From contig NC_011144.1 in NCBI RefSeq assembly GCF_000017265.1, positions 310,001 to 374,000 on the forward strand: DNA of 64,000 bases, written 5' to 3'. Below, piece by piece: positions 1 through 64,000 of the stretch (positions are counted from its first letter, which is position 1; every line of letters begins with the position of its first letter). The translations under genes were made by a program, and so were the position numbers. This DNA is from Phenylobacterium zucineum HLK1. GTDB lineage: Bacteria > Pseudomonadota > Alphaproteobacteria > Caulobacterales > Caulobacteraceae. The notes beneath the pieces were generated by a model. It was not told the origin of the DNA, did not search any database, and was given only the letters and a program-made list of their open reading frames with translations.

Positions 1-597
1 GATGTCCTCGTGGGCGCCGGCCCGGATGTGCGGCCCGTCCTTGGGCACCGGCGGATAGTGCAGCAGCCGCAGGATCGAGTTGCCGAAGTCCACCGTCGGC
101 TCGAAGAACCGCCGCTCGAGGCCGACGTAGGTCGCGATCGCCTCCAGCACCTTCAGCCCCATCGCGTCGAGCGCGCCGTACAGCCAGCCCACGCGCTGGC
201 GGAACTGCGGCAGCTCGGCGTCGGGCCAGACGTTGTCGGGCATGTGGCTGCGGAACCGGTGGCCGGGCGGCAGGTCGCGGCCGACGTGCCAGAACTCCTT
301 CAGGTCGTAGTGCTGGTGGCCCTTCGCGGTCTCGACGCCGAAGGGGGTGTAGCCGCGCTGGCCGGCCACCGGCAGCTTGTACTTCAGCTTGGTCTCCTCC
401 GGCAGGGCGAAGAAGGCCTTGGTCTCGCCGATCGCGGCGTCGACCTTCTCCTGCGGCAGGCCGTGGTCGCAGATCACCGCGAAGCCCCAGCGCCGGAAGC
501 TGTCGCCCAGCTTGCGGGTGAAGGCCTCGAAATCCTGGTCGAACAGGGCGTAGGAGACGGGCTCGATGGTCTCGGGCAGGGCGGCGGCTTGGCTCAT
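1..597 (-). CDS. 2-oxoglutarate/Fe(II)-dependent oxygenase, isopenicillin N synthase-like (C-terminus outside window)
   Basis: Reads leftward from an ATG at 597 and runs off the window edge after 199 codons. The N-terminal half matches the non-haem dioxygenase N domain of the isopenicillin-N-synthase-like family, which couples 2-oxoglutarate decarboxylation to substrate oxidation. Near the cut end, residues 196-198 read H-E-D, the first two iron ligands of the HxD...H facial triad; the distal His and the RxS motif would lie beyond the window. The substrate cannot be told from this part. It is divergent from the antiporter gene at 723, with about 125 bases between them. Confidence 0.8.
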   Translation of the reverse strand, partial: MSQAAALPETIEPVSYALFDQDFEAFTRKLGDSFRRWGFAVICDHGLPQEKVDAAIGETKAFFALPEETKLKYKLPVAGQRGYTPFGVETAKGHQHYDLKEFWHVGRDLPPGHRFRSHMPDNVWPDAELPQFRQRVGWLYGALDAMGLKVLEAIATYVGLERRFFEPTVDFGNSILRLLHYPPVPKDGPHIRAGAHEDI

Positions 598-722
598 GGC
601 CCTCCTCTACACCCGGCCGCCGCGCGCCTCCAGCGGGCGCGGCGATCAGCCCTTCGCCCGCTCGCGTGTTGCCTCCCGGGGGCGTTAGCCGCCACATAGC
701 GCGGCGGGGAGCAGGAGCGGCG

Positions 723-2582
723 ATGGCGGACGCGGCGGCGGGCATGGACCTGGGGCACGGGGTGGCCCTGCTGGCGGCCGCGGTGGTCGCCGTCCCGATC
801 TTCCGCAAGCTCGGCCTGGGCTCGGTCCTGGGCTACCTCGCCGCGGGCCTGGCCATCGGGCCGTTCGGCCTGCGGCTCTTCGCCGATCCCGAGGCGATCC
901 TGCACTTCGCCGAGCTCGGGGTGGTGCTGTTCCTGTTCCTGATCGGGCTGGAGATGCGGCCGGCGCGGCTCTGGAGCCTGCGCAAGGAGATCTTCGGCCT
1001 GGGCGCGACCCAGGTGCTGGCCTGCTGCGCCCTGCTGTCGGGGATCGCGCTGCTGGCGGGCCTGCCGTGGCAGGCGGCGGTGATCGGCGCCAGCGGCTTC
1101 GTGCTGTCGTCCACCGCGGTGATCATGAAGATGCTGGACGAGCAGGGCGAGACCGCCACCGAGGCGGGTCAGCGGGCGATCTCGATCCTGCTGCTGGAGG
1201 ACATCGCCGTCGTCCCGCTGCTGGCCCTGGTGGCCGTCCTGGCCGCCGCGTCCGGCTACGCCGACGCCGACGCCCGGCCCGCCTGGCAGGCCCTCGCCGT
1301 CGCCGCCGGCTGCATCGCCGTGGTGGTGGCCGCCGGCAAGTGGCTGCTCAACCCGTTCTTCCGGGTGCTGGCCCGCTCGGGCGCGCGGGAGATCATGACC
1401 GCCGCCGCCCTGCTGGTGGTGCTGGGGACGGCGCTGTTCATGCAGTGGGGCGGCCTCTCCATGGCGATGGGCGCCTTCCTGGCCGGCGTCCTGCTGTCGG
1501 AGAGCGTCTTCCGCCATCAGCTGGAGGCCGACATCGAGCCGTTCCGCGGCATCCTGCTGGGCCTGTTCTTCCTCAGCGTCGGCATGTCGCTGGACGTCGC
1601 GGTGGTGGTCGCCGAGTGGGGCCTGGTGGTCGCGGGCCTGGCCGCCTTCATGGTCGCCAAGGCCGCCGGCATCTATCTCGTGGCCCGCCTGTTCCGCGCC
1701 CCGCCGCGCGAGGCGGTCCAGCGCGCGGCCCTGTTCGCCCAAGGGGGCGAGTTCGCCTTCGTCCTCTACGGCGCGGCGACGGCCGCGGGGGTGATGGCGC
1801 CTCGGGTCGGCGCCCTGATGAGCGCCGTCGTCATCCTCTCGATGGCGGTGACCCCGCTGGTGGTGATCCTGCTGAACCGGCTCATGCCCCCGCCGAAGGT
1901 CTCCATGGACGGGGTGGAGGCGCCCGACGGCCTGGAGGGCCGCGTCCTGCTGATCGGCTTCGGCCGCTTCGCCCAGGTGGTCAGCCAGCCGCTGCTGGCC
2001 AAGGGCTTCGAGATCTCGCTGATCGAATCCGACGTGGAGATGATCCGCGCGGCCGGATCGTTCGGCTTCAAGGTCTACTACGGCGACGGCACCCGCCTGG
2101 ACGTGCTGCGCGCCTCGGGCGCGGAGCGGGCCGAGGCGATCCTGGTATGCGTCGACAAGCCCGACGCGGCCGATCGGATCGTCGAGCTGGTCAAGGCCGA
2201 GTTCCCGCTCGCCAAGGTGTACGCCCGCGCCTACGACCGCGGCCACTCCATGCGGCTGGTCCAGGCCGGCGTCGATTTCCAGATCCGCGAGACCTTCGAG
2301 TCCGCCATCAAGATGGGCCGCCACGTCCTGCACGGCCTGGGCGTGGACGAGGCCGAGGCGGCCGAGATCATCCAGGACGTGCGCGAGCGCGACAACGAGC
2401 GCTTCCAGCTCCAGCTCACCGGCGGGCTCGCCGCCGGCCGCTACCTGATGCGCGGCAACATGCCGACCCCGACGCCCGAGCCGTTCTCGGTCCCCCGCCG
2501 CGGCGGCGAGGCGCTCAACCCCGAAGCGGCCGAGGCGCTGGCCCAGCGCAAGGCGGGCCGCGTTCCGCACAAGGCGAAGTAG
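723..2582 (+). CDS. Monovalent cation:proton antiporter, CPA2/Kef type with TrkA-N domain
   Basis: Inner-membrane antiporter of 619 residues. About 390 N-terminal residues form the hydrophobic Na+/H+ exchanger domain (motifs such as LGYLAAGLAIGPFG and GVVLFLFLIGLE). They are followed by a cytosolic TrkA-N Rossmann domain from about residue 405 (GRVLLIGFGRFAQVV), which usually binds a nucleotide and gates transport. The ATG at 723 was chosen over the longer frame from 666 because GGAGCAGGAGCGGCG lies directly upstream and the product then starts near the first membrane segment. The family exports K+ or Na+ in exchange for H+; the ion is not decided here. A paralogue lies at 23908. Confidence 0.9.
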   Translation: MADAAAGMDLGHGVALLAAAVVAVPIFRKLGLGSVLGYLAAGLAIGPFGLRLFADPEAILHFAELGVVLFLFLIGLEMRPARLWSLRKEIFGLGATQVLACCALLSGIALLAGLPWQAAVIGASGFVLSSTAVIMKMLDEQGETATEAGQRAISILLLEDIAVVPLLALVAVLAAASGYADADARPAWQALAVAAGCIAVVVAAGKWLLNPFFRVLARSGAREIMTAAALLVVLGTALFMQWGGLSMAMGAFLAGVLLSESVFRHQLEADIEPFRGILLGLFFLSVGMSLDVAVVVAEWGLVVAGLAAFMVAKAAGIYLVARLFRAPPREAVQRAALFAQGGEFAFVLYGAATAAGVMAPRVGALMSAVVILSMAVTPLVVILLNRLMPPPKVSMDGVEAPDGLEGRVLLIGFGRFAQVVSQPLLAKGFEISLIESDVEMIRAAGSFGFKVYYGDGTRLDVLRASGAERAEAILVCVDKPDAADRIVELVKAEFPLAKVYARAYDRGHSMRLVQAGVDFQIRETFESAIKMGRHVLHGLGVDEAEAAEIIQDVRERDNERFQLQLTGGLAAGRYLMRGNMPTPTPEPFSVPRRGGEALNPEAAEALAQRKAGRVPHKAK

Positions 2583-2630
2583 GATCCCTCGGCGAGGCGG
2601 CTGCGTCCCAGGCTCCGAGCGGGGCCTTTG

Positions 2631-2652
2631 TTCATCGATCGATGAATTTTTT
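2631..2652 (+). promoter_or_regulatory. Perfect 16-bp palindrome followed by six T
   Basis: TTCATCGATCGATGAA at 2631-2646 is a perfect palindrome followed directly by TTTTTT. It lies 48 bases after the antiporter stop and 53 bases before the CoA-transferase start. It could be a short intrinsic terminator (6-bp stem, GATC loop) for the antiporter or an operator for the CoA-transferase operon. The weak stem makes a protein-binding role at least as likely. Confidence 0.4.
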
Positions 2653-2699
2653 GGTCGACCCCGGTTCTCAACCGGACGTTTGCGTCGTATTGCGGCGTC

Positions 2700-3407
2700 A
2701 TGGCTGACAAGGTTCGCAAGGACGCGGTCGAGGCGCTGGCTGGCCTGCTCTTCGACGGCATGACCATCATGGCGGGGGGCTTCGGCCTCTGCGGCATCCC
2801 GGAAAACCTGATCGCGGCGATCCGCGCGGCGGGGACGAAGGACCTGACCGTCATCTCCAACAACTGCGGCGTGGACGACTTCGGCCTCGGCGTGCTGCTG
2901 GCCGGCGGCCAGATCCGCAAGATGGTCAGCTCCTACGTCGGCGAGAACAAGCTGTTCGCCGAGCTGTACCTGTCGGGCAAGCTGGAGTTGGAGTTCAACC
3001 CGCAGGGCACCCTGGCCGAGCGCATCCGCGCGGGCGGGGCCGGCATCCCGGCCTTCTACACGAAGACCGGGGTCGGCACGCTGGTGGCCGAGGGCAAGGA
3101 GGTCCGCGAGTTCGACGGCGAGCTCTACGTGATGGAGCGGGGCCTCACCGCCGACCTCGCCATCGTCAAGGCCTGGAAGGGCGACCACGAGGGCAACCTC
3201 GTGTTCCGCAAGACCGCCCGGAACTTCAATCCGATGATGGCCACCGCCGGCAAGGTGACGGTCGCGGAGGTCGAGCACCTGGTCGAGACCGGGACGCTGG
3301 ACAAGGACCACATCCACACGCCGGGCGTCTACGTCGACCGGATTCTTCAGGGGACGTTCGAGAAGCGCATCGAACAGCTCACCGTCCGCAAGCGCGAGGA
3401 GGCGTAA
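2700..3407 (+). CDS. 3-oxoacid CoA-transferase subunit A
   Basis: Alpha subunit (235 residues) of a type I CoA-transferase that moves CoA from succinyl-CoA or acetyl-CoA to acetoacetate or another 3-oxoacid. Signature 1 of the family is visible at residues 26-37 ([12 protein letters not shown]). Length is normal for the separate A subunit. The B subunit starts 4 bases after this stop, so the two are co-transcribed and form one heteromeric enzyme. Whether the substrate is acetoacetate (ScoA/AtoD) or 3-oxoadipate (PcaI) cannot be settled; no aromatic-degradation genes are nearby, which favours acetoacetate. Confidence 0.92.
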
Positions 3408-3411
3408 GGCC

Positions 3412-4065
<654 letters not shown>

Positions 4066-4152
4066 GGGGCTCAGGCGGCCGGCTGCATCCGCCAGGCGGC
4101 GGGGCGCGTACCTCACGTGACCCCTGCCTCCGGGAGTGGCATCCTGCCGACC

Positions 4153-4722
4153 ATGAGACCCCGCATCCTCCTCCTTACCGGAGCCGCGGCGTTCATCGCC
4201 GCCGCCCCGGCCGGCGCGGCCACCAAGACCGCGGTCTTCGCCGGCGGCTGCTTCTGGTCGGTCGAGAAGTTCTTCGAGGCCAAACCCGGCGTCGTCTCGG
4301 CCGTCTCGGGCTATTCGGGCGGGACCCTGCGCCAGCCCACCTACCGCAACCACCCCGGCCACCTGGAGGCCGTGCGGGTCACCTACGATCCGGCCAAGGT
4401 CTCCTACGCCCAGCTGGTGGACCACTTCTTCCACAACATCGACCCGACCGATCCCAAGGGCCAGATCTGCGACAAGGGGCCGAGCTACCGGACGGCGGTG
4501 TTCGTCGCCACGCCCGAGGAGCGCCGCATCGCCCAGCAGGCGAAGGCGGGGGTGGCGAAGGAGCTGCGGGCCAAGGTCGCCACCGAGATCCGCGCCGCCG
4601 CGCCATTCTGGCCCGCCGAGGCCTACCATCAGGACTACGCGAAGAAGAACCCGGCCGCCTACGAGCGCTACCGCGTGGGCTGCGGCCGCGACCGGTGGCT
4701 GGGGGTCGTCTGGGGGCGGTGA
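4153..4722 (+). CDS. msrA: Peptide-methionine (S)-S-oxide reductase, exported
   Basis: MsrA reduces the S form of methionine sulfoxide in oxidised proteins. The catalytic motif GCFW is at residues 32-35 (Cys33 nucleophile) and a recycling Cys lies in the tail (RVGCGRDRW). With the ATG at 4153 the protein has 189 residues and begins with a clear signal peptide (hydrophobic leucine/alanine core, then APAGAA), so it should act in the periplasm, unlike the usual cytosolic MsrA. A GTG at 4117 would add 12 residues before the signal peptide and is less likely. It ends 7 bases before the convergent glycosyltransferase stop. Confidence 0.92.
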   Translation: MRPRILLLTGAAAFIAAAPAGAATKTAVFAGGCFWSVEKFFEAKPGVVSAVSGYSGGTLRQPTYRNHPGHLEAVRVTYDPAKVSYAQLVDHFFHNIDPTDPKGQICDKGPSYRTAVFVATPEERRIAQQAKAGVAKELRAKVATEIRAAAPFWPAEAYHQDYAKKNPAAYERYRVGCGRDRWLGVVWGR

Positions 4723-4729
4723 GCCCGCC

Positions 4730-6262
4730 TCACATCGCCGGCAGGCCGGTCGCCGGATCGCGCGGGCGGGGGGCGTAGTCCTCGGCGACGAACATCTCGA
4801 TCCGCCGCTTGCGCTTGCGGTCCAGCCAGACGCTGGCGATCTCCAGGCCCGAGGCCTGCCGGAAGTCGGCCTCCATCTGCGGCCGGTAGACGCCCTCCAG
4901 CGCGACGGCCAGCACGCGCCGGCCCTCGGCCGCCGTCAGCGGGGCGCTGGTCTCGGCTTGGTTCTGCGGCGTCTCCATCAGCAGCCAGCTGCGCAGCGGC
5001 GGGGCGCCCGCCGCGAGCGCGTCGCGGCCGTAGTAGGAGAGGGCGTAGAACAGGAACCGGTCGTTGACGGCGATTGCCGAGAGCCCCGGCTCCAGCGCCG
5101 CCCGCCGCAGGATGACGTCGGTGGTCTCGCCCCAGCCCTTGGCCCGCTTGAAGGCGTTGGCCATCCCCGCCCGCTCGGCCAGGGGCGGCGAGATGACGAA
5201 GGCGAAGAACGCCGCCGCGACCGCCGCCTGCAGGGACAGCGCGCCGATCAGCCAGCTCCTGGCGCGCCAGCGCATCAGCCAGGCGGCGACCAGCACCGAG
5301 CCGGCGAGATAGCCCGCCCCGGACCAGTTGGCGTTGGCCCGGCTGATGAACGACTGGCCGGTGACGATCAGCAGCGGCGGCAGGGTGAAGCACAGCAGCA
5401 GAAGGTCCTGCCGCGACAGCCGCCGGCGCAGCGCCGCCAGCGCGAGGCCCACCAGCAGGACGCCCATGGGGATCGGCCCGAACACCCCGAACTGGGAGGC
5501 GAGGAATTCCCCGAGCTCGCCGAAGTTGAACAGCTTGCGCCCGCCCCAGGCGGCGTTGGCGGCCGTATGCTGGAAGGTGGCGAACCCGTGCGCGGCGTTC
5601 CAGGCGAGGTTGGGGGCCAGCATCAGGGCGAAGGCCCCGGCGGCGGCGGCGGCCCGGGGCAGGCTCCAGGCGGCCCGCGCCTGCCGCGACAGCGCCAGGT
5701 GCAGCGCAAGGCCGACGACGAAGTAGACGGCCGCGTACTTGCTGAGGAAGGCCAGCCCCAGCGCCGCGCCGAGGCCCGCGGCGACGCGCACGCCGGCCCG
5801 GCCTTCCGCCGTCTGCAGGGCGGCGTAGGCCAGGATCGTCAGGGCAAGGAAGAACAGCAGCGGCGCGTCGGTGGCGGCGACCAGCGACGAGAGCTGCACG
5901 CCCGGCATCAGGCCGTACAGCGCCGCCGCCGCCAGGGCCGTGCGCGAATCGTACAGCCGCCGGCCGATGGCGAAGACCGTCAGCATGGCGCCGGCCTGGA
6001 ACAGGCCTGCCGAGAGCCGCACCCACGGCTCGGCGTTCCCGCCGATCGCGGTGGTGGCCCAGATCGCCCAGGCGACCATCGGCGGCTTGGAGTAGTAGCC
6101 GAAGTCGAGCGTGCGCGACCAAAGCCAGTACTGGGCCTCGTCCGGGTAGAGCTCGAGGGGGCTGGCGAACAGGACCACCAGGCGCACGAGCGTCAGTCCC
6201 GCGGTGAGCAGGATCGCCGCCCGCCAGTCGTCGGGCGCTCGCAGGCGCGCGGTGTCTGTCAT
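4730..6262 (-). CDS. Family-39 (ArnT/PMT-like) membrane glycosyltransferase
   Basis: Polytopic inner-membrane protein of 510 residues resembling the ArnT/dolichyl-phosphate-mannosyltransferase superfamily, which transfers a sugar from a polyprenyl phosphate to lipid A, glycolipid or protein on the periplasmic face. The first membrane segment is followed by a periplasmic loop with Asp41-Glu42 in YPDEAQYW, the conserved acidic pair of the family. Many hydrophobic segments follow, then a soluble C-terminal region. The ATG at 6262 is preferred over the longer frame because it sits just before the first membrane helix. The donor and acceptor sugars cannot be read from the sequence. Confidence 0.85.
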   Translation of the reverse strand: MTDTARLRAPDDWRAAILLTAGLTLVRLVVLFASPLELYPDEAQYWLWSRTLDFGYYSKPPMVAWAIWATTAIGGNAEPWVRLSAGLFQAGAMLTVFAIGRRLYDSRTALAAAALYGLMPGVQLSSLVAATDAPLLFFLALTILAYAALQTAEGRAGVRVAAGLGAALGLAFLSKYAAVYFVVGLALHLALSRQARAAWSLPRAAAAAGAFALMLAPNLAWNAAHGFATFQHTAANAAWGGRKLFNFGELGEFLASQFGVFGPIPMGVLLVGLALAALRRRLSRQDLLLLCFTLPPLLIVTGQSFISRANANWSGAGYLAGSVLVAAWLMRWRARSWLIGALSLQAAVAAAFFAFVISPPLAERAGMANAFKRAKGWGETTDVILRRAALEPGLSAIAVNDRFLFYALSYYGRDALAAGAPPLRSWLLMETPQNQAETSAPLTAAEGRRVLAVALEGVYRPQMEADFRQASGLEIASVWLDRKRKRRIEMFVAEDYAPRPRDPATGLPAM

Positions 6263-6302
6263 GCCAGGTCCTTCGAAGGGACGCGGACGGTAACCCTGTG
6301 GC

Positions 6303-6356
6303 GTGTGCTGTAAAGCACACTGGCGCCGCCTTTCGACGCATCCGGACGGAGTCCGG
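6303..6356. promoter_or_regulatory. Two inverted repeats between divergent glycosyltransferase and TonB receptor
   Basis: The first is GTGTGCT-GTAA-AGCACAC (6303-6320), a perfect 7+7 inverted repeat. The second is CCGGAC-GGA-GTCCGG (6342-6356), a perfect 6+6 repeat. Both lie in the 209-base gap between divergent genes, where operators would be expected. No known regulator box was recognised, and hairpins in the 5' leaders are the alternative. Confidence 0.4.
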
Positions 6357-6471
6357 CGAACCGTAACAAAAGCGTCACCCACTCCTCCAAATTTGGCGTT
6401 ATAGGGGCGCCCAAGACTCGCGGCCTCCGGAGGGGCGAAGGCCCGCGGCAGTCGATCGAGAGGGGATTTCG

Positions 6472-8844
6472 ATGAAAATGCATCTGAGCCGCGCGCTCTG
6501 CGCGACGACGGCGCTTGCGACCGGCCTGCTGATGGCGGGCTCGGCCATGGCGCAATCCACCGGCACCGCGGTGGTCGAGGAACTGATCGTGACGGGCTCG
6601 ATGGGCCCGCGCAACATGGACGGCGTGATCGTGGCCGAAAGCGAGCCCAAGTCTCGCGCCTCGATCACCCAGGAGTTCATCAGCCGGATGGCCCCGGGCC
6701 AGACGATCCTGGACACCATCAACCTGCTGCCGGCCGTCAACTTCACCAACAACGACGCCTTCGGCTCGGCCGGCGGCGACGTCGTGCTGCGCGGCTTCGA
6801 CTCGCAGCGCATCGCCCTGCTGCAGGACGGCGTGCCGCTGAACGATTCCGGCAACTACGCCATCTACCCGAACCAGCAGCTCGACTCGGACCTGATCGAG
6901 CGCGTGACGGTCAACCTCGGCACCACCGACGTCGACAGCCCGACCGCGGCGGCCGCGGGCGGCACCATCAACTACATCACCCGGCGCGCCGACGACGAGT
7001 TCGGCGTCCGCACCGAGGTCGGCCTGGGGTCGGTGAACTTCCAGCGCTACTACGCCACGGTCGAGACCGGCCGGGTCGGCCCCTGGGGCACCAAGGCCTG
7101 GATCAGCGGCCTCTACACCAAGAACGACATCTTCCGGCCGCATGACGCGACCCAGGATCCGGAAGGCAAGATCGAGAAGAAGCAGTTCAACTTCCGCATC
7201 GACCAGGATCTCGGCGAAGACAGCTTCGTCAGCCTGATCGGTCACTGGAACCAGAACCGCAACAGCTTCATCAACCGCATCAGCCTGGCCAACTACCGCG
7301 CCCGCGTCGCGCCGGTGAACGGCTTCCAGGCCGCCAACGAGAACATCAACCCGTCGAACACCGGCAACCTGCGGGCCCTGTCGAGCTTCAAGCTCAACGA
7401 GACCCTGACGCTGACCGTCGACCCGTCGTTCCAGTACGTGCTGGCCAACGGCGGCGGCGCCGGCAACTGGGCCGAGACCGACCTGCAGCTGCGCGGCAAC
7501 TCGGGCGCGGCCGGCGTCGACCTGAACGGCGACGGCGACCTGAACGACACCGTCCGCCTCTATCGTCCGAACACGACGAACACCCGCCGCTACGGCGTCA
7601 CCTCGTCGCTGATCTGGAAGTTCGCCGACAACCAGAACGTCCGCCTCGCCTACACCTACGACAAGGCCAACCACCGCCAGACCGGCGACGTGGGCTACAT
7701 CGTGGACGGCAAGCCGGAAGACGTGTTCGGCGGCAAGGACGGCCGCGGCCGTCCGGTCCTGCTGCCCGACGGCACCAACCTGCGCCGCCGCGACCGCGCC
7801 TCGGTGGCCTACCTGAACCAGATCGCCGTCGAGTACCGCGGCCGCTTCCTCGAAGACCGGCTGCTGTTCAACGCCGGCCTGCGCGCGCCATTCTTCAAGC
7901 GCGACCTGAACAACTTCTGCTACCAGAACAACACGTTCAACGCCTACTGCACGACCCAGGTCCCGACCATCGTGCCCGGCACCGACGACGGCACGGGCCG
8001 TCCGCTGGTCCGCTTCCCGGCCAGCGCGCTGAACTCGAACGCGAACAACCTCTACGGCCAGCCGCGCGAGTTCACCCGCAAGTACGACGACGTGCTGCCG
8101 AACGTGGGCGTCAGCTACGACCTGACCGACGACCTGACGATCTACGCCAGCTACGCCGAGACCCTCTCGGCGCCGCGCACCGACGACCTGTACGACCGGA
8201 TCTCGGTCGATCCGGGCCCGGAAAGCGCCAAGGCCTATGACGCCGGCTTCCGCTTCAACCGCGGCGGCCTGATGGCTCAGGGCGCGGTCTGGTTCAACTC
8301 GTTCACGAACCGGATCGAGCGCGTGTTCGACGAAGCCTCGGGCATCGCGTTCTCGACCAACGTCGGCGACGTCGAGCTGTTCGGCGTCGACTTCCAGGCC
8401 GGCTACGACATCAGCGAGAAGCTGAACGTCTACGGCGCGGCCTCGTACATCGAATCCGAGATCCAGGACGACATCGTGGACGGCTCGACCGTCCTGCCGA
8501 CCGAGGGCCGCTCGCTCTACGAGACCCCGACCTGGCAAGGCGTCTTCCGGGTCAACTACTACCCGACCGAGGACCTCTCCTTCGGCTGGCAGACCAAGTA
8601 CACCGGCGCGCGCTGGTCGAACCTGGTCAACACCGAGAAGTTCCCCGACTACGTCCTCACCGACGTGGACGTGCGCTTCAAGCTGGACCGCTTCGGCATG
8701 GAGAACACCTACCTCCAGGCCAACGTGCGGAACCTGTTCGACGAGCGCTACCTCGGCGACATGACCTCGAACCTGACCGGCACGGGCCTCGGCCAGCCGG
8801 GCTACCGCCGGACCTTCATCCTGACCCTGCACGCCGAGTTCTAA
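6472..8844 (+). CDS. TonB-dependent outer-membrane receptor
   Basis: Outer-membrane active transporter of 790 residues. A signal peptide (residues 1-28, ending AMA/Q) is followed by a TonB-box-like EELIVTGS (about 36-43), a plug domain (LRGFDSQRIALLQDGVPLN) and a long beta-barrel ending in Phe (HAEF), the usual outer-membrane signature. The barrel includes the TYASYAE/YDAGFRF type strands of siderophore-like receptors. The ligand is unknown: no siderophore, vitamin or sugar genes are adjacent, and no Fur box was recognised. AGAGGGG lies 6 bases before the ATG. Confidence 0.92.
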   Translation: MKMHLSRALCATTALATGLLMAGSAMAQSTGTAVVEELIVTGSMGPRNMDGVIVAESEPKSRASITQEFISRMAPGQTILDTINLLPAVNFTNNDAFGSAGGDVVLRGFDSQRIALLQDGVPLNDSGNYAIYPNQQLDSDLIERVTVNLGTTDVDSPTAAAAGGTINYITRRADDEFGVRTEVGLGSVNFQRYYATVETGRVGPWGTKAWISGLYTKNDIFRPHDATQDPEGKIEKKQFNFRIDQDLGEDSFVSLIGHWNQNRNSFINRISLANYRARVAPVNGFQAANENINPSNTGNLRALSSFKLNETLTLTVDPSFQYVLANGGGAGNWAETDLQLRGNSGAAGVDLNGDGDLNDTVRLYRPNTTNTRRYGVTSSLIWKFADNQNVRLAYTYDKANHRQTGDVGYIVDGKPEDVFGGKDGRGRPVLLPDGTNLRRRDRASVAYLNQIAVEYRGRFLEDRLLFNAGLRAPFFKRDLNNFCYQNNTFNAYCTTQVPTIVPGTDDGTGRPLVRFPASALNSNANNLYGQPREFTRKYDDVLPNVGVSYDLTDDLTIYASYAETLSAPRTDDLYDRISVDPGPESAKAYDAGFRFNRGGLMAQGAVWFNSFTNRIERVFDEASGIAFSTNVGDVELFGVDFQAGYDISEKLNVYGAASYIESEIQDDIVDGSTVLPTEGRSLYETPTWQGVFRVNYYPTEDLSFGWQTKYTGARWSNLVNTEKFPDYVLTDVDVRFKLDRFGMENTYLQANVRNLFDERYLGDMTSNLTGTGLGQPGYRRTFILTLHAEF

Positions 8845-8984
8845 GGCGCGCTCGGGTCCGGACGGACCGATGCGAGGGGCGGCCGCGGCGACGCGGCCGC
8901 CCCTTTCTCTTTGTCGCGGGATGCTTGACGGGGGGGTCCCGGGGGGCCATGTGCGCGCGGCTTTTCGAAAAGGGGGCCTTCACG

Positions 8985-9983
8985 TTGAGCTTCACCGTTC
9001 CCGCCGAGTGGGCGCCGCACAAGGCCATGTGGCTGGGCTTCCCGAGCCACGCCGACCTGTGGGAGGCCGACCTCGATGAGGCCCAGGCCGAGGTGGCCGC
9101 CCTGGCCCGCGCCCTGGCGGGGCCCGGGGGCGAGCGCGTGCGGCTGATGACCGGCCACCCAGACGGCGAGGCGGCCGCCCGCCGCCTGCTGGGCGACGTC
9201 CCGAACGTCGAGATCACGGCCGGCCGCTTCGGCGACATCTGGCTGCGCGACACCGGCCCGATCTTCGCGGGCGGAAAGGCGCATGGCTTCCGCTTCAACG
9301 GCTGGGGCGGCAAGTACGACCTGCCGCACGACGACGAGGTGGCGGCCCAGATCGCGCAGGCTTCGGGCGTCCCGCTCGTCGCCCACGACTTCATCCTGGA
9401 GGGCGGCGCCGTCGACCACGACGGCTTCGGCACGGTGCTGACCACCGGCCAGTGCCTGCTCAACCCCAACCGCAACCCCGGCTGGACCGAAGCCGCGGCC
9501 GAGGCGGCCCTGGCCAAGGCCCTGGGCGCGAAGAAGGTGCTCTGGCTGGGCGAGGGCCTGCAGAACGACCACACCGACGGCCACGTCGACAACCTGGCCC
9601 GCTTCGTGGCGCCCGGCGTCGTCGCCGTGCCGGTGGCCTGGGGCCGGGGCGATCCGAACGCCGAGGCCTACGACGACGCCGCGCGGCGGCTGGCGGGGGC
9701 CACCGACGCCCGCGGCGAGCCCATCGTGGTCGTCCGGGTCCCCTCGCCCGGCTGGGTCGAGGGCGAGCCCGGCGAGGGACCGATCCCGGCCAGCCACATG
9801 AATTTCCTCATCGCCAACCAGGCGGTGATCGTGCCGATCTACGAAGCCCGGCCGGGCGAGCTCGCCGTCCAGGCGCTGGAGCAGCTGTTCCCCGGCCGCG
9901 CGATCGTCGGCCTTCCGTCGCTCGCCATTCTGACCGGCGGCGGGTCCTTCCACTGCATCACCCAGCAGGAGCCCGCCCTCTGA
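8985..9983 (+). CDS. aguA: Agmatine deiminase
   Basis: Hydrolyses agmatine to N-carbamoylputrescine and ammonia. The fold is the peptidylarginine-deiminase pentein: motifs GDIWLRDTGPIF and EGGAVDHDG, and the catalytic Cys near the C-terminus in GGGSFHCITQQ (8 residues before the end). The likely start is the TTG at 8985 (reads as MSFTVPAEW), with AAGGGGG about 8 bases upstream; an ATG at 8949 would add 12 residues with no family counterpart. The stop overlaps the next start by one base (TGATG), so it is coupled to aguB, the following step. Confidence 0.93.
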   Translation: MSFTVPAEWAPHKAMWLGFPSHADLWEADLDEAQAEVAALARALAGPGGERVRLMTGHPDGEAAARRLLGDVPNVEITAGRFGDIWLRDTGPIFAGGKAHGFRFNGWGGKYDLPHDDEVAAQIAQASGVPLVAHDFILEGGAVDHDGFGTVLTTGQCLLNPNRNPGWTEAAAEAALAKALGAKKVLWLGEGLQNDHTDGHVDNLARFVAPGVVAVPVAWGRGDPNAEAYDDAARRLAGATDARGEPIVVVRVPSPGWVEGEPGEGPIPASHMNFLIANQAVIVPIYEARPGELAVQALEQLFPGRAIVGLPSLAILTGGGSFHCITQQEPAL

Positions 9984-10861
9984 TGACGCGCAAGCTCTCC
10001 GTCGCCGCCATCCAGACCTCGTACGGCCAGGACATGGCGGCCAACATCGCCAAGACCGAAGGCTTCATCCGCCAGGCCGCGGCCGACGGCGCCCAGGTGA
10101 TCCTCCCCTCCGAGCTGTTCCAGGGGCCCTACTTCTGCGTGGCCCAGGAGGAGCGCTGGTTCGCCACCGCCTATCCCTGGCGCGAGCATCCGTGCGTCAC
10201 CGCGCTGGCGCCGCTGGCCAAGGAGCTGGGCGTCGTGCTGCCGATCTCGATCTTCGAGCGCGAGGGGCCGCACTACTTCAACAGCCTGGTGATGGTGGAC
10301 GCCGACGGCTCGCTGATGGGCGTCTATCGCAAGAGCCACATCCCCGACGGACCGGGCTACATGGAGAAGTACTACTTCCGGCCCGGCGACACCGGCTTCA
10401 AGGTCTGGGAGACGAAGTTCGGGCGCATCGGCGTCGGCATCTGCTGGGACCAGTGGTACCCCGAGGCCGCCCGCGCCATGACCCTGATGGGCGCCGAGGT
10501 CTTGCTCTATCCCACCGCCATCGGCTCCGAGCCGCACGACGCCACCCTGGACACCGCCGCCCCCTGGCGCCGGGCGATGCAGGGCCACGCGGTCTCGAAC
10601 GTGATCCCGGTGGTGGGCGCCAACCGCACGGGCTTCGAGCCGTGGGACGGCTATCCGAACGGCGGCCAGGAGTTCTACGGCTCCAGCTTCATCGCCGACC
10701 ACCGGGGCGACCTCGTCGCCGCCTTCGGGCGCGAGGACGAGGGGGTGCTGAAGGCCGAGTTCGACCTCGACTTCCTGGCGACCCACCGCGCCGCCTGGGG
10801 CTTCTTCCGCGACCGCCGCACCGACCTCTATGGGTCGCTGGTGAACGGCCGGCCCGCGTAA
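9983..10861 (+). CDS. aguB: N-carbamoylputrescine amidase
   Basis: Nitrilase-superfamily enzyme of 292 residues that converts N-carbamoylputrescine to putrescine, CO2 and ammonia. The triad is visible as Glu44 (LPSELF), Lys117 (YRKSHIPDG) and Cys154 (GVGICWDQWYPE). The pairing with aguA gives the complete agmatine route to putrescine and hence spermidine. No arginine decarboxylase is in the window, so agmatine must come from elsewhere on the chromosome or from outside. Confidence 0.94.
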   Translation: MTRKLSVAAIQTSYGQDMAANIAKTEGFIRQAAADGAQVILPSELFQGPYFCVAQEERWFATAYPWREHPCVTALAPLAKELGVVLPISIFEREGPHYFNSLVMVDADGSLMGVYRKSHIPDGPGYMEKYYFRPGDTGFKVWETKFGRIGVGICWDQWYPEAARAMTLMGAEVLLYPTAIGSEPHDATLDTAAPWRRAMQGHAVSNVIPVVGANRTGFEPWDGYPNGGQEFYGSSFIADHRGDLVAAFGREDEGVLKAEFDLDFLATHRAAWGFFRDRRTDLYGSLVNGRPA

Positions 10862-10865
10862 GTCG

Positions 10866-10910
10866 TCTCCTCTCCCCTCCGACTACGCCTCGGGGGAGAG
10901 GAGAGGGGGA
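10866..10910. repeat. Intergenic GC-rich inverted repeat (CTCTCCCC family)
   Basis: The stretch reads CTCCTCTCCCCTCC...GGGGGAGAGGAGAGGGGG, an imperfect hairpin between aguB and the convergent phosphatase gene. Similar elements recur at 13566, 18600, 38334, 38525 and 57597, always between genes. In this position it could also end both transcripts. Confidence 0.7.
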
Positions 10911-11696
10911 TCAGCAGCCCGTCGCGGCGGGCGCGCCGGCCAGTTCCTGCTTGGCCTCCGCCAGGTCGGCCATGAACGCCGGATCGGCGTGCAGTCGCGC
11001 GACCATGCCGGCGGCCAGGGTGCGGCCCGCCTCGACGTCCGAGGGGTAGTGCACGCCGCAGACCACCCGGCTCTCGCCCGCCTCTTGGCCCAGCTTGAGC
11101 AGGGCGTCGGCGCTGGCCGGCTGGGCCTCGGTGAGGATCAGCGCCCAGGCCCAGGCGACCATCGAATGGCCCGAGGGGTACGAGGCGTTGGTCTCGAGCC
11201 AGGGTTCGCGCTTGATGCAGATCGGCTTGTCGTTGCCCAGCGCCGGGCGGCGGCGGGCGAAGTGGTTCTTGGCCGGCGTGCCGATGGTGCGCACGTCCAG
11301 CTCGATCTTGTGCAGCAGCTTCCAGGCGACCGGGGTCGCCTTGGGGCTGACGTCCTTGCCCATGGCGCAGGCGAACCGCCTCAGGCCGCCGCCCTGCCAC
11401 AGGTCGTTGTCCTGCTGGGCGAACTTCCAGCGGGGCGAGCCCTCCAGCGCGCGCGTCGCCTCGTAGTTGGCGCGGTCGGCGGCGTCGTACGGCGATCCGG
11501 GCGCCGGCGGTCCGGGCAGGATGTCCTTGCCCGACAGGGTCGAGGCCGACAGGTAGCCGCTGGTCTGTCCCCCCGGCGCGGCGTGGACGAGGGCGGTGGT
11601 CTCTGGCGCGGGCGAGGCGGCGGGCGAGGCGGCGCAGGCGGCCCACAGGACCGAGGCGCCCGCGACGGCGCCGGCGGTGATCAGTTTACGGAGCAA
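10911..11696 (-). CDS. PAP2-superfamily acid phosphatase, class A (PhoN-like)
   Basis: Exported phosphatase of 261 residues. The three PAP2 motifs are complete: K143-x6-R150-P151, PSGHS at 174-178, and S209-R210-x5-H216-x3-D220, with His177 and His216 the phosphoryl-transfer pair. The overall arrangement fits bacterial class A non-specific acid phosphatases. The N-terminus is a signal peptide ending in WAAC; the Trp at -3 makes it an imperfect lipobox, so a periplasmic soluble form is also possible. Substrates are probably phosphomonoesters. Confidence 0.88.
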   Translation of the reverse strand: MLRKLITAGAVAGASVLWAACAASPAASPAPETTALVHAAPGGQTSGYLSASTLSGKDILPGPPAPGSPYDAADRANYEATRALEGSPRWKFAQQDNDLWQGGGLRRFACAMGKDVSPKATPVAWKLLHKIELDVRTIGTPAKNHFARRRPALGNDKPICIKREPWLETNASYPSGHSMVAWAWALILTEAQPASADALLKLGQEAGESRVVCGVHYPSDVEAGRTLAAGMVARLHADPAFMADLAEAKQELAGAPAATGC

Positions 11697-11714
11697 TGAG
11701 GTATTCCTTCGAGG

Positions 11715-12599
11715 CTAGCGCAGGACGGTCTTGCCGTTCTTGATGACGGTGACGCCGCGCTCCTTAACCCGCGCCTCGAACGAGATCACCTTGCCGTCGC
11801 GCCACAGGTCCACCGTGACCACGTCGCCGGGGAACACCGGGGCCGAGAACCGCGCCTCGTGGCTCAGGATCGCCGCGGCGTCCCAGCCGGTGATCTCCTG
11901 CAGCACCGCCCGGCAGGTGATGCCGTAGGTGCACAGGCCGTGCAGGATCGGCCGGTCGAACCCGGCCATCTTCGCCACGTCGGGGTCGGAGTGCAGCGGA
12001 TTGCGGTCGCCGTTCAGGCGGTAGAGCAGGGCCTGGTCCGGCCGGGTCGCGAAGTCGGCCGAGACGTCCGGCGCCCGGTCCGGGACCTTGTGCGGCTCGG
12101 GGGCGCCCTCGGTCGGGCCGCCGAAGCCGCCGTCGCCGCGGGCGAAGATCGAGCTCGTCAGGGTGGCGACCTTCTCGCCCTTCTGGTCGGTCCAGACGGT
12201 CTCGTTGAGGACGACCGCGCCCTTGCCGGCGCCCTTGTCGAACGCGCCGATCACCCGCTGTTCGGCGGTGAAGGTCCCGTAGTCCGGCAGCGGCTTGTGC
12301 AGCTCGACCTTCTGCTCCCCGTGCACGACCATCAGGAAGTTGATCTCGCTCTCGCGCCAGCCCTCGCGCGGCGGGGTCTCGTCACGCTTGCGCAGCGCCG
12401 CGCCCGCCGAGGACAGCACCGTCGCCGCCGTCGGCACGACCTTCAGCTCGCGCTCGTAGACGAACGGCAGCTCGTCCCGGTTCATCGGGTCCGCCCCCAG
12501 GCCGATCCCCAGGGCGTAGAGCATCACGTCCTTGTCGCCGTAGGTGAAGGTCCAGACGGTCGGCGGCTGCTCGAGGATGTCGGGATAGTAGATGGGCAT
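11715..12599 (-). CDS. MaoC-type (R)-specific enoyl-CoA hydratase, double hot-dog
   Basis: A 294-residue protein similar to the hydratase-2 part of peroxisomal multifunctional enzyme type 2, which hydrates trans-2-enoyl-CoA to (R)-3-hydroxyacyl-CoA. The N-terminal half is a degenerate hot-dog fold; the C-terminal half holds the catalytic motif with Asp198 and His203 (GDRNPLHSD) and the following GFDRPILHGLCTYG. The length fits the two-domain form. It lies 15 bases upstream of the phosphatase start on the same strand. A role in fatty-acid or steroid side-chain metabolism is inferred from the family only. Confidence 0.87.
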   Translation of the reverse strand: MPIYYPDILEQPPTVWTFTYGDKDVMLYALGIGLGADPMNRDELPFVYERELKVVPTAATVLSSAGAALRKRDETPPREGWRESEINFLMVVHGEQKVELHKPLPDYGTFTAEQRVIGAFDKGAGKGAVVLNETVWTDQKGEKVATLTSSIFARGDGGFGGPTEGAPEPHKVPDRAPDVSADFATRPDQALLYRLNGDRNPLHSDPDVAKMAGFDRPILHGLCTYGITCRAVLQEITGWDAAAILSHEARFSAPVFPGDVVTVDLWRDGKVISFEARVKERGVTVIKNGKTVLR

Positions 12600-12760
12600 G
12601 GGCGCTCCCTGCGATGGGGCGGGATTGAAGAGGCTTGGCCGTCCGGGCGCAAGCGGCGCGCCGTGATTTGCCGCTGTTCTTCGGATCGGCTAGAAGCGGC
12701 CCCTTCGCGCGAGGCGGGCCGGGAGGGCGCGTCGGCGCTCCAGAGATTCGAAGGTTTTCG

Positions 12761-13561
12761 ATGTCCGAAACGACCCAAGTGCCCGCGGGCGGCGAGCTGA
12801 CCGGCAGCGTCCTCTTCTACAACAAGCCCGAACCGCTGGCGCGCGAGCTGCACGGCAAGCTGGGCGTCAAGCGCATGGACGGCCCGTTCAAGTTCGCCAG
12901 GACCGGCCACGCCATCCCGCTGACCGTGGGCGAGTTCCCGCTGGCCGCCGTCAGCGGCCCGATCATCTTCGTCGGCGACGAGAAGCTGCCGATCGCGGTG
13001 ATGGGCCTGAACGCCAACGAGAACATGTTCGTGCAGGACAACGGCCTGTTCGAGCCCGGCGTCTACATCCCGGCCTATGTGCGCCGCTATCCGTTCGTGT
13101 TCGCCAACGACACCCAGAACAACCAGATGGTGCTGTGCGTCGACCGCGCGGCCGAGTTCGTGGTGGAAGGCGGCGACATGCCGTTCTTCGACGAGAAGGG
13201 CGAGCCCTCGGACTACACCAAGCAGTGCATCGAGTTCTGCAACAACTTCGAGGTCGAGCGTCAGCGGACCATGAGCTTCGTCCAGCTCCTCAAGGACCTC
13301 GACCTGTTCGAGACCAAGACCGCCCAGTTCACCCCCACCAACCCCGACGGCACGCCGGGCCAGCCGCAGAAGATCGCCGAGTACTTCGGCGTCTCCGAAG
13401 ACAAGCTCGCCAAGCTGCCGTCCGAGAAGCTGGTCGAGCTGCGCGACAACGGCGCCCTTGGCCAGATCTACGCCCACCTGCTGTCGCTGGTCGGCTGGGA
13501 CCGCCTGGTGGCCATCGCCATGGCCCGCCAGGCCCAGCGCCCGGTGGCGGCGAACGGCTGA
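12761..13561 (+). CDS. SapC family protein
   Basis: A 266-residue protein of the SapC family, named after a Campylobacter fetus gene linked to surface-layer proteins. Typical sequence features are the middle RRYPFVFAN segment, then NEN(M)F, and a C-terminal helix with WDRLVAIAMARQ. There is no signal peptide or membrane segment, so the product should be cytoplasmic. The ATG at 12761 gives the product that starts MSETTQV; the frame continues upstream without a better start. The family has no proven biochemical function. Confidence 0.85.
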   Translation: MSETTQVPAGGELTGSVLFYNKPEPLARELHGKLGVKRMDGPFKFARTGHAIPLTVGEFPLAAVSGPIIFVGDEKLPIAVMGLNANENMFVQDNGLFEPGVYIPAYVRRYPFVFANDTQNNQMVLCVDRAAEFVVEGGDMPFFDEKGEPSDYTKQCIEFCNNFEVERQRTMSFVQLLKDLDLFETKTAQFTPTNPDGTPGQPQKIAEYFGVSEDKLAKLPSEKLVELRDNGALGQIYAHLLSLVGWDRLVAIAMARQAQRPVAANG

Positions 13562-13565
13562 TCCC

Positions 13566-13676
13566 GATCCTCCCCTCCGAGGGAGGGGGACCACGAAGTG
13601 GTGGAGGGGGCTTCCGCTACGGCGCGCCCCCTCAGTCCCTTCGGGACAGCTCCCCCAGAGGGGGGAGCACTCTCGC
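13566..13676. repeat. Intergenic repeat with nested hairpins
   Basis: A 110-base C/G-rich element between two convergent genes. It has a hairpin around ACCAC-GAA-GTGGT, and a second block TCAGTCCCTTCGGGACAGC followed by TCCCCCAGAGGGGGGAGCA. The pattern resembles the dispersed repeats of Caulobacteraceae intergenic regions and shares its CTCCCC/GGGGAG arms with the other repeats in this window. Confidence 0.7.
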
Positions 13677-13679
13677 GCT

Positions 13680-14072
13680 TCACCGCGTGAACACGCTCCG
13701 GGTCAGGCACGAGAAGACCAGCCGGCCCGCCTCGTCCAGCAGGTCGTGCTGGGCGATGACGACGCCCTTGTCGTCGCCGACCGCGTCCTTGGCCATGATC
13801 GTCATCCGCCCGCGCAGCAGCTCGCCGGCCGGCGGGTTGCGCATCCAGCGCAGAGCGTCGACCCCCAGGCGCTTGGTCTGCGGCCAGTCGGTGTGCGCCA
13901 CCGCGTCCAGCTTGGCCCAGATGGCGTAGACCATGGCGTCGGGCGCGCCCCGCTCCACCGTCCAGCCCGGCGTGAACGCCCGGCAGAACGCCTCCAGCGC
14001 CCCCGGATCCACCGCGCACGCCCCCAGGGACACCACCTGGCCGATCCGGATGTCGTCGAACGGTGCGGGCAC
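13680..14072 (-). CDS. MaoC-like single hot-dog protein
   Basis: A 130-residue protein starting at a GTG (14072) with AGAGGACCAGAGG just upstream. It begins with PAPFDDIRIGQVVSLG, the usual entry of MaoC-like dehydratase domains, and ends with the strand LVFSCLTRSVF. The region where a catalytic Asp and His (D-x-N-P-x-H) are expected reads FTPGWTVERGAPDAM, so that motif is not visible. It may be a non-catalytic thioester binder or a subunit of a two-part hydratase. It is divergent from the DsbD-like gene. Confidence 0.65.
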   Translation of the reverse strand: MPAPFDDIRIGQVVSLGACAVDPGALEAFCRAFTPGWTVERGAPDAMVYAIWAKLDAVAHTDWPQTKRLGVDALRWMRNPPAGELLRGRMTIMAKDAVGDDKGVVIAQHDLLDEAGRLVFSCLTRSVFTR

Positions 14073-14216
14073 CCTCTGGTCCTCTTCGCATGGCGGGATT
14101 CGCCGAATGATGGCCGTGCGCCGCGGGCGGAGTCGAGGCCCCGCTTTGCGGCCGTGACATCCGTGGGCCATAAAGTCGCGTACATTGGTAATATCGGGTT
14201 CCTCGAAGGGGTGACG

Positions 14217-16349
14217 ATGCGGTTCCTCGCGGGCGTGGTGTTCGCCCTGGTCTCCATGGGGGTCTTCGCCGGCGCCGCCTTTGCGCAGCCGGTCAACACC
14301 GGCCATCTCGTCGCCGAGTTGGCGCCCCGGGCGCAGGGGATCGCCCCCGGCCAGACGCTGCACGTGGCCCTCGTCCAGAAGATCCAGGACGGCTGGCACA
14401 CCTACTGGCGCAACCCGGGCGATTCCGGCGAGCCGACCCGCATCGAATGGACCCTGCCGCCGGGCTGGAGCGCCGGCGAGTTCGTCTGGCCGACGCCGCA
14501 CCGCCTGCCGGTCGGCCCGCTGGTCAACTACGGCTACGAGGGGCAGGTGATCCTGCCGGTCCCGGTGACCGCCCCCGCCGACGCGGCGCCCGGCCAGACC
14601 GTCACGCTCAAGGGCCGCGCCACCTTCCTGGTGTGCGAGGAGATCTGCATCCCGGAGAGCGCCGACCTGACGCTGTCCCTGCCGGTCGTCGCCGCCCCGG
14701 CGCCCGCCCATCCGCAGTGGGACGGGCCCATCCGCAAGGCCCTGGCCGAGGCGCCGAAGCCCGCCGGCCTGACCGCCGCATTCCAGAAGGACGCCGCCGG
14801 CGTGAAGCTGGCCATCGTCGGCGCCCCGCTGAAGGGCGCGGATGTCTCGGACGCCTACTTCTTCCCCTTCTCCGGCACGGCGATCGACCACGCCAAGCCG
14901 CAGCCGATCGAGCGCGGCGCCGAGGGTCTGACGCTCACCCTGACCCCCGGCGTCGATTTCCAGACCGGGGATCCGCAGGACCTCTCCGGCGTCCTGTCCC
15001 TCGGCGAGACGGCCTACGAGGTGACCGCCGCCGCCGGCCCGCTTCCGGCCGCGGCCGCCGGGCTGGGCCCGCCGCCCGCCAGGGTTTCGGGTGGCGGCGC
15101 GGGCGCGCTGAACCTCGCCACCGCCGCCCTGTTCGGCCTGCTGGGCGGGCTGATCCTCAACCTGATGCCCTGCGTCTTCCCGGTGCTGGCCATGAAGGCC
15201 GCCTCGCTGGCCGGCCACGGGGGCGGGGCGCACGCCGAAGCCCGCCGCCAGGGTCTGGCCTTCGGGGCCGGCGTGCTCGTGACCTTCCTCGCCCTGGCGG
15301 GAGTGCTGATCGCCCTGAAGGCGGCCGGCTCGGCCGTCGGCTGGGGCTTCCAGCTCCAGTCCCCGCCGGTCGTCGCCGCCCTGGCCCTCCTGATGCTGGC
15401 GGTGGCCCTGAACCTCTCGGGCGTGTTCGAGGTCGCCGGCTCGCTGCAGAACGTCGGCTCGGGCCTCGCCCGCCGCGGCGGGACCACTGGCGCCTTCTTC
15501 ACCGGCACGCTGGCGGTGGTCGTGGCGGCCCCCTGCACCGCGCCCTTCATGGGCCCGGCGCTGGGCTGGGCCCTGACCCAGAGCGCCGCCGCCGCCCTGA
15601 CCGTATTCCTGGCCCTCGGGATCGGCTTCGCAGCGCCCTTCGTCGCCGTGGCCTTCGTCCCGGCCCTGCTGGACCGCCTGCCGACGCCGGGCGCCTGGAT
15701 GGAGACCTTCCGCAAGGCCCTGGCCTTCCCGATGTACGCCGCCGCCGCCTGGCTGGTGTGGGTGCTGGCCCAGCAGACCGGGCCCGAGGGCCTGGCGCGC
15801 CTGCTGGCCGCCGCCATCGTCGTCGCGCTCGCCGCCTGGCTGGCCGGCATCGCCCAGCGCCGCGCGCTCCAGGGCGGACGGCCGCTCGCCTACGGCCTGG
15901 CCGCCGGGGTCCTCGCCGTCCTGGCGCTCGCCGCGGTGGTGGGCCCCAGGTACGCCGAGGCCGCCCAGGGGCCGGCGACCGCCTCGGCCGGCGGCGTCCC
16001 CTACGAGACCTACAGCCCGGCCCGGCTGGCCGAGCTGCGCGCCGCCGGCACGCCGGTGTTCGTCAACTACACCGCCGCCTGGTGCGTGAGCTGCCAGGTG
16101 AACGAGCGCGTGGCCCTCTCCACCCGGGGCGTGGCCGAGGCGCTGGAGCGCACCGGCGCCGTCTACCTCAAGGCCGACTGGACGAAGAAGGACCCGCAGA
16201 TCGCGGCCGAACTGGCCAGCTTCGGCCGCGCCGGCGTCCCGCTCTATCTCGTGTATGGCGCGGGCGGCGGCGAGCCCGCTATCCTTCCAGCCCTCCTGAC
16301 CGAAGGCCTCGTCGTGCGCGCCATCGACGCCGCCGCGAAGCCGAGCTGA
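14217..16349 (+). CDS. DsbD-like thiol:disulfide interchange protein (ScsB type)
   Basis: Inner-membrane electron carrier of 710 residues that passes reducing power from cytosolic thioredoxin to the periplasm. The order is: signal peptide (1-23); an extended periplasmic DsbD-alpha-like domain with Cys140 and Cys144 (CEEIC); an eight-helix CcdA-like core with Cys319 (NLMPCVFP) and Cys440 (AAPCTAPF); and a C-terminal thioredoxin domain with WCVSC at 622-626. The start at 14217 was chosen for the signal peptide; the frame is open for about 250 codons upstream without meaning. It shares an operon with the redoxin 32 bases downstream, which may be its partner. Confidence 0.9.
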   Translation: MRFLAGVVFALVSMGVFAGAAFAQPVNTGHLVAELAPRAQGIAPGQTLHVALVQKIQDGWHTYWRNPGDSGEPTRIEWTLPPGWSAGEFVWPTPHRLPVGPLVNYGYEGQVILPVPVTAPADAAPGQTVTLKGRATFLVCEEICIPESADLTLSLPVVAAPAPAHPQWDGPIRKALAEAPKPAGLTAAFQKDAAGVKLAIVGAPLKGADVSDAYFFPFSGTAIDHAKPQPIERGAEGLTLTLTPGVDFQTGDPQDLSGVLSLGETAYEVTAAAGPLPAAAAGLGPPPARVSGGGAGALNLATAALFGLLGGLILNLMPCVFPVLAMKAASLAGHGGGAHAEARRQGLAFGAGVLVTFLALAGVLIALKAAGSAVGWGFQLQSPPVVAALALLMLAVALNLSGVFEVAGSLQNVGSGLARRGGTTGAFFTGTLAVVVAAPCTAPFMGPALGWALTQSAAAALTVFLALGIGFAAPFVAVAFVPALLDRLPTPGAWMETFRKALAFPMYAAAAWLVWVLAQQTGPEGLARLLAAAIVVALAAWLAGIAQRRALQGGRPLAYGLAAGVLAVLALAAVVGPRYAEAAQGPATASAGGVPYETYSPARLAELRAAGTPVFVNYTAAWCVSCQVNERVALSTRGVAEALERTGAVYLKADWTKKDPQIAAELASFGRAGVPLYLVYGAGGGEPAILPALLTEGLVVRAIDAAAKPS

Positions 16350-16381
16350 CCCCAAGAAGAAACCTGAAGGGAGCCCTGCCG

Positions 16382-17008
16382 ATGCCCGGAATCCTCGACC
16401 GCCGAACCGTCCTGGCCTTCGCCGCCGCCGCGGCGCTCGCGGCGCCCGCCGTCGCGGCCCCGGTCCTCGGCCAGCCGGCCCCCGCCTTCAGCGTCAAGGA
16501 CGCCGACGGCAAGACGCGCTCCCTGGCCGAGTTCAAGGGCAGGACCGTCGTGCTGGAATGGACCAACGAGGGCTGCCCGTATGTGAAGAAGCACTACGAC
16601 TCCGGCAACATGCAGCGCCTGCAGTCGCAGGCGGTGAAGGACGGCGCCGTCTGGCTGACGGTCATCTCCTCGGCCCCGGACTTCCAGGGCTACAAGACCG
16701 CCGCCGAGGCCAAGGCCTGGAAGGCCAAGGCGGGTGCGGCCTCCACCGCCGTCCTGCTCGATACCACCGGAGTCGTCGGCCGGGCCTACGAGGCCAAGAC
16801 CACCCCGCACATGTACGTCGTCGATAAGGCGGGCAAGCTCGTCTACATGGGCGGCATCGACGACAAGGCCTCGGCCGACCCGGCCAGCCTGAAGGGCGCC
16901 AAGAACTACGTCGCCGCCGCCCTCGCCGACGTGAAGGCCGGCCGCGCCGTCGCCCAGGCTGCAACCCAACCCTACGGCTGCAGCGTTAAGTACGCCTCGG
17001 CCGACTAG
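16382..17008 (+). CDS. Exported thioredoxin/redoxin-family protein, single active-site Cys
   Basis: A 208-residue periplasmic redoxin. An N-terminal signal (DRRTVLAFAAAAALAAPAVAA) includes a weak Tat-like double Arg at residues 7-8. The thioredoxin-fold active site reads NEGCPYVKKHY with Cys65; the partner Cys of a CxxC motif is absent, as in one-Cys AhpC/TSA-like proteins. A second Cys lies at position 200 near the end (PYGCSVKY) and could resolve or bind a ligand. It lies directly behind the DsbD-like gene, which suggests reduction by that protein. Confidence 0.85.
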   Translation: MPGILDRRTVLAFAAAAALAAPAVAAPVLGQPAPAFSVKDADGKTRSLAEFKGRTVVLEWTNEGCPYVKKHYDSGNMQRLQSQAVKDGAVWLTVISSAPDFQGYKTAAEAKAWKAKAGAASTAVLLDTTGVVGRAYEAKTTPHMYVVDKAGKLVYMGGIDDKASADPASLKGAKNYVAAALADVKAGRAVAQAATQPYGCSVKYASAD

Positions 17009-17030
17009 CTTTGCTGCTGAAGGGGGATGC

Positions 17031-18596
17031 TTGACCGACACCGACGCCGCCGCGTCCTGGCGGGCGCTTGACGCGGCCGGGGAGGCCGCCGCCCAGCGTT
17101 CGATCGCGGGCCTGTTCGAGGCCGAGCCGGACCGGGCCTCCCGCCTGACCTTCGAGGCCGCGGGCCTGGTCCTCGACCTCTCCAAGCAGCCCTGGTCCCA
17201 GGCCGACGTCGGGACCATGCTGGACCTCGCCCGCGCGTCGGGAGTGGAGGCGGCCCGCGCGGCCCTGTTCGCCGGCGAGGTGGTCAACCGCTCCGAGGGG
17301 CGGCCGGCCCTGCACATGGCTCTGCGCGCGCCGGAGGGGGCCGGCTTCGCCGCGGCGGGCGTCCCCGTTTCGGGCGAGGTCGAGACCACGCGCGCGAAGA
17401 TGAAGGCCTTCGCCGGGGAGGTCCGCTCGGGCGCCCGGCGCGGGGCGACCGGCCGGCCGTTCAAGGCCATCGTCCACATCGGCATCGGCGGCTCCGACCT
17501 CGGGCCGCGGCTCATCTGGGAAGCGCTGCGGCCGCTAGAGCCCGCCCTCGACCTGCGCTTCGTCGCCAACGTCGATCCGGCCGAACTGGCCCAGGCCCTG
17601 ACCGGCCTCGATCCGGCGGAGACGCTGGTGGTCACCGTCTCCAAGACCTTCACCACCCTCGAGACCCTGACCAACGCCGAGGCCGCGCGGGCCTGGCTCC
17701 GCGCCGCGCTCGGCGAAGCGTCGGACAGCCACCTCGTCGCCGTCTCGGCCGCGCCCGACAAGGCGCGGGGGTTCGGCGTCCCGGAGGACCAGGTGTTCGC
17801 CTTCTGGGACTGGGTCGGCGGCCGCTATTCGCTGTGGTCGGCGGTGGGCCTCTCCTGCGCCGTCGCCCTGGGCTGGGAGGCGTTCGAGGCGCTGCACGCC
17901 GGCGCGGCGGCGATGGACGTCCACTTCCGGGACGCCGCCCTGGACGCCAACCTGCCGGTCCTGCTGGCGCTCGCCCACGTCTTCAACCGAAACGGCCTTG
18001 GCCGGCCGATCCGCGCGGTGGTCCCCTACGCCCAGCGCCTTCGCCTGCTGCCCCCCTTTCTCCAGCAGCTGGAGATGGAATCGAACGGCAAGCGGGTCAC
18101 CGCCGACGGCCGCCCGGTTCCGCGCCCGACCGCCGCCAGCGTGTTCGGCGACGCCGGCACCAACGGCCAGCACGCCTTCTTCCAGCTCCTGCACCAGGGA
18201 ACCGATGTCATCCCCGTGGACATCGTCGCCGTCCGCCAGGGCTCCGAGGGCGATCCGGCGGCCCAGCGGAAGCTGCTCGCCAACGCCGTGGCCCAGGCCG
18301 AGGCCCTGATGGTCGGCCGCGCGATGCCGGACGATGCCCAGCGGGACTTCCCCGGCAACCGTCCGTCCAGCTTCCTGCTGCTGGACCGCCTGATCCCGCA
18401 GGCCCTCGGCGCGCTGATCGCCCTCTACGAGCACAAGACCTTCGTCGAGGGCGTCCTGTGGGGGATCAACAGCTTCGACCAGTGGGGCGTGGAGCTCGGC
18501 AAGACCCTCGCGGCCCGCATCCTCGAGGACCTGGAAGGCGCGGCCCAAAATCCCCACGACCCGTCGACCCAGGCGCTGATCGAGCGGCTGCGCTGA
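17031..18596 (+). CDS. pgi: Glucose-6-phosphate isomerase
   Basis: Interconverts glucose-6-phosphate and fructose-6-phosphate in the cytosol. Length is 521 residues. Both family signatures are visible: FWDWVGGRYSLWSAVGLS in the middle and NSFDQWGVELGK near the C-terminus; the phosphate-binding HIGIGGSDLGP is near residue 150. The start is a TTG at 17031 preceded by AAGGGGGATGC at good spacing; the ATG inside that string is out of frame. Transcription continues toward the his leader only across a repeat at 18600. Confidence 0.94.
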   Translation: MTDTDAAASWRALDAAGEAAAQRSIAGLFEAEPDRASRLTFEAAGLVLDLSKQPWSQADVGTMLDLARASGVEAARAALFAGEVVNRSEGRPALHMALRAPEGAGFAAAGVPVSGEVETTRAKMKAFAGEVRSGARRGATGRPFKAIVHIGIGGSDLGPRLIWEALRPLEPALDLRFVANVDPAELAQALTGLDPAETLVVTVSKTFTTLETLTNAEAARAWLRAALGEASDSHLVAVSAAPDKARGFGVPEDQVFAFWDWVGGRYSLWSAVGLSCAVALGWEAFEALHAGAAAMDVHFRDAALDANLPVLLALAHVFNRNGLGRPIRAVVPYAQRLRLLPPFLQQLEMESNGKRVTADGRPVPRPTAASVFGDAGTNGQHAFFQLLHQGTDVIPVDIVAVRQGSEGDPAAQRKLLANAVAQAEALMVGRAMPDDAQRDFPGNRPSSFLLLDRLIPQALGALIALYEHKTFVEGVLWGINSFDQWGVELGKTLAARILEDLEGAAQNPHDPSTQALIERLR

Positions 18597-18599
18597 CCG

Positions 18600-18706
18600 C
18601 CCTCCTCTCCCCCCGCGAAGCGGAGAGGGAGAGGGTAGGGAGAGGGCGGCGCGCAGCGCCGTGCGGCCGCTCCCTCGCTCTGCTCGGGGGAGAGGAGGGG
18701 CGTGCG
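18600..18706. repeat. Intergenic repeat, CTCTCCC family
   Basis: The stretch reads CTCCTCTCCCCCCGCGAAGC...GGAGAGGGAGAGGG, followed by a second arm CTCCCTCGCTCTGCTCGGGGGAGAGGAGG. It lies between pgi and the his leader and matches the other family members in this window. It may separate the two transcription units. Confidence 0.7.
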
Positions 18707-18714
18707 TGACTCTC

Positions 18715-18744
18715 CGCATCGTCTCCGCTATAGCCCCGCCCGTC
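18715..18744 (+). promoter_or_regulatory. Putative his operon promoter (-10 region)
   Basis: TATAGC at 18729-18734 (in CGCTATAGCC) resembles a -10 element. It would place the transcript start about 18741-18744, at or within a few bases of the leader ATG at 18745. No ribosome-binding site precedes that ATG. Together these suggest a leaderless or nearly leaderless start. A convincing -35 was not seen. Confidence 0.4.
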
Positions 18745-18822
18745 ATGACGCGGTTCGCGCACCACCACGGCCATCACCACCATCCGACCCCGGCGGGTTC
18801 GGACGGCGGCCGCGTGGCTTAG
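18745..18822 (+). CDS. hisL: Histidine operon leader peptide
   Basis: A 25-codon ORF ending in TAG at 18820. Codons 6-13 are His-His-His-Gly-His-His-His-His (18760-18783), so 7 of 8 are His. In attenuation systems the ribosome stalls on such a run when charged tRNA-His is short. The ORF is 91 bases before hisS and overlaps the first arms of an attenuator (next entry). It has no similarity to a functional protein, and random occurrence of 7 His codons in front of his genes is very unlikely. The symbol is used by analogy with enteric hisL; this is not a sequence homology claim. Confidence 0.85.
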   Translation: MTRFAHHHGHHHHPTPAGSDGGRVA

Positions 18823-18872
18823 AGAGCGCGACCTCCCCGAAGCCCCGCCGATGCGGACGGGGCTGTTCTTCT
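18784..18872 (+). promoter_or_regulatory. Transcription attenuator of the hisS-hisZ-hisG operon
   Basis: Four arms can be paired by eye. Arms 1:2: CCGACCC (18784-18790) with GGGTTCGG (18795-18802, one bulged T). Arms 2:3 (antiterminator): CGGCGGGTTCGG (18791-18802) with CCGAA (18837-18841) and CCCGCCG (18844-18850), 12 pairs with a 2-base bulge. Arms 3:4 (terminator): AGCCCCGCCG (18841-18850) with CGG-A-CGGGGCT (18854-18864), loop ATG, followed by GTTCTTCT. Arm 1 starts at the base after the last His codon, so a ribosome stalled there would cover arm 1 and free arm 2 to block the terminator. Confidence 0.8.
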
Positions 18873-18913
18873 GACAAGCGCCGTCCGTCCCTCAGACTTC
18901 CCGAGAGACGACG

Positions 18914-20458
18914 ATGACCGAACCTTCCCCAACTGCCTCCTTGAGCGCGCAGGCCGCAGCCGGTAAGCGCCCAGCCATGGCCCAAGACCCGCAACGCCCC
19001 GAAGCCCGCACGCCGCGCGGCTTCGTCGACCGCCGAGCCCGCGACGTGGTCGCCGAGCGGCAGATCCTGACCGCCGTCTCAGGAGTCTATGAGCGCTGGG
19101 GCTTCGAGCCGCTGGAGACCGGGGCGTTCGAATACGCCGACGCCCTGGGCAAGTTCCTGCCCGACGCCGACCGTCCGAACGAGGGCGTCTTCGCCCTGCA
19201 GGACGACGACGAGCAGTGGATGGCGCTGCGCTACGACCTGACTGCGCCGCTGGCCCGCTTCGCCGCCCAGAACTGGGAGACCCTGCCCAAGCCGTTCCGC
19301 CGCTACGCCTACGGGCCGGTCTGGCGCAACGAGAAGCCGGGGCCGGGGCGCTTCCGCGAGTTCGTCCAGTGCGACGCCGACACGGTGGGCTCGGCCCGTC
19401 CCGAGGCCGACGCCGAGATCATCGCCATGGCCGTGCAGGGCCTGGAGGCCGCGGGCCTGCCGGCCGGCTCGGCGGTCATCAAGATCAACAACCGCAAGCT
19501 GCTGAACGGCCTGATGGCGGCGGCCGGGGTGACCGACGAGGCCCAGAAGCTCGGCGTGCTGCGCGCGGTCGACAAGCTGGACCGCCTGGGCGCGGACGGC
19601 GTGCGCCTGCTGCTGGGCGAGGGCCGCCTCGACGAGTCCGGCGCCTTCACCAAGGGGGCGGGGCTCTCGGCCCAGTCCGCCGAACGGGTGCTGGCCTTCA
19701 CCGCCGCCGGCGTCGGCGGCCGGGCCGAAACCCTGGCCAAGCTGGCCGAGGTCGTCGGCGGCTCGGCCGAGGGCGACGAGGGCCTGGCCGAGCTGGCCGC
19801 CATCGACGCGGCCCTGTCGGCGCTCGGCGTCGGGCCCGACCGGGCGCTGTTCGACCCGGCCGTCGTGCGGGGCCTGGAGTACTACACGGGCGCGGTGTTC
19901 GAGGCCGAGCTCTTGCTCTCCACCACGGACGAGAAAGGACAGAAGGTCACCTTCGGCTCGATCGGCGGCGGCGGGCGCTACGATGACCTCGTGGCCCGCT
20001 TCACCGGCGAGCGGACGCCCGCCACCGGCTTCTCCTTCGGCGTCTCGCGCCTGGCCGCGGCCCTGCGCGCCGCCGGCCGTGACGCAGCCCGAAAGGGTCC
20101 CTGGGCCGTCCGCGGCCCGGTGGTGGTCATCGCCTTCGACCAGGCGCGCATGGCCGACTACTTCGCCCTGGCCGGCGAGATCCGCGCGGCGGGCGTCCCG
20201 GCGGAGGTCTACCTGGGAAGCTCGGGCATGAAGGCCCAGATGAAGTACGCCGACCGGCGCCTGTCGCCCGCGGCGGTCATCCTGGGCGAGGACGAGATCG
20301 CCGCCGGCACGGTCACCGTGAAGGACCTCGACCTCGGCCGCGAGCTGGCCAGCAAGGTGACCGACAACGCCGAGTGGCGCGAGCAGCGGCCCGGCCAGCA
20401 GACCATCGCCCGCGCCGAGCTGATCCCCGCCCTGCGCCGCATCCTGGACGCCGGCTGA
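18914..20458 (+). CDS. hisS: Histidyl-tRNA synthetase
   Basis: Class II aminoacyl-tRNA synthetase of 514 residues that charges tRNA-His in the cytosol. Visible motifs are motif 1-like YERWGFEPLETG, the motif 2 region RYAYGPVWRNEKPGPGRFREF, the HisRS-specific RGLEYYTGAVFE, and motif 3-like GGGGRYDDL; an anticodon-binding domain follows. It is the first gene of the operon behind the His leader and ends with TGATG into hisZ. Placing the synthetase under the same attenuator as the pathway genes means low charged tRNA-His would raise both charging and synthesis. Confidence 0.95.
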   Translation: MTEPSPTASLSAQAAAGKRPAMAQDPQRPEARTPRGFVDRRARDVVAERQILTAVSGVYERWGFEPLETGAFEYADALGKFLPDADRPNEGVFALQDDDEQWMALRYDLTAPLARFAAQNWETLPKPFRRYAYGPVWRNEKPGPGRFREFVQCDADTVGSARPEADAEIIAMAVQGLEAAGLPAGSAVIKINNRKLLNGLMAAAGVTDEAQKLGVLRAVDKLDRLGADGVRLLLGEGRLDESGAFTKGAGLSAQSAERVLAFTAAGVGGRAETLAKLAEVVGGSAEGDEGLAELAAIDAALSALGVGPDRALFDPAVVRGLEYYTGAVFEAELLLSTTDEKGQKVTFGSIGGGGRYDDLVARFTGERTPATGFSFGVSRLAAALRAAGRDAARKGPWAVRGPVVVIAFDQARMADYFALAGEIRAAGVPAEVYLGSSGMKAQMKYADRRLSPAAVILGEDEIAAGTVTVKDLDLGRELASKVTDNAEWREQRPGQQTIARAELIPALRRILDAG

Positions 20459-21609
20459 TGCGCGTCGAGCCGCCCGTGCCGGAGGCGGCGCTCGCCGCCA
20501 TCCGCGCGCCCCTGGAGGCCGCCGGCGCGACTCGCGCCGACGCGCCCCTGCTGCAGCCGCTGAACCTCTTCCTGGACTTGGCCGGGGAGGCGATGCGCGC
20601 GCGGCTGTTCGTGGTGCAGGCCGAGGGCGGGGCCGAGGCGTGCCTGCGCCCCGACTTCACCGTCGCCATCGCCCGCGCCCACCTGGAGTCGGGCAGGCGC
20701 GACGGGCGCTATCTCTACGAGGGCGCCGCCTTCCGCGCCTCTGCCGGCGCCGAGCGGCCCGAGGAGTTCCTGCAGGTGGGGTTGGAGCTGTTCGCCCCCC
20801 AGAGCCAGGGGGGCGACGGTGCGGCCGAGGCCGCCGACGCCGAGATCGCCGGCCTGGCCTGGCGCGCGTGCGCGGCCGGCGGGCGGGCCGACCTCTCCCT
20901 GCGGCTCGGCGATGTCGGCCTGTTCGGCCCGTTCATCGAGAGCCTGTCCCTGGCCGAGGGGCTCGCCGCGCGGCTCAAGCGGGTGGCGGGCCGGCCGCGC
21001 CTGCTGCAGGCCGAGCTGGCGCGCACCGGCGAGACGGCCGGCGGCGCGCGCGGAACCCTGGCCAGCATCCTGTCGGGCCTGTCGCAGGCCGAGGCCGGCG
21101 CCCTGCTGGAGGAGGTCTGGGCCTTGGCCGGCGTCGAGCCCGTGGGCGGCCGCGGGCCGGCCGAGATCGCCGCGCGGCTGGTGCGCAAGGCCGAGGCGGC
21201 CGCCGCGCCGGCGCTCACCGACGACCAGGCGGGCGCCATCCGCGCGTTCATGGCCATCGACGATTCGCCCGACGCGGCCCTCGCCCGGGTGGGCGAGCTC
21301 GCCGGCCGCAACGACAGGGCGCTGAATGCGGCGCTGGAGGGCTGGGCGCGGCGCTTGGCCGAGCTCGCCAGGGTCGCCGACCCGCACCGGATGCGGTTCG
21401 CCCCCGCCCTCGGCCACGCCTTCGACTACTACGACGGCCTGACCTTCGAAGTGGTCAGCGAGGCCCTCGGCCCCGAGCGGCCGGTGGCCGTCGGCGGCCG
21501 CTACGACGGCCTGCTGGCCCGCCTTGGGGCTGGCCTCGGGGGCGGCGAAGGGAGGGCGGTGGGCTGCATGGTCCGGCCCTGGCGCGCATGGGACGGAGGC
21601 GAGCAATGA
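20458..21609 (+). CDS. hisZ: ATP phosphoribosyltransferase regulatory subunit
   Basis: A 383-residue HisRS catalytic-domain paralogue that does not charge tRNA but binds HisG and gives it histidine feedback control. It retains synthetase-like strings (LRPDFTVAIAR, GRYLYEGAAFR, HAFDYYDGLTFE, GGRYDGLLARLG) but lacks an anticodon-binding domain. The start at 20458 overlaps the hisS stop by one base; its own stop overlaps the hisG start by four (ATGA). Tight coupling with hisG supports complex formation. Confidence 0.92.
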   Translation: MRVEPPVPEAALAAIRAPLEAAGATRADAPLLQPLNLFLDLAGEAMRARLFVVQAEGGAEACLRPDFTVAIARAHLESGRRDGRYLYEGAAFRASAGAERPEEFLQVGLELFAPQSQGGDGAAEAADAEIAGLAWRACAAGGRADLSLRLGDVGLFGPFIESLSLAEGLAARLKRVAGRPRLLQAELARTGETAGGARGTLASILSGLSQAEAGALLEEVWALAGVEPVGGRGPAEIAARLVRKAEAAAAPALTDDQAGAIRAFMAIDDSPDAALARVGELAGRNDRALNAALEGWARRLAELARVADPHRMRFAPALGHAFDYYDGLTFEVVSEALGPERPVAVGGRYDGLLARLGAGLGGGEGRAVGCMVRPWRAWDGGEQ

Positions 21610-22556
21610 GCGAGCTGGTCATCGCGGTCCCGTCCAAGGGCCGCCTGAAGGAGCAGGTGGAGGCCTGGCTGGCCGACGCCGGCCTCGACCTTTCCGTCAC
21701 CGGCGGGGCGCGCGGCTACATGGCGGGCCTCAAGGGGCTGCCGGGCGCCCAGGTGCGCCTCCTGTCGGCCGGCGACATCGCCGAGGCCCTGGACGCCGGC
21801 GAGGTCCACCTCGGGATCACCGGCGAAGACCTGCTGCGCGAGCGCGGCGAGGACCTCGACTCCCGCGTCCTGCTGTTGCGGCCGCTGGGCTTCGGCCGCG
21901 CCGACCTCGTCGTCGCCGCACCGAAGAGCTGGCTCGACGTCGAGACCATGGCCGACCTCGAGGAGGTCGCCGCCGAGCACCTGGCCCGCACCGGCCGGCG
22001 CATGCGCGTGGCGACCAAGTACCTCTCCCAGACCCGGGCCTTCTTCGCCCGCCACGGCATCGCCGATTACCGCATCGCCGAGTCGGGCGGGGCGACCGAG
22101 GGCGCGCCGGCGGCCGGCGCGGCCGAGCTGGTGGTGGACATCACCACCACCGGGGCGACCCTGGCCGCCAACGGCCTGAAGGTGCTGGCCGACGGGGTGA
22201 TCCTGAAGAGCCAGGCGCAGCTCGCCGCCAGCCTGCGGGCCGAGTGGGGCGAATCGGCCCTCGCGGCGGCCGAGCGCCTGCTGCGGGCGGTGGAGGCCCG
22301 GGCCGCGGCCCGGCGCAGCGCGACCCTGATCTGGCCATCCCGTGGCGACGCCGCCGAGGCCGAGGCGGTGGACCGTCTCGTCGCCGCCGGCGCCTCGCGC
22401 CGACCCAACGGCCTGCTGGTCGAGATGGGGCAGGTGGCCGAGGCCGCTCAGGCGCTTACCGCCGCGGGCCTCGGGCCGGTCACAGCCGCCCAGCCCGAGT
22501 TCGTCTTTGACGTGAGCTGCCCAGCGCTTACAACCCTCAAGTCCCGGTTGTTTTGA
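21606..22556 (+). CDS. hisG: ATP phosphoribosyltransferase catalytic subunit
   Basis: First enzyme of histidine synthesis, joining ATP and PRPP. The N-terminus (AVPSKGRLKEQVEAWL), the LGITGEDLLRERGED segment and the PRPP-binding region near VDITTTGATLAANGLKVL are clear. At 316 residues it is longer than the short-form HisG (about 200-230) that normally pairs with HisZ, with about 90 extra residues after the PRPP motif ending DVSCPALTTLKSRLF. That tail could be a relic of the long form's regulatory domain. The stop codon lies inside a palindrome (22551-22570). Confidence 0.92.
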   Translation: MSELVIAVPSKGRLKEQVEAWLADAGLDLSVTGGARGYMAGLKGLPGAQVRLLSAGDIAEALDAGEVHLGITGEDLLRERGEDLDSRVLLLRPLGFGRADLVVAAPKSWLDVETMADLEEVAAEHLARTGRRMRVATKYLSQTRAFFARHGIADYRIAESGGATEGAPAAGAAELVVDITTTGATLAANGLKVLADGVILKSQAQLAASLRAEWGESALAAAERLLRAVEARAAARRSATLIWPSRGDAAEAEAVDRLVAAGASRRPNGLLVEMGQVAEAAQALTAAGLGPVTAAQPEFVFDVSCPALTTLKSRLF

Positions 22557-22570
22557 CGACAGCGTCAAAA
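22551..22570. repeat. Palindrome TTTTGAC-N6-GTCAAAA, copy 1, spanning the hisG stop
   Basis: TTTTGAC (22551-22557) and GTCAAAA (22564-22570) are separated by GACAGC. The same palindrome with a different 6-base centre recurs at 22803. It could be a weak hisG terminator or a protein-binding site. The surrounding 22557-22630 is unusually A/T-rich for this genome. Confidence 0.6.
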
Positions 22571-22628
22571 ATTTGAGGCAAATCGCAATTTTATGAACTG
22601 ACTTTGCCGGGAACCCCGTTTGGGCCCG

Positions 22629-22657
22629 TTGACTCGGCCAGAAAATTGCCGTTCTGT
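22629..22657 (+). promoter_or_regulatory. Possible promoter of the downstream small RNA
   Basis: TTGACT at 22629-22634 could be a -35 element, with a poor -10 candidate TTCTGT 17 bases further. The assignment is tentative because the -10 match is weak. Confidence 0.25.
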
Positions 22658-22791
22658 CATCAGGCGAGAGACATGACGGCGCAAGTCCGAAGGTCTCCGG
22701 CGTTTCGGGGAGGAAACGCCCGCTCAATCAGAGCGACTGCTCAAGACGGCCCGCTGCGATTATCCCCCGCAGCGGGCCGGTTCTTTTTGAG
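22650..22791 (+). ncRNA. Candidate structured small RNA between hisG and the PCu(A)C gene
   Basis: A 140-base noncoding stretch between convergent genes with a row of hairpins: GTCAT/ATGAC (22656-22660 with 22673-22677), GGCGTTTC/GAAACGCC (22699-22706 with 22713-22720, loop GGGGAG) and CGCTC/GAGCG (22721-22725 with 22731-22735). It ends in a strong terminator, GGCCCGCTGCG/CGCAGCGGGCC (22748-22758 with 22768-22778), followed by TTCTTTTT. The organisation is that of an independent small RNA. It does not match a family I recognise. An alternative is a long processed 3' UTR of the his mRNA. Confidence 0.45.
22748..22788 (+). terminator. Intrinsic terminator after candidate RNA
   Basis: An 11-bp perfect stem with a 9-base loop, followed by GGTTCTTTTT. 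It points rightward. Confidence 0.8.
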
Positions 22792-22792
22792 G

Positions 22793-22836
22793 GCCCCCGC
22801 GGTTTTGACTCAGGCGTCAAAACCGCGGGGGCTTTT
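22793..22836 (+). terminator. Second terminator with 17-bp perfect stem, containing palindrome copy 2
   Basis: GCCCCCGCGGTTTTGAC (22793-22809) pairs fully with 22816-22832, followed by TTTT. The inner half is the TTTTGAC-N6-GTCAAAA palindrome also found at 22551. It lies 5 bases beyond the end of the leftward PCu(A)C gene, so it may insulate both directions; the T-tract favours the plus strand. Confidence 0.75.
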
Positions 22837-22841
22837 CCACA

Positions 22842-23288
22842 TCAGTGATGCGCGTGTCCGGCCGGCGGGGCGACCCGCACCTCGAACTCGGCGCTGAGCT
22901 TGGCGCCGCTGGCGAAGACCAGAGTCGCCGGGACCCTGTCGCCGGTCTTCAGCGCCCGCGTCAGCCCCATGAACATCAGGTGATAGCCGCCGGGGGCGAA
23001 GGTCACCCGCGCGCCGGGGGCCAGGGCCACCCGGTCCTGCCTTTCCATCTTCATGATCCCGCCGGCCATGCTGGAGCGGTGGATCTCGGTCCGCTTGGCG
23101 GCGGGGCTTTCCACCGCCACCAGGGCATCGGCGGTCTTGCCGGGATTGGTCAGGGTCATGAATCCGGCGCCGGTGGAGCCGGCCACGGCCGGGCGGCTCC
23201 AGGCGCCGGACACCTGGGGCGCCGCGTGGGCCTGGGCGGCGGCGGCGAGGGCGAGGGTCAGCCCGAGGGCGGGCGGGATGAGCTTCAT
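22842..23288 (-). CDS. Periplasmic copper chaperone PCu(A)C
   Basis: A 148-residue exported protein of the PCu(A)C family, which delivers Cu(I) to the CuA site of cytochrome oxidase. The signal peptide (about 1-23) precedes the domain; the copper site H-M-x10-M-x21-H-x-M is suggested by the Met-rich GGIMKM segment and GGYHLMFMGL. The C-terminus ends in HAHH. The ATG at 23288 is used; an ATG three codons upstream is possible. The DUF2946 gene lies upstream on the same strand. Confidence 0.87.
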   Translation of the reverse strand: MKLIPPALGLTLALAAAAQAHAAPQVSGAWSRPAVAGSTGAGFMTLTNPGKTADALVAVESPAAKRTEIHRSSMAGGIMKMERQDRVALAPGARVTFAPGGYHLMFMGLTRALKTGDRVPATLVFASGAKLSAEFEVRVAPPAGHAHH

Positions 23289-23435
23289 GGGACGCACCTT
23301 AGCGATGATCGTGGCCGGGCCGAGGCGCCGGGCGAGGCAAGGGGGAGTCCGGAGAACGGCTTCACTTCTCGATCTCCAGACGCATGAGGATGCGCGCGGG
23401 CGGGCCGCGCACGGATGTCCCGGATGGGGTCCGGG

Positions 23436-23801
23436 TCAGGCGTTCGGAGGCGGAGGTCCCTGGCCGGGCGGCCGCGGCGGGGCGCGGGCCGGCGGAGGCG
23501 GCTTGGCGCGGGGAAGCGGCGCGGCCGCCGCGACATAGGTCACCCGCGGGAGGGCGGCGTCGACGGCGGGGGGCGGCGGTGCGGCCCCCGCCGCGGGGCA
23601 GACGCAGTGGTCGCAGCGGCCGACGTGGCCGGGCAGGCTCCCGTCCGCGGGGGCCGCCTCCATGCCCGCGCTGGTGCAGATCACGCCTTGAGCGAGAGGG
23701 GCCGGCGCGGCCCCGGCGATGGACGGGATCAGCGCCTGGACCAGCAGCGCGAAGACGGCCAGCAGGGCGATCACCGCCCTGCGTTCGGCGCGCGCGCCCA
23801 T
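23436..23801 (-). CDS. DUF2946-like small membrane or exported protein
   Basis: A 121-residue protein with an N-terminal hydrophobic segment (VIALLAVFALLVQALIPSIAGA), a short loop with a CTSAGM string, the paired-cysteine motif CDHCVC, and a Pro-rich tail. This matches the layout of DUF2946 proteins, often found next to copper or TonB-receptor genes. It lies upstream of PCu(A)C on the same strand (147 bases between), suggesting a metal-related unit. The Cys/His motif could bind copper; that is inference. Confidence 0.65.
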   Translation of the reverse strand: MGARAERRAVIALLAVFALLVQALIPSIAGAAPAPLAQGVICTSAGMEAAPADGSLPGHVGRCDHCVCPAAGAAPPPPAVDAALPRVTYVAAAAPLPRAKPPPPARAPPRPPGQGPPPPNA

Positions 23802-23907
23802 GGCTCTGTCCCGCGGCGTGGTCACGGAACGCCGTCGTAAGGCCGTGGCGGGATTACGCAAGCCCGCCCGCTGCGTCATAGTCCGCGGGAATCAACCCGG
23901 AGAGCCG

Positions 23908-25707
23908 ATGGAAGGCCACGTCGAGACCGGCGCGTACAAGGACGTGGTCCTGTTCCTGGCCACCGCCGGCGTCGTGGTCCCGCTGTTCCGCCGCTGGCGG
24001 ATCAGCCCGATCCTGGGCTTCCTCGTGGCCGGCGTCCTCCTGGGCCCGTTCGGCCTGGGCAGCCTCTCGCACCAGTTCGGCTGGCTGCGCGCCATGACCA
24101 TCGACGAGCCCGAGCAGCTCTCGGTGCTGGCCGAGCTGGGCGTCGTCTTCCTGCTGTTCATGATCGGGCTGGAGCTGTCGTGGGAGCGCCTGCGCGCGAT
24201 GCGCCGCTACGTCTTCGGGCTGGGGGCGCTGCAGGTGGGCCTGTGCCTGGCCGGCGTCGCCGGCGCGGCCCTGCTGCTGGGCCAGCGGCCGCTGGCGGCC
24301 CTGGCGATCGGCGCGGCCCTGGCGCTGTCCTCTACCGCCATCGTCATGCCGATCCTGGCCGAGCAGAAGCGCCAGCATTCGCAGGCCGGCCGCGCCACCT
24401 TCTCGGTCCTGCTGTTCCAGGACCTGGCCGTCGCCCCGATCCTCGTCACCCTCACCCTGCTCAGCCGGCAGGAGGACGCCGTCTTCGGCCCCGCGCTGCT
24501 GCTCTCGTTCGCCCCGGCGGTGCTTGGCCTGGCCGCCCTGTTCCTGATGGGCCGGCTGCTGTTGCGGCCGATGCTGCGCTCGGTGGCCAAGGCCAAGAGC
24601 GAGGAGCTGTTCGTCGCCGCCAGCCTCCTAGTGGTCATCGGCGCCGGCCTGGTCAGCGCGCTGACCGGCCTGTCCATGGCGCTCGGCGCGTTCATCGCCG
24701 GCCTGCTGCTGGCCGAGACCGAGTTCCGCCACGAGGTCGAGGTGCGGGTGGAGCCCTTCAAGGGCCTGCTGCTCGGCCTGTTCTTCCTGTCGGTGGGCAT
24801 CGGCCTCAACGTGCCGCTGCTGGTGGAGCGGCCGGCGGCCATCCTCGGCATCGCCCTGGCGATGGTGGCCGGCAACGCCCTGGTGGTCTTCGGCCTCGCG
24901 CGGCTGTTCGGCCTGCGCTCGCGGCCCGCCGCGGAGGCCGCCCTTCTGCTCGCCGGCGCGGGCGAGTTCGCCTTCGTCATCCTGGGCCAGGCCATGGGCG
25001 GCGGCATCGTCGACCGCACGACCGGCGAGACGGTGCTGGTCGCCGCGACCGTCTCGATGTTCTGCATCCCGCTGCTCTCCCTGCTCAGCGTCCGGGTCGG
25101 AGGGCGCAAGGTCGCCCCCGCCGAGACCCCGGCGGAACCCGAGGGGGCCGAGCCCGGGGGAACCGAGCCTGGGGGGACGCCGCGCGTGCTGGTGGTCGGC
25201 TACGGCCGGGTCGGCCGCCTCGTCGGCGACATGCTGAACCGGCATCAGGTCGCCTGGGTGGGGGCCGAGAAGGACGCCCGCATGGTCGACACCGGCCGCC
25301 GCGCGGGCCAGCGGATCTACTTCGGCGATGCGGCCCGGCCCGAGTTCCTCGAGCGCTGCGGTCTGGCCGAGGCCCCGGCGCTCGTGGTGACCATGGACGA
25401 TCCCGAGGGGGTGGAGGCGATCGTCGGCCTCGCGCGTTCCCTCCGTCCGGACCTGACGATCGTCGCCCGCGCCCGCGACGCCCGCCATGCCCAGCGGCTC
25501 TACGAGCTCGGCGCCACCGACGCCGTGCCCGAGACGGTGGAGGCCAGCCTGCAGCTCTCCGAGGCGGTGCTGGTAGAGATCGGCGTGCCGATGGGCCTGG
25601 TGATCGCCTCGATCCACGAGCGGCGCGACGAGTTCCGGGCGGCGCTCAACCGGCCCGAGGCGCTCGGCGGCCGCGCCCGCCGCTTCCGCCGCGAGCGCGG
25701 CGCCTGA
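23908..25707 (+). CDS. Monovalent cation:proton antiporter, CPA2/KefC type with TrkA-N domain
   Basis: A 599-residue inner-membrane antiporter, paralogous to the one at 723. The exchanger domain covers about residues 10-395 (ISPILGFLVAGVLLGPFG; LGVVFLLFMIGLELSWERL); a TrkA-N domain begins near residue 430 (RVLVVGYGRVGRLVGD). A linker between them repeats short PAEPEGAEPGGTEPGGTP units. The ATG at 23908 follows GGAGAGCC and fits the first membrane helix. Confidence 0.9.
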   Translation: MEGHVETGAYKDVVLFLATAGVVVPLFRRWRISPILGFLVAGVLLGPFGLGSLSHQFGWLRAMTIDEPEQLSVLAELGVVFLLFMIGLELSWERLRAMRRYVFGLGALQVGLCLAGVAGAALLLGQRPLAALAIGAALALSSTAIVMPILAEQKRQHSQAGRATFSVLLFQDLAVAPILVTLTLLSRQEDAVFGPALLLSFAPAVLGLAALFLMGRLLLRPMLRSVAKAKSEELFVAASLLVVIGAGLVSALTGLSMALGAFIAGLLLAETEFRHEVEVRVEPFKGLLLGLFFLSVGIGLNVPLLVERPAAILGIALAMVAGNALVVFGLARLFGLRSRPAAEAALLLAGAGEFAFVILGQAMGGGIVDRTTGETVLVAATVSMFCIPLLSLLSVRVGGRKVAPAETPAEPEGAEPGGTEPGGTPRVLVVGYGRVGRLVGDMLNRHQVAWVGAEKDARMVDTGRRAGQRIYFGDAARPEFLERCGLAEAPALVVTMDDPEGVEAIVGLARSLRPDLTIVARARDARHAQRLYELGATDAVPETVEASLQLSEAVLVEIGVPMGLVIASIHERRDEFRAALNRPEALGGRARRFRRERGA

Positions 25708-26240
25708 CCGGCGCCGGGAATTTGGCGGCGGAAATATTGTCAGCTTGCGTTCATGTGTCGGGAACCAAGCGTTGCCATGCACGTTGAGGCCCCGAGCGCG
25801 AAAGGGGCGCAGGGTCGGACGAGGGGTGAGCCGTTGCGAGGCCAGGAAGGCCAAGCTGGGATGCTAGCGGTCGCGGACGTGCGTCCGCCGCACCCGCCTG
25901 CGTCGCCGTTCCCGCTTCACAAATATTTCCAACAGTTTCGGCGAGCATTCGCCGCCCATCCGGCCAAGGTTGGCGTGGAACAGCGGAGGTGCTCGACTTG
26001 AGTTTTCCGGCGGACTCGGCTGAAGCCGGGCCCGAGGCGGGGAGAGGCGGTCTGTTTTTCTCGGATCGCACCGTTGATCACTGTCAAGGTTGTGTTCAGC
26101 GTCCTCGCCGAAGCTGGAAAGGGGGCCAGATTGGGGTCGGAGTGTGGCTTCGGCGACACTTACGCATCGCATCGGCCTTGTTATAACGGCGGCTGGGTCA
26201 AATGGCCGCACCACCTGAGGGCAACGAGAGGGCTCTGATT
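25708..26240. other. 533-base intergenic region upstream of the OmpA-like gene
   Basis: Several short open frames on both strands lack start signals and family features, so no gene is called. The right part is relatively A/T-rich and includes CTTGTTATAACGG (about 26177-26189), whose TATAAC is a plausible -10 for ompA. A long 5' untranslated leader or an undetected RNA is possible. Confidence 0.4.
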
Positions 26241-27434
26241 ATGAAGTTGAAACTCCTGGCAGGGGCTGCGATGGCCGCGGCCTTCGCCGCGTCCGCCGCC
26301 CAGGCGCAAGTCGGCTGGTACGGCGCGGTCGATCTCGGGTACCACTGGCCCGAGCAGTTCGAGATGGACTCCTCGAACAACGCGCCGAACGGCAATCCCT
26401 ACGTCTGGGATTTCAATCAGGAAGAAGACTGGGCCGGCTTCGCCCGTCTCGGCTATCAGGTGACCGACAACTGGCGCGTCGAGCTCGAGCTCGGCTACCG
26501 CGGCGGCGACCTGGAGTCGGTGCGCGGCGGCTCGAACCAGGCGGTCCTGGGCCTCTGCACCCCCGGCGTGGTGCGCACCGCGGCGGCCCCGACCTGCGGC
26601 TCGCCCGACGGTGACGTCACCTCGTGGACCGTGATGGGCAATGTCATCTACGACATCATGCCCGGCTCCTCGATCAACCCGTTCATCGGCGGCGGCATCG
26701 GCATCAACCACGTCTCCATGGAGACGCTGGGCCAGTTCTCGAACGTTCCCGGGATCACCGCGGCCAACCCGGCGATCCAGAACCTGACGATCGACGACGA
26801 CGACACCGCCTTCGCCTGGCAGCTGCTGGCCGGCGTGGCGTGGCGCGCCACCGATCGCCTGAACGTCGACCTGACCTACCGCTACCTCGGCGGTTCGGAT
26901 CTCGACTTCGACTCGACCGGCTCGAACGCCGGCGGCCTGCAGCCGGGCGTGTTCAGCGGCGAATACCGCGACTCGTCGGTGACCCTGGGCCTGCGGTACT
27001 CGTTCGCGGCCCCGCCGCCCCCGCCGCCGCCGCCCCCGCCGCCGCCGCCTCCCCCGCCGCCGCCTCCGCCCCCGCCGCCGCCTCCGGCGCCGGCCTACGA
27101 GGCCAAGCAGTTCATCGTCTACTTCCCGTTCGATCAGTACGTGCTGACGCCGGAAGCCCAGCAGGTGGTCACGGAAGCCGCCAACTACGCCAAGGGCGGC
27201 AACGCCACCCGCGTCGTGGTGGTCGGCCACGCCGACACCTCGGGCTCGCAGGCCTACAACGTGCGTCTGTCCGAGCGCCGCGCGAAGGCGGTCGCCGACG
27301 CCCTGGTGGGCTCCGGCGTGAACCAGACCTCGCTGTCGGTCGACTGGAAGGGCGAGACCATGCCTGCGGTCGCCACCGGCGACGGCGTCAAGGAACCGCT
27401 GAACCGCCGTTCGACGATCGACATCAACTTCTGA
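26241..27434 (+). CDS. OmpA-family outer-membrane protein with polyproline hinge
   Basis: A 397-residue porin-like protein. A signal peptide (residues 1-22, ending AQA/Q) is followed by an eight-strand OmpA-type barrel (GWYGAVDLGYHWP to VTLGLRYSFAA), then 25 consecutive prolines at residues 258-282, then an OmpA C-terminal domain that binds peptidoglycan (YFPFDQYVLTPEAQQVV; YNVRLSERRAKAVADALV). It should tether the outer membrane to the cell wall. The ATG at 26241 was chosen because it starts the signal peptide, with GAGAGGG upstream. A strong terminator follows. Confidence 0.93.
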   Translation: MKLKLLAGAAMAAAFAASAAQAQVGWYGAVDLGYHWPEQFEMDSSNNAPNGNPYVWDFNQEEDWAGFARLGYQVTDNWRVELELGYRGGDLESVRGGSNQAVLGLCTPGVVRTAAAPTCGSPDGDVTSWTVMGNVIYDIMPGSSINPFIGGGIGINHVSMETLGQFSNVPGITAANPAIQNLTIDDDDTAFAWQLLAGVAWRATDRLNVDLTYRYLGGSDLDFDSTGSNAGGLQPGVFSGEYRDSSVTLGLRYSFAAPPPPPPPPPPPPPPPPPPPPPPPPPAPAYEAKQFIVYFPFDQYVLTPEAQQVVTEAANYAKGGNATRVVVVGHADTSGSQAYNVRLSERRAKAVADALVGSGVNQTSLSVDWKGETMPAVATGDGVKEPLNRRSTIDINF

Positions 27435-27468
27435 TCTCGATCGCCGGCTTCGGTCGGACACTAGGCGA

Positions 27469-27501
27469 GGGCCCGGCGGAAACGCCGGGCCCTTTGCTTT
27501 T
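27469..27501 (+). terminator. Intrinsic terminator of the OmpA-like gene
   Basis: GGGCCCGGCG-GAAA-CGCCGGGCCC, a perfect 10-bp stem with a GAAA tetraloop, followed by TTTGCTTTT. It ends 32 bases before the end of the convergent regulator gene. Confidence 0.9.
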
Positions 27502-27533
27502 GGGGAAGGCGGGCGTTCGCTCGCGGCTGGAGA

Positions 27534-28004
27534 TCAAACCGGCAGCTGGGTCGTGCTCTTCACCTCTTCCAGCACGGCGTAGGTGCGCGTCTCGCGCACG
27601 CCGGGGATGCGCACCAGCACGTCCTCCAGGAACGTCCGCCAGGCGGCCAGGTCGCGCACCCGCGACTTGATGAGGTAGTCGAAGCCTCCCGCCACCATGT
27701 GGCACTCCAGCACGTCGGGCGAGCGGCGGGCCGCGGCGGCGAAGGTCTCGAACACCTCGGGCGTCGTGCGGTCCAGCACCACCTCGACGAAGATCAGCAC
27801 CCCGCGCTCGACCTTCTCGGGGTCCACCAGGGCGGTGAAGCCGGTGATGTAGCCGCCCTCGCGCAGCCGCCGCACCCGCTCGGAGCAGGCGGAGGGGGAC
27901 AGATGGCACCGCTCGGCGAGCTCGGCGTTGCTGATCCGCCCGTCCGCCTGCAGCGCCCGCAGCAGCCGCCGGTCGGTCTCGTCCAGTCGCAGATTGTTCG
28001 CCAT
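27534..28004 (-). CDS. putR: Lrp/AsnC-family regulator, probably of proline catabolism
   Basis: A 156-residue Lrp-type regulator: N-terminal helix-turn-helix (ISNAELAERCHLSPSACSERVRRL) and C-terminal RAM ligand-binding domain (ECHMVAGGFDYLIKSRV). It is divergent from putA with about 100 bases between. In Agrobacterium and Caulobacter relatives a PutR of this family activates putA in response to proline, so the position gives the functional call. The ATG at 28004 precedes ANNLRLDETDRR, the normal family start. Confidence 0.87.
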   Translation of the reverse strand: MANNLRLDETDRRLLRALQADGRISNAELAERCHLSPSACSERVRRLREGGYITGFTALVDPEKVERGVLIFVEVVLDRTTPEVFETFAAAARRSPDVLECHMVAGGFDYLIKSRVRDLAAWRTFLEDVLVRIPGVRETRTYAVLEEVKSTTQLPV

Positions 28005-28106
28005 CGCCCGTTTCCGCCGTGGAAGCTGCGGCGACCTCGCCGCCGAACCGTGATACATTCGGCGCTAAGTACCATATCCCGAATGCTGTCGCAGCAGGAG
28101 GCTCCC

Positions 28107-31100
28107 TTGCCGTTCGATCATCTGGATGCCGGCAAGTTCGCCGACGAACGTACGGTCCTGACCAGGGCGCTGGCCGCCCGGCCGCTCAGCCCGCAGGACC
28201 GCGAGGCGGTCCGGCAGGAGGCCGAGGCTCTGGTCCGCGCCGCGCGCAAGGCGGCCCGCAAGCAGGGAGTGGTCGAGAGCTTCCTGCAGGAGTTCAGCCT
28301 CTCCACCCGCGAGGGCCTGGCCCTGATGTGCCTGGCCGAGGCCCTGCTGCGCACCCCCGACGAGGAGACCCGCGACCGCCTGATCGCCGAGAAGATCGCC
28401 TCGGCCGACTGGGCCAGCCACGCCGGCCGCTCGGACTCGCTGCTGGTCAACGCCTCCACCTGGAGCCTGATGCTCACCGGCCGGCTGATCGACCCGGACG
28501 AGGAGGCCAGGAACGACCTGCCGGGCTTCATCAAGCGCCTGGCCGGGCGCCTGGGCGAGCCCGTCATCCGCAAGGCCGTCGGCGCCGCCGTCCGCATCAT
28601 GGGCGAGCAGTTCGTCCTGGGCGCCACCATCGAGAAGGCGATCCGCCGGGCCGCGGCCGACGGCTTCGTCTGCTCGTTCGACATGCTGGGCGAGGGGGCC
28701 CGCACCGACGCCGACGCCGACCGCTACGAAGCCGCCTACGCCGAGGCCATCCGCGTCGTCGGCAAGTCCGCGACCGGTCAGGGCCCCGAGGCCGGGCACG
28801 GCGTCTCGGTGAAGCTGTCGGCCCTGTCGCCCCGCTACGAAGCCCGCCAGGCTGAGCGGGTGTTCGCCGATCTCTATCCTCGGATCCTGCGCCTGGCTCA
28901 GATGGGGGCGGAGGCCGACATCAACCTGACCCTCGACGCCGAGGAGGCCGACCGCCTCGTCATCTCGCTCCAGCTCCTGGATCGGCTCGCCCGCGAGCCG
29001 GCCCTGCGAGACTGGAAGGGCCTCGGCCTCGCCGTCCAGGCCTACCAGAAGCGCGGCCCCGAGGTGATCGCCGCCGTCGCCGACATCGCCCGCTCCAGCG
29101 GCCGCCGGCTGATGGTTCGCCTCGTGAAGGGCGCCTACTGGGATTCCGAGATCAAGCGCGCCCAGGTGGCCGGCCTGTCCGGCTATCCGGTGTTCACCAC
29201 CAAGGCGGCGACGGACCTGTCCTATCTCGTCTGCGCCAGGGCCCTGCTGGCCGCCGCCCCCGCGCTCTACGCCCAGTTCGCCACCCACAACGCCCACACC
29301 CTGGCCGCCGTCCGCCAGATGGCCGCCCAGGCCCAGGTGAAGTTCGAGTTCCAGCGTCTGCACGGCATGGGCGAGGCGCTCTACGGCGCCGCCCAGGAGC
29401 GCTATGGCGACTTCCCGCTGCGCGTCTACGCCCCCGTCGGCAGCCACGAGGACCTCCTGCCCTACCTCGTCCGCCGCCTGCTGGAGAACGGCGCCAACAC
29501 CTCCTTCGTCCATGCCCTGCTCGACGAGAAGACCCCGGTCTCCAAGGTCGTCGTGGACCCGATCTCGGCCGTGGAGGCCGCCGGCGGCGCCCCGCACCCG
29601 CGCATCCCGCTGCCGCGCGACCTCTACGGACCGGCCCGGAAGAACTCCGAGGGCCTCGACCTGTCGATCAAGGCCGTGCGCGACGACCTGACCGCCGCCG
29701 TCGCGCGGCTCGACGGCGAGTCGCTCAAGGGCGCGCCCATCGTGTCGGGCCGCCTGCTGACGGACGGGGAAGGCGCCGAGGCCCGCTCGCCCGCCGAGCT
29801 CTCCCGCGTGATCGGCCGGACCTGGCAGGCGAGCCCCAGGCAGGTGGACGAGGCTTTCGCCGTCGCCCGCGAGGCGCAGCCCGGCTGGGACGCCCTCGGC
29901 GGCGAGGGCCGCGCCAAGGTGCTGCGCGCCATGGGCGATGCGCTGGAGGCCCATCGCGAGCGCCTGATCGCCATCTGCGTGCGGGAGGCCGGCAAGACCC
30001 TGGCCGACGCCATCGCCGAGGTGCGCGAGGCCGCCGATTTCTGCCGCTACTACGCCCACCTCGCAGAGCGCCAGTTCGCCAGCCCTGAGACCCTGCGCGG
30101 GCCCGTCGGCGAGACGAACCAGCTCCAGCTCCACGGCCGCGGCGTGTTCGTCTGCATCAGCCCCTGGAACTTCCCCCTGGCCATCTTCACCGGCCAGGTC
30201 GCGGCGGCGCTCGCCGCCGGCAACGGCGTGCTGGCCAAGCCCGCCGAGCAGACCCCGATCATCGCCGCCGAGGCGGTCAGGCTGTTCCACGCCGCCGGCG
30301 CGCCAGCCGGCCTGCTGCACCTGCTGCCCGGCGACGGCGCCGTGGTCGGCCAGGCCCTCGTCTCGCATCCGGGCTGCGACGGCGTGGCCTTCACCGGCGG
30401 CACCGACACGGCCTGGGCGATCAACCGCACCCTGGCGGCCCGCCAGGGGCCGATCGTGCCGTTCATCGCCGAGACCGGCGGGCTGAACGCCATGTTCGTC
30501 GACACCACGGCCCTGCGCGAACAGGTCATCGACGACGTGTTGCTGTCGGGCTTCGGCTCGGCGGGCCAGCGCTGCTCGGCCCTGCGCATCCTGTTCCTGC
30601 CGCACGAGACCGCCGACGCCCTGCTCGACGGCCTGAAGGGGGCCATGCGGACGCTGGTGGTGACCGATCCCGCCGACCCGCGCGCCGATGTCGGGCCGGT
30701 GATCGACGCCGAGGCCAAGGCCGCCCTCGAGGCCCACGTGCAGCGGCTGGAGGCCGAGGCGCGGGTGCTGGCCCGGTTGGACGTCCCCGCGGGCGGGCAT
30801 TTCTTCGCCCCGACACTGGCCGAGATCCCGGACGCGAGCTTCCTGGGCAAGGAGGTGTTCGGCCCGATCCTGCACGTGGTCCGCTACGATCCCGCCCGCC
30901 TCGCCGAGGCCGCCGCGCCGCTGGTCCAGGCCCGCTACGGCCTGACGCTGGGCGTCCATTCCCGCATCGAAGCCTTCGCCGAGGAGGTCCAGCGGGCGGT
31001 CCCGGCCGGCAACGCCTACGTCAACCGCTCGATGATCGGCGCGGTCGTCGGGGTCCAGCCGTTCGGCGGCGAAGGCCTCTCGGGAACCGGCCCCAAGGCC

Positions 31101-31202
31101 GGCGGGCCGCACGCCCTGCTGCGCTATGCGGTGGAACGGGCGGTCAGCGTCAACATCACCGCCCAGGGCGGCGATCCGGCCCTGCTCAACCTCGACGCCT
31201 GA
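28107..31202 (+). CDS. putA: Bifunctional proline dehydrogenase / L-glutamate gamma-semialdehyde dehydrogenase
   Basis: Oxidises proline to glutamate in two coupled steps: FAD-dependent proline dehydrogenase in the first half (MVRLVKGAYWDSEIK; FATHNAHTLAAV; FEFQRLHGMGEALY) and NAD-dependent aldehyde dehydrogenase in the second (ISPWNFPLAIFTGQ; catalytic Cys in SAGQRCSALR). No N-terminal ribbon-helix-helix is present, so it is not a self-regulating PutA, in keeping with putR next door. The TTG at 28107 has a perfect AGGAGG 5 bases upstream; the in-frame ATG at 28083 has none but would add 8 residues. Length is about 1031 residues. Confidence 0.93.
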   Translation: MPFDHLDAGKFADERTVLTRALAARPLSPQDREAVRQEAEALVRAARKAARKQGVVESFLQEFSLSTREGLALMCLAEALLRTPDEETRDRLIAEKIASADWASHAGRSDSLLVNASTWSLMLTGRLIDPDEEARNDLPGFIKRLAGRLGEPVIRKAVGAAVRIMGEQFVLGATIEKAIRRAAADGFVCSFDMLGEGARTDADADRYEAAYAEAIRVVGKSATGQGPEAGHGVSVKLSALSPRYEARQAERVFADLYPRILRLAQMGAEADINLTLDAEEADRLVISLQLLDRLAREPALRDWKGLGLAVQAYQKRGPEVIAAVADIARSSGRRLMVRLVKGAYWDSEIKRAQVAGLSGYPVFTTKAATDLSYLVCARALLAAAPALYAQFATHNAHTLAAVRQMAAQAQVKFEFQRLHGMGEALYGAAQERYGDFPLRVYAPVGSHEDLLPYLVRRLLENGANTSFVHALLDEKTPVSKVVVDPISAVEAAGGAPHPRIPLPRDLYGPARKNSEGLDLSIKAVRDDLTAAVARLDGESLKGAPIVSGRLLTDGEGAEARSPAELSRVIGRTWQASPRQVDEAFAVAREAQPGWDALGGEGRAKVLRAMGDALEAHRERLIAICVREAGKTLADAIAEVREAADFCRYYAHLAERQFASPETLRGPVGETNQLQLHGRGVFVCISPWNFPLAIFTGQVAAALAAGNGVLAKPAEQTPIIAAEAVRLFHAAGAPAGLLHLLPGDGAVVGQALVSHPGCDGVAFTGGTDTAWAINRTLAARQGPIVPFIAETGGLNAMFVDTTALREQVIDDVLLSGFGSAGQRCSALRILFLPHETADALLDGLKGAMRTLVVTDPADPRADVGPVIDAEAKAALEAHVQRLEAEARVLARLDVPAGGHFFAPTLAEIPDASFLGKEVFGPILHVVRYDPARLAEAAAPLVQARYGLTLGVHSRIEAFAEEVQRAVPAGNAYVNRSMIGAVVGVQPFGGEGLSGTGPKAGGPHALLRYAVERAVSVNITAQGGDPALLNLDA

Positions 31203-31266
31203 CGGCGCAGCCGGACGGCCCGAGCCGCGTTCTACATTCCTGAGCCGGCCCGCGCCGGCGCGAGGG

Positions 31267-33054
31267 ATGCCTATGACATTGCAGCAGGCCCTGGCCTTCG
31301 GGCTGGTGGGCGCGACCATCGTGGCCTTCATCTGGGGGCGGTGGCGTTACGACGTGATCGCGCTTTCGGCCCTCGGCCTGGGGCTCGTCCTGGGCGTCGT
31401 CCCCGCCGAGGACGCCTTCTCGGGCTTCGCCAACGATGTCACCGTCATCATCGCCTGCGCCCTGGTGGTCAGCGCCGCGTTCGCCCGCTCCGGGATCGTC
31501 GAGGCGGCCCTGCGGCCGCTTCTGCCCCGGCTGACCAGCGCCCGCACCCAGGTCCCCTTGTTCGCCGGCGTCGTGGCCCTGCTCTCCATGGTGACCAAGA
31601 ACGTCGGCGCCCTGGCGCTGATGATGCCGATCGCCCTGCAGACCGCCCGGCGGACGAACGTCTCCCCGTCCTGCCTGCTGATGCCCATGGCCTTCGCCTC
31701 CCTGATCGGCGGGACCGTGACCATGGTCGGCACCTCGCCGAACATCCTGGTCTCCGAGGTCCGCCAGCAGGTCCTGGGCGAGCCGTTCCAGATGTACGAC
31801 TACGCGCCGGTGGGTCTGGCGCTGACGGCGCTGGGGCTCGTTTTCCTGGCCTTCGCCTACCGCCTGCTGCCGACCACCCGGACCGCCACCGAGACCCTCG
31901 ACACCGCCATCGAGACGGCGCCCTACGTCACCCAGGTCTCCGCCCCCGAGGACTGGACCCTGGAGAAGCGGGCGGTCCGCAATCTCCAGGCGCTGGGCCA
32001 GGGCGAGGTCCGCATCTTGGCGCTCATCCGCGACGGCGAGCGGCGGGCGCAGCCGCACCCGAACGTCCGCGTCCGCCCAGGGGACAAGCTGCTGGTCGAG
32101 GGCGAGCACCAGGCGCTCGACACCTTCATCACCCGGGCCAAGCTCAAGCACAGCCGCGCCGATCGCCCGGTCGCCACCGAGGAGCCCACCGAGGAGACCC
32201 GGGTCGTGGAGGCGATCGTGGGCTCCGACTCCATGCTGATCGGCCGCTCCGCCAAACAGGAGGACCTCTACGGCCAGCACGGCGTGAACCTGCTGGCCGT
32301 CAGCCGCTCGGGCTACCGCACGACCGTCGAGCTCAAGGGCATGCGGCTCCGCGCCGGCGACGTGGTGGTCCTGCAGGGCGGGGAGCGCACCCTGCCGGGC
32401 GCGCTGAAGACCCTCGGCCTGCTGCCGCTCGCCGAGCGCGACGTGCGTCTGGGCGGAATCCGTCGCCGGGTCGCCCCGGCGCTGATCCTGCTCACGGCCA
32501 TGGTGCTGGTGGCGGTGCAGGCCGCGCCGGTGGCCATCGCCTTCTTCGCCGCGGCCGTGGCCATGGTGCTGGTCGGCGCGATCCGCATGCGCGAGGCCTA
32601 TTCGGCGCTCGACGGCCCGGTGCTGGTGCTGATCGCCGCCCTGATCCCGGTGTCGGACGCGATCCGCGCCACCGGCGGCGCCGAGCTCATCGCCTCGGCC
32701 CTGGCCCAGGCGTTCGAAGGCCGCCCGCCGATCCTGGCGCTGGGCGCGGTGATGGCCGTCTCCATGGCCGCCACGCCCTTCCTGAACAACGCCGCCACGG
32801 TCCTGATCGTGGCTCCGGTCGGCGCGGCCCTGGCCCGGCTGCTGGGCCTGCATCCCGATCCGTTCCTGATGGCGGTGGCGGTCGGGGCGGCCTGCGACTT
32901 CCTCACGCCCATCGGCCACCAGTGCAACACCCTGGTCATGGCGCCGGGGGGCTACCGCTTCGCCGACTACCCCAGGTTGGGGGCGCCGCTGACCGCTCTC
33001 GTCCTGCTTGTCGGAACCCCGCTGATCGCCGCCGTCTGGCCCCTCCAGGGTTGA
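31267..33054 (+). CDS. SLC13/DASS-type permease with two TrkA-C (RCK-C) domains
   Basis: A 595-residue membrane transporter. The first half has about five helices (residues 6-200, with MVGTSPNILVSEV near 155-170); the middle (about 210-400) holds two RCK-C-like domains (VRPGDKLLVEGEHQAL and MRLRAGDVVVLQGGERTL); the second half carries further helices and TPFLNNAATVLIVAP plus FLTPIGHQCNTLVMAPGGY. This is the usual layout of bacterial SLC13-like sulfate or dicarboxylate carriers with regulatory RCK-C inserts. The solute is unknown. ATG at 31267 with GAGGG upstream. Confidence 0.85.
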   Translation: MPMTLQQALAFGLVGATIVAFIWGRWRYDVIALSALGLGLVLGVVPAEDAFSGFANDVTVIIACALVVSAAFARSGIVEAALRPLLPRLTSARTQVPLFAGVVALLSMVTKNVGALALMMPIALQTARRTNVSPSCLLMPMAFASLIGGTVTMVGTSPNILVSEVRQQVLGEPFQMYDYAPVGLALTALGLVFLAFAYRLLPTTRTATETLDTAIETAPYVTQVSAPEDWTLEKRAVRNLQALGQGEVRILALIRDGERRAQPHPNVRVRPGDKLLVEGEHQALDTFITRAKLKHSRADRPVATEEPTEETRVVEAIVGSDSMLIGRSAKQEDLYGQHGVNLLAVSRSGYRTTVELKGMRLRAGDVVVLQGGERTLPGALKTLGLLPLAERDVRLGGIRRRVAPALILLTAMVLVAVQAAPVAIAFFAAAVAMVLVGAIRMREAYSALDGPVLVLIAALIPVSDAIRATGGAELIASALAQAFEGRPPILALGAVMAVSMAATPFLNNAATVLIVAPVGAALARLLGLHPDPFLMAVAVGAACDFLTPIGHQCNTLVMAPGGYRFADYPRLGAPLTALVLLVGTPLIAAVWPLQG

Positions 33055-33127
33055 GTTCACACTCTCGTGAGTCCGGCCGCCGCCCGGCCGGCCAAACGAT
33101 TGATCTGCCGAGGGGCCGCTCGCCGTG

Positions 33128-33142
33128 TTAACCTCTGGTTTA
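33128..33142. promoter_or_regulatory. CtrA-like binding site upstream of nrdA
   Basis: TTAACCTCTGGTTTA fits the CtrA consensus TTAA-N7-TTAA with one mismatch. It lies 157 bases before the nrdA ATG. CtrA is the cell-cycle master regulator in this group, and a link to DNA-precursor supply is plausible but unproven. Confidence 0.4.
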
Positions 33143-33174
33143 CGAAAAAGCCTGTGGGCGGAGGGCTCGCCTCA

Positions 33175-33180
33175 TTGACG
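33175..33180 (+). promoter_or_regulatory. Possible nrdA promoter -35 element
   Basis: TTGACG matches the Caulobacter housekeeping -35. A GANTC (CcrM methylation) site, GAGTC, overlaps it at 33179-33183. The -10 would lie within or near the first NrdR-like box. No clear GCTANAWC match was seen. Confidence 0.35.
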
Positions 33181-33195
33181 AGTCATTAGCCAAGT

Positions 33196-33243
33196 GTCCC
33201 CATATGTGGGTTGTTCGGGCTGGGGGCCCACAACATGTAGGGG
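33196..33243. promoter_or_regulatory. Pair of NrdR-like boxes upstream of nrdA
   Basis: Box A contains CCCCATATGTGGG (33198-33210) and box B CCCACAACATGTAGGGG (33227-33243). Both are imperfect palindromes resembling the NrdR consensus acaCwAtATaTwGtgt, with centres 31-32 bases apart, about three helical turns, which is the usual spacing for NrdR. NrdR represses ribonucleotide reductase genes when dATP/ATP levels are high. A similar pair lies before nrdB. Confidence 0.65.
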
Positions 33244-33298
33244 CTCGGGACGGCGACCAGGGAGGTCGAGGTTCCGCAGAGGCATAGGTTCGAGGGAA

Positions 33299-35158
33299 AT
33301 GAGCGAAGCGGCGAAGGTTGGGATTGCCGACAGTGCGGAACGGGTCCAGGCGCAGCCGGCCAAGCCGCAACTCCAGCTCGTGCGCAAGGTCCAGGTGGAC
33401 CGCAGCCGCGACGCGAACCTGACCGATTTCGGCAAGACGACCCTCGAGGACCGCTATCTGCTGCCCGGCGAGTCCTATCAGGACATGTTCGCCCGCGTGG
33501 CCACGGCCTTCGCAGACGACGCCGACCACGCCCAGCGCATCTACGACTACATCTCGAACCTGTGGTTCATGCCGGCGACGCCGGTGCTGTCGAACGGCGG
33601 CGCGAGCCGCGGCCTGCCGATCTCGTGCTTCCTGAACGCGGTTCCCGACAACCTGGACGGCATCGTCAGCGTCTGGAACGAGAACGTCGCCCTGGCCTCC
33701 AACGGCGGCGGCATCGGCACCTACTGGGGCGGTGTCCGCTCGATCGGCGAGAAGGTGAAGGGCGCCGGCCAGACCAGCGGGATCATCCCCTTCATCCGGG
33801 TCATGGACTCGCTGACCCTCGCCATCAGCCAGGGTTCGCTGCGCCGCGGCTCGGCGGCCGTCTACCTCGACATCCACCACCCGGAGATCGAGGAGTTCCT
33901 CGAGATCCGGAAGCCCTCGGGCGACTTCAACCGCAAGAGCCTGAACCTCCACCACGGCCTGTCGATCACCGACGAGTTCATGGAGGCGGTCCGCGACGGC
34001 GCCATGTTCGGCCTGCGCTCGCCCAAGACCGGCGAGGTGATCCGCGAGGTGGACGCCCGCTCGCTCTGGCAGAAGATCCTCGAGATCCGCCTGCAGACGG
34101 GCGAGCCCTACCTGATCTTCTCCGACACCGTGAACCGGGCCATGCCGCAGCACCAGCGCGAGCTCGGCCTGCAGGTCCGCCAGTCGAACCTGTGCTCGGA
34201 GATCATGCTGCACACCGGTCAGGACCACCTGGGCCAGGAGCGGACGGCGGTCTGCTGCCTCTCGTCGGTCAACGCCGAGAAGTTCCTGGAGTGGCGCGAC
34301 CACCCGACGTTCATCGAGGACGTCATGCGCTTCCTCGACAACGTGCTGGAGGACTTCATCCACCGCGCGCCGCCCGAGATGAAGAACGCCGTCTACGCGG
34401 CCAAGCGCGAGCGCTCGGTGGGCCTTGGCCTGATGGGCTTCCACTCGTTCCTGCAGCAGCAGAACGTGCCGTTCGAGAGCGCCCTGGCCAAGAGCTGGAA
34501 CATGCGGCTCTTCAAGACCCTGCGCCGCCAGTGCGACGCGGCCTCCCGCACCCTCGCCGCCGAGCGCGGCCCGTGCCCGGACGCGGCCGAGCGCGGAGTC
34601 ATGGAGCGATTCAGCCACAAGCTGGCCATCGCCCCCACCGCCTCGATCTCGATCATCTGCGGCGGCACCAGCGCCGGCATCGAGCCGATCCCTGCCAACA
34701 TCTACAGCCACAAGACCCTGTCGGGCACCTTCGCGGTGAAGAACCCCTACCTGGAGCGCCTGCTCGACGAGAAGGGTCAGAACACCGCGGCGGTGTGGGA
34801 TTCGATCCTCGCCAACGAAGGTTCCGTCCAGCACCTCGAGTTCCTGAGCCAGGACGAGAAGGACGTCTTCAAGACGGCGTTCGAAATCGACCAGCGCTGG
34901 ATCGTAGAGCTTGCAGCAGACCGCACGCCGGATATTTGCCAGTCCCAGTCCGTGAACCTGTTCCTTCCGGGCGATATTGATAAGTGGGACCTGCATATGC
35001 TTCACTGGACTGCGTGGGAGCGGGGGTGCAAGTCGCTTTACTATCTGCGTTCGAAGTCCGTGCAGCGGGCGGCGCACGCGGGGGGCGAGGCCGCGCAGGC
35101 GGTGGAGATGCAGGTCGAAGGCAAGACCGACTACGAGGAATGCCTCGCCTGCCAGTGA
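33299..35158 (+). CDS. nrdA: Ribonucleoside-diphosphate reductase alpha subunit, class I, without ATP-cone
   Basis: Catalytic subunit that reduces ribonucleotides to deoxyribonucleotides. Active-site cysteines are visible in PISCFLN and NLCSEI; LAIAPTASIS and SQSVNLFL are conserved core motifs; the C-terminal redox pair is in ECLACQ. At 619 residues it is shorter than the E. coli type (about 760) because the N-terminal ATP-cone, the overall activity switch, is missing. Codon use changes near 34904-35050 (see findings). The radical subunit nrdB lies three genes downstream. Confidence 0.93.
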   Translation: MSEAAKVGIADSAERVQAQPAKPQLQLVRKVQVDRSRDANLTDFGKTTLEDRYLLPGESYQDMFARVATAFADDADHAQRIYDYISNLWFMPATPVLSNGGASRGLPISCFLNAVPDNLDGIVSVWNENVALASNGGGIGTYWGGVRSIGEKVKGAGQTSGIIPFIRVMDSLTLAISQGSLRRGSAAVYLDIHHPEIEEFLEIRKPSGDFNRKSLNLHHGLSITDEFMEAVRDGAMFGLRSPKTGEVIREVDARSLWQKILEIRLQTGEPYLIFSDTVNRAMPQHQRELGLQVRQSNLCSEIMLHTGQDHLGQERTAVCCLSSVNAEKFLEWRDHPTFIEDVMRFLDNVLEDFIHRAPPEMKNAVYAAKRERSVGLGLMGFHSFLQQQNVPFESALAKSWNMRLFKTLRRQCDAASRTLAAERGPCPDAAERGVMERFSHKLAIAPTASISIICGGTSAGIEPIPANIYSHKTLSGTFAVKNPYLERLLDEKGQNTAAVWDSILANEGSVQHLEFLSQDEKDVFKTAFEIDQRWIVELAADRTPDICQSQSVNLFLPGDIDKWDLHMLHWTAWERGCKSLYYLRSKSVQRAAHAGGEAAQAVEMQVEGKTDYEECLACQ

Positions 35159-35159
35159 G

Positions 35160-35167
35160 TTAACCAT
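35160..35167. promoter_or_regulatory. CtrA-type 8-mer TTAACCAT after nrdA
   Basis: TTAACCAT immediately follows the nrdA stop and lies 80 bases before the next gene's start. It matches the CtrA half-site 8-mer. A second feature in the gap is the hairpin CCCGCG-CTCCAGA-CGCGGG (about 35221-35239). Confidence 0.3.
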
Positions 35168-35246
35168 CTGATCTTTTGGGGCTTGCCCGCCGCCCCGATC
35201 GTGGAACTATGGACCCAGGACCCGCGCTCCAGACGCGGGCTGGGAG

Positions 35247-36011
35247 ATGCGCATGATGCGGCGGGCGGCTGCAGCGGCCATGGTGCTGGCGAGCACGGCG
35301 ACGGCGCCGGCGCTCGCCCAGGCGCCCGACACCGCCGCCCAGGCGCTGAAGGGCGCCGCATTCCTTGACAGAGAGACCTTCGAGCCCGGCCACGGCGTGG
35401 TCCGCTGGCGCTCGAACGAGGTCCGCCTGGGCCCGGCGAGCACCCTGCGCATCCAGGTGGGCGAGACCCTGCGTGGCCCCCTGCGGCCCGACGCCGACCT
35501 GTTCGACGCCGGCGACCTGGACGTCACCCTGCTGCGGTCGTGGCCGCGGGCGGTCAGCTTCGCCGAGGGCGGGCTGGAGTTCGACGTCTCGCCGCACGCG
35601 GGGCTCGGCGTGGGCAGCCGCGGCGGCTCGGCCGAGGCCGGCGCCATGCTCACCGTCGGCCAGCGCCGCGAGCGCCAGGCGGTCGAGGCCCTGAAGGACT
35701 TCGGCGTGCGCGACGGGCTGGAGTACGGCGACCGGGGCCGCTGGTACCTGTTCGCCGCCGCTAGCGGCCGGGCCGTGGGCCTCAACATGCTGCGCAACGA
35801 GGGCGACTGGGACCGGGCCGGCTGGTCCACCGACACCACCGGCGCCCTGGTCGGCGACGCCCAGGTGGGCGTGGGCTGGCGCAAGGGCGACATGCAGAGC
35901 TCGTTCGGGGTGATCCACCGCGAGGTCCGCGGCGAGCACATGGTGTTCGGCCAGCACACCCGCGACGACACCGTGGCCGCCTTCACCTTCTCGATCCGTC
36001 CGCAACGCTGA
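35247..36011 (+). CDS. Exported protein, possibly LpxR-like lipid A modifier
   Basis: A 254-residue protein with a signal peptide (residues 1-25, ending ALAQ) and repeated alternating strands (SFAEGGLEFDVSPHAGLGVG; AQVGVGWRKGDMQSSFGVIHR; TVAAFTFSIRPQR). The pattern indicates an outer-membrane beta-barrel. It resembles the short LpxR (DUF2219)-like proteins of Caulobacterales, but the catalytic His/Asp residues of Salmonella LpxR were not identified, so the activity is uncertain. It lies between nrdA and a small lipoprotein. An in-frame ATG at 35253 gives nearly the same product. Confidence 0.5.
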   Translation: MRMMRRAAAAAMVLASTATAPALAQAPDTAAQALKGAAFLDRETFEPGHGVVRWRSNEVRLGPASTLRIQVGETLRGPLRPDADLFDAGDLDVTLLRSWPRAVSFAEGGLEFDVSPHAGLGVGSRGGSAEAGAMLTVGQRRERQAVEALKDFGVRDGLEYGDRGRWYLFAAASGRAVGLNMLRNEGDWDRAGWSTDTTGALVGDAQVGVGWRKGDMQSSFGVIHREVRGEHMVFGQHTRDDTVAAFTFSIRPQR

Positions 36012-36082
36012 GCGCCGGCGCCGAAATCCCGTCCGAATCCTGTGATGGTGCAGCTTCTCCAACAGCGGAGGCGTGATCCCCC

Positions 36083-36277
36083 ATGTCGAAGGTCCTGTCC
36101 AAGGCCGTCCTGATCCCCGCGACGGGCGCCCTCGCCCTCGCGCTCGCCGCCTGCGGGCACGGGGTGGAGCAGCGCGCCGCCACCGGCGCCGTCGCGGGCG
36201 CGGTGGTCGCCGGCCCCGTCGGCGCGGCCGTGGGCGCCGGCGTCGGCACGATGGTCAGCAAGTCGGTGGACAAGTAG
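36083..36277 (+). CDS. Small glycine-zipper lipoprotein
   Basis: A 64-residue product with a lipoprotein signal (ALALALAACG; lipobox LAAC with Cys near residue 24) and a glycine-zipper segment (GAVAGAVVAGPVGAAVGAGVG) that could insert into or pack against a membrane. GGAGGCGTG precedes the ATG. Function is unknown; such proteins are common envelope components. Confidence 0.75.
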   Translation: MSKVLSKAVLIPATGALALALAACGHGVEQRAATGAVAGAVVAGPVGAAVGAGVGTMVSKSVDK

Positions 36278-36309
36278 GGGCGGCGCGTCCTCCCCCTGCG
36301 GGGATCAGT

Positions 36310-36981
36310 TCAGCCTTCCCACCCCTCCGTGAAGGGCATGCGCTCGGCCCAGAAGGCGGCGAGGGGCGGGTGGGCGTCGACGCGGCGGACCACCTCGGCC
36401 AGGCCCGGGGCGGCGGCGTAGAAGCCCCGGCGCCGGGGCCCCCAGCGCGAGACCACGGCCAGGTAGAGGTCGAGCACCGAGACGTCCTGCCCGAACAGGA
36501 ACGGCCCCTCGGGCTTCGCCTGGGCGTCCATCATCCGCCAGCAGTCGAGGATGCGGGCGGCGGTGCGCTCCTTCAGCACCGGCTCGTGCGCCGGCTCGGC
36601 GGCGAGGCGCGAGAGGTCGTCGCGGATCCAGTAGAGCGAGTAGATCTGGGCCGAGATGAAGGCCATCCAGCGCAGGAACCGCGCCCGGTGGGGATGGCCC
36701 GGGGGCGGGGCGAGCCGCGCCTTAGGGTGCGCCTCGGCCAGCCAGATGAGGATCGCCGCGCTCTCGGTCATCAGCTCGCCGGCCGATGATCCGTCGGACG
36801 GCAGGACCAGCGCCGGGATCTGGCGCATCGGATTGACCTTGGCCATCTCGTCGGCGGCGGCCCGGTCGGCCCAGACCACCCGCTCGACCACCGAGAAGGG
36901 CGCGCCGATCAGGGTGAGCGCCGCCTCGACCGGGACCGAGCCCGAGCCGGCGGCGCCGTAGACGACATAATCCCCAGCCAT
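36310..36981 (-). CDS. Glutathione S-transferase family protein
   Basis: A 223-residue soluble protein with an N-terminal thioredoxin-like domain (YVVYGAAGSGSVPVEAALTL; NPMRQIPALVLP, with the cis-Pro; ESAAILIWLA) and an all-helical C-terminal domain (VSVLDLYLAVVSRW). The glutathione-activating residue would be a Ser in GSGSV rather than Tyr. The reaction is unknown. It is convergent with the lipoprotein and divergent from nrdB; its start lies 18 bases before the first NrdR-like box of nrdB. Confidence 0.85.
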   Translation of the reverse strand: MAGDYVVYGAAGSGSVPVEAALTLIGAPFSVVERVVWADRAAADEMAKVNPMRQIPALVLPSDGSSAGELMTESAAILIWLAEAHPKARLAPPPGHPHRARFLRWMAFISAQIYSLYWIRDDLSRLAAEPAHEPVLKERTAARILDCWRMMDAQAKPEGPFLFGQDVSVLDLYLAVVSRWGPRRRGFYAAAPGLAEVVRRVDAHPPLAAFWAERMPFTEGWEG

Positions 36982-36998
36982 TCACAACCTCGTGGAAA

Positions 36999-37046
36999 AC
37001 TCTAGATGCGGCGTACCGGCCCCTTTACGCCCACAAGATGTTGCGT
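36999..37046. promoter_or_regulatory. Pair of NrdR-like boxes upstream of nrdB
   Basis: Sites ACTCTAGATGCGGCGT (36999-37014) and CCACAAGATGTTGCGT (37031-37046) agree at 11 of 16 positions and are exactly 32 bases apart. The second closely resembles box B of nrdA (CCACAACATGTAG). The arrangement supports joint NrdR control of the two separated reductase genes. Confidence 0.6.
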
Positions 37047-37078
37047 CACCTTTGGCTGACGCGAGAGCCAGGGGCAGG

Positions 37079-38140
37079 ATGAACGAGATGAGCGCGAGCG
37101 CGACCTCCAACGTGAAGGCCCTGCCGGGCCTCTTGACGCCGTCCTTCGCCTACAAGCCGTTCCGGTATCCGTGGGCCTACGACTACTGGAAGAAGCAGCA
37201 GCAGGTTCACTGGATGCCCGAGGAGATCCCCCTCGGCGAGGACCTGAAGGACTGGGCCTCCAAGCTCAACGACCGCGAGCGCAACCTGCTCACCCAGATC
37301 TTCCGGTTCTTCACCCAGTCGGACGTCGAGGTGAACGACAACTACATGGAGCGCTACGCCAGAGTCTTCAAACCCACCGAGGTGAAGATGATGCTGGCGG
37401 CGTTCTCCAACATGGAGACGATCCACATCGCCGCCTACGCCCTGCTGCTCGAGACGATCGGCATGCCCGACGCCGAGTTCACGGCCTTCCTCGACTACCA
37501 GGCGATGCGCGACAAGCACGACTACATGCAGAGCTTCGGCGTGGACACCCACGCCGACATCTGCCGGACGCTGGCCATGTTCGGGGGCTTCACCGAGGGC
37601 CTGCAGCTGTTCGCCAGCTTCGCCATGCTGATGAACTTCCCGCGCCACAACAAGATGAAGGGCATGGGCCAGATCGTGTCGTGGTCGGTGCGGGACGAGA
37701 GCCTGCACTGCGAGGGGATCATCAAGCTCTACCACGCCTTCAACAAGGAAACGGGCGCGGTGACCCAGGCGGTCGCCGACGACATCGTCGACTGCTGCAA
37801 GACGGTGGTGGGCCTGGAGGACAAGTTCATCGACCTGGCCTTCGAGGCCGGCGAGGTCCAGGGCATGACCCCGGACGACATCAAGCAGTACATCCGCTTC
37901 ATCGCCGACTGGCGCCTGAAGCAGCTCCACCTGCCGCAGGTGTACGGCATCAAGGAGAACCCGCTGCCCTGGCTGCAGTCGATGCTCTCGGGCGTCGAGC
38001 ACGCCAACTTCTTCGAGGCCCGCGCGACCGAGTACTCCAAGGCCGCGACCAAGGGCCAATGGCACGGCGAGGCCGGCGTCTGGGCCGAATTCGACCGGAT
38101 GCAGGCCAAGCGCGCCGCGAACGAGATCCCGGCGGAGTAG
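37079..38140 (+). CDS. nrdB: Ribonucleoside-diphosphate reductase beta subunit
   Basis: Radical-generating subunit of 353 residues. The di-iron ligands and tyrosyl radical site are visible: NMETIHIAAYALLLE aligns with E. coli ETIHSRSY (Tyr122), and WSVRDESLHCEG carries the second E-x2-H pair. No ATP-cone is fused here, so neither subunit carries the usual activity switch. Two starts are possible: ATG 37079, or ATG 37088 with AGGATGAACGAG upstream. NrdR-like boxes lie upstream. Confidence 0.93.
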   Translation: MNEMSASATSNVKALPGLLTPSFAYKPFRYPWAYDYWKKQQQVHWMPEEIPLGEDLKDWASKLNDRERNLLTQIFRFFTQSDVEVNDNYMERYARVFKPTEVKMMLAAFSNMETIHIAAYALLLETIGMPDAEFTAFLDYQAMRDKHDYMQSFGVDTHADICRTLAMFGGFTEGLQLFASFAMLMNFPRHNKMKGMGQIVSWSVRDESLHCEGIIKLYHAFNKETGAVTQAVADDIVDCCKTVVGLEDKFIDLAFEAGEVQGMTPDDIKQYIRFIADWRLKQLHLPQVYGIKENPLPWLQSMLSGVEHANFFEARATEYSKAATKGQWHGEAGVWAEFDRMQAKRAANEIPAE

Positions 38141-38181
38141 GCGGCGAGCCGTCCCGGGGCGGCGCATCCATCTTTCCCGCC

Positions 38182-38319
38182 GTCATCCCGGAAAGCCGCG
38201 GCGCGGCTTGTTCGGACCCGTCCGCGCCGGGAGGCGCCGGGTGGGGCGCGGCGTTCCGGCCGGCAAGGATCCGGCGATGATAGGTCCCGGTCTTCGGCTG
38301 TCGCCGAAACCGGGATGAC
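38182..38319. repeat. REP/MITE-like element with 10-bp terminal inverted repeats
   Basis: GTCATCCCGG at 38182-38191 and CCGGGATGAC at 38310-38319 are perfect inverted ends of a 138-base noncoding element. The interior is rich in hairpins, for example around CCGGTCTTCGGC...GCCGAAACCGG. GTCATCCCGG-type ends are common in dispersed repeats of GC-rich proteobacteria. No transposase is encoded. Confidence 0.65.
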
Positions 38320-38333
38320 AAGGGGGGGAGGTG

Positions 38334-38390
38334 CGAGGCCCCTCTCCCTAGCCCTCTCCCTCTCCGCTACGCGGGGGGAGAGGGATAAGG
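38334..38390. repeat. Intergenic repeat, CTCTCCC family
   Basis: CCCCTCTCCC...CTCTCCCTCTCC-GCTACGC-GGGGGGAGAGGG: an imperfect hairpin with the same arms as the copies near 18600 and 57597. Confidence 0.7.
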
Positions 38391-38426
38391 TTCGCGTTAC
38401 GTTCTCATCCGCGCTATCAATTGACA

Positions 38427-38530
38427 ATGGGCTGGGCCTCCCAGGCCCAGGTTCTGGAGCGCATCCGCGACGGCGCCTCGCTGCGCCAGCTGGGCGCCGA
38501 GCCGGGCATGCCGTGCGCCCGGACCCTCCC
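38427..38530 (+). pseudogene. N-terminal remnant of a helix-turn-helix gene (terminase-small-subunit-like)
   Basis: An ATG at 38427 opens about 33 codons: Q-x2-VLERIRDGASLRQLG, then GAEPGMPCARTL. The spacing of SLRQLG and PGMP resembles the helix-turn-helix of small-terminase-like proteins (G-SLR-I...PGMP...T-V-W). The sense sequence then runs straight into a CTCCCCGC...GGGGGAG repeat (38525), and the rest of the protein is missing. The fragment suggests a gene truncated by insertion or deletion at the repeat. Confidence 0.4.
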
Positions 38531-38565
38531 CGCTTCACGGGGGAGAGCGGGAAGGGGAGAGGGGG
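38525..38565. repeat. Intergenic repeat, short copy
   Basis: CCTCCCCGCTTCACGGGGGAG with a following GGGAAGGGGAGAGGG; it abuts the helix-turn-helix remnant on the left and the end of the beta-lactamase gene on the right. Confidence 0.6.
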
Positions 38566-38567
38566 CG

Positions 38568-39413
38568 TCAGCGGGCGGCCTGGCGGGCGAGTTCGCGTTC
38601 GAACATGGCTTCGGCGCGGTCGACCTGGCGGGCCAGCTCGGCGGGGTCGCGGAAGGGATCGGGCTCGCCCGCCGCGCGCCTGGCCCGCTTGCCGGCCATG
38701 TCGAAGAACTCGGGGTGGAAGTTGAGGAAGTAGTCGGCGTGCAGCGTCCGCAGGCGGGCGAAGGTGCGCCGGAAGTCGGCGGCGGCGTCGGGATAGGCCG
38801 GATCGCCGTGCAGCTTCTGGCCGGCCACCGTCAGGCTGCAGGCGAACAGCACCGTTCCGGACGGGCCGGCCAGCGACCAGCTGGTGCAGCCGCGGGTGTG
38901 GCCGGGGGTCACGTGGGCGGTCAGCGACGCCTGGCCGAGCCGCAGGGTGTCGCCGTCGGCCACGACCTGATCCACCGCGACCGCGGGGAAGCCGTCCAGC
39001 TCGGGGCGGCCGAGGGTGCGGCCCGCCCCGAGGTCGGGCGCATCGCCGGCGCTGGCGACCAGCGCCGCGCCCGTGCGGCGCTTCAGCTCGGCGAGGCCGC
39101 CCGCGTGGTCGAAGTGGGCGTGGTTGACCAGCAGGTAGCGCACGTCCTCCAGCTTGAAGCCCAGCGCCTCGATGTTGGCGGCGATCAGCGGCGCGCTCTC
39201 GGGCAGGCCGCCGTCGATCAGCGCGTGCCCGCCGGGGTCGGCGACGAGGTAGGCGCCCAGGCCCTCGGTCCCGACGTAGTAGACCGGGCCAGCGATCCGG
39301 AACGGCGCGGCGGGCCGGTTCCACTCGGCGCGCTGGGCCGCGTCCTGGGCGATCGACACGGACGGGGCGGCGGTCGCCGTCGCCAGGGCCAAGGCCAAGA
39401 AAAGGTTTCGCAT
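38568..39413 (-). CDS. Subclass B3 metallo-beta-lactamase
   Basis: An exported 281-residue enzyme. After a signal peptide (1-22), the zinc ligands of subclass B3 are complete: HAHFDH (His98, His100, Asp102, His103), His172 (TPGHTRG) and His233 (NFHPEF). Ser193 (ACSLTVAG) corresponds to the B3-typical Ser221, and the N-terminal W-N-x-P-x-x-P-F-x-I is also B3-like. It should hydrolyse penicillins, cephalosporins and carbapenems in the periplasm; activity is inferred. CAU-1 of Caulobacter is a known relative type. It is divergent from an AmpR-like regulator. Confidence 0.9.
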   Translation of the reverse strand: MRNLFLALALATATAAPSVSIAQDAAQRAEWNRPAAPFRIAGPVYYVGTEGLGAYLVADPGGHALIDGGLPESAPLIAANIEALGFKLEDVRYLLVNHAHFDHAGGLAELKRRTGAALVASAGDAPDLGAGRTLGRPELDGFPAVAVDQVVADGDTLRLGQASLTAHVTPGHTRGCTSWSLAGPSGTVLFACSLTVAGQKLHGDPAYPDAAADFRRTFARLRTLHADYFLNFHPEFFDMAGKRARRAAGEPDPFRDPAELARQVDRAEAMFERELARQAAR

Positions 39414-39492
39414 CAGGGTCCCTCCCGCGTCAGCCGGGCGGCGCGCCGGGCCGACGGCCGCCCTTTGATGGCGCAGGCGCCGGGCGCAGTGC

Positions 39493-39503
39493 AAAGGACC
39501 TTT
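39493..39503. promoter_or_regulatory. Inverted repeat AAAGG-A-CCTTT in the bla/ampR gap
   Basis: A perfect 5+5 inverted repeat in the middle of the 124-base region between the divergent beta-lactamase and LysR-type gene. The position suits a regulator operator; LysR sites are often T-N11-A. Short and therefore uncertain. Confidence 0.35.
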
Positions 39504-39537
39504 CCTGGCGGGAGCCATAAGCCTAGGTAATGGCGCG

Positions 39538-40413
39538 ATGGTGCGACCCTACCTTCCCCTGAACGGCCTACGCGCCTTCGAGGCGGCGGCGCGGCACCTG
39601 TCGTTCACCAAGGCCGCTATCGAGCTGTGCGTCACCCAGGCGGCGGTCAGCCAGCAGGTGAAGGCGCTGGAGGGGCGGCTGGGGCGGCGACTGTTCCGCC
39701 GACTGCCGCGGGGTCTGGCGCTGACGGACGAGGGCCTGGCCCTGCTGCCGGCGGTGGCCGAGAGCCTGGACCGGCTGGGCGAGGCGGTGGAACGGGTGGG
39801 CCAGGCCCGCCCGCGCGAAGTGGTCAACGTCGGCGTGGTGGCGACCTTCGCCCTGGGCTTCCTGCTGCCGCGCCTGCCGGCGCTGGCGGCGGCCGCGCCG
39901 CAGATCGACCTGCGCCTCTTCACCAACAACAACCGCGTGGACATGGCCGGAGAGGGCCTGGACTGCGCCATCCGGTTCGGCGACGGCGCCTGGCACGGGA
40001 CCCACGCCGAGCGGCTGATGGACGGGGCGATGACGCCGCTGTGCGCCCCGGGCGTGGCGCGGCGGCTGGAGACGCCCGCGGATCTGTTGGGCGAAACCCT
40101 GCTGCGCTCGTACCGGGCCGAGGAATGGACCCGCTGGTTCGCCCTGGCGGGCGTGCCGGTCCCGCCGCTGCGGGGGCCGGTGTTCGACTCCTCGCTGGCC
40201 ATGGCCGAGGCGGCCGAGCAGGGCCTGGGGGTGGCGCTGGCGCCGGCGGCGATGTTCCGCGCGCGCATCGACCGCGGGGCGCTGGTGCAGCCGTTCCGGC
40301 TGGACGCGCCGGTCGGCGGCTACTGGCTCACCTGGCTGAGGTCGAAGGCGCCGACCGAGGGGATGCTGGCGTTCCGCGCCTGGCTCTCCGAGGCCTGCGG
40401 CGAGGCGCCCTAG
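39538..40413 (+). CDS. AmpR-like LysR-family transcriptional regulator
   Basis: A 291-residue LysR-type regulator. The N-terminal RPYLPLNGLRAFEAAARHLS, the NNRVDMAGEGLDCAIRFGDGAWH segment and the FDSSLAMAEAAEQGLGVALAP string are all close to Enterobacter/Citrobacter AmpR (RSYIPLNSLRAFEAAARHLS; NNRVDPAAEGLDYTIRYGGGAWH). AmpR senses cell-wall muropeptides and controls a divergent beta-lactamase gene. The divergent neighbour here is a B3 enzyme, so the same control is likely. No ampC-type serine enzyme is in the window. Confidence 0.9.
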   Translation: MVRPYLPLNGLRAFEAAARHLSFTKAAIELCVTQAAVSQQVKALEGRLGRRLFRRLPRGLALTDEGLALLPAVAESLDRLGEAVERVGQARPREVVNVGVVATFALGFLLPRLPALAAAAPQIDLRLFTNNNRVDMAGEGLDCAIRFGDGAWHGTHAERLMDGAMTPLCAPGVARRLETPADLLGETLLRSYRAEEWTRWFALAGVPVPPLRGPVFDSSLAMAEAAEQGLGVALAPAAMFRARIDRGALVQPFRLDAPVGGYWLTWLRSKAPTEGMLAFRAWLSEACGEAP

Positions 40414-41417
40414 CCGGCGGCCGCGGCGTCCACGGCGGGCGGGCAGGTCTCACGCACGCTGTCCCAGACGGCGAGGACGCCCAGCTGCGACAGGGACGCC
40501 ATCAGCCGCTGGAGGTTGGCCGCGCTGACGGCGAGCGACGGGAAGACGGCGGGGCGGGCCAGGGCCTCGGCCGGCACGATGAGGCCGCCCGCGGTGCGGA
40601 CGATGAAGCCGCGCTCGATCATCCCCAGGACGTGCCGGCGCACCGTCTCTGGCGACATGCCGAGGCGGCGGGCGACGAAGCCCACCGAGACCGGCCGGCG
40701 CATCGCGTCGGGGGGCATGTCGGCGGCGGCGGTCCCCTCCTGGCCGCGCACGTCGGCAGACCAGTGCTCGGTGTTGCTGCGGAACACCTCGAAGAGGATC
40801 AGGCCGTCCCACAGGTCGCCGATCCGGGCGATGGCCTCGGCCACCCGCAGGACGTAGGCGCCGACCAGGCGGGCGACGGCGCGGACCGGCACGACGCCGG
40901 GGGCGAGCTCGACGGTCGGCGGCGGCAGCTCGCCCAGCAGCCCGAGGTCGGACAGGTCGTAGTAGAACGCCCGCAGGCGCTCGTAGCCGCGGTAGGCGTC
41001 GACCGCGTAGCGCGGCTCGGACAGCGCCTGCGCCGGCACGATCACCCCGCCATCGACGAAGCGGACGAAGCCGTCCCGGGCCATGGCGCCGATCCGGCGG
41101 CGCACCGTCTCGAACGGCAGGTTCAGCGAGGCGGCGACGGCGTTGATGCTGACCGGCCGGCGCAGGGAATCGGGCGGCGGGGCGTCGCTCTCGGCGAACG
41201 CCACCAGCACGTCGGCGTGGCGCTGGATGTCGGCGACATTGGCCTGGATGATCGCGCTGGCCAGCAGGGTGTCGAGCGGGTCGGACGCGCCGCGGGCGAT
41301 CTGGACGGTGTCGAGCAGGAAGGCGCCGGTCAGGCGGCTGAGCACGCGCAGCCGGCCGATCGCGCCGTCCCCCGCGGGGAGCGCGCCGCCTGCGGGCGGG
41401 GCCTGCGGTCCTGTCAT
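40410..41417 (-). CDS. Internally duplicated winged-helix protein, paralogue A
   Basis: A 335-residue soluble protein with two copies of one module (about 22-165 and 181-320). Each copy has a leucine-rich helix (RLTGAFLLD / RLVGAYVLR), then I-x-AN/R-x-N, then RRPVSIN or RRPVSVG (86-92; 240-246), a recognition-helix-like LPFETVRRRIG / MSPETVRRHVLG, and a wing GGVIVPAQAL / GGLIVPAEAL, then LSDLGLL / LSQLGVL. The ETVRR plus wing layout resembles a winged helix-turn-helix. No ligand or effector domain was seen. The neighbour at 41497 is a full-length paralogue. Function unknown. Confidence 0.75.
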   Translation of the reverse strand: MTGPQAPPAGGALPAGDGAIGRLRVLSRLTGAFLLDTVQIARGASDPLDTLLASAIIQANVADIQRHADVLVAFAESDAPPPDSLRRPVSINAVAASLNLPFETVRRRIGAMARDGFVRFVDGGVIVPAQALSEPRYAVDAYRGYERLRAFYYDLSDLGLLGELPPPTVELAPGVVPVRAVARLVGAYVLRVAEAIARIGDLWDGLILFEVFRSNTEHWSADVRGQEGTAAADMPPDAMRRPVSVGFVARRLGMSPETVRRHVLGMIERGFIVRTAGGLIVPAEALARPAVFPSLAVSAANLQRLMASLSQLGVLAVWDSVRETCPPAVDAAAAG

Positions 41418-41496
41418 GGAGCCCGAGCATGGGCAGGGCGCCGGCGGGCCGCAAGGCTGCCGCCCCGGAAGGGCCCCCTGCGGCGCGCTGTCGCGC

Positions 41497-42483
41497 TCAC
41501 CCCACGGCGGCGGCGTGCTCCTGGCCGTGGTCGCCGGCCTCTTCCGCGTCCCACAGGCGCAGGACGCCGAGCTGGGAGAGGGCGCCCATCATCCGCTGGA
41601 GGTTGGCGGCGTTGGCGGCGAGCGCGGGGAAGACGTTCTGCCGGGCCAGGGTCTCGGCCGGCAGGATCAGGCCGCCGGGGACCCGCGCCAGCAGGCCGCG
41701 GTCGACGAGGCGCAGGGCGTGGCGGCGGACCGTCTCGGGCGGCAGGCCGAGGCGCCGGGCGACGCCGCCCGGGGTCACCGGGCGGCGCATGGTGTCGGGA
41801 ACCATGTCGGCGGCGGTGGTCCCCTCCTCGCCGCGCACCTCGGGCGGCCAGTGCTCGGTGTTGCTGCGGAACACCTCGAACAGGATGATCCCGTCCATCA
41901 GGTGGCCGACGCGGGAGAGCTCCTCGGCGACCCGCAGCATGTAGGTCCCGATCAGGCGCCAGACCGCGCGGGCGGGCGCGCCTCCGGGGGCGATCTCGGC
42001 GGTCGGCGGCGGCATCTCGGCGAGCAGGCCGAACTCGCGGAGCTGGCGGTAGAAGGCCCGGGTGCGCGCGTAGCCGAGGTCGTCCTTGGCGAAGCGGGGC
42101 GAGAGCAGGGCCTGGGCCGGGACGATGACGCCGCCCTCGACGAACCGGCAGGCGCCCTGGGCGGCCAACGCGCCGATGCGGCGGCGCGCGGTCTCGAACG
42201 GCAGGTTCAGCGAGGCGGCGATGGCGTTGACGCTGACCGGGCGCCGCATCGCGTCGGGCGGCGGCCGGTCCAGCCGGGCGAAGGCGAGCTGCAGGTCGGC
42301 GTGCTGGCGGATCTCGGCGGTGTTGGCCTGGACGATGGCCGCGACGATCAGGGTGTCGAGCGGGTCGTCGTCGCCGCGGGCGATGGCGAGGAGGTCGAGC
42401 AGGAAGGCGGCGGTGATCCGGCCGAGCACGCGCAGACGGCGGACCGGATCGTCCGCGGCGGATATGTCATCCGCGCCGGTCAC
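41497..42483 (-). CDS. Internally duplicated winged-helix protein, paralogue B
   Basis: About 328 residues, collinear with paralogue A through both modules (RRPVSVNAIAASLNLPFETARRRIG; RRPVTPGGVARRLGLPPETVRRHAL; wings GGVIVPAQAL and GGLILPAETLA). The GTG start at 42483 (product VTGADD...) aligns with paralogue A's start; an upstream TTG at 42516 is also open. It ends 79 bases before paralogue A's start, on the same strand, so the pair arose by tandem gene duplication. The first module's ETARRR replaces ETVRRR of A. Confidence 0.75.
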   Translation of the reverse strand: MTGADDISAADDPVRRLRVLGRITAAFLLDLLAIARGDDDPLDTLIVAAIVQANTAEIRQHADLQLAFARLDRPPPDAMRRPVSVNAIAASLNLPFETARRRIGALAAQGACRFVEGGVIVPAQALLSPRFAKDDLGYARTRAFYRQLREFGLLAEMPPPTAEIAPGGAPARAVWRLIGTYMLRVAEELSRVGHLMDGIILFEVFRSNTEHWPPEVRGEEGTTAADMVPDTMRRPVTPGGVARRLGLPPETVRRHALRLVDRGLLARVPGGLILPAETLARQNVFPALAANAANLQRMMGALSQLGVLRLWDAEEAGDHGQEHAAAVG

Positions 42484-42606
42484 GGTAGTTGGGCCGAACG
42501 TGCCATTGCGGGACAATGAGCCGGGCGGCGGACGCCCACAAGCGCGCCGCGCGCGGGCCTGCGCGCCCGGAGGTTGAGCGGCGGGCGGCGGGCCGCCGCG
42601 GCATCC

Positions 42607-42660
42607 CGGTCCCAGGGGGCGGTCCCAGGGGGTGCTCCTAGGGGGCGCTCCTAGAGGGGG
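42607..42660. repeat. Four tandem imperfect 13-15-bp repeats
   Basis: Units CGGTCCCAGGGGG (42607), CGGTCCCAGGGGG (42620), TGCTCCTAGGGGG (42633) and CGCTCCTAGAGGGGG (42646) lie immediately after the htpX stop. The first two are identical. It could form slipped hairpins or bind a protein; no coding role. Confidence 0.75.
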
Positions 42661-42665
42661 CGGGC

Positions 42666-43637
42666 CTAGGACCAGGGACCGCTGCGGGCGCCCGTCACCG
42701 GCACCGCCGTGCCGGCCCGGCGGCGGGGCGGGGCCTCTTGAGTTTCGGCGAAGGCGCGGGCCTCGGCGGCGATTCCGGTCATGCCCATCAGGGCGGCCAC
42801 GCGGTTGTGGGTCGCCGGGTGGGTGGAGAAGAGGCTGTCGCCCCTGCGGCCCGGCCCGCCGGCCAGCGGGTTGATGATGAACATGTGCGCCGTGGCCGGA
42901 TTGCGCTCGGCGTCGGGATTGACGTAGCCGCCGCGGGCGTAGGCCTCGATCTTCTGCAGGGCCGAGGCGAGCGCCTGCGGATCGCCGGCGATCTCGGCGC
43001 CGATGCGGTCGGCCTCGTACTCGCGGCTGCGGCTGATGGCGAACTGCACCAGCGAGGCGGCGATCGGGGCGAGCAGGGCCACGGCGATCATCGGCACGAT
43101 CCCGGCGGGGCGGCCCTCCTCGTCGCGGCCGCCGAAGAAGAAGGCGAAGTTGGCGAGCGCCGAGATCGCGCCGGCGACGGTCGCCGTGATCGTCATGGTC
43201 AGGGTGTCGCGGTTCTTCACGTGCGCCAGCTCGTGGGCCATGACGCCGCGCACCTCGCGCCGGTCGAGCATGGCCAGGAGGCCGCGGGTGGCGGCGACGG
43301 CGGCGTGCTGGGGGTCTCGGCCGGTGGCGAAGGCGTTCGGCTGGTCCTGGTCGATGACGTAGACCTTCGGGCGCGGCATGCCGGCGCGGTCGGCCAGCTC
43401 GTAGACGTCGGCGGCGTAGTTGCGCAGCAGGGGCTCGGCCGCGTTCGGGTCCACCTCGCGGGCGCGGTACATCCGCAGCACGATCTTGTCGGCGTTCCAG
43501 TAGCTGACGAGGTTCATGCCGGCGGCGAGGACGAAGGCGATCGCCATGCCGGTGGGCCCGCCGACCAGATAGCCCACGCCCACGAACAGGGCGGTGAGCG
43601 CGGCGAGCAGCATGAAGGTGCGAAGGTGGTTGCGCAT
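42666..43637 (-). CDS. htpX: Zinc metalloprotease HtpX homologue
   Basis: A 323-residue inner-membrane M48 protease for quality control of membrane proteins. Two N-terminal helices ([34 protein letters not shown]) precede the zinc motif HELAH ([14 protein letters not shown]) and the downstream Glu of [11 protein letters not shown]; a second pair of helices follows the zinc site. A C-terminal tail of about 40 residues is low in complexity. No partner gene is adjacent. Confidence 0.93.
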
Positions 43638-43714
43638 GGTCTCCCAGGTCTCGACGTGGCCGGAATGGCCCTGGCGGGAATGTGGGGATTCGGCGCGCCC
43701 GGTTTAAGCGGGGC

Positions 43715-45097
43715 TCAGCGCGCGGCGCGGCGGCGGGCGGGCTGGGGCCGGGCCTCGAGCAACTGGGCCTCCATGGCGTCCGCGGACATCGGCCGGGCGA
43801 AGAAGTAGCCCTGCATCCGGTCGCAGCCGGCCGAGCGGAGGAACAGCGCCTGGCCCTCGTCCTCGACGCCTTCGGCGATGATCGAGACGCCCAGGGCGCG
43901 GGCGGCGTGCAGCAGCGAGGCGACCAGCTTGGAGACCCGCGCGTCGCGGCCGACGTCGGCGATCAGCGAGCGGTCCAGCTTCACGGTCTGGATCGGCAGG
44001 TGCATGAGCGCGCGCAGGTTGGAGTAGCCGGTGCCGAAGTCGTCGAGGGCCACGCGCACGCCCTTGGCGGCCAGGCGCTCGATGTGCCGGCGGGCCAGCG
44101 CCATGTCCTGTAGCAGGAAGGTCTCGGTGATCTCGACGGTGAGGGCGGTGGCGGGCAGGTCGGTGCCGGCGAGGCGGCCGATCAGCTTGCGCGAGAAGCC
44201 GGGGTCGAGGAGGTCGCGCGGGCTGACGTTGCAGGCCACGTGCTCGATGAGGCCGTCGGCGACCCACGGGGCGGCCCGGGCGCAGGCGGCGTCGAACACC
44301 GCCTCGTCGATCGCCCGGATCAGGCCCAGCTCCTCGGCCATGGGCACGAAGGCGGCGGGCGAGAGCAGCCCCTGTTCGGGATGGTTCCACCGGGCCAGCA
44401 CCTCGACGCCGGTGATCCCGCCGGTGGTGGAATCGATCACCGGCTGGAACCAGGGCTCGATCTCGCCGGCGGGAATGGCGCGGCGCAGCTCCTCCTCCAG
44501 GGTGCGGCGGCGCTCGTTCTCGGCGCGCAGCTCGGCGTCGAACGCCGACCAGCGGCGCCCGCCGCGGGTCTTCACGCGGTAGAGCGCCAGGTCCGCGAAG
44601 CGCTGCAGGTCGGCGGCGTCGCCGGCGTCCTGCGGGAAGACGGCCACGCCGACCGAGGCGCCGGGCGAGACCTGGCGGCCGTAGATCATCTGCGGCTGGG
44701 AGACGACCGAGACCAGCCGGGCGGCCCGGCGGCCCACCTCGCGCGCGTCGGAGATGATCGCGAACTCGTCCCCGCCCAGGCGGGCGGCGACCTCGGCGGG
44801 GCCGCACTCGGCGCGCAGCCGCTCGCCCAGCTCGGCCAGCAGCAGGTCGCCGGCGTGATGGCCGAGGGTGTCGTTGAGGTGCTTGAAGCGGTCGAGGTCG
44901 ACGACGAACAGCGAGACCGTCCCGCCGCTCTCGCGGGCCGCGTCCAGCCGGGCGCACAGCAGGGTCGTGAAGGCGCCGCGGTTGAGCAGGCCGGTCAGGG
45001 AATCGGTCTGGGCCAGGCGCAGGGTGAGCGCGCGCTCGGCCTCGAGCGCGGCGACGCGTGCGGCCAGCTCCGCATGACTGTAGTTCTTGTCGGCCAC
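43715..45097 (-). CDS. GGDEF-EAL protein (cyclic-di-GMP synthesis/degradation)
   Basis: A 460-residue cytoplasmic protein: a short N-terminal coiled-coil-like stretch (1-30), a GGDEF domain (LGGDEF at 107-112) and an EAL domain with EVLAR (232-236), CNVS (289-292), EITET (322-326), DDFGTG (352-357), TVKLDRSL and EGVEDEGQ. Catalytic residues of both activities are present; the EAL motif itself is EVL. No RxxD inhibitory site lies upstream of GGDEF. No sensor domain is present, so regulation by a partner or by GTP binding to the GGDEF is likely. Net activity cannot be told. Confidence 0.9.
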   Translation of the reverse strand: MADKNYSHAELAARVAALEAERALTLRLAQTDSLTGLLNRGAFTTLLCARLDAARESGGTVSLFVVDLDRFKHLNDTLGHHAGDLLLAELGERLRAECGPAEVAARLGGDEFAIISDAREVGRRAARLVSVVSQPQMIYGRQVSPGASVGVAVFPQDAGDAADLQRFADLALYRVKTRGGRRWSAFDAELRAENERRRTLEEELRRAIPAGEIEPWFQPVIDSTTGGITGVEVLARWNHPEQGLLSPAAFVPMAEELGLIRAIDEAVFDAACARAAPWVADGLIEHVACNVSPRDLLDPGFSRKLIGRLAGTDLPATALTVEITETFLLQDMALARRHIERLAAKGVRVALDDFGTGYSNLRALMHLPIQTVKLDRSLIADVGRDARVSKLVASLLHAARALGVSIIAEGVEDEGQALFLRSAGCDRMQGYFFARPMSADAMEAQLLEARPQPARRRAAR

Positions 45098-45245
45098 GGC
45101 CCGGCGTTCTGCCTCAGCTCCACGGAACGGGCAGATTCCGCGAACGGGGCGAACGCCCGGTTAAGCCCTATGGCTAACGGAGCCTTGCGGCCGTAGCGGT
45201 GTTAGCCTTGCGCTTCGAACGCCCGCCAAGGACCGGAGGCCCGCA

Positions 45246-46538
45246 TTGCCGCCAACCCGCCCCGCGCCGCCGCCGGCCGCCCGCCCCAGCCTGCTGCGGC
45301 GCTGGTGGTTCGACATCGTGCTGTGGAAGCGGATTCTGGGGGCGCTGGTCCTGGGGATCGTCGCCGGCCTCGTCCTGGGCGAGGCGGCCGAGGGCCTGAA
45401 GTGGCTGGGCGACCTGTTCGTGCGGCTGATCCGGATGATCGTCGTGCCGCTGGTGTTCGTCTCGATCGTCTCGGCGGTGGCGGCCATGCGCGAGGTCCGC
45501 CGCCTGGGCTCGATCGGCGGGCGCACCCTGCTGCTCTACCTCGGGACCACGGCCTGCGCGGTGGCGATCGGCCAGGCGGTCGGAGCGCTGTTCCGGCCCG
45601 GCGTCGGCGTGGATTTCGCCGGCACGACGCCGCGGGTGGTGGGCGAGGCGCCCTCGGTGGCCGACCAGCTGCTGGGGATCGTGCCGCTCAACCCCTTCGA
45701 GGCCCTGGCCGAGGGCGACATGCTGGGGGTGATCTTCTTCGCCATCCTGGTGGGGGCGGCGGTGCTGGTGCAAGGCGAGGACGCCGCGCCCGTCCGGCGC
45801 CTGTTCGACGCGGGCGCCTCGCTTATGCTGTTCATCACCCGGGTGGTGATGGAGGCGGCGCCCTTCGGCGTCTTCGCGCTGATCGCCTGGGTGACGGGCA
45901 CGGTGGGTCTGGGCGTCTTCGGCCACGTGGCGCTGATCGCCGCCGCGCTGGTGACCGGCAGCCTGCTGCAGGTGCTGGTCGTCCACGGAGGGCTGCTGCG
46001 GCTGGCGGCCAGGCTGCCGGTCGTGCCGTTCTTCCGCGACATCGGCGAGGCGGTGCTGGTGGCGTTCTCCACCTCCTCGTCGGCCGCCACCCTGCCGGTG
46101 GCCATGCGGGTGGCGCAGAAGAACCTCGGCGTCGGCCGGACCGTGGCGGCCACGGCCCTGCCGATCGGCGCCACCGTCTCGATGGACGGCACGGCGCTCT
46201 ACATCGGCATCCTGACGATGTTCTCGGCCCAGGCCTTCGGCCTCGAGCTCACCCTGGCGCAGATGATCTTCGCCGGGGTCACGACGGTGCTGGTGGCGGT
46301 CGGCACCGCGCCGGTGCCCTCGGCCTCGCTGTTCATGCTGGCCGCCGTGCTCAGCACCCTGGGCGTGAGCGCCGAGCAGACGGCCCTGGTGGTCGGCTTC
46401 ATGCTGCCGTTCGACCGGCCGCTGGACATGACCCGGACCATCCCGAACAACACCGCCGACCTGGCGGTGGCGGTCACGGTGGCCAAGTGGGAAGGCGAGC
46501 TGGACGCGGAGGTCTACCGCGCCCGCCCTTCCGAATAA
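45246..46538 (+). CDS. Dicarboxylate/amino acid:cation symporter (DAACS)
   Basis: A 430-residue membrane symporter of the glutamate/dicarboxylate family. The serine-rich hairpin (FSTSSSAATLPVAM), the DGTALYIG segment of helix 7 and the late PFDRPLDMTRTIPNN segment of helix 8 are visible and form the substrate and Na+/H+ site. The start is a TTG at 45246 with GGAGG 7 bases upstream. Substrate is probably a C4-dicarboxylate or acidic amino acid. It is convergent with a second DAACS gene. Confidence 0.9.
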   Translation: MPPTRPAPPPAARPSLLRRWWFDIVLWKRILGALVLGIVAGLVLGEAAEGLKWLGDLFVRLIRMIVVPLVFVSIVSAVAAMREVRRLGSIGGRTLLLYLGTTACAVAIGQAVGALFRPGVGVDFAGTTPRVVGEAPSVADQLLGIVPLNPFEALAEGDMLGVIFFAILVGAAVLVQGEDAAPVRRLFDAGASLMLFITRVVMEAAPFGVFALIAWVTGTVGLGVFGHVALIAAALVTGSLLQVLVVHGGLLRLAARLPVVPFFRDIGEAVLVAFSTSSSAATLPVAMRVAQKNLGVGRTVAATALPIGATVSMDGTALYIGILTMFSAQAFGLELTLAQMIFAGVTTVLVAVGTAPVPSASLFMLAAVLSTLGVSAEQTALVVGFMLPFDRPLDMTRTIPNNTADLAVAVTVAKWEGELDAEVYRARPSE

Positions 46539-46583
46539 CGGCCCGCCGAATAGCCGCCCCACTTAGTAGGGCGTCCGGACGGC

Positions 46584-47843
46584 CTACTCGGCCGGCGCCC
46601 CCGCGGCCCGGGCTTCGGGCTCGGTGATCTGCCCTTCCCACTTGGCGACCACGGCGGCGGCCACCGAGTTGCCGACCACGTTGGTGGCCGAGCGGCCCAT
46701 GTCGAGCAGGTGGTCCACCGCCAGGATCAGCAGCAGCCCCGCCTCGGGCAGGTCGAAGTAGGTCAGGGTGGCGGCGATCACCACGAGCGAGGCCCGCGGC
46801 ACGCCCGCCATGCCCTTCGAGGTCACCATCAGCAGGCCCAGCATGGTGATCTGCTGGAGGATCGACATCTCGATCCCGTAGACCTGGGCGATGAACAGCA
46901 CCGCGAAGGTGCAGTACATCATCGAGCCGTCGAGGTTGAACGAGTAGCCGAGGGGCAGGACGAAGCTGGCCACCTTGCGGCTGATCCCCCACTTCTGCAG
47001 CTCCTCGAGCGTCCGCGGATAGGCGGCCTCGGACGAAGCGACCGAGAACGCCAGCAGCGCCGGGCTGCGGATCGCCCCGATCAGCTTCATGGCGCGCGGC
47101 CCGACGATCAGCACCACGGCGCCGATCAGCAGCGCCCAGAGCAGGCCGAGCGAGAGGTAGAAGCCGCCGATGAACGCCGCGTAGGTGCCGAGGATCTCGA
47201 TCCCCTGGGTGGCGATGCTGGCGGCCAGGGCGGCGAAGATCGCCAGCGGGGCGGTCTTCATCACATAGCCGGTGACCTTCAGCATGATCGAGGCGACCTG
47301 CTCGACGAGCACCAGCACCTGGGGCGCCTTGTCGTCGATGGCCGAGACGGCGGTGCCGACGAGCACCGAGAACACCACGATCTGCAGGATCTCGTTGCGC
47401 GCCATGGCGTCGAAGATCGAGCTGGGGACCAGGTGGGTGACGAACTCGCGCAGGGTGAACTTGGCGGTGTCGAGCGCGGGGCCGGCGGTGTCGGCGGCCG
47501 GTGCTGCGAGCGACAGGCTGGCGCCCGGCTGCAGGATGTGGACCATCACCAGGCCGATGGTCAGCGAGACGATCGAGGCGACGATGAACCAGCCGATGGT
47601 CTTCACGCCGACGCGGCCGATCTCGGAGGCGTCGCCCATGTGGGCGATCCCGGCGACCAGGGTCGCGAAGACGAGCGGGGCGATGATCATCTTGATCAGC
47701 CGCAGGAAGACGTCGGTGATGATCGAGAGATTGTCGGCCGTGGCGGCGGCCTGTTCGGCCGGCAGGAACTGGTTCAGGGCCCAGCCCACGGCGACGCCGA
47801 GCACCATGGACCCGACGATGAAGGCGGTGAAAAGGCGGTTCAT
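46584..47843 (-). CDS. Dicarboxylate/amino acid:cation symporter (DAACS), second copy
   Basis: A 419-residue symporter of the same family as the preceding gene but diverged: FSVASSEAAYPRTL replaces the serine hairpin, with DGSMMYCTFAVLF and DHLLDMGRSATNVVGNS in helices 7-8. The AYPRTLEELQKWG stretch is typical of the GltP/DctA branch. The ATG at 47843 follows CCGGGGGC and starts the first helix; an in-frame ATG upstream gives 5 more residues. Confidence 0.9.
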   Translation of the reverse strand: MNRLFTAFIVGSMVLGVAVGWALNQFLPAEQAAATADNLSIITDVFLRLIKMIIAPLVFATLVAGIAHMGDASEIGRVGVKTIGWFIVASIVSLTIGLVMVHILQPGASLSLAAPAADTAGPALDTAKFTLREFVTHLVPSSIFDAMARNEILQIVVFSVLVGTAVSAIDDKAPQVLVLVEQVASIMLKVTGYVMKTAPLAIFAALAASIATQGIEILGTYAAFIGGFYLSLGLLWALLIGAVVLIVGPRAMKLIGAIRSPALLAFSVASSEAAYPRTLEELQKWGISRKVASFVLPLGYSFNLDGSMMYCTFAVLFIAQVYGIEMSILQQITMLGLLMVTSKGMAGVPRASLVVIAATLTYFDLPEAGLLLILAVDHLLDMGRSATNVVGNSVAAAVVAKWEGQITEPEARAAGAPAE

Positions 47844-47947
47844 TAAGCCCCCGGGCATTTTCGAGAGGCGCCTTTGTCGCGAAGAACCGCCCCACAGTCC
47901 AGCGCGGCGGATTCGCAAGCGTCACGGAGGGCGTCTATAAGGCGGCG

Positions 47948-49399
47948 ATGATGAAGACGGACGCAGCCGGCATCGTCGATCGGCTGGAAAACGAATATCG
48001 CGCGAGCGTCGGCTCGCTCCGCACCGCCCTCAAATCGTTCCTGGCCGGCGGTCCGCCCCCGGACCCGGTCGCCCGGCGCGCCGGCGCCTACGTCTATCCC
48101 GAGCTGCGGCTGCGCTGGCCGGAGGGCCGCCCGTATCCCAGGATCAGCCGCGCGTTCGCGCGAATCGGCCTGCCCGGCCGCTATGCGGTGACGGTGACGC
48201 GGCCGGACCTGTTCCGCGGCTACCTGACCGAGCAGCTCACCCTGCTGCAGCAGGACTTCGACGTGGAGCTGGACGTTGGCCGCTCGGCCCAGGAGATCCC
48301 GTTCCCCTACGTGCTGGACGGCGCCCGCGACATCGCCCTGGCCGACGTGGGCGCGGCCGAGATCGCCCGGCACTTCCCCTCGACCGAGCTTGCCCACATC
48401 GGCGACGAGATCGCCGACGGCGCCTGGCTGACCCCCGAGGACAGCCCGCGGCCGCTGGCGCTGTTCGACGGTCTGCGCACCGACTTCTCGCTGGCCCGGC
48501 TGGCCCACTACACCGGCACGCCCGCCGAGCACGTGCAGCACTATGTGCTGTTCACCAACTACCATCGCTACGTGGACGAGTTCGTCCGCTGGGGCTGCGA
48601 GCAACTGCGGCGGCCGGACAGCCCCTACACGGCGCTGTCGGCGGCGGGCCACGTGATGGTCACCCGCGAGACGCCCGACCCCGAGGAGACGATCGCCGCC
48701 GGGCCGTGGCGCAGGCACCAGATGCCCGCCTACCACCTGATGGCCGAGGGCCGGACGGGGGTGACGCTGGTGAACATCGGCGTCGGCCCGTCGAACGCCA
48801 AGACGATCTGCGACCACCTGGCGGTGCTGCGGCCGCAGGCCTGGCTGATGATCGGCCACTGCGGCGGCCTGCGCGGCAGCCAGACGATCGGCGACTACGT
48901 TCTGGCCCACGCCTACCTGCGCGACGATCACGTGCTGGACCGCGTGCTGCCGCGGGAGATCCCGATCCCGCCGATTGCGGAGGTGCAGGTGGCCTTCTTC
49001 CGCGCCGCCGAGGCGGTGACCGGCGAATCGGGGGAGGTGCTGAAGCGCCGCCTGCGGACCGGCACGGTGGTGACCACCGACGACCGCAACTGGGAGCTCC
49101 GCTACTCGTCCAGCGCCATCCAGTTCAACCAGAGCCGGGCGGTGGCCATCGACATGGAGAGCGCCACCATCGCCGCCCAGGGCTACCGCTTCCGGGTGCC
49201 GTACGGGACGCTGCTGTGCGTCTCGGACAAGCCGCTGCACGGCGAGATCAAGCTGCCCGGCCAGGCCAACGCCTTCTACGAGCGGGCCATCGGCCAGCAC
49301 CTGCAGATCGGCCTGGCGACCGTGGACCTGCTGCGCCAGGAGGGCACGCGCCTGCACTCGCGCAAGCTGCGCAGCTTCGACGAGCCGCCGTTCCGGTAG
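47948..49399 (+). CDS. amn: AMP nucleosidase
   Basis: A 483-residue enzyme that hydrolyses AMP to adenine and ribose-5-phosphate in purine salvage and energy-charge control. The N-terminal AMN domain (VYPELRLRW; PFPYVLDGARDI) and the C-terminal nucleoside-phosphorylase fold (VTLVNIGVGPSNAKTICDHL; MIGHCGGLRGSQTIGDYVL; AIDMESATIAAQGY) are both present. ATG 47948 and the next codon ATG 47951 are equivalent. Upstream is the divergent symporter. Confidence 0.93.
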   Translation: MMKTDAAGIVDRLENEYRASVGSLRTALKSFLAGGPPPDPVARRAGAYVYPELRLRWPEGRPYPRISRAFARIGLPGRYAVTVTRPDLFRGYLTEQLTLLQQDFDVELDVGRSAQEIPFPYVLDGARDIALADVGAAEIARHFPSTELAHIGDEIADGAWLTPEDSPRPLALFDGLRTDFSLARLAHYTGTPAEHVQHYVLFTNYHRYVDEFVRWGCEQLRRPDSPYTALSAAGHVMVTRETPDPEETIAAGPWRRHQMPAYHLMAEGRTGVTLVNIGVGPSNAKTICDHLAVLRPQAWLMIGHCGGLRGSQTIGDYVLAHAYLRDDHVLDRVLPREIPIPPIAEVQVAFFRAAEAVTGESGEVLKRRLRTGTVVTTDDRNWELRYSSSAIQFNQSRAVAIDMESATIAAQGYRFRVPYGTLLCVSDKPLHGEIKLPGQANAFYERAIGQHLQIGLATVDLLRQEGTRLHSRKLRSFDEPPFR

Positions 49400-49457
49400 G
49401 AGGCGGCCGTGCCGGCCGTCTCGATTCCGCCACCGGGTCGGGGTAGAGGCTGGAGCC

Positions 49458-50231
49458 ATGACGCGCAGGATCCCTTTCGAAGGCATCGAGAACTTCCGCG
49501 ACTTCGGCGACTACGCCGCGGGCGGGCGGCGGCTGAGGCGGGGGATGCTCTACCGCTCGGCGCACCAGGCCGAGGCGACGGACGCGGATCTCCGGAGGCT
49601 GGCCGAGCTGGGCCTGGCGGTGATCGTCGACCTGCGGCGCAGCAACGAGCGGCAGAGCCAGCCCTCGCGCCGGTGGGAGGGCTTCGCCGCCCAGGTGATC
49701 GAGAACGACATCGGCCAGGAACACGCCGACGAGTGGCATACGTTCATCGAGAGCTCGGACCTGACCGCGGCCTCGTTCCACGCCTACATGATCGACTACT
49801 ACCAGGGCGCGCCGCTCGCCCGGCGGCACATCGACCTCTACAGCCGCTACTTCCACACCCTGGCCGAAACCGAGGGCGCGGTGCTGGTGCACTGCGCGGC
49901 GGGGAAGGACCGGACCGGAATCCTCTGCGCGCTGACCCACCACCTGGCCGGGGTGCACGACGACGACATCGTGGAGGACTACCTGCTGACCAACGATCCG
50001 GTGCGGATGGAGAAGCGGCTGCCGACGATCCGCGCGCGCATCGCCGAGGCCACCGGCCGGACGCCGGACGATGCGGCCCTGATGACGGCGATGCGGGTCG
50101 AGGCCGAGTACCTGGAGACCGCCTTCGCGGCCATGCGCGACCGCTACGGTTCGCTGGACGGCTATCTGGAGCAGGAGCTGGGGCTGACGGGCGCGCTGCG
50201 CGAGCGGCTGCACGACCGCCTGCTGGGGTGA
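49458..50231 (+). CDS. Tyrosine-protein phosphatase (atypical dual-specificity/lipid type)
   Basis: A 257-residue cytoplasmic phosphatase. The CX5R motif is HCAAGKDRTG (Cys146, Arg152), with the KDRTG form seen in bacterial Y_phosphatase3/MptpB-like enzymes that act on phosphotyrosine and phosphoinositides. The N-terminus ENFRDFGDYA and FRDLG-like region, and LYRSAHQ, match the family. The start follows GTAGAGGCTGGAGCC. Substrates are unknown. Confidence 0.88.
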   Translation: MTRRIPFEGIENFRDFGDYAAGGRRLRRGMLYRSAHQAEATDADLRRLAELGLAVIVDLRRSNERQSQPSRRWEGFAAQVIENDIGQEHADEWHTFIESSDLTAASFHAYMIDYYQGAPLARRHIDLYSRYFHTLAETEGAVLVHCAAGKDRTGILCALTHHLAGVHDDDIVEDYLLTNDPVRMEKRLPTIRARIAEATGRTPDDAALMTAMRVEAEYLETAFAAMRDRYGSLDGYLEQELGLTGALRERLHDRLLG

Positions 50232-50454
50232 TCCCGGAGTCCCTAAGCGGAGTCCCTAACGCCCGCCGCAGCCTCCGCAAACCGCGACGGGCGCCTCAGG
50301 GACAGACCTCAAGAGAAGCCTGAGACGACTGTGCGCCCAACCCCCGCGCGGGCCGAATCACCTGCGCGTGAATCACGGAGTGCTGATCGGGCCGGGCGCC
50401 GCTAACCTGGGGCGAGCCGCCGGCAGAGCGGCCGTGAACCAGGAGGGGACGACG

Positions 50455-51891
50455 GTGCAGACATCCGAGGCCGCCGACGCGCGCGGGCCCGCCGGCATGG
50501 CCGGGCTGCCGAGCGGGGAACGCCTGAACCGCGGCGGCCTTTCCTGGGCGCTGTTCCAGGGCGGGCGCGACCCGTTCATCATCCTGGTCACCATCTACAT
50601 CTTCATGCCCTACGTCGCCTCGACGTTGGTGGGCGACCCGGTGCGCGGCCAGGAGGTGATCTCCCGCTGGGACCAGTACATCGGCTGGACGGTGATGCTG
50701 ACCGCGCCGTTCCTGGGCGCCTCGATCGACAAACTGGGGCCGCGCAAGGGCTGGCTGGCGCTGACGGTGGGGCTGATGGTCCCGGCGATCGCGGCGCTGT
50801 GGTTCGCCAGGCCCGGCGGGCCGCTGCCGCTGACGGCGGTGCTGCTGCTCGGCTTCTTCGCGCGGGTGCTCTACGTCTACTCGGAGGTGCTGCACAACTC
50901 GCTGCTGGTCCGCGCCGCGGGCCTGGCCGGGGCGCACCGGGCCTCGGGCCTGGCCCTGTCGCTGGCCAACCTGTTCTCGGTGGTCGCCCTGGCCTTCACC
51001 GCCTGGGCCTTCGCCCTGCCGGGCAAGGTGGACTGGGCGTTCGTGCCCGACGCGCCGCTGTTCGGCCTCGACCCCGACGCCCACGAGCCCGAGCGGGTGG
51101 TGACCCTGATGGCGGCCGCCCTGATGCTGCTGGGCGCGATCCCGCTGTTCCTGTTCACGCCCGACGCCCCGCCCACCGGCGTGCCGGTGCTGCGCGCGTT
51201 CAGGGAGGGGGCGGGCGAGCTGTGGCGGATGGTGCGGACGGTCGGGCGGTTCAAGGACGCGGCCGTCTACCTCGTCTCGCGGATGTTCTTCGTGGATGGG
51301 ATGAACGGAGTGCTGATCTACGCCGGCGTCTTCGCCGTGGGGGTGATGAAGTGGGGCCCGCTGGAGATGCTGGCCTACGGCATCCTGCTGTCGGTGTTCG
51401 CCGTGCTGGGCGGCTATGTGGCCCGCTGGCTGGACGGCGCCCTGGGGCCCAAGACGGCGCTGAAGATCGAGATCGCCGCGGCGATGCTGGGCCTGCTGGC
51501 CGTGCTGGGCATGGCGCCCGACCGGATCCTGTTCTTCTGGCCGCACGATGCGGCGGCGCACGGGCCGATGTGGGACGGGCCGGTGTTCCGCACCCTGCCG
51601 GACTGGTTCTATGTCGGCGCGGGCTTCGTCTGCGCCGTCTTCATCACCGCCCAGTACGCCTCCAGCCGCACGCTGCTGACGCGGCTGGCTCCGCCCGAGC
51701 AGACCGGGGCCTTCTTCGGCGTCTACGCCCTGTCGGGGGTGGCCACGGCCTGGCTGGCGCCCACGCTGGTGAGCCTCGGCACCGCGCTCACGCGGACCCA
51801 GCAGGGCGGCCTTGCGACCCTGCTGGTGCTGCTGGCGGCGGGGCTGGCGGGACTTTTCTTCGTCCGCGGCGGCGGGCGCATCGTGCGCTGA
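50455..51891 (+). CDS. MFS transporter, Atg22/UMF1-like
   Basis: A 478-residue membrane transporter with about 11-12 helices. WALFQGGRDPFIILVTIYIF at the N-terminus and the long central loop with DAPLFGLDPDAHEPERVVTL resemble the vacuole-effluxer (Atg22-like) MFS branch, often of amino acid exporters. The start is a GTG at 50455 with a strong AGGAGGGG upstream; the frame is open from 50368. Substrate unknown. Confidence 0.85.
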   Translation: MQTSEAADARGPAGMAGLPSGERLNRGGLSWALFQGGRDPFIILVTIYIFMPYVASTLVGDPVRGQEVISRWDQYIGWTVMLTAPFLGASIDKLGPRKGWLALTVGLMVPAIAALWFARPGGPLPLTAVLLLGFFARVLYVYSEVLHNSLLVRAAGLAGAHRASGLALSLANLFSVVALAFTAWAFALPGKVDWAFVPDAPLFGLDPDAHEPERVVTLMAAALMLLGAIPLFLFTPDAPPTGVPVLRAFREGAGELWRMVRTVGRFKDAAVYLVSRMFFVDGMNGVLIYAGVFAVGVMKWGPLEMLAYGILLSVFAVLGGYVARWLDGALGPKTALKIEIAAAMLGLLAVLGMAPDRILFFWPHDAAAHGPMWDGPVFRTLPDWFYVGAGFVCAVFITAQYASSRTLLTRLAPPEQTGAFFGVYALSGVATAWLAPTLVSLGTALTRTQQGGLATLLVLLAAGLAGLFFVRGGGRIVR

Positions 51892-52008
51892 ACCGCGCGT
51901 GCGGGCCGGATTCCCTCAATGTTTTCAGTGCAACCGCCTGGTGTAGTTAACGGGCGTCAATGCTGAATTCCAGTAAACCATAGAATATTCGAGTCGAATT
52001 CTCGGACG

Positions 52009-52023
52009 TTTACTGCGGATTAA
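52009..52023. promoter_or_regulatory. CtrA-like site upstream of the pilin gene
   Basis: TTTACTGCGGATTAA matches TTAA-N7-TTAA with one mismatch, 93 bases before the pilin ATG. Related half-sites GTTAACGG and GTAAACCAT lie at about 51946 and 51973. In Caulobacter pilA is activated by CtrA, so the site makes sense here. The 224-base region is markedly A/T-rich for this genome. Confidence 0.55.
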
Positions 52024-52115
52024 GCGCGATCTGCGAAGTTGTCGGTGCAATCGGGGCGAGCAGGCGGATGTCTGAACCCCTCGACCGTCTGCTCGCGACT
52101 TCAAGGAGAGTGAAG

Positions 52116-52292
52116 ATGTCGAAGTTCGTTACCCGCTTCCTCAAGGACGAATCCGGCGCCACGGCCATCGAATACGGCCTGATCGCCGCCCTCATCGCGG
52201 TGGTGCTCGTGGGCGCCCTGCAGCTGGTCGGCACGAGCCTGGACACCAAGTTCCGTGACATCAGCACCAAGGTCAGCACGGCCGGCAGCTAA
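52116..52292 (+). CDS. pilA: Flp/Fap-type IVb pilin
   Basis: A 58-residue prepilin. Gly14 in the DESG/ATAIEYG segment is the cleavage point, with the conserved Glu19-Tyr20 (E at +5) and a following hydrophobic helix (LIAALIAVVLVGAL). It is processed by a prepilin peptidase such as that encoded just downstream, and assembled by the Tad/Cpa machinery, which is outside the window. AAGGAGAGTG precedes the ATG at 52116; an upstream in-frame ATG (52068) would add 16 residues and is unlikely. Confidence 0.93.
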   Translation: MSKFVTRFLKDESGATAIEYGLIAALIAVVLVGALQLVGTSLDTKFRDISTKVSTAGS

Positions 52293-52319
52293 GCCGCCCC
52301 GACCTTTCTGCGTGACGAG

Positions 52320-52349
52320 GGCCCCCGGCGGAAACGCCGGGGGCCTTTT
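52320..52349 (+). terminator. Intrinsic terminator after the pilin gene
   Basis: GGCCCCCGGCG-GAAA-CGCCGGGGGCC followed by TTTT: an 11-bp perfect stem. It would separate abundant pilin transcripts from the peptidase gene. Confidence 0.9.
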
Positions 52350-52385
52350 CGATTCCTTCACGCCTGCCGCGGCAGGATGGCCGCC

Positions 52386-52904
52386 ATGATCGAACTGCTC
52401 GCCGCCGGCCTCGCGCTGGCCTTTCCAGCCCTGGTGATCGCCGGCGCCGTGAAGGACGTGGCGAGCTTCACCATCCCCAACTGGATCCCGCTGGCCCTCG
52501 CCGGCGCCTTCGTCCCCGCGGCCCTGGCGGCCGGCCTGCCGCCGGCGGCGCTGGCGGCGCACGCCGGACTGGGGGTCGGCGCCCTCGTCCTCGGCATGGT
52601 CCTGTTCGCCGTGCGGGCGATCGGCGGTGGCGACGGCAAGCTGATGGCCGCCGCCGTGCTGTGGCTCGGCTGGCCGGCCCTGCCGACCTTCCTGCTGGTG
52701 ACGGTGATCGCCGGCGGGGCGCTGAGCCTTGGCCTGCTCGCCCTGCGCGCGCCGGCGCTGCGGGTGCTGGTGCTGTCGGGACCCGCGTGGTTCGTGCGCC
52801 TGGCCGAGCCCAAGGAGGGCGTTCCCTACGGCCTGGCCATCGCGGCCGGCGCCCTGGCGGCCTTCCCCCTCTCGCCGTTCCCCACAGTGTTCGGAGCGCT
52901 CTAG
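52386..52904 (+). CDS. cpaA: Prepilin peptidase CpaA (A24 family)
   Basis: An integral-membrane aspartic peptidase of 172 residues that trims Flp prepilins. The catalytic pair is Asp24 (KDVASFTIPNW) and Asp83 in GGGDGK (the GxGD motif). The N-terminal methyltransferase domain of larger PilD enzymes is missing, as expected for CpaA/TadV. The ATG at 52386 has AGGATGGC upstream; the ATG at 52377 is too close to its GGCAGG. Linked to pilA. Confidence 0.9.
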   Translation: MIELLAAGLALAFPALVIAGAVKDVASFTIPNWIPLALAGAFVPAALAAGLPPAALAAHAGLGVGALVLGMVLFAVRAIGGGDGKLMAAAVLWLGWPALPTFLLVTVIAGGALSLGLLALRAPALRVLVLSGPAWFVRLAEPKEGVPYGLAIAAGALAAFPLSPFPTVFGAL

Positions 52905-52940
52905 GTTGCGGCGCCTTCGGACATGCGCGACAGGTGGATC

Positions 52941-54332
52941 ATGTCCGACGTGATCCTCGAGGCCTGGGACGGGCCCGTCGTCCCCGTGCACGCCCTGACC
53001 GAGGGCGAGGCGCAGGCGCTGTTCGAGGCCGAGCCCTTCGTGGGCGCGCTGGCGCGGACCGCCGAGTTCAAGGGCAAGGCCGGCCAGGCGCTGGCCGTGC
53101 CCGCCGCCGACGGGAGCCTGGACCGGGTGCTGTTCGGCCTGGGCGCCGAGCCCGCCTGGACCGCCCTGCGCGCCCTGCCGGCCAAGCTGCCGGCGGGCGT
53201 GGTCTGCCGCATCGCCCAGGCGCCGGACTCGATCACTCCCGCCCAGGCGGCCCTGGCCTTCGCCCTGGGGAGCTACCGGTTCGACCGCTACAAGGCCCGC
53301 GAGGGCGAGCGGCCGCGGCTGCTGGCCGAGGGGGACGAAGGAGCGGCCGAGGCGCGCCAGGTGGCCCACGCCTGCGCCCTGGCCCGCGACATGGTCAACA
53401 CCCCGGCCAACGACATGGGCCCGCAGCAGATCGAGACCATCGCCCGCGAGATCGCCGAACAGCACGGCGCCCAGGTGACGGTGCTGGAGGGCGAGGGCCT
53501 GCTGGAGGCCGGCTATCCGGCCGTCCACGCGGTGGGCCGCGCCGCCCATCCCGAGCGCGCGCCTCGGATGATCGAGCTGTGCTGGGCGCCCCCCGGGGGA
53601 GAGGACCGGCCGCTGGTGGCCATCGTCGGCAAGGGCGTGGTGTTCGACACCGGCGGCCTCGACATCAAGCCCTCGGCCGGCATGCGGCTGATGAAGAAGG
53701 ACATGGGCGGGGCCGCCCACGCCCTGGCTCTGGGCCGGATGGTCATGGCCGCCAAGCTGCCGGTGCGGCTGGTCGTGCTGGTCCCGGCGGTGGAGAACGC
53801 CATTTCCGGCGACGCCATGCGGCCCGGCGACGTGCTGGCGACCCGCAAGGGGCTGAGCGTCGAGGTGGGCAACACCGACGCCGAGGGGCGGCTGATCCTC
53901 GCCGACGCCCTGGCCCGCGCGGCCGAGCTGGAGCCGGCGCTGACCATCGACCTGGCCACCCTGACCGGGGCGGCGCGCATCGCCCTGGGGCCGCAGGTGA
54001 TCCCGTTCTACACCGACGACGACGAGCTGGCCGGCCAGATCGAGGCGGCGGCGAAGGCCGAGGCCGACGCCGTCTGGCGGATGCCGCTGTGGAAGCCCTA
54101 CGCCGAGGCGCTGGAGTCCGAGGTCGCCGACCTGAAGAACGACCCCGACGCCTGGGCCCAGGCCGGCTCGGTGACCGCGGCGCTGTTCCTGCAGAAGTTC
54201 GCGCCGCGCGGGCCGTGGGTCCATTTCGACATCTTCGCCTGGAACCCTCGCGGGAAACCGGGCCAGCCCGCGGGCGCCGAGGTCCAGGCGATCCGCGGCC
54301 TCTACCGCATGATCCGGGAGCGATTCGCATGA
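52941..54332 (+). CDS. Leucyl aminopeptidase family protein (M17)
   Basis: A 463-residue cytosolic metallo-aminopeptidase. The metal and catalytic residues are visible in GKGVVFDTGGLDIKP, MKKDMGGAAHALAL and the signature NTDAEGRLILADAL. It releases N-terminal amino acids in peptide turnover. The ATG at 52941 starts the normal N-domain. Its stop overlaps the following NlpC/P60 gene by 4 bases (ATGA), suggesting coupled translation and possibly shared peptide recycling. Confidence 0.9.
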   Translation: MSDVILEAWDGPVVPVHALTEGEAQALFEAEPFVGALARTAEFKGKAGQALAVPAADGSLDRVLFGLGAEPAWTALRALPAKLPAGVVCRIAQAPDSITPAQAALAFALGSYRFDRYKAREGERPRLLAEGDEGAAEARQVAHACALARDMVNTPANDMGPQQIETIAREIAEQHGAQVTVLEGEGLLEAGYPAVHAVGRAAHPERAPRMIELCWAPPGGEDRPLVAIVGKGVVFDTGGLDIKPSAGMRLMKKDMGGAAHALALGRMVMAAKLPVRLVVLVPAVENAISGDAMRPGDVLATRKGLSVEVGNTDAEGRLILADALARAAELEPALTIDLATLTGAARIALGPQVIPFYTDDDELAGQIEAAAKAEADAVWRMPLWKPYAEALESEVADLKNDPDAWAQAGSVTAALFLQKFAPRGPWVHFDIFAWNPRGKPGQPAGAEVQAIRGLYRMIRERFA

Positions 54333-55165
54333 ACCTCGATCCTCGGGTGACGCCGATCCGCGACGGGATCGCCGCCCGCAGCCTGGAGGGGATCGTGGCG
54401 GCCGAGGTCTATCTGGACCCGACGCCGATGACCTGCGCCCTGGCGGCGACGGGCGTCCACCGCGAGCCCAGCCTGGGCTCGGAGCAGGTGGACCAGCTGC
54501 TGTTCGGCGAGCGCTTCGAGGTGCTGGAGGAGGAGGGCGCCTTCGCCCTCGGCCAGGCGACCCGGGACGGCTACGTGGGCTATGTGGCGGCCGCGGCCCT
54601 GGCCCCGCCGGCGCCGGCCCCGACCCACCGCGTGGCGGCGCTGCGCACCTATGCGTTCGAGGGGCCCAGCATCAAGAGCCGCGCGATGAGCCTGCTGTCG
54701 CTGAACAGCCTCGTCGCCGTGGAGGCGCAGGAGGGCCGGCTCGCGAAGGTCGCCGGCTCGGGCTGGGTCACGGTGGAGCACCTGTCGCCCATCGGGGTGT
54801 TCGAGGACGATCCCGCCGCCGTGGCCGAGCGCTTCGTCGGCGCGCCCTACCTGTGGGGCGGGCGCGAGAGCCTGGGCGTGGACTGCTCGGGCCTGGTGCA
54901 GCAGGCGCTGTTCGCCTGCGGCCGGGCCTGCCCGCGCGACGCCGACCAGCAGCAGGCCCTGGGCCGTGAGATCGACCGCGCCGACTTCGGCCGCGGCGAC
55001 CTTGTGTTCTGGAAGGGGCACGTGGCCATCGGCGTGGACGCCGGACGCATCGTGCACGCCAACGGCCATCACATGATGACGGTGGTGGAGCCGCTGGAGG
55101 CCGCCGTGGAACGCATAAAGGCCGCGGGCTACGGCGAGCCCACGGCCTTCAGGCGGATCCTCTAA
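54329..55165 (+). CDS. NlpC/P60 family cell-wall peptidase with SH3 domains
   Basis: A 278-residue protein: two SH3-like segments (residues 40-155) that may bind peptidoglycan, followed by a NlpC/P60 domain with Cys186 (GVDCSGLVQ), His231 (WKGHVAIG) and His243 (IVHANGHH). It probably hydrolyses gamma-D-glutamyl bonds of muropeptides. No signal peptide is seen, pointing to a cytosolic recycling role similar to YkfC. Coupled to the M17 aminopeptidase gene. Confidence 0.88.
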   Translation: MNLDPRVTPIRDGIAARSLEGIVAAEVYLDPTPMTCALAATGVHREPSLGSEQVDQLLFGERFEVLEEEGAFALGQATRDGYVGYVAAAALAPPAPAPTHRVAALRTYAFEGPSIKSRAMSLLSLNSLVAVEAQEGRLAKVAGSGWVTVEHLSPIGVFEDDPAAVAERFVGAPYLWGGRESLGVDCSGLVQQALFACGRACPRDADQQQALGREIDRADFGRGDLVFWKGHVAIGVDAGRIVHANGHHMMTVVEPLEAAVERIKAAGYGEPTAFRRIL

Positions 55166-55175
55166 GAGGTCCGGA

Positions 55176-55850
55176 CTACTTCTTGGCGGGCGCCGCTTCG
55201 GGAGCGGCGGGGGCGGCTTCGCCCTCGGCCGGGGCATCGGCGGGCGCCGCGCCCTCGGCCGGGGCCGCGCCTTCCTCGGCGGGCGCGGCTTCCGGCTCGG
55301 CGGCGACCGGGTTCGGGGCCGGGATCGGCAGCGTGCCGCCCTTGGAGCGCAGGAAGGCGATCATGTTGATCCGGTCTTCGCGCTTCTTCAGGCCGACGAA
55401 GGTCATCTTCGTGCCGGCGATGTACTTCTGCGGGGCCGCCAGGAACTCGCTGAGGTGCTCATAGTCCCAGACGGGGTTCTGGGCGCCGAACTCGGTCATG
55501 GCCGGCGAATAGGCGAAGCCCGGGTGGGCGCCCGGCTTGGCGCCGACGACGCCCCACAGGTTCGGGCCGGTGCCGTTGGCGCCGCCCTGGGCGACGTTGT
55601 GGCAGGATTGGCACTTGGCGAAGGCGGCCTCGCCCGCGGCGAGGTCGGCGGTCGGCAGCACCGTGCCCCAGTCGATCGGAGCCTCGGCCGCCGCGGCGCC
55701 GCCGGTCTCCTCGGCGACCTCGATGAGGTAGCCCATCTTCTCCGGCGGATGCGGCGCGAACACGCCGTTGGAGAGTTCGCGAAGGCCAACAATGGCCAGG
55801 CCCGTCGCCAGCACCGCGCCGGCGACCTTGTTGAACGTAAGGTCGCTCAT
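55176..55850 (-). CDS. cycM: Membrane-anchored cytochrome c (CycM type)
   Basis: A 224-residue c-type cytochrome: uncleaved N-terminal helix (VAGAVLATGLAIVGL), a haem site CQSCH at 80-84 and an axial Met in GTKMTFVG. The body resembles mitochondrial cytochrome c (GPNLWGVVGAKPGAHPGFAYS). A low-complexity Ala/Pro/Glu tail of about 50 residues is unusual. In alphaproteobacteria this protein shuttles electrons from the bc1 complex to the aa3 oxidase. Divergent from kdsB. Confidence 0.9.
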   Translation of the reverse strand: MSDLTFNKVAGAVLATGLAIVGLRELSNGVFAPHPPEKMGYLIEVAEETGGAAAAEAPIDWGTVLPTADLAAGEAAFAKCQSCHNVAQGGANGTGPNLWGVVGAKPGAHPGFAYSPAMTEFGAQNPVWDYEHLSEFLAAPQKYIAGTKMTFVGLKKREDRINMIAFLRSKGGTLPIPAPNPVAAEPEAAPAEEGAAPAEGAAPADAPAEGEAAPAAPEAAPAKK

Positions 55851-55975
55851 AGTCCCTAGATCACGCCTCTCTCCGGCCGACGCCGCCGTCGGCGAACGAC
55901 GCGGGAAACCCGCCCCTTGTTGCGTGCGGCTCTCTTACACGGTACCGGCGCTGGCGCAACCGCCCAGAAGCCCGC

Positions 55976-56734
55976 ATGAACCCCATCGTCCTCATCCCGG
56001 CGCGACTGGCCGCCACGCGCCTGCCGGGCAAGCCCCTGGCGGACATCGGCGGCGTACCGATGATCGTCCGCGTGCTGCGGCAGGCGCAGGCCGCAGGCGC
56101 AGGACCGGTGGCGGTGGCGGCGGGCGATCCCGAGATCGTGGAGGCCGTGGAGCAGGCGGGCGGGCGCGCGGTGCTGACCGACCCCGAGCTGCCGTCGGGC
56201 TCGGACCGGATCCTGGCGGCCCTGGCCGTCCTCGACCCCGAAGGGCGGCACGACGTGATCGTCAACCTGCAGGGCGACATGCCGTTCGTGGAGCCGGACG
56301 TGATCACCGCCTGCGCCGGGCTGCTGGCCGAGATCCCCGACTGCGACATCGCCACGGTGGTGGCGCCCGAGGCCTCGCCCGAGGACCGGACGAACCCGGA
56401 CGTGGTGAAGGCGGTTCTGTCGATGCAGCCGGGCGGCCAGACGGGAGGGCGGACGGGACGGGCGCTCTACTTCACCCGCTCGACCCTCTACGGCGACCAT
56501 CCGGTGTGGCGGCACGTGGGCATCTACGGCTACCGGCGCGAGGCGCTGGAGGCGTTCAACGCCGCCGAGCCGTCGCCCCTGGAGCGCCGCGAGAAGCTGG
56601 AGCAGCTGCGGGCGCTGGAGCTGGGCCTTTCCATCTGGGCCACGGTGGCCGACGCCGCGCCCATCTCGGTGGACACGCCGGCCGACCTGGCCGCCGCCCG
56701 CCATTTCGTCAGCACGATCGGGGGACCGCAATGA
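55976..56734 (+). CDS. kdsB: 3-deoxy-manno-octulosonate cytidylyltransferase
   Basis: A 252-residue enzyme that activates Kdo with CTP for lipopolysaccharide core synthesis. IPARLAATRLPGKPLADI is the family's nucleotide-binding start; LPSGSDRILAAL and VNLQGDMPF are further signatures. Cytosolic. The stop overlaps pheA's start by 4 bases (ATGA). Confidence 0.93.
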   Translation: MNPIVLIPARLAATRLPGKPLADIGGVPMIVRVLRQAQAAGAGPVAVAAGDPEIVEAVEQAGGRAVLTDPELPSGSDRILAALAVLDPEGRHDVIVNLQGDMPFVEPDVITACAGLLAEIPDCDIATVVAPEASPEDRTNPDVVKAVLSMQPGGQTGGRTGRALYFTRSTLYGDHPVWRHVGIYGYRREALEAFNAAEPSPLERREKLEQLRALELGLSIWATVADAAPISVDTPADLAAARHFVSTIGGPQ

Positions 56735-57591
56735 GCCAGGCCGGCAGCGGGGGACGCATCGCCTTCCAGGGCGAGCTCGGGGCCAACAGCCACGAGGCCT
56801 GCTCGCAGTTCTTCCCCGATCACGAGCCGGTCCCCCACGCCAGCTTCGAGGACGCCTTCGAGGCGGTGAAGTCGGGTGACTGCCAGCTGGGCCTGATCCC
56901 GGTGGAGAACTCGATCGCCGGCCGCGTGGCCGACGTCCACCACCTCCTGCCGTCCTCGGGCCTGAAGATCGTCGGCGAGCGGTTCAAGCCGATCCACTTC
57001 CAGCTGATGGTCAATCCGGGCGTGACCCTGGAGCAGGTGACGACGGCGGTCTCGATGCCGATCGCGCTCGGCCAGTGCCGCAAGACCCTGCGCAAGCTGA
57101 AGCTGAAGACCCAGGCCGCCGGCGACACGGCCGGGGCGGCCAAGGAGCTGGCCGAGAGCCCCGACCCCACCAAGGCGGCGGTGAGCCCGGCCCTCTGCGC
57201 CGAGCTCTATGGGCTGGAGATCCTGGTCCGCGACATCGAGGACGAGCACAACAACACCACGCGCTTCCTGGTGATGACGGCGCAGAAGGACCCGCCGCCG
57301 CCGCCGTTCACCCAGCCCTGCGTGACGAGCTTCATCTTCCGGGTGAAGAACCTGCCGGCGGCGCTCTACAAGGCGCTGGGGGGCTTCGCGACCAACGGCG
57401 TCAACATGACCAAGCTCGAGAGCTACATGGAGAACGGCGCGTTCACCGCGACCTTCTTCTACGCCGAGGTGGACGGCCGGCCCGAGGACATCGGCGTGGC
57501 CCGCGCCTTCGACGAGCTGAGGTTCTTCTCGGAGAAGTTCGAGATCCTCGGCGTCTATCCGGCCGACCCGTTCCGCACGAGCCGGGGGTAG
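56731..57591 (+). CDS. pheA: Prephenate dehydratase
   Basis: A 286-residue enzyme converting prephenate to phenylpyruvate for phenylalanine synthesis. The catalytic PDT domain (IAFQGELGANSHEA; IPVENSIAGRVADVHHLL; NNTTRFLVM with the Thr-Arg-Phe) is followed by a C-terminal ACT domain (KNLPAALYKALGGFATNGVNMTKLESYM) that senses phenylalanine. No chorismate mutase domain is fused. The A-GAN-S motif is intact. Coupled to kdsB; no leader peptide was seen. Confidence 0.93.
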   Translation: MSQAGSGGRIAFQGELGANSHEACSQFFPDHEPVPHASFEDAFEAVKSGDCQLGLIPVENSIAGRVADVHHLLPSSGLKIVGERFKPIHFQLMVNPGVTLEQVTTAVSMPIALGQCRKTLRKLKLKTQAAGDTAGAAKELAESPDPTKAAVSPALCAELYGLEILVRDIEDEHNNTTRFLVMTAQKDPPPPPFTQPCVTSFIFRVKNLPAALYKALGGFATNGVNMTKLESYMENGAFTATFFYAEVDGRPEDIGVARAFDELRFFSEKFEILGVYPADPFRTSRG

Positions 57592-57596
57592 CGCCG

Positions 57597-57640
57597 CGCG
57601 GCCGCTCCCTCGCCCCGCTTCGCGGGGGGAGAGGAGGGGT
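57597..57640. repeat. Intergenic repeat, CTCTCCC family
   Basis: GGCCGCTCCCTCGCCCCGCTTCGCGGGGGGAGAGGAGGGG: hairpin arms CCCCGC-TTC-GCGGGG, between convergent pheA and nudC. It closely matches the end of the copy at 18600 (GCGGCCGCTCCCTCG). Confidence 0.75.
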
Positions 57641-58566
57641 CAGCCTTCCTCGACCCAGGCCTTGAGGAGCTGGTGGGCGATGGCGAGCGGGGGCGGGCAG
57701 AAGAGGCCCTCGACCTGCCCGGCGAGCAGGGCCTTCGCCTCCTCGCGGGTGAACCAGCGCACCTCGGACAGCTCGGTCTGGTCGGGGGTCCCCTCGTCGT
57801 CCTCCACCTCGGCCAGCAGGCCGATCATCAGCGAGGAGGGATAGGGCCACGGCTGGGTCGAGTGGTAGCGGACCGTCAGGGTGCGCAGGCCGGCCTCTTC
57901 CGACAGCTCGCGGGCGCAGGCCTCCTCGATGCTCTCGCCGGGCTCGAGGAAGCCGGCGAGGGCCGAGAACATGCCCTTGGGCCAGGCCTCCTGGCGGCCA
58001 AGCATGCAGCGGCCGCCGTGATAGGGCAGCATGATGACCACGGGGTCGGTGCGGGGGAAGTGCTCCGTCTCGCAGGCCGGGCACTGGCGCTTCCAGCCCG
58101 CGTCCTTCACGTCGGTCGGCTCGCCGCAGTTGGCGCAGCGGCGGTGCTTGCGCCGCCACTCGAACATCGACTTGGCGGTGGCGCAGATGGCGGCCTCGGG
58201 ACCGGGCAGGGCGAGGGCGACCTGGCGCAGGTCGGCGAATTCGCCAAGGCCCTGCAGCGGGCCCTCGGTGGGATCGGAGAAGCCCTCCAGGTCCACGGCG
58301 AAGACGGCGGTCTCCTTCCACAGGCCCAGGAACAGCAGCCGCTCGGGCCCGCCCGAGAGCTCGCCCGCCAGGCGCGCCGGCAGATAGGCGATCTGGACCC
58401 CGCCGCCGGAGGTCTTCTCGACCAGCGGGCGGCCGTTCCAGACGGCCAGGGCGAGGGACTCGGCCGAGGCGAGCTGGCTCGAGAGCCAGGCCTCGTCGGA
58501 CCGGCGGTCACTGGCCCGGTCGAGCGGGTTGCCGGCGAAGGTGTTGGTGAAGGCGGAGAGCGGCAT
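57640..58566 (-). CDS. nudC: NAD+ diphosphatase (NudC-like Nudix hydrolase)
   Basis: A 308-residue enzyme that cleaves NAD(H) to NMN(H) and AMP and can remove NAD caps from RNA. A zinc ribbon with paired Cys (CANC ... CPAC) precedes the Nudix box GFLEPGESIEEACARELSEEAG, and the NudC-specific TQPWPYPSSLM follows. Cytosolic. It lies 48 bases downstream of the RTX gene on the same strand. Confidence 0.92.
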   Translation of the reverse strand: MPLSAFTNTFAGNPLDRASDRRSDEAWLSSQLASAESLALAVWNGRPLVEKTSGGGVQIAYLPARLAGELSGGPERLLFLGLWKETAVFAVDLEGFSDPTEGPLQGLGEFADLRQVALALPGPEAAICATAKSMFEWRRKHRRCANCGEPTDVKDAGWKRQCPACETEHFPRTDPVVIMLPYHGGRCMLGRQEAWPKGMFSALAGFLEPGESIEEACARELSEEAGLRTLTVRYHSTQPWPYPSSLMIGLLAEVEDDEGTPDQTELSEVRWFTREEAKALLAGQVEGLFCPPPLAIAHQLLKAWVEEG

Positions 58567-58613
58567 GGCGACTACATATCGCCGTCACCGCCTCCGACCC
58601 AAGGCTGAACCGA

Positions 58614-59612
58614 TCAGCCGACCGTGATCCAGCCGTCCCCAAGGGCGGAAAGCTGCACTCCCTGCAGGGTCAGGGTCGCCCCGCCGCTGATGCTGACCAC
58701 CACGTCCCCGCCCACCTGGGCGGCGCTGTAGGTGTAGCCGGCCTCCACCCGGACACGGTCGCCCTCCGCGAAGTCGAAGTCGCGGATGTGGTCGATGCCG
58801 GCCTCGCCGAACACGAAGAACGTATCCGCGCCCGCGCCGCCTTCGATGGTGTCGTTCCCGCGGTCGCCCCAGATCCAGTCGTCGCCGGCGCCGCCGTAGA
58901 GCGCATCGTCGCCCTGACCGCCGCGGACCCAGTCGTTCCCGCCGCCGCCGTGGCAGCTGTCGTTGCCGAGATTGCCGTAGACCACGTCGTAGGAGTCGTC
59001 CGAGCCGCCCAGCAGGTAGTCGTGCCCCTGGCCGCCCACGACCCAGTCCGTGCCGGGCCCGCCGTCGACGGTGTCCTCGCCCAGGTTGCCGTGCAGGTCG
59101 TCGAATCCGGCCCCGCCGTAGAGGCTGTCGCTCCCGGCCTCGCCGCGGACATAGTCCTGGCCGTCGCCGCCCGTGAGGGTGTCGGCCCCGTCGCCGCCCA
59201 TCAGCCGGTCGGCGCCCTCGCGGCCGTCAAGGGCGTCGTCCCCGGCGTTGCCGATGAGGATGTTGTCGCGCCAGTCGCCCAGCAGGGTGTCGTTGAACCC
59301 GGTGCCGACGAGGTTCTCGATGCTGTCGAAGCTGTCCACATAGACGCCGGCGTTGCGCCAGGCGCCGGCGTAGAGGTCGGCGCCGATGCTGGTGGACAGG
59401 TCGGAATAGTCGACGGTGTCGAAGCCCTCGCCGCCCACCAGGGTGTTGAGGCCGTCGCCGGGCGCGAGCCAGTCCTCGCCCGCGCCGCCGTCGAGGCGAT
59501 CGTCGCCGACGCCGCCGAGCAGCACGTCGTTGCCGCCCAGGCCCGTCAGGGTGTCCGCCTCGGGCGTGCCTTCCAGCCGGTCGTCCCCGGCCGTACCCGT
59601 GATGATGGCCAT
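58614..59612 (-). CDS. Calcium-binding RTX-repeat protein
   Basis: A 332-residue secreted-type protein starting MAIITGTAGDDRLEGT and made mainly of nonapeptide GGxGxDxLx repeats (for example GGNDVLLGG; GGDGADTLTGG; GGAGDDWIWG), which bind Ca2+ in a parallel beta-roll. There is no signal peptide; such proteins are exported by type I secretion using a C-terminal signal, here probably the ITVG-ending tail. No secretion genes are adjacent, and no catalytic domain was found, so it may be a surface or matrix protein. An adjacent TTG (59615) is an alternative start. Confidence 0.85.
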   Translation of the reverse strand: MAIITGTAGDDRLEGTPEADTLTGLGGNDVLLGGVGDDRLDGGAGEDWLAPGDGLNTLVGGEGFDTVDYSDLSTSIGADLYAGAWRNAGVYVDSFDSIENLVGTGFNDTLLGDWRDNILIGNAGDDALDGREGADRLMGGDGADTLTGGDGQDYVRGEAGSDSLYGGAGFDDLHGNLGEDTVDGGPGTDWVVGGQGHDYLLGGSDDSYDVVYGNLGNDSCHGGGGNDWVRGGQGDDALYGGAGDDWIWGDRGNDTIEGGAGADTFFVFGEAGIDHIRDFDFAEGDRVRVEAGYTYSAAQVGGDVVVSISGGATLTLQGVQLSALGDGWITVG

Positions 59613-59785
59613 CAAACCGCTCCCAGCTCCGAGCGCTGCGCGAAGGCGCAGCCGTCATGGCCGGGAGAAAGCGGAACCGGCCGCAGCGGTTCCGCTCGCC
59701 TCAAGCGAAGGGCTGGCGAAACCGGCCCGCCTGGGCCACATCGGAGGGGCGCCCGGCCCGGGCGCCAGCGCTGGAGGAGCCGCAC

Positions 59786-60664
59786 ATGGCCGATGACGCC
59801 GCCTACGTCCCGCCGAAGGTCTGGACCTGGAACAAGGCCAACGGCGGCCGGTTCGCCAACATCAACCGCCCGGTCGCCGGCCCGACGCACGACAAGGAGC
59901 TGCCGGTCGGCCGCCATCCGCTGCAGCTCTATTCGCTGGCCACGCCCAATGGGGTGAAGGTCACCGTCATGCTGGAGGAGTTGCTGGCCGCCGGCCATCC
60001 GGGCGCCGAGTACGACGCCTGGCTGATCACGATCGGCGAGGGCGACCAGTTCGGCTCGGGCTTCGTCGAGGTGAACCCCAACTCGAAGATCCCGGCCCTG
60101 ATGGACCGCAGCGGCCCCGAGCCGGTGCGGGTGTTCGAATCCGGCTCGATCCTGCTCTACCTGGCCGAGAAGTTCGGCGCCTTCCTGCCCAAGGACCACA
60201 AGGGCCGCACCGAGGCGCTGAACTGGCTCTTCTGGCAGATGGGCAGCGCGCCCTACCTCGGCGGCGGCTTCGGCCACTTCTACGCCTACGCGCCGGTGAA
60301 GATCGAATACGCCATCGACCGCTTCGCCATGGAGGTGAAGCGCCAGCTGGACGTCCTGGACCGCCACCTGGCCGAGCACGAGTACATGGCCGGCCAGGAG
60401 TACTCGATCGCCGACATGGCGATCTGGCCCTGGTACGGCGCCCTGGTGAAGGGCCTCGTCTACGACGCCGCCGAGTTCCTCTCGGCCGACGAGTACAGGA
60501 ACGTCCAGCGCTGGACCGACCAGGTCGCCGCCCGCCCGGCGGTGAAGCGCGGCCGGATGGTCAACCGCACCTGGGGCGAGCCGGCCAGCCAGCTTCCCGA
60601 GCGGCACGAGGCCTCGGACTTCGAGACCAAGACCGGGGACAAGACGGGCGCGGCCGCGAGCTGA
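59786..60664 (+). CDS. yghU: Glutathione S-transferase-like protein, YghU type
   Basis: A 292-residue protein of the YghU/nu class, known for disulfide-bond reductase activity with two glutathiones. The N-terminal extension KVWTWNKANGGRFANINRPVAG and ...HPLQLYSLATPNGVKVTVMLEE are typical; the Thr-Pro-Asn in ATPNG takes the place of a catalytic Tyr/Ser. ESGSILLYLAEKF is the GSH gamma-Glu site. GGAGGAGCC precedes the ATG. Confidence 0.9.
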   Translation: MADDAAYVPPKVWTWNKANGGRFANINRPVAGPTHDKELPVGRHPLQLYSLATPNGVKVTVMLEELLAAGHPGAEYDAWLITIGEGDQFGSGFVEVNPNSKIPALMDRSGPEPVRVFESGSILLYLAEKFGAFLPKDHKGRTEALNWLFWQMGSAPYLGGGFGHFYAYAPVKIEYAIDRFAMEVKRQLDVLDRHLAEHEYMAGQEYSIADMAIWPWYGALVKGLVYDAAEFLSADEYRNVQRWTDQVAARPAVKRGRMVNRTWGEPASQLPERHEASDFETKTGDKTGAAAS

Positions 60665-60671
60665 GGGCCGG

Positions 60672-61079
60672 TCAGGCCTCCCGGCGGCGGATCGTCCCTT
60701 CGACGGGCGCCGCCGCCGAGACCGTATTGAAGATGGTCCCGTACTTTCGCACGTTGGTGTGCAGGAGCTCGAGGCGGCGGTCCGGCTCGGGCGTGTCCAC
60801 CACCAGTTCGTAGTCGATCCGGATGATCTTCGGCGGGGCGTCCTGACGCTGCGCCGTGAGGCGCACCTCGACGCCGCGGACATCGAACTCGAGCATCGGC
60901 GAGATGCGCTCGATGCCCTTGATCATGCAGGCGGCCACGGCGGCGAGGAGCAGTTCGGCCGGGTTGAAGGCGTCGGTTCGCCCCTTCACGTCCGTGTCCA
61001 GGACGAGCCGCGCCTGCTTGGCCTCGGCCTCGCTGCCGTGGGCGTCTATCCGGCGGGCCTGGACCACGTACTGCTGCAT
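60672..61079 (-). CDS. OsmC-family protein, one conserved Cys only
   Basis: A 135-residue protein of the OsmC/Ohr fold. The first conserved Cys is in AAVAACMIKGIE; the second (usually near LH-x2-C) is replaced, with LELLHTNVRKYGT reading Asn at the expected site. It therefore probably lacks the two-Cys peroxidase cycle, and may bind another small molecule. Convergent with yghU. Confidence 0.82.
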   Translation of the reverse strand: MQQYVVQARRIDAHGSEAEAKQARLVLDTDVKGRTDAFNPAELLLAAVAACMIKGIERISPMLEFDVRGVEVRLTAQRQDAPPKIIRIDYELVVDTPEPDRRLELLHTNVRKYGTIFNTVSAAAPVEGTIRRREA

Positions 61080-61167
61080 CGTCGCCTCCGAGGTGGATCG
61101 GCGCGCAGCATAGCGCCGGCCGGACCCGGCGCCTTGCGGTCGGTCAAGGCCGCGGCCCTGGGGCGCC

Positions 61168-61536
61168 TCAGCGGCAGCGCAGCTCGCCCTTGTCGATCTC
61201 CCGACCCAGCAGCGCGCCGCCGGCGGCGCCGAGGATCGTGCCGGTGGTGCGGTCGCGGCCGCCGTCGAGCTCGCGGCCGAGCAGGGCGCCCACGGCGGCG
61301 CCGATCACCAGGCCGGTCGTGCCGTTGTCGCGCTTGCAGTAGTAGCGGCCGTCGTCGCCCCGCCAGACGCGATCGTAGGAGACCGGCCGGGGCTCGTAGT
61401 AGCGGCCGCGCTCGTCGTAGATCCGCTCCTTGTGGCGCCGCCCGTGCGCCGGCGCGTGGTGCGGCGGGTCCGCCGCGGCGGGAAGAGCCGGAACGGCGAT
61501 GGCCGCGAGAACGGCGGTGAGCACGAGCTTGCGCAT
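61168..61536 (-). CDS. Exported glycine-zipper 2TM protein
   Basis: A 122-residue product: signal peptide (LVLTAVLAAIAVPALPAAA), a His/Arg-rich segment (HHAPAHGRRHKER), a YY...C-rich centre (DDGRYYCKRDNGTTG) and a duplicated glycine zipper (GLVIGAAVGALLGRELDGG; GTILGAAGGALLGREIDKG). This is the layout of glycine-zipper 2TM domain proteins in the envelope. Function unknown. Confidence 0.8.
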   Translation of the reverse strand: MRKLVLTAVLAAIAVPALPAAADPPHHAPAHGRRHKERIYDERGRYYEPRPVSYDRVWRGDDGRYYCKRDNGTTGLVIGAAVGALLGRELDGGRDRTTGTILGAAGGALLGREIDKGELRCR

Positions 61537-61699
61537 GAGATTGGCCCCGAGAGGATGGATGACGGTCCCTCGGGGGCTTCGTTCGCCACCCGGTGTGGCG
61601 GGACTGGGGCGGCGCTGCGGCGGGAAAAGGGGCGGCGGGAAAAGGGGCGGTGGAAAAAGGAGGGGCGGGGACCTGCCCCTTGCCCCCACGGTCCCTTGC

Positions 61700-61712
61700 C
61701 GCCATATAGCGC
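61700..61712 (+). promoter_or_regulatory. Probable -10 region of ffs
   Basis: CCATATAGCG at about 61702-61711 contains a TATAGC-like -10 just upstream of the predicted 5' end of the SRP RNA. Confidence 0.35.
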
Positions 61713-61713
61713 C

Positions 61714-61812
61714 TCGGAGATCGGCGGCGGACGAGCGCCTCGCCAACCTGGTCAGGTCCGGAAGGAAGCAGCCACAACGGGTCCCGCTTCGGGTTGTCGT
61801 TCGGTCTCCACC
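61714..61812 (+). ncRNA. ffs: Signal recognition particle 4.5S RNA
   Basis: The universal SRP core is present at about 61751-61773: TCAGGTCCGGAAGGAAGCAG, with the GGAA tetraloop and the Ffh-binding internal loop. Outer arms GGAGA (61716-61720) and TCTCC (61805-61809) can pair to close the hairpin, giving about 95-100 bases. Position directly upstream of dnaX is the usual one in alphaproteobacteria. The ends are approximate. Confidence 0.92.
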
Positions 61813-62128
61813 TTTCCCTTCGAGCATTCGGAAGCCTGGACGGGCGGCGGCGTGGCGTCGCTGGCCACGAACCAAGCGCCTGAGGCGTTGCGCAAGCGGC
61901 GGCTCCGGATTTCCCCGACACCAAGACCACAAAGATCACCAAGGACACGAAGGGCGTCCTGCCTCGTGATCGTCGTGCGCTTCGTGGCCTTCGTGTCGAA
62001 GGACGGCTTCGCCGTCGCCCTTGCGCCTGCGGGAGAGCGGCCGGTCCCGGTTCGTGTTTGTTCGTGGCCATGGACAGCGGGGCGTACGCGCGCCTTTCCC
62101 CTTCCGTTCACCGGGCCCGAACCGTTAG
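61813..62128. other. 316-base region between ffs and dnaX with dispersed-repeat motifs
   Basis: No convincing gene. It contains GACACGAAGG (61944-61953) and its exact inverted copy CCTTCGTGTC (61988-61997), within a stretch rich in CACGAAG/CTTCGTG and CACAAAGATCACC words. Similar words are seen in dispersed repeats of many bacteria. The dnaX promoter may lie at its right end, but no clear element was seen. Confidence 0.5.
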
Positions 62129-63946
62129 ATGGCCGCGATGGTGGACGACGAAGAGATTCCCGAGCGGGATCCCAACACCGGCGACATTTTCGGGGACGCC
62201 GCGCCTGCGGCGCCGGCGGCGTCCGCGCCTGCCTCCGGCGAGGAGTCGGCCGCCTACACCGTCATCGCCCGCAAGTACCGGCCGCGCACCTTCGAGGACC
62301 TCTACGGCCAGGAGGCCATGGTCCGCACCCTGCGCAACGCCTTCGCCTCGGGGCGGATCGCGCACGCCTTCATGCTGACCGGCGTCCGCGGGGTGGGCAA
62401 GACGACCACCGCGCGCCTGCTGGCCCGGGCCCTGAACTACGAGACCGCCACCGTCCACGAGCCGACCCTGGACCTGAAGGAAGAGGGGCTGCACTGCCGG
62501 GCCATCATCGAGGGCCGGCACATGGACGTCCTCGAGCTGGACGCCGCCTCGCGCACCGGGGTGAACGACATCCGGGAGCTGCTGGACGGGGTGCGCTATG
62601 CGCCCGTCGAGGCCCGCTACAAGGTCTACATCATCGACGAGGTCCACATGTTGTCGACGGGGGCGTTCAACGCGCTCCTGAAGACGCTGGAGGAGCCGCC
62701 GCCGCACGCCAAGTTCATCTTCGCCACGACCGAGATCCGCAAGGTGCCGGTCACCATCCTCTCGCGGACCCAGCGGTTCGACCTGCGCCGGGTGGAGCCC
62801 GAGATGCTGGTCAAGAACCTGGAGATGATCTGCGAGAACGAGGGGGCGCGGGTCGAGGCCGAGGGGCTGATGCTGATCGCCCGGGCCGCCGAGGGCAGCG
62901 TGCGCGACGGCCAGTCGATGCTGGACCAGGCCATCGTCCAGGCCGAGCCCGGCCAGACGGTCACCGCCGCCACCATCCGCGACATGCTGGGCCTGGCCGA
63001 CCGGGCCCAGACCATCGGCCTGTTCGAACAGCTCATGCGCGGCCAGGCGGGCGAGGCCATCGAGACGTTCCGCACGCTCTACGGCTACGGCGCCAATCCC
63101 GACCAGGTGATGCTGGACCTGCTGGACCATGTGCACGGGGCCAGCGTCGCCAAGGCCATCGGGCCGCAGGCGCTGGTGATGCCCAAGGAGCAGGCCCAGC
63201 GGCTGGCGGCGATCGGCGCGGCGGTCTCGGCGGGGGTGCTCTCGCGCCTATGGCAGCTGACCCTGAAGGCCTACGAAGAGGTCCGGCGCGCGCCCGACGC
63301 GGCCGCGGCCGTGGACATGGCGCTGATCCGGATGGCCTACGCCGCCGACCTGCCCGGCCCCGAGGAGGCGCTGAAGAAGCTGCAGGCGGGCGAGCCGGTG
63401 ACCGGCGGGCCGGGAGGCGGCGGCGGAGGCGGCGGCCGGGCGGTCCAGGCGCCGGGCGGCGGCGGGGCGAGCGCGGTGGCGCGCCAGACCATGGTCCAGC
63501 CGCAGGCGTCGGCCGAGCCGATGGCGCAGCTCGCCAGCTTCGAGGACATCCTGGCGCTGATCGAGAAGAAGCGGGACATCACGCTGAAGCTGGATATCGA
63601 GCGCTTCGTCCGCCCGATCAGCGTGCGGCCCGGCGCCATCGAGTACGAGCCGGCGCCCGGCGCGCCGCGCGACCTGGCGCAGCGGCTGGTGGCGCGCCTG
63701 CGCGAATGGACCGGGGAGCGCTGGCTGATCTCGGCCCAGGGCGGCGGCGGCGCCGAGAGCCTGTGGGAGAAGCAGAAGCGCGAGCAGCGCGAGGTGCGCG
63801 CCGCCATCGAGCAGGACCCCTTCGTGCAGTCGGTGATGCAGGCCTTCCCCGGCGCCGAGATCGTCGGCATCCGCCAGGCGGTCCAGCCCGCCGCGGCCGA
63901 GGGCGAGGCCCCGCCGGTCGAGGCCGACGACGAGGACGAGGACTAG
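62129..63946 (+). CDS. dnaX: DNA polymerase III tau (and gamma) subunit
   Basis: The clamp-loader ATPase of 605 residues. Walker A GVRGVGKT (85-92), Walker B YIIDEVHM, SRC-like arginine-finger motif SRTQRF, sensor motifs and a C-terminal tau region are present. The zinc module (four Cys) of most DnaX proteins is missing: only Cys123 remains in this part. A Gly-rich tract (426-436 and 443-446) separates ATPase and tau parts. ATG 62138 is an alternative start. It is followed by ybaB. Confidence 0.94.
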   Translation: MAAMVDDEEIPERDPNTGDIFGDAAPAAPAASAPASGEESAAYTVIARKYRPRTFEDLYGQEAMVRTLRNAFASGRIAHAFMLTGVRGVGKTTTARLLARALNYETATVHEPTLDLKEEGLHCRAIIEGRHMDVLELDAASRTGVNDIRELLDGVRYAPVEARYKVYIIDEVHMLSTGAFNALLKTLEEPPPHAKFIFATTEIRKVPVTILSRTQRFDLRRVEPEMLVKNLEMICENEGARVEAEGLMLIARAAEGSVRDGQSMLDQAIVQAEPGQTVTAATIRDMLGLADRAQTIGLFEQLMRGQAGEAIETFRTLYGYGANPDQVMLDLLDHVHGASVAKAIGPQALVMPKEQAQRLAAIGAAVSAGVLSRLWQLTLKAYEEVRRAPDAAAAVDMALIRMAYAADLPGPEEALKKLQAGEPVTGGPGGGGGGGGRAVQAPGGGGASAVARQTMVQPQASAEPMAQLASFEDILALIEKKRDITLKLDIERFVRPISVRPGAIEYEPAPGAPRDLAQRLVARLREWTGERWLISAQGGGGAESLWEKQKREQREVRAAIEQDPFVQSVMQAFPGAEIVGIRQAVQPAAAEGEAPPVEADDEDED

Positions 63947-63983
63947 CCAAGCTGAGCGCCTGCGGCGCCGGGAGTGAGTTGCG

Positions 63984-64000
63984 ATGAAAGACCTGAATTC
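63984..64000 (+). CDS. Start of a probable YbaB/EbfC nucleoid-associated protein gene (cut by window edge)
   Basis: An ATG at 63984 with GGGAGTGAG upstream reads Met-Lys-Asp-Leu-Asn before the window ends. Many alphaproteobacterial YbaB proteins begin MKDL, and dnaX-ybaB-recR is a conserved order, so the call rests mainly on position. Confidence 0.55.

Follow-up and report, generated by a model that had tools for sequence, protein, structure and literature searches.

Between pgi and the histidyl-tRNA synthetase gene hisS in the window (the whole 64-kb stretch of DNA analyzed here) lies a leader region that carries a short His-rich reading frame and, behind it, a series of RNA arms reaching as far as the hisS start codon. 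hisS is followed by hisZ and by hisG, the latter named by sequence recognition and synteny. The features of the locus are as follows.

17031-18596: pgi, the upstream neighbour
18691-18858, minus strand: match to Rfam RF01528, "Caulobacter sRNA CC3513" (41.7 bits, cut-off 40)
18706-18734, plus strand: predicted promoter P1, GTGACTC-N14-GCTATAGC
18745-18822, plus strand: His-rich leader reading frame MTRFAHHHGHHHHPTPAGSDGGRVA, 25 codons, ATG at 18745, TAG at 18820-18822
18760-18783, plus strand: His codons 6-8 and 10-13, where a shortage of charged tRNA-His is predicted to stall the ribosome
18784-18790, plus strand: arm 1, CCGACCC, immediately 3′ of the last His codon, able to pair with GGGTTCGG (18795-18802)
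18791-18802, plus strand: arm 2, CGGCGGGTTCGG, partner in hairpin 1:2 and also the 5′ side of 2:3
18837-18850, plus strand: arm 3, CCGAAGCCCCGCCG, predicted to pair with arm 2 (stalled) or arm 4 (unstalled)
18841-18864, plus strand: hairpin 3:4, AGCCCCG...CGGGGCT, followed by GTTCTTCT
18853-18864, plus strand: arm 4, core GGACGGGGCT at 18855-18864, predicted to pair with arm 3 or arm 5
18865-18872, plus strand: weak T-rich tail GTTCTTCT after hairpin 3:4, a possible terminator here, not conserved in relatives
18877-18893, plus strand: arm 5, AGCGCCGTCCGTCCCTC, predicted to pair with arm 4 (18855-18864 with 18877-18886) or arm 6 (18882-18893 with 18903-18913)
18903-18913, plus strand: arm 6, GAGAGACGACG, the hisS ribosome-binding region just 5′ of the ATG, predicted to be hidden by arm 5 when unstalled
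18914-20458, plus strand: hisS, histidyl-tRNA synthetase (TIGR00442, 372.8 bits)
18941-18968, plus strand: predicted promoter P2, TTGAGCG ... CGGTAAGC, 8 nt upstream of an in-frame ATG at 18977
20458-21609, plus strand: hisZ, ATP phosphoribosyltransferase regulatory subunit, start overlapping the hisS stop (TGATG)
21606-22556, plus strand: hisG, ATP phosphoribosyltransferase, start overlapping the hisZ stop (ATGA)
22666-22791, plus strand: small RNA CrfA (RF01527, 67.1 bits), directly 3′ of hisG

The overlapping stop and start codons make translational coupling of hisS, hisZ and hisG probable, and the three genes therefore probably form one translationally coupled operon. In the first set of loci hisZ and hisG were both present at 37 of 39 leader-bearing loci versus 10 of 41 leaderless ones, a comparison confounded by phylogeny and contig ends.

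Seven His codons stand among codons 6 to 13 of the leader, and no other reading frame of 8-50 codons on either strand of the 64-kb window has at least four His per ten codons. A His-rich leader occurs upstream of hisS at 70 distinct loci from Caulobacter, Phenylobacterium and close relatives, where it is 23-26 codons long, contains 4-7 His with both CAC and CAT in use, and is variable in peptide sequence apart from the His codons. It is this recurrence at 70 loci, together with the frame being the sole one of its kind in the window, that excludes a chance origin of the leader, and not fold energy, as the single-sequence fold of 18745-18913 is no stronger than that of shuffles (z = -0.82).

The distribution of the leader is narrow. 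In a set of 80 hisS loci collected by protein similarity, about half have a His-rich frame of the same length that starts some 155-285 nt ahead of the hisS portion matched; the carriers are Caulobacter, Phenylobacterium and related MAGs, and the leader was absent from the Brevundimonas and Asticcacaulis hisS loci of this set. Among named records, the nearest relatives of hisS come from Phenylobacterium and other Caulobacteraceae. None of the 30 best-scoring loci from other alphaproteobacteria had a His leader before hisS, and one clear case was found among 33 further loci. A covariance model of the attenuator built from 30 sequences matches 46 of 398 Caulobacterales genomes, including all 17 sampled from the window's genus, and the weak matches inspected in one other genus are asd leaders. 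In the Caulobacter-like genome G270, one locus (L152) has the His part of the leader missing or replaced and retains arms 2-6, making it a natural mutant.

The run HHHGHHHH resembles metal-binding runs, and a metal-binding small protein whose location before hisS is incidental would account for such a peptide. We regard this as scarcely credible, as the peptide precedes hisS in the loci found with attenuator arms directly behind it, and leaders of the same layout precede thrS paralogs, where they carry Thr runs, and asd, where they carry Thr/Lys codons. A region that serves chiefly as an antisense small RNA, with the sense features as by-products, is also very improbable. RF01528 does match the opposite strand both here and in related genomes; however, conservation tracks the His codons of the sense frame, the pairing partners extend into the hisS start, beyond the Rfam model, and the Rfam strand may be mis-assigned. 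Two accounts of the match are that the leader has an antisense RNA and that the Rfam entry gives the wrong strand. If the His leader is a regulatory switch, its overlap on the opposite strand also suggests an interpretation of the unexplained "sRNA" CC3513.

The pairings between the arms were assessed by comparison. Unconstrained RNAalifold selects 2:3 and 4:5 on the alignment, and 4:5 alone on a shorter alignment of 30 sequences, with pairs UA16/CG14 and UA20/CG5; pair 35:63 of this hairpin is intact throughout, as UA in 16 sequences and as CG in the other 14. Pair counting draws on related sequences and its figures overstate independence: 96% of the cells in 4:5 are paired and 19 have changed on both sides, a level that none of 500 shuffles reached and that falls sharply when the arms are slid, with 91.8% paired for 3:4. 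In a larger set the key pair of 4:5 matches at 62 of the 66 loci scored at both arms (39 T/A and 23 C/G, alongside one T/G, one C/A and two G/A). The tree requires at least five changes in arm 5 and at least eight in arm 4 at this pair, and independent-pair tests on the tree had too few pairs for significance.

Hairpin 5:6 slides along the alignment, and arm swapping between species was used in place of column counting. Again over related sequences, so that independence is overstated, the cognate 3:4, 4:5 and 5:6 pairings were each stronger than all 2000 permutations, with weak support for 2:3 (permutation 0.04). Covariation in 1:2 was sought in the same way and not found (0.95), the controls 1:4, 3:5, 3:6, 2:4 and 2:5 gave no excess pairing, and 4:6, which was expected to be neutral, was unexpectedly above the permutations (0.0005). 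The clearest sign that 5:6 is real is that its letters change and pairing is kept: most loci have CGTCG/CGACG, two have CATCCCTG/CAGGGAT (L038, L079), three have TCCCT/AGGGA (L053, L060, L062) and one has GTCCTC/GAGGAC (L052). Arm 5 has the alignment consensus GCTYCRTCCGTCGA. The leader, its His codons and the mutually exclusive alternatives 3:4, 4:5 and 5:6 are thus conserved with coordinated changes, hairpin 2:3 weakly so, and 1:2 is without covariation.

A previous sequence-only reading of this DNA had proposed a 25-codon frame with seven His among codons 6-13, an arm 1, an antiterminator and a terminator hairpin, and every one of these sequence elements lies where it was placed. The comparison of relatives that it suggested recovered conserved His runs, at the 70 distinct loci described above, and compensatory pairing for 3:4, as well as for 4:5 and 5:6, which it had not listed; 2:3 came out weakly and 1:2 failed. 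Its inventory of 1:2, 2:3 and 3:4 was correctly positioned but missed the conserved arms 5 and 6 inside its own interval, and the folding of 18745-18913 that it proposed as a check gave an energy no better than shuffles.

We modeled two states of the leader, an unstalled one comprising the RNA left exposed by a ribosome at the leader stop codon and a stalled one with the ribosome on the last His codon. Unstalled, most of the sequences folded form 3:4 and 5:6. Stalled, many form 4:5, often together with 2:3, and some retain 3:4. For 34 of 39 sequences, opening 14 nt together with the hisS start codon costs more in the unstalled than in the stalled state. Across 35 sequences the unstalled cost is 10.4 kcal/mol for native spacers versus 6.9 kcal/mol for shuffled ones, and in the stalled state native upstream RNA gives 6.8 versus 7.9 kcal/mol for shuffled upstream RNA (p = 0.001), a modest gain. 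These calculations point to a conserved hairpin that would hide the hisS start across the 35 sequences, an effect that is not significant for the window alone, where the costs of 7.1 (unstalled) and 4.8 (stalled) are unremarkable against shuffles (6.7 +/- 2.3). In the stalled minimum-energy fold of the window, arm 3 pairs with 18804-18809 and not with arm 2, and arm 2 pairs with the hisS start.

T-tails after hairpin 3:4 were counted over ten bases from the end of GGGGC, located by motif since the automatic hairpin search sometimes chose 4:5. Among the 70 loci, window included, 54 have at most three T in ten and just six have 5 or 6; the window, with a weak and interrupted run of six T in ten, is among the highest. 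A stem followed by a U-tract, as expected of a conserved intrinsic terminator, is therefore not found across the 70 loci, and in the window the weak U-tract may cause some extra transcription termination. A terminator scan of the window did not list the hairpin 3:4 site, although such a scan is uninformative for so GC-rich a genome.

Translation is the likelier output, because relatives mostly lack the U-tract and the hisS start is masked by an additional arm. We propose that this is a ribosome-operated, histidine-sensing leader that probably acts mainly on hisS translation and, by way of the gene overlaps, on that of hisZ and hisG. From the conserved features we infer that ribosomes stall at the leader His codons, that the arms switch, that hisS responds and that hisZ and hisG are coupled to it. 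In this model, the His-rich peptide would be translated from a leaderless or near-leaderless P1 mRNA during synthesis of the transcript. When charged tRNA-His is plentiful, the ribosome would reach the leader stop codon, 3:4 would form and arm 5 would be left free to pair with arm 6, hiding the hisS start. Conversely, a shortage of charged tRNA-His would stall the ribosome on the His codons with arm 1 covered, so that arm 2 and its neighbours take arm 3, 4:5 forms and the hisS start is exposed. If correct, a single RNA switch in the model organism Caulobacter links tRNA-His charging with the initial step of histidine synthesis, and amino-acid starvation acts on the translation of a synthetase gene via a leader peptide.

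It is somewhat unlikely, though worth weighing, that both outputs operate, with the leader lowering transcription (by intrinsic termination in some genomes, or through Rho when hisS is untranslated) as well as translation. Untranslated mRNA is commonly exposed to Rho, and both the window and the thrS attenuators combine arms 4, 5 and 6 with a T-rich tail; against this, the T-tail is missing in most hisS relatives. Classical transcription attenuation, in which 3:4 and the T-rich tail form an intrinsic terminator and stalling favours 2:3 and read-through into hisS-hisZ-hisG, appears to us distinctly unlikely. It draws on the six T in ten that follow the hairpin in the window, on the T-runs of leaders of the same design elsewhere (GNAT L144, thrS L137/L138) and on the ilv attenuation through a leader coding sequence reported for C. 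crescentus in Schrader 2014 (PMC4117421), but it has to accommodate the poor T-tails at 54 of 70 loci and a site missing from the terminator scan, and gives no role to the conserved arms 5 and 6. Of the mutually exclusive terminator put forward in the sequence-only reading, the conserved alternative hairpins hold and control by intrinsic termination is not supported.

A -10 element of the GCTATA type is recognizable in relatives, with CTATA beginning 13-17 nt upstream of the leader start codon at 66 of 70 loci, from which we infer that the 5′ end of the P1 mRNA lies at the leader ATG or within about 4 nt of it. A sigma-70 scan of the window was uninformative for such a GC-rich genome. P1 transcripts would start hisS at 18914, and an alternative in-frame start lies at 18977, behind P2. 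Sequences resembling P2, TTG(A/C).. - GGTAAGC - ATG, lie between arm 6 and hisS at about 20 of 70 leader-bearing loci, and many leaderless hisS loci have a -10-like GCTTAA(G/T)C immediately 5′ of the hisS ATG. P2 is probably an older promoter, predicted from these motifs, that makes a leaderless hisS mRNA bypassing the attenuator. Such a bypass would make the basal supply of hisS independent of histidine and would leave the window with two possible starts.

The proposal that a His leader heads the overlapping hisS-hisZ-hisG genes is borne out, and the amino acid sensed fits the genes. The further suggestion that one signal sets both charging and synthesis is weakened by the probable leaderless transcript from P2.

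A group of nine loci (L034, L036, L037, L043, L046, L048, L052, L079 and L105) have a second short reading frame, often containing ...PRLAARA..., that ends near the hisS start and in most of them begins at the hidden ATG; in several relatives this is the first ATG after arm 6. In the window's clade the second frame appears joined to hisS, extending its N terminus.

Synthetase genes under leader control are, as such, already known. In the E. coli pheST attenuator, the pheM leader peptide controls a tRNA synthetase operon through its cognate codons. That system differs from the hisS leader in using Phe and an intrinsic terminator, and its operon holds no biosynthetic genes. The enteric his operon attenuator (RF00514) likewise combines a leader of His codons with a chain of alternative arms read by ribosome stalling (PMC9413887). 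Here, however, the leader heads hisS instead of hisG with the remaining biosynthetic genes, and the output is probably translational from a nearly leaderless mRNA; attenuators with translational variants are mentioned in the literature (PMC9413887). Neither RF00514 nor the T-box covariance model matched the window up to E = 5.

Closer to the present lineage, the Sinorhizobium meliloti trpL/rnTrpL attenuator is also alphaproteobacterial and has a leaderless leader frame, but it senses Trp and works by transcription attenuation with a released sRNA (PMC10117765). In C. crescentus, a close relative, a short leader coding sequence precedes the synthetase gene trpS, and the main text of that report (PMC4117421) does not mention hisS, while the sections covered analyze no alternative structure for trpS. 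Translational attenuators of the erm type resemble our model in that a ribosome stalled within the leader peptide exposes a ribosome-binding site that is otherwise hidden (PMC5118997); there, the stall is caused by antibiotics and not by uncharged tRNA.

The sequence-only reading knew of no description of such an arrangement. We found none for the hisS leader of Caulobacterales or other alphaproteobacteria in the freely readable literature searched, but the statement is right only in part: Naville and Gautheret 2010 (PMC2965389) predicted His leader peptides before a hisS paralog (hisS*) and hisZ in bacilli. Those leaders belong to Firmicutes, concern separate genes and paralogs and were found as premature terminators, and the sections covered of that paper describe no hisS-hisZ-hisG operon. 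Taken together, this suggests a known control trick joined to an unusual target, with an output that had gone unnoticed in the sequence-only reading.

Similar leaders stand before other genes. Leaders of thrS paralogs with Thr runs (for example MHRVAHLCTTTTTTTRFGG) have the same arm 5 motif, which pairs strongly with their ribosome-binding site, and they carry T-runs, as does an attenuator (GGGGCTTTTTTC) that precedes a GNAT gene in the genus of the window. It is tempting to group the hisS leader with those of thrS paralogs and asd, which have matching codons, and of GNAT genes, as six-arm alphaproteobacterial attenuators whose arm 5 serves both the release hairpin 4:5 and the start-hiding 5:6. 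In such a family charged tRNA would directly set the translation of synthetase and biosynthesis genes, with termination optional and often lost; we advance this tentatively, as an idea with a little less than an even chance of being right. The simplest reading is that the ancestral design had two outputs and that the hisS leader has kept mostly the translational one.

Individual leaders of these kinds were noted in several genomes. Thr-run leaders with the six-arm layout (MHRVAHLCTTTTTTTRFGGPDGVVMR; MSQMRKHQQVTTTWTADRRPRGVGLC) lie before short thrS-like genes in other alphaproteobacteria (L137, L138, L140). Leaders rich in Thr, Lys, Ile and Met (for example MLMTKTITSKTTCLGGAVSGVRKV) precede asd, named as aspartate-semialdehyde dehydrogenase by sequence recognition; they occur in Caulobacter, in a further genus of its family and in one other alphaproteobacterium (L142, L145, L146, L157, L141). 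Genes for GNAT-like acetyltransferases follow the leaders MTAFATLMHMTCRTAQAGSVRDVVR and MIAIAARACSNSNGPTGIVRRRAP (L143, L144, L147), with a clear T-run in L143 and L144. Finally, in a family of alphaproteobacteria with AT-rich genomes of 1.0-1.3 Mb (L222-L242; for example L230:1274), a short His-containing reading frame (MKNIVLNHTHHHTHAKHGLGN, MIKIYRSTHRHHFHAEHLLGQ, ...HAKLLLS) ends in a hairpin of the GCTAAGC/GCTTAGC type, followed by tRNA-His, hisS and hisZ, and is possibly an independent His leader.
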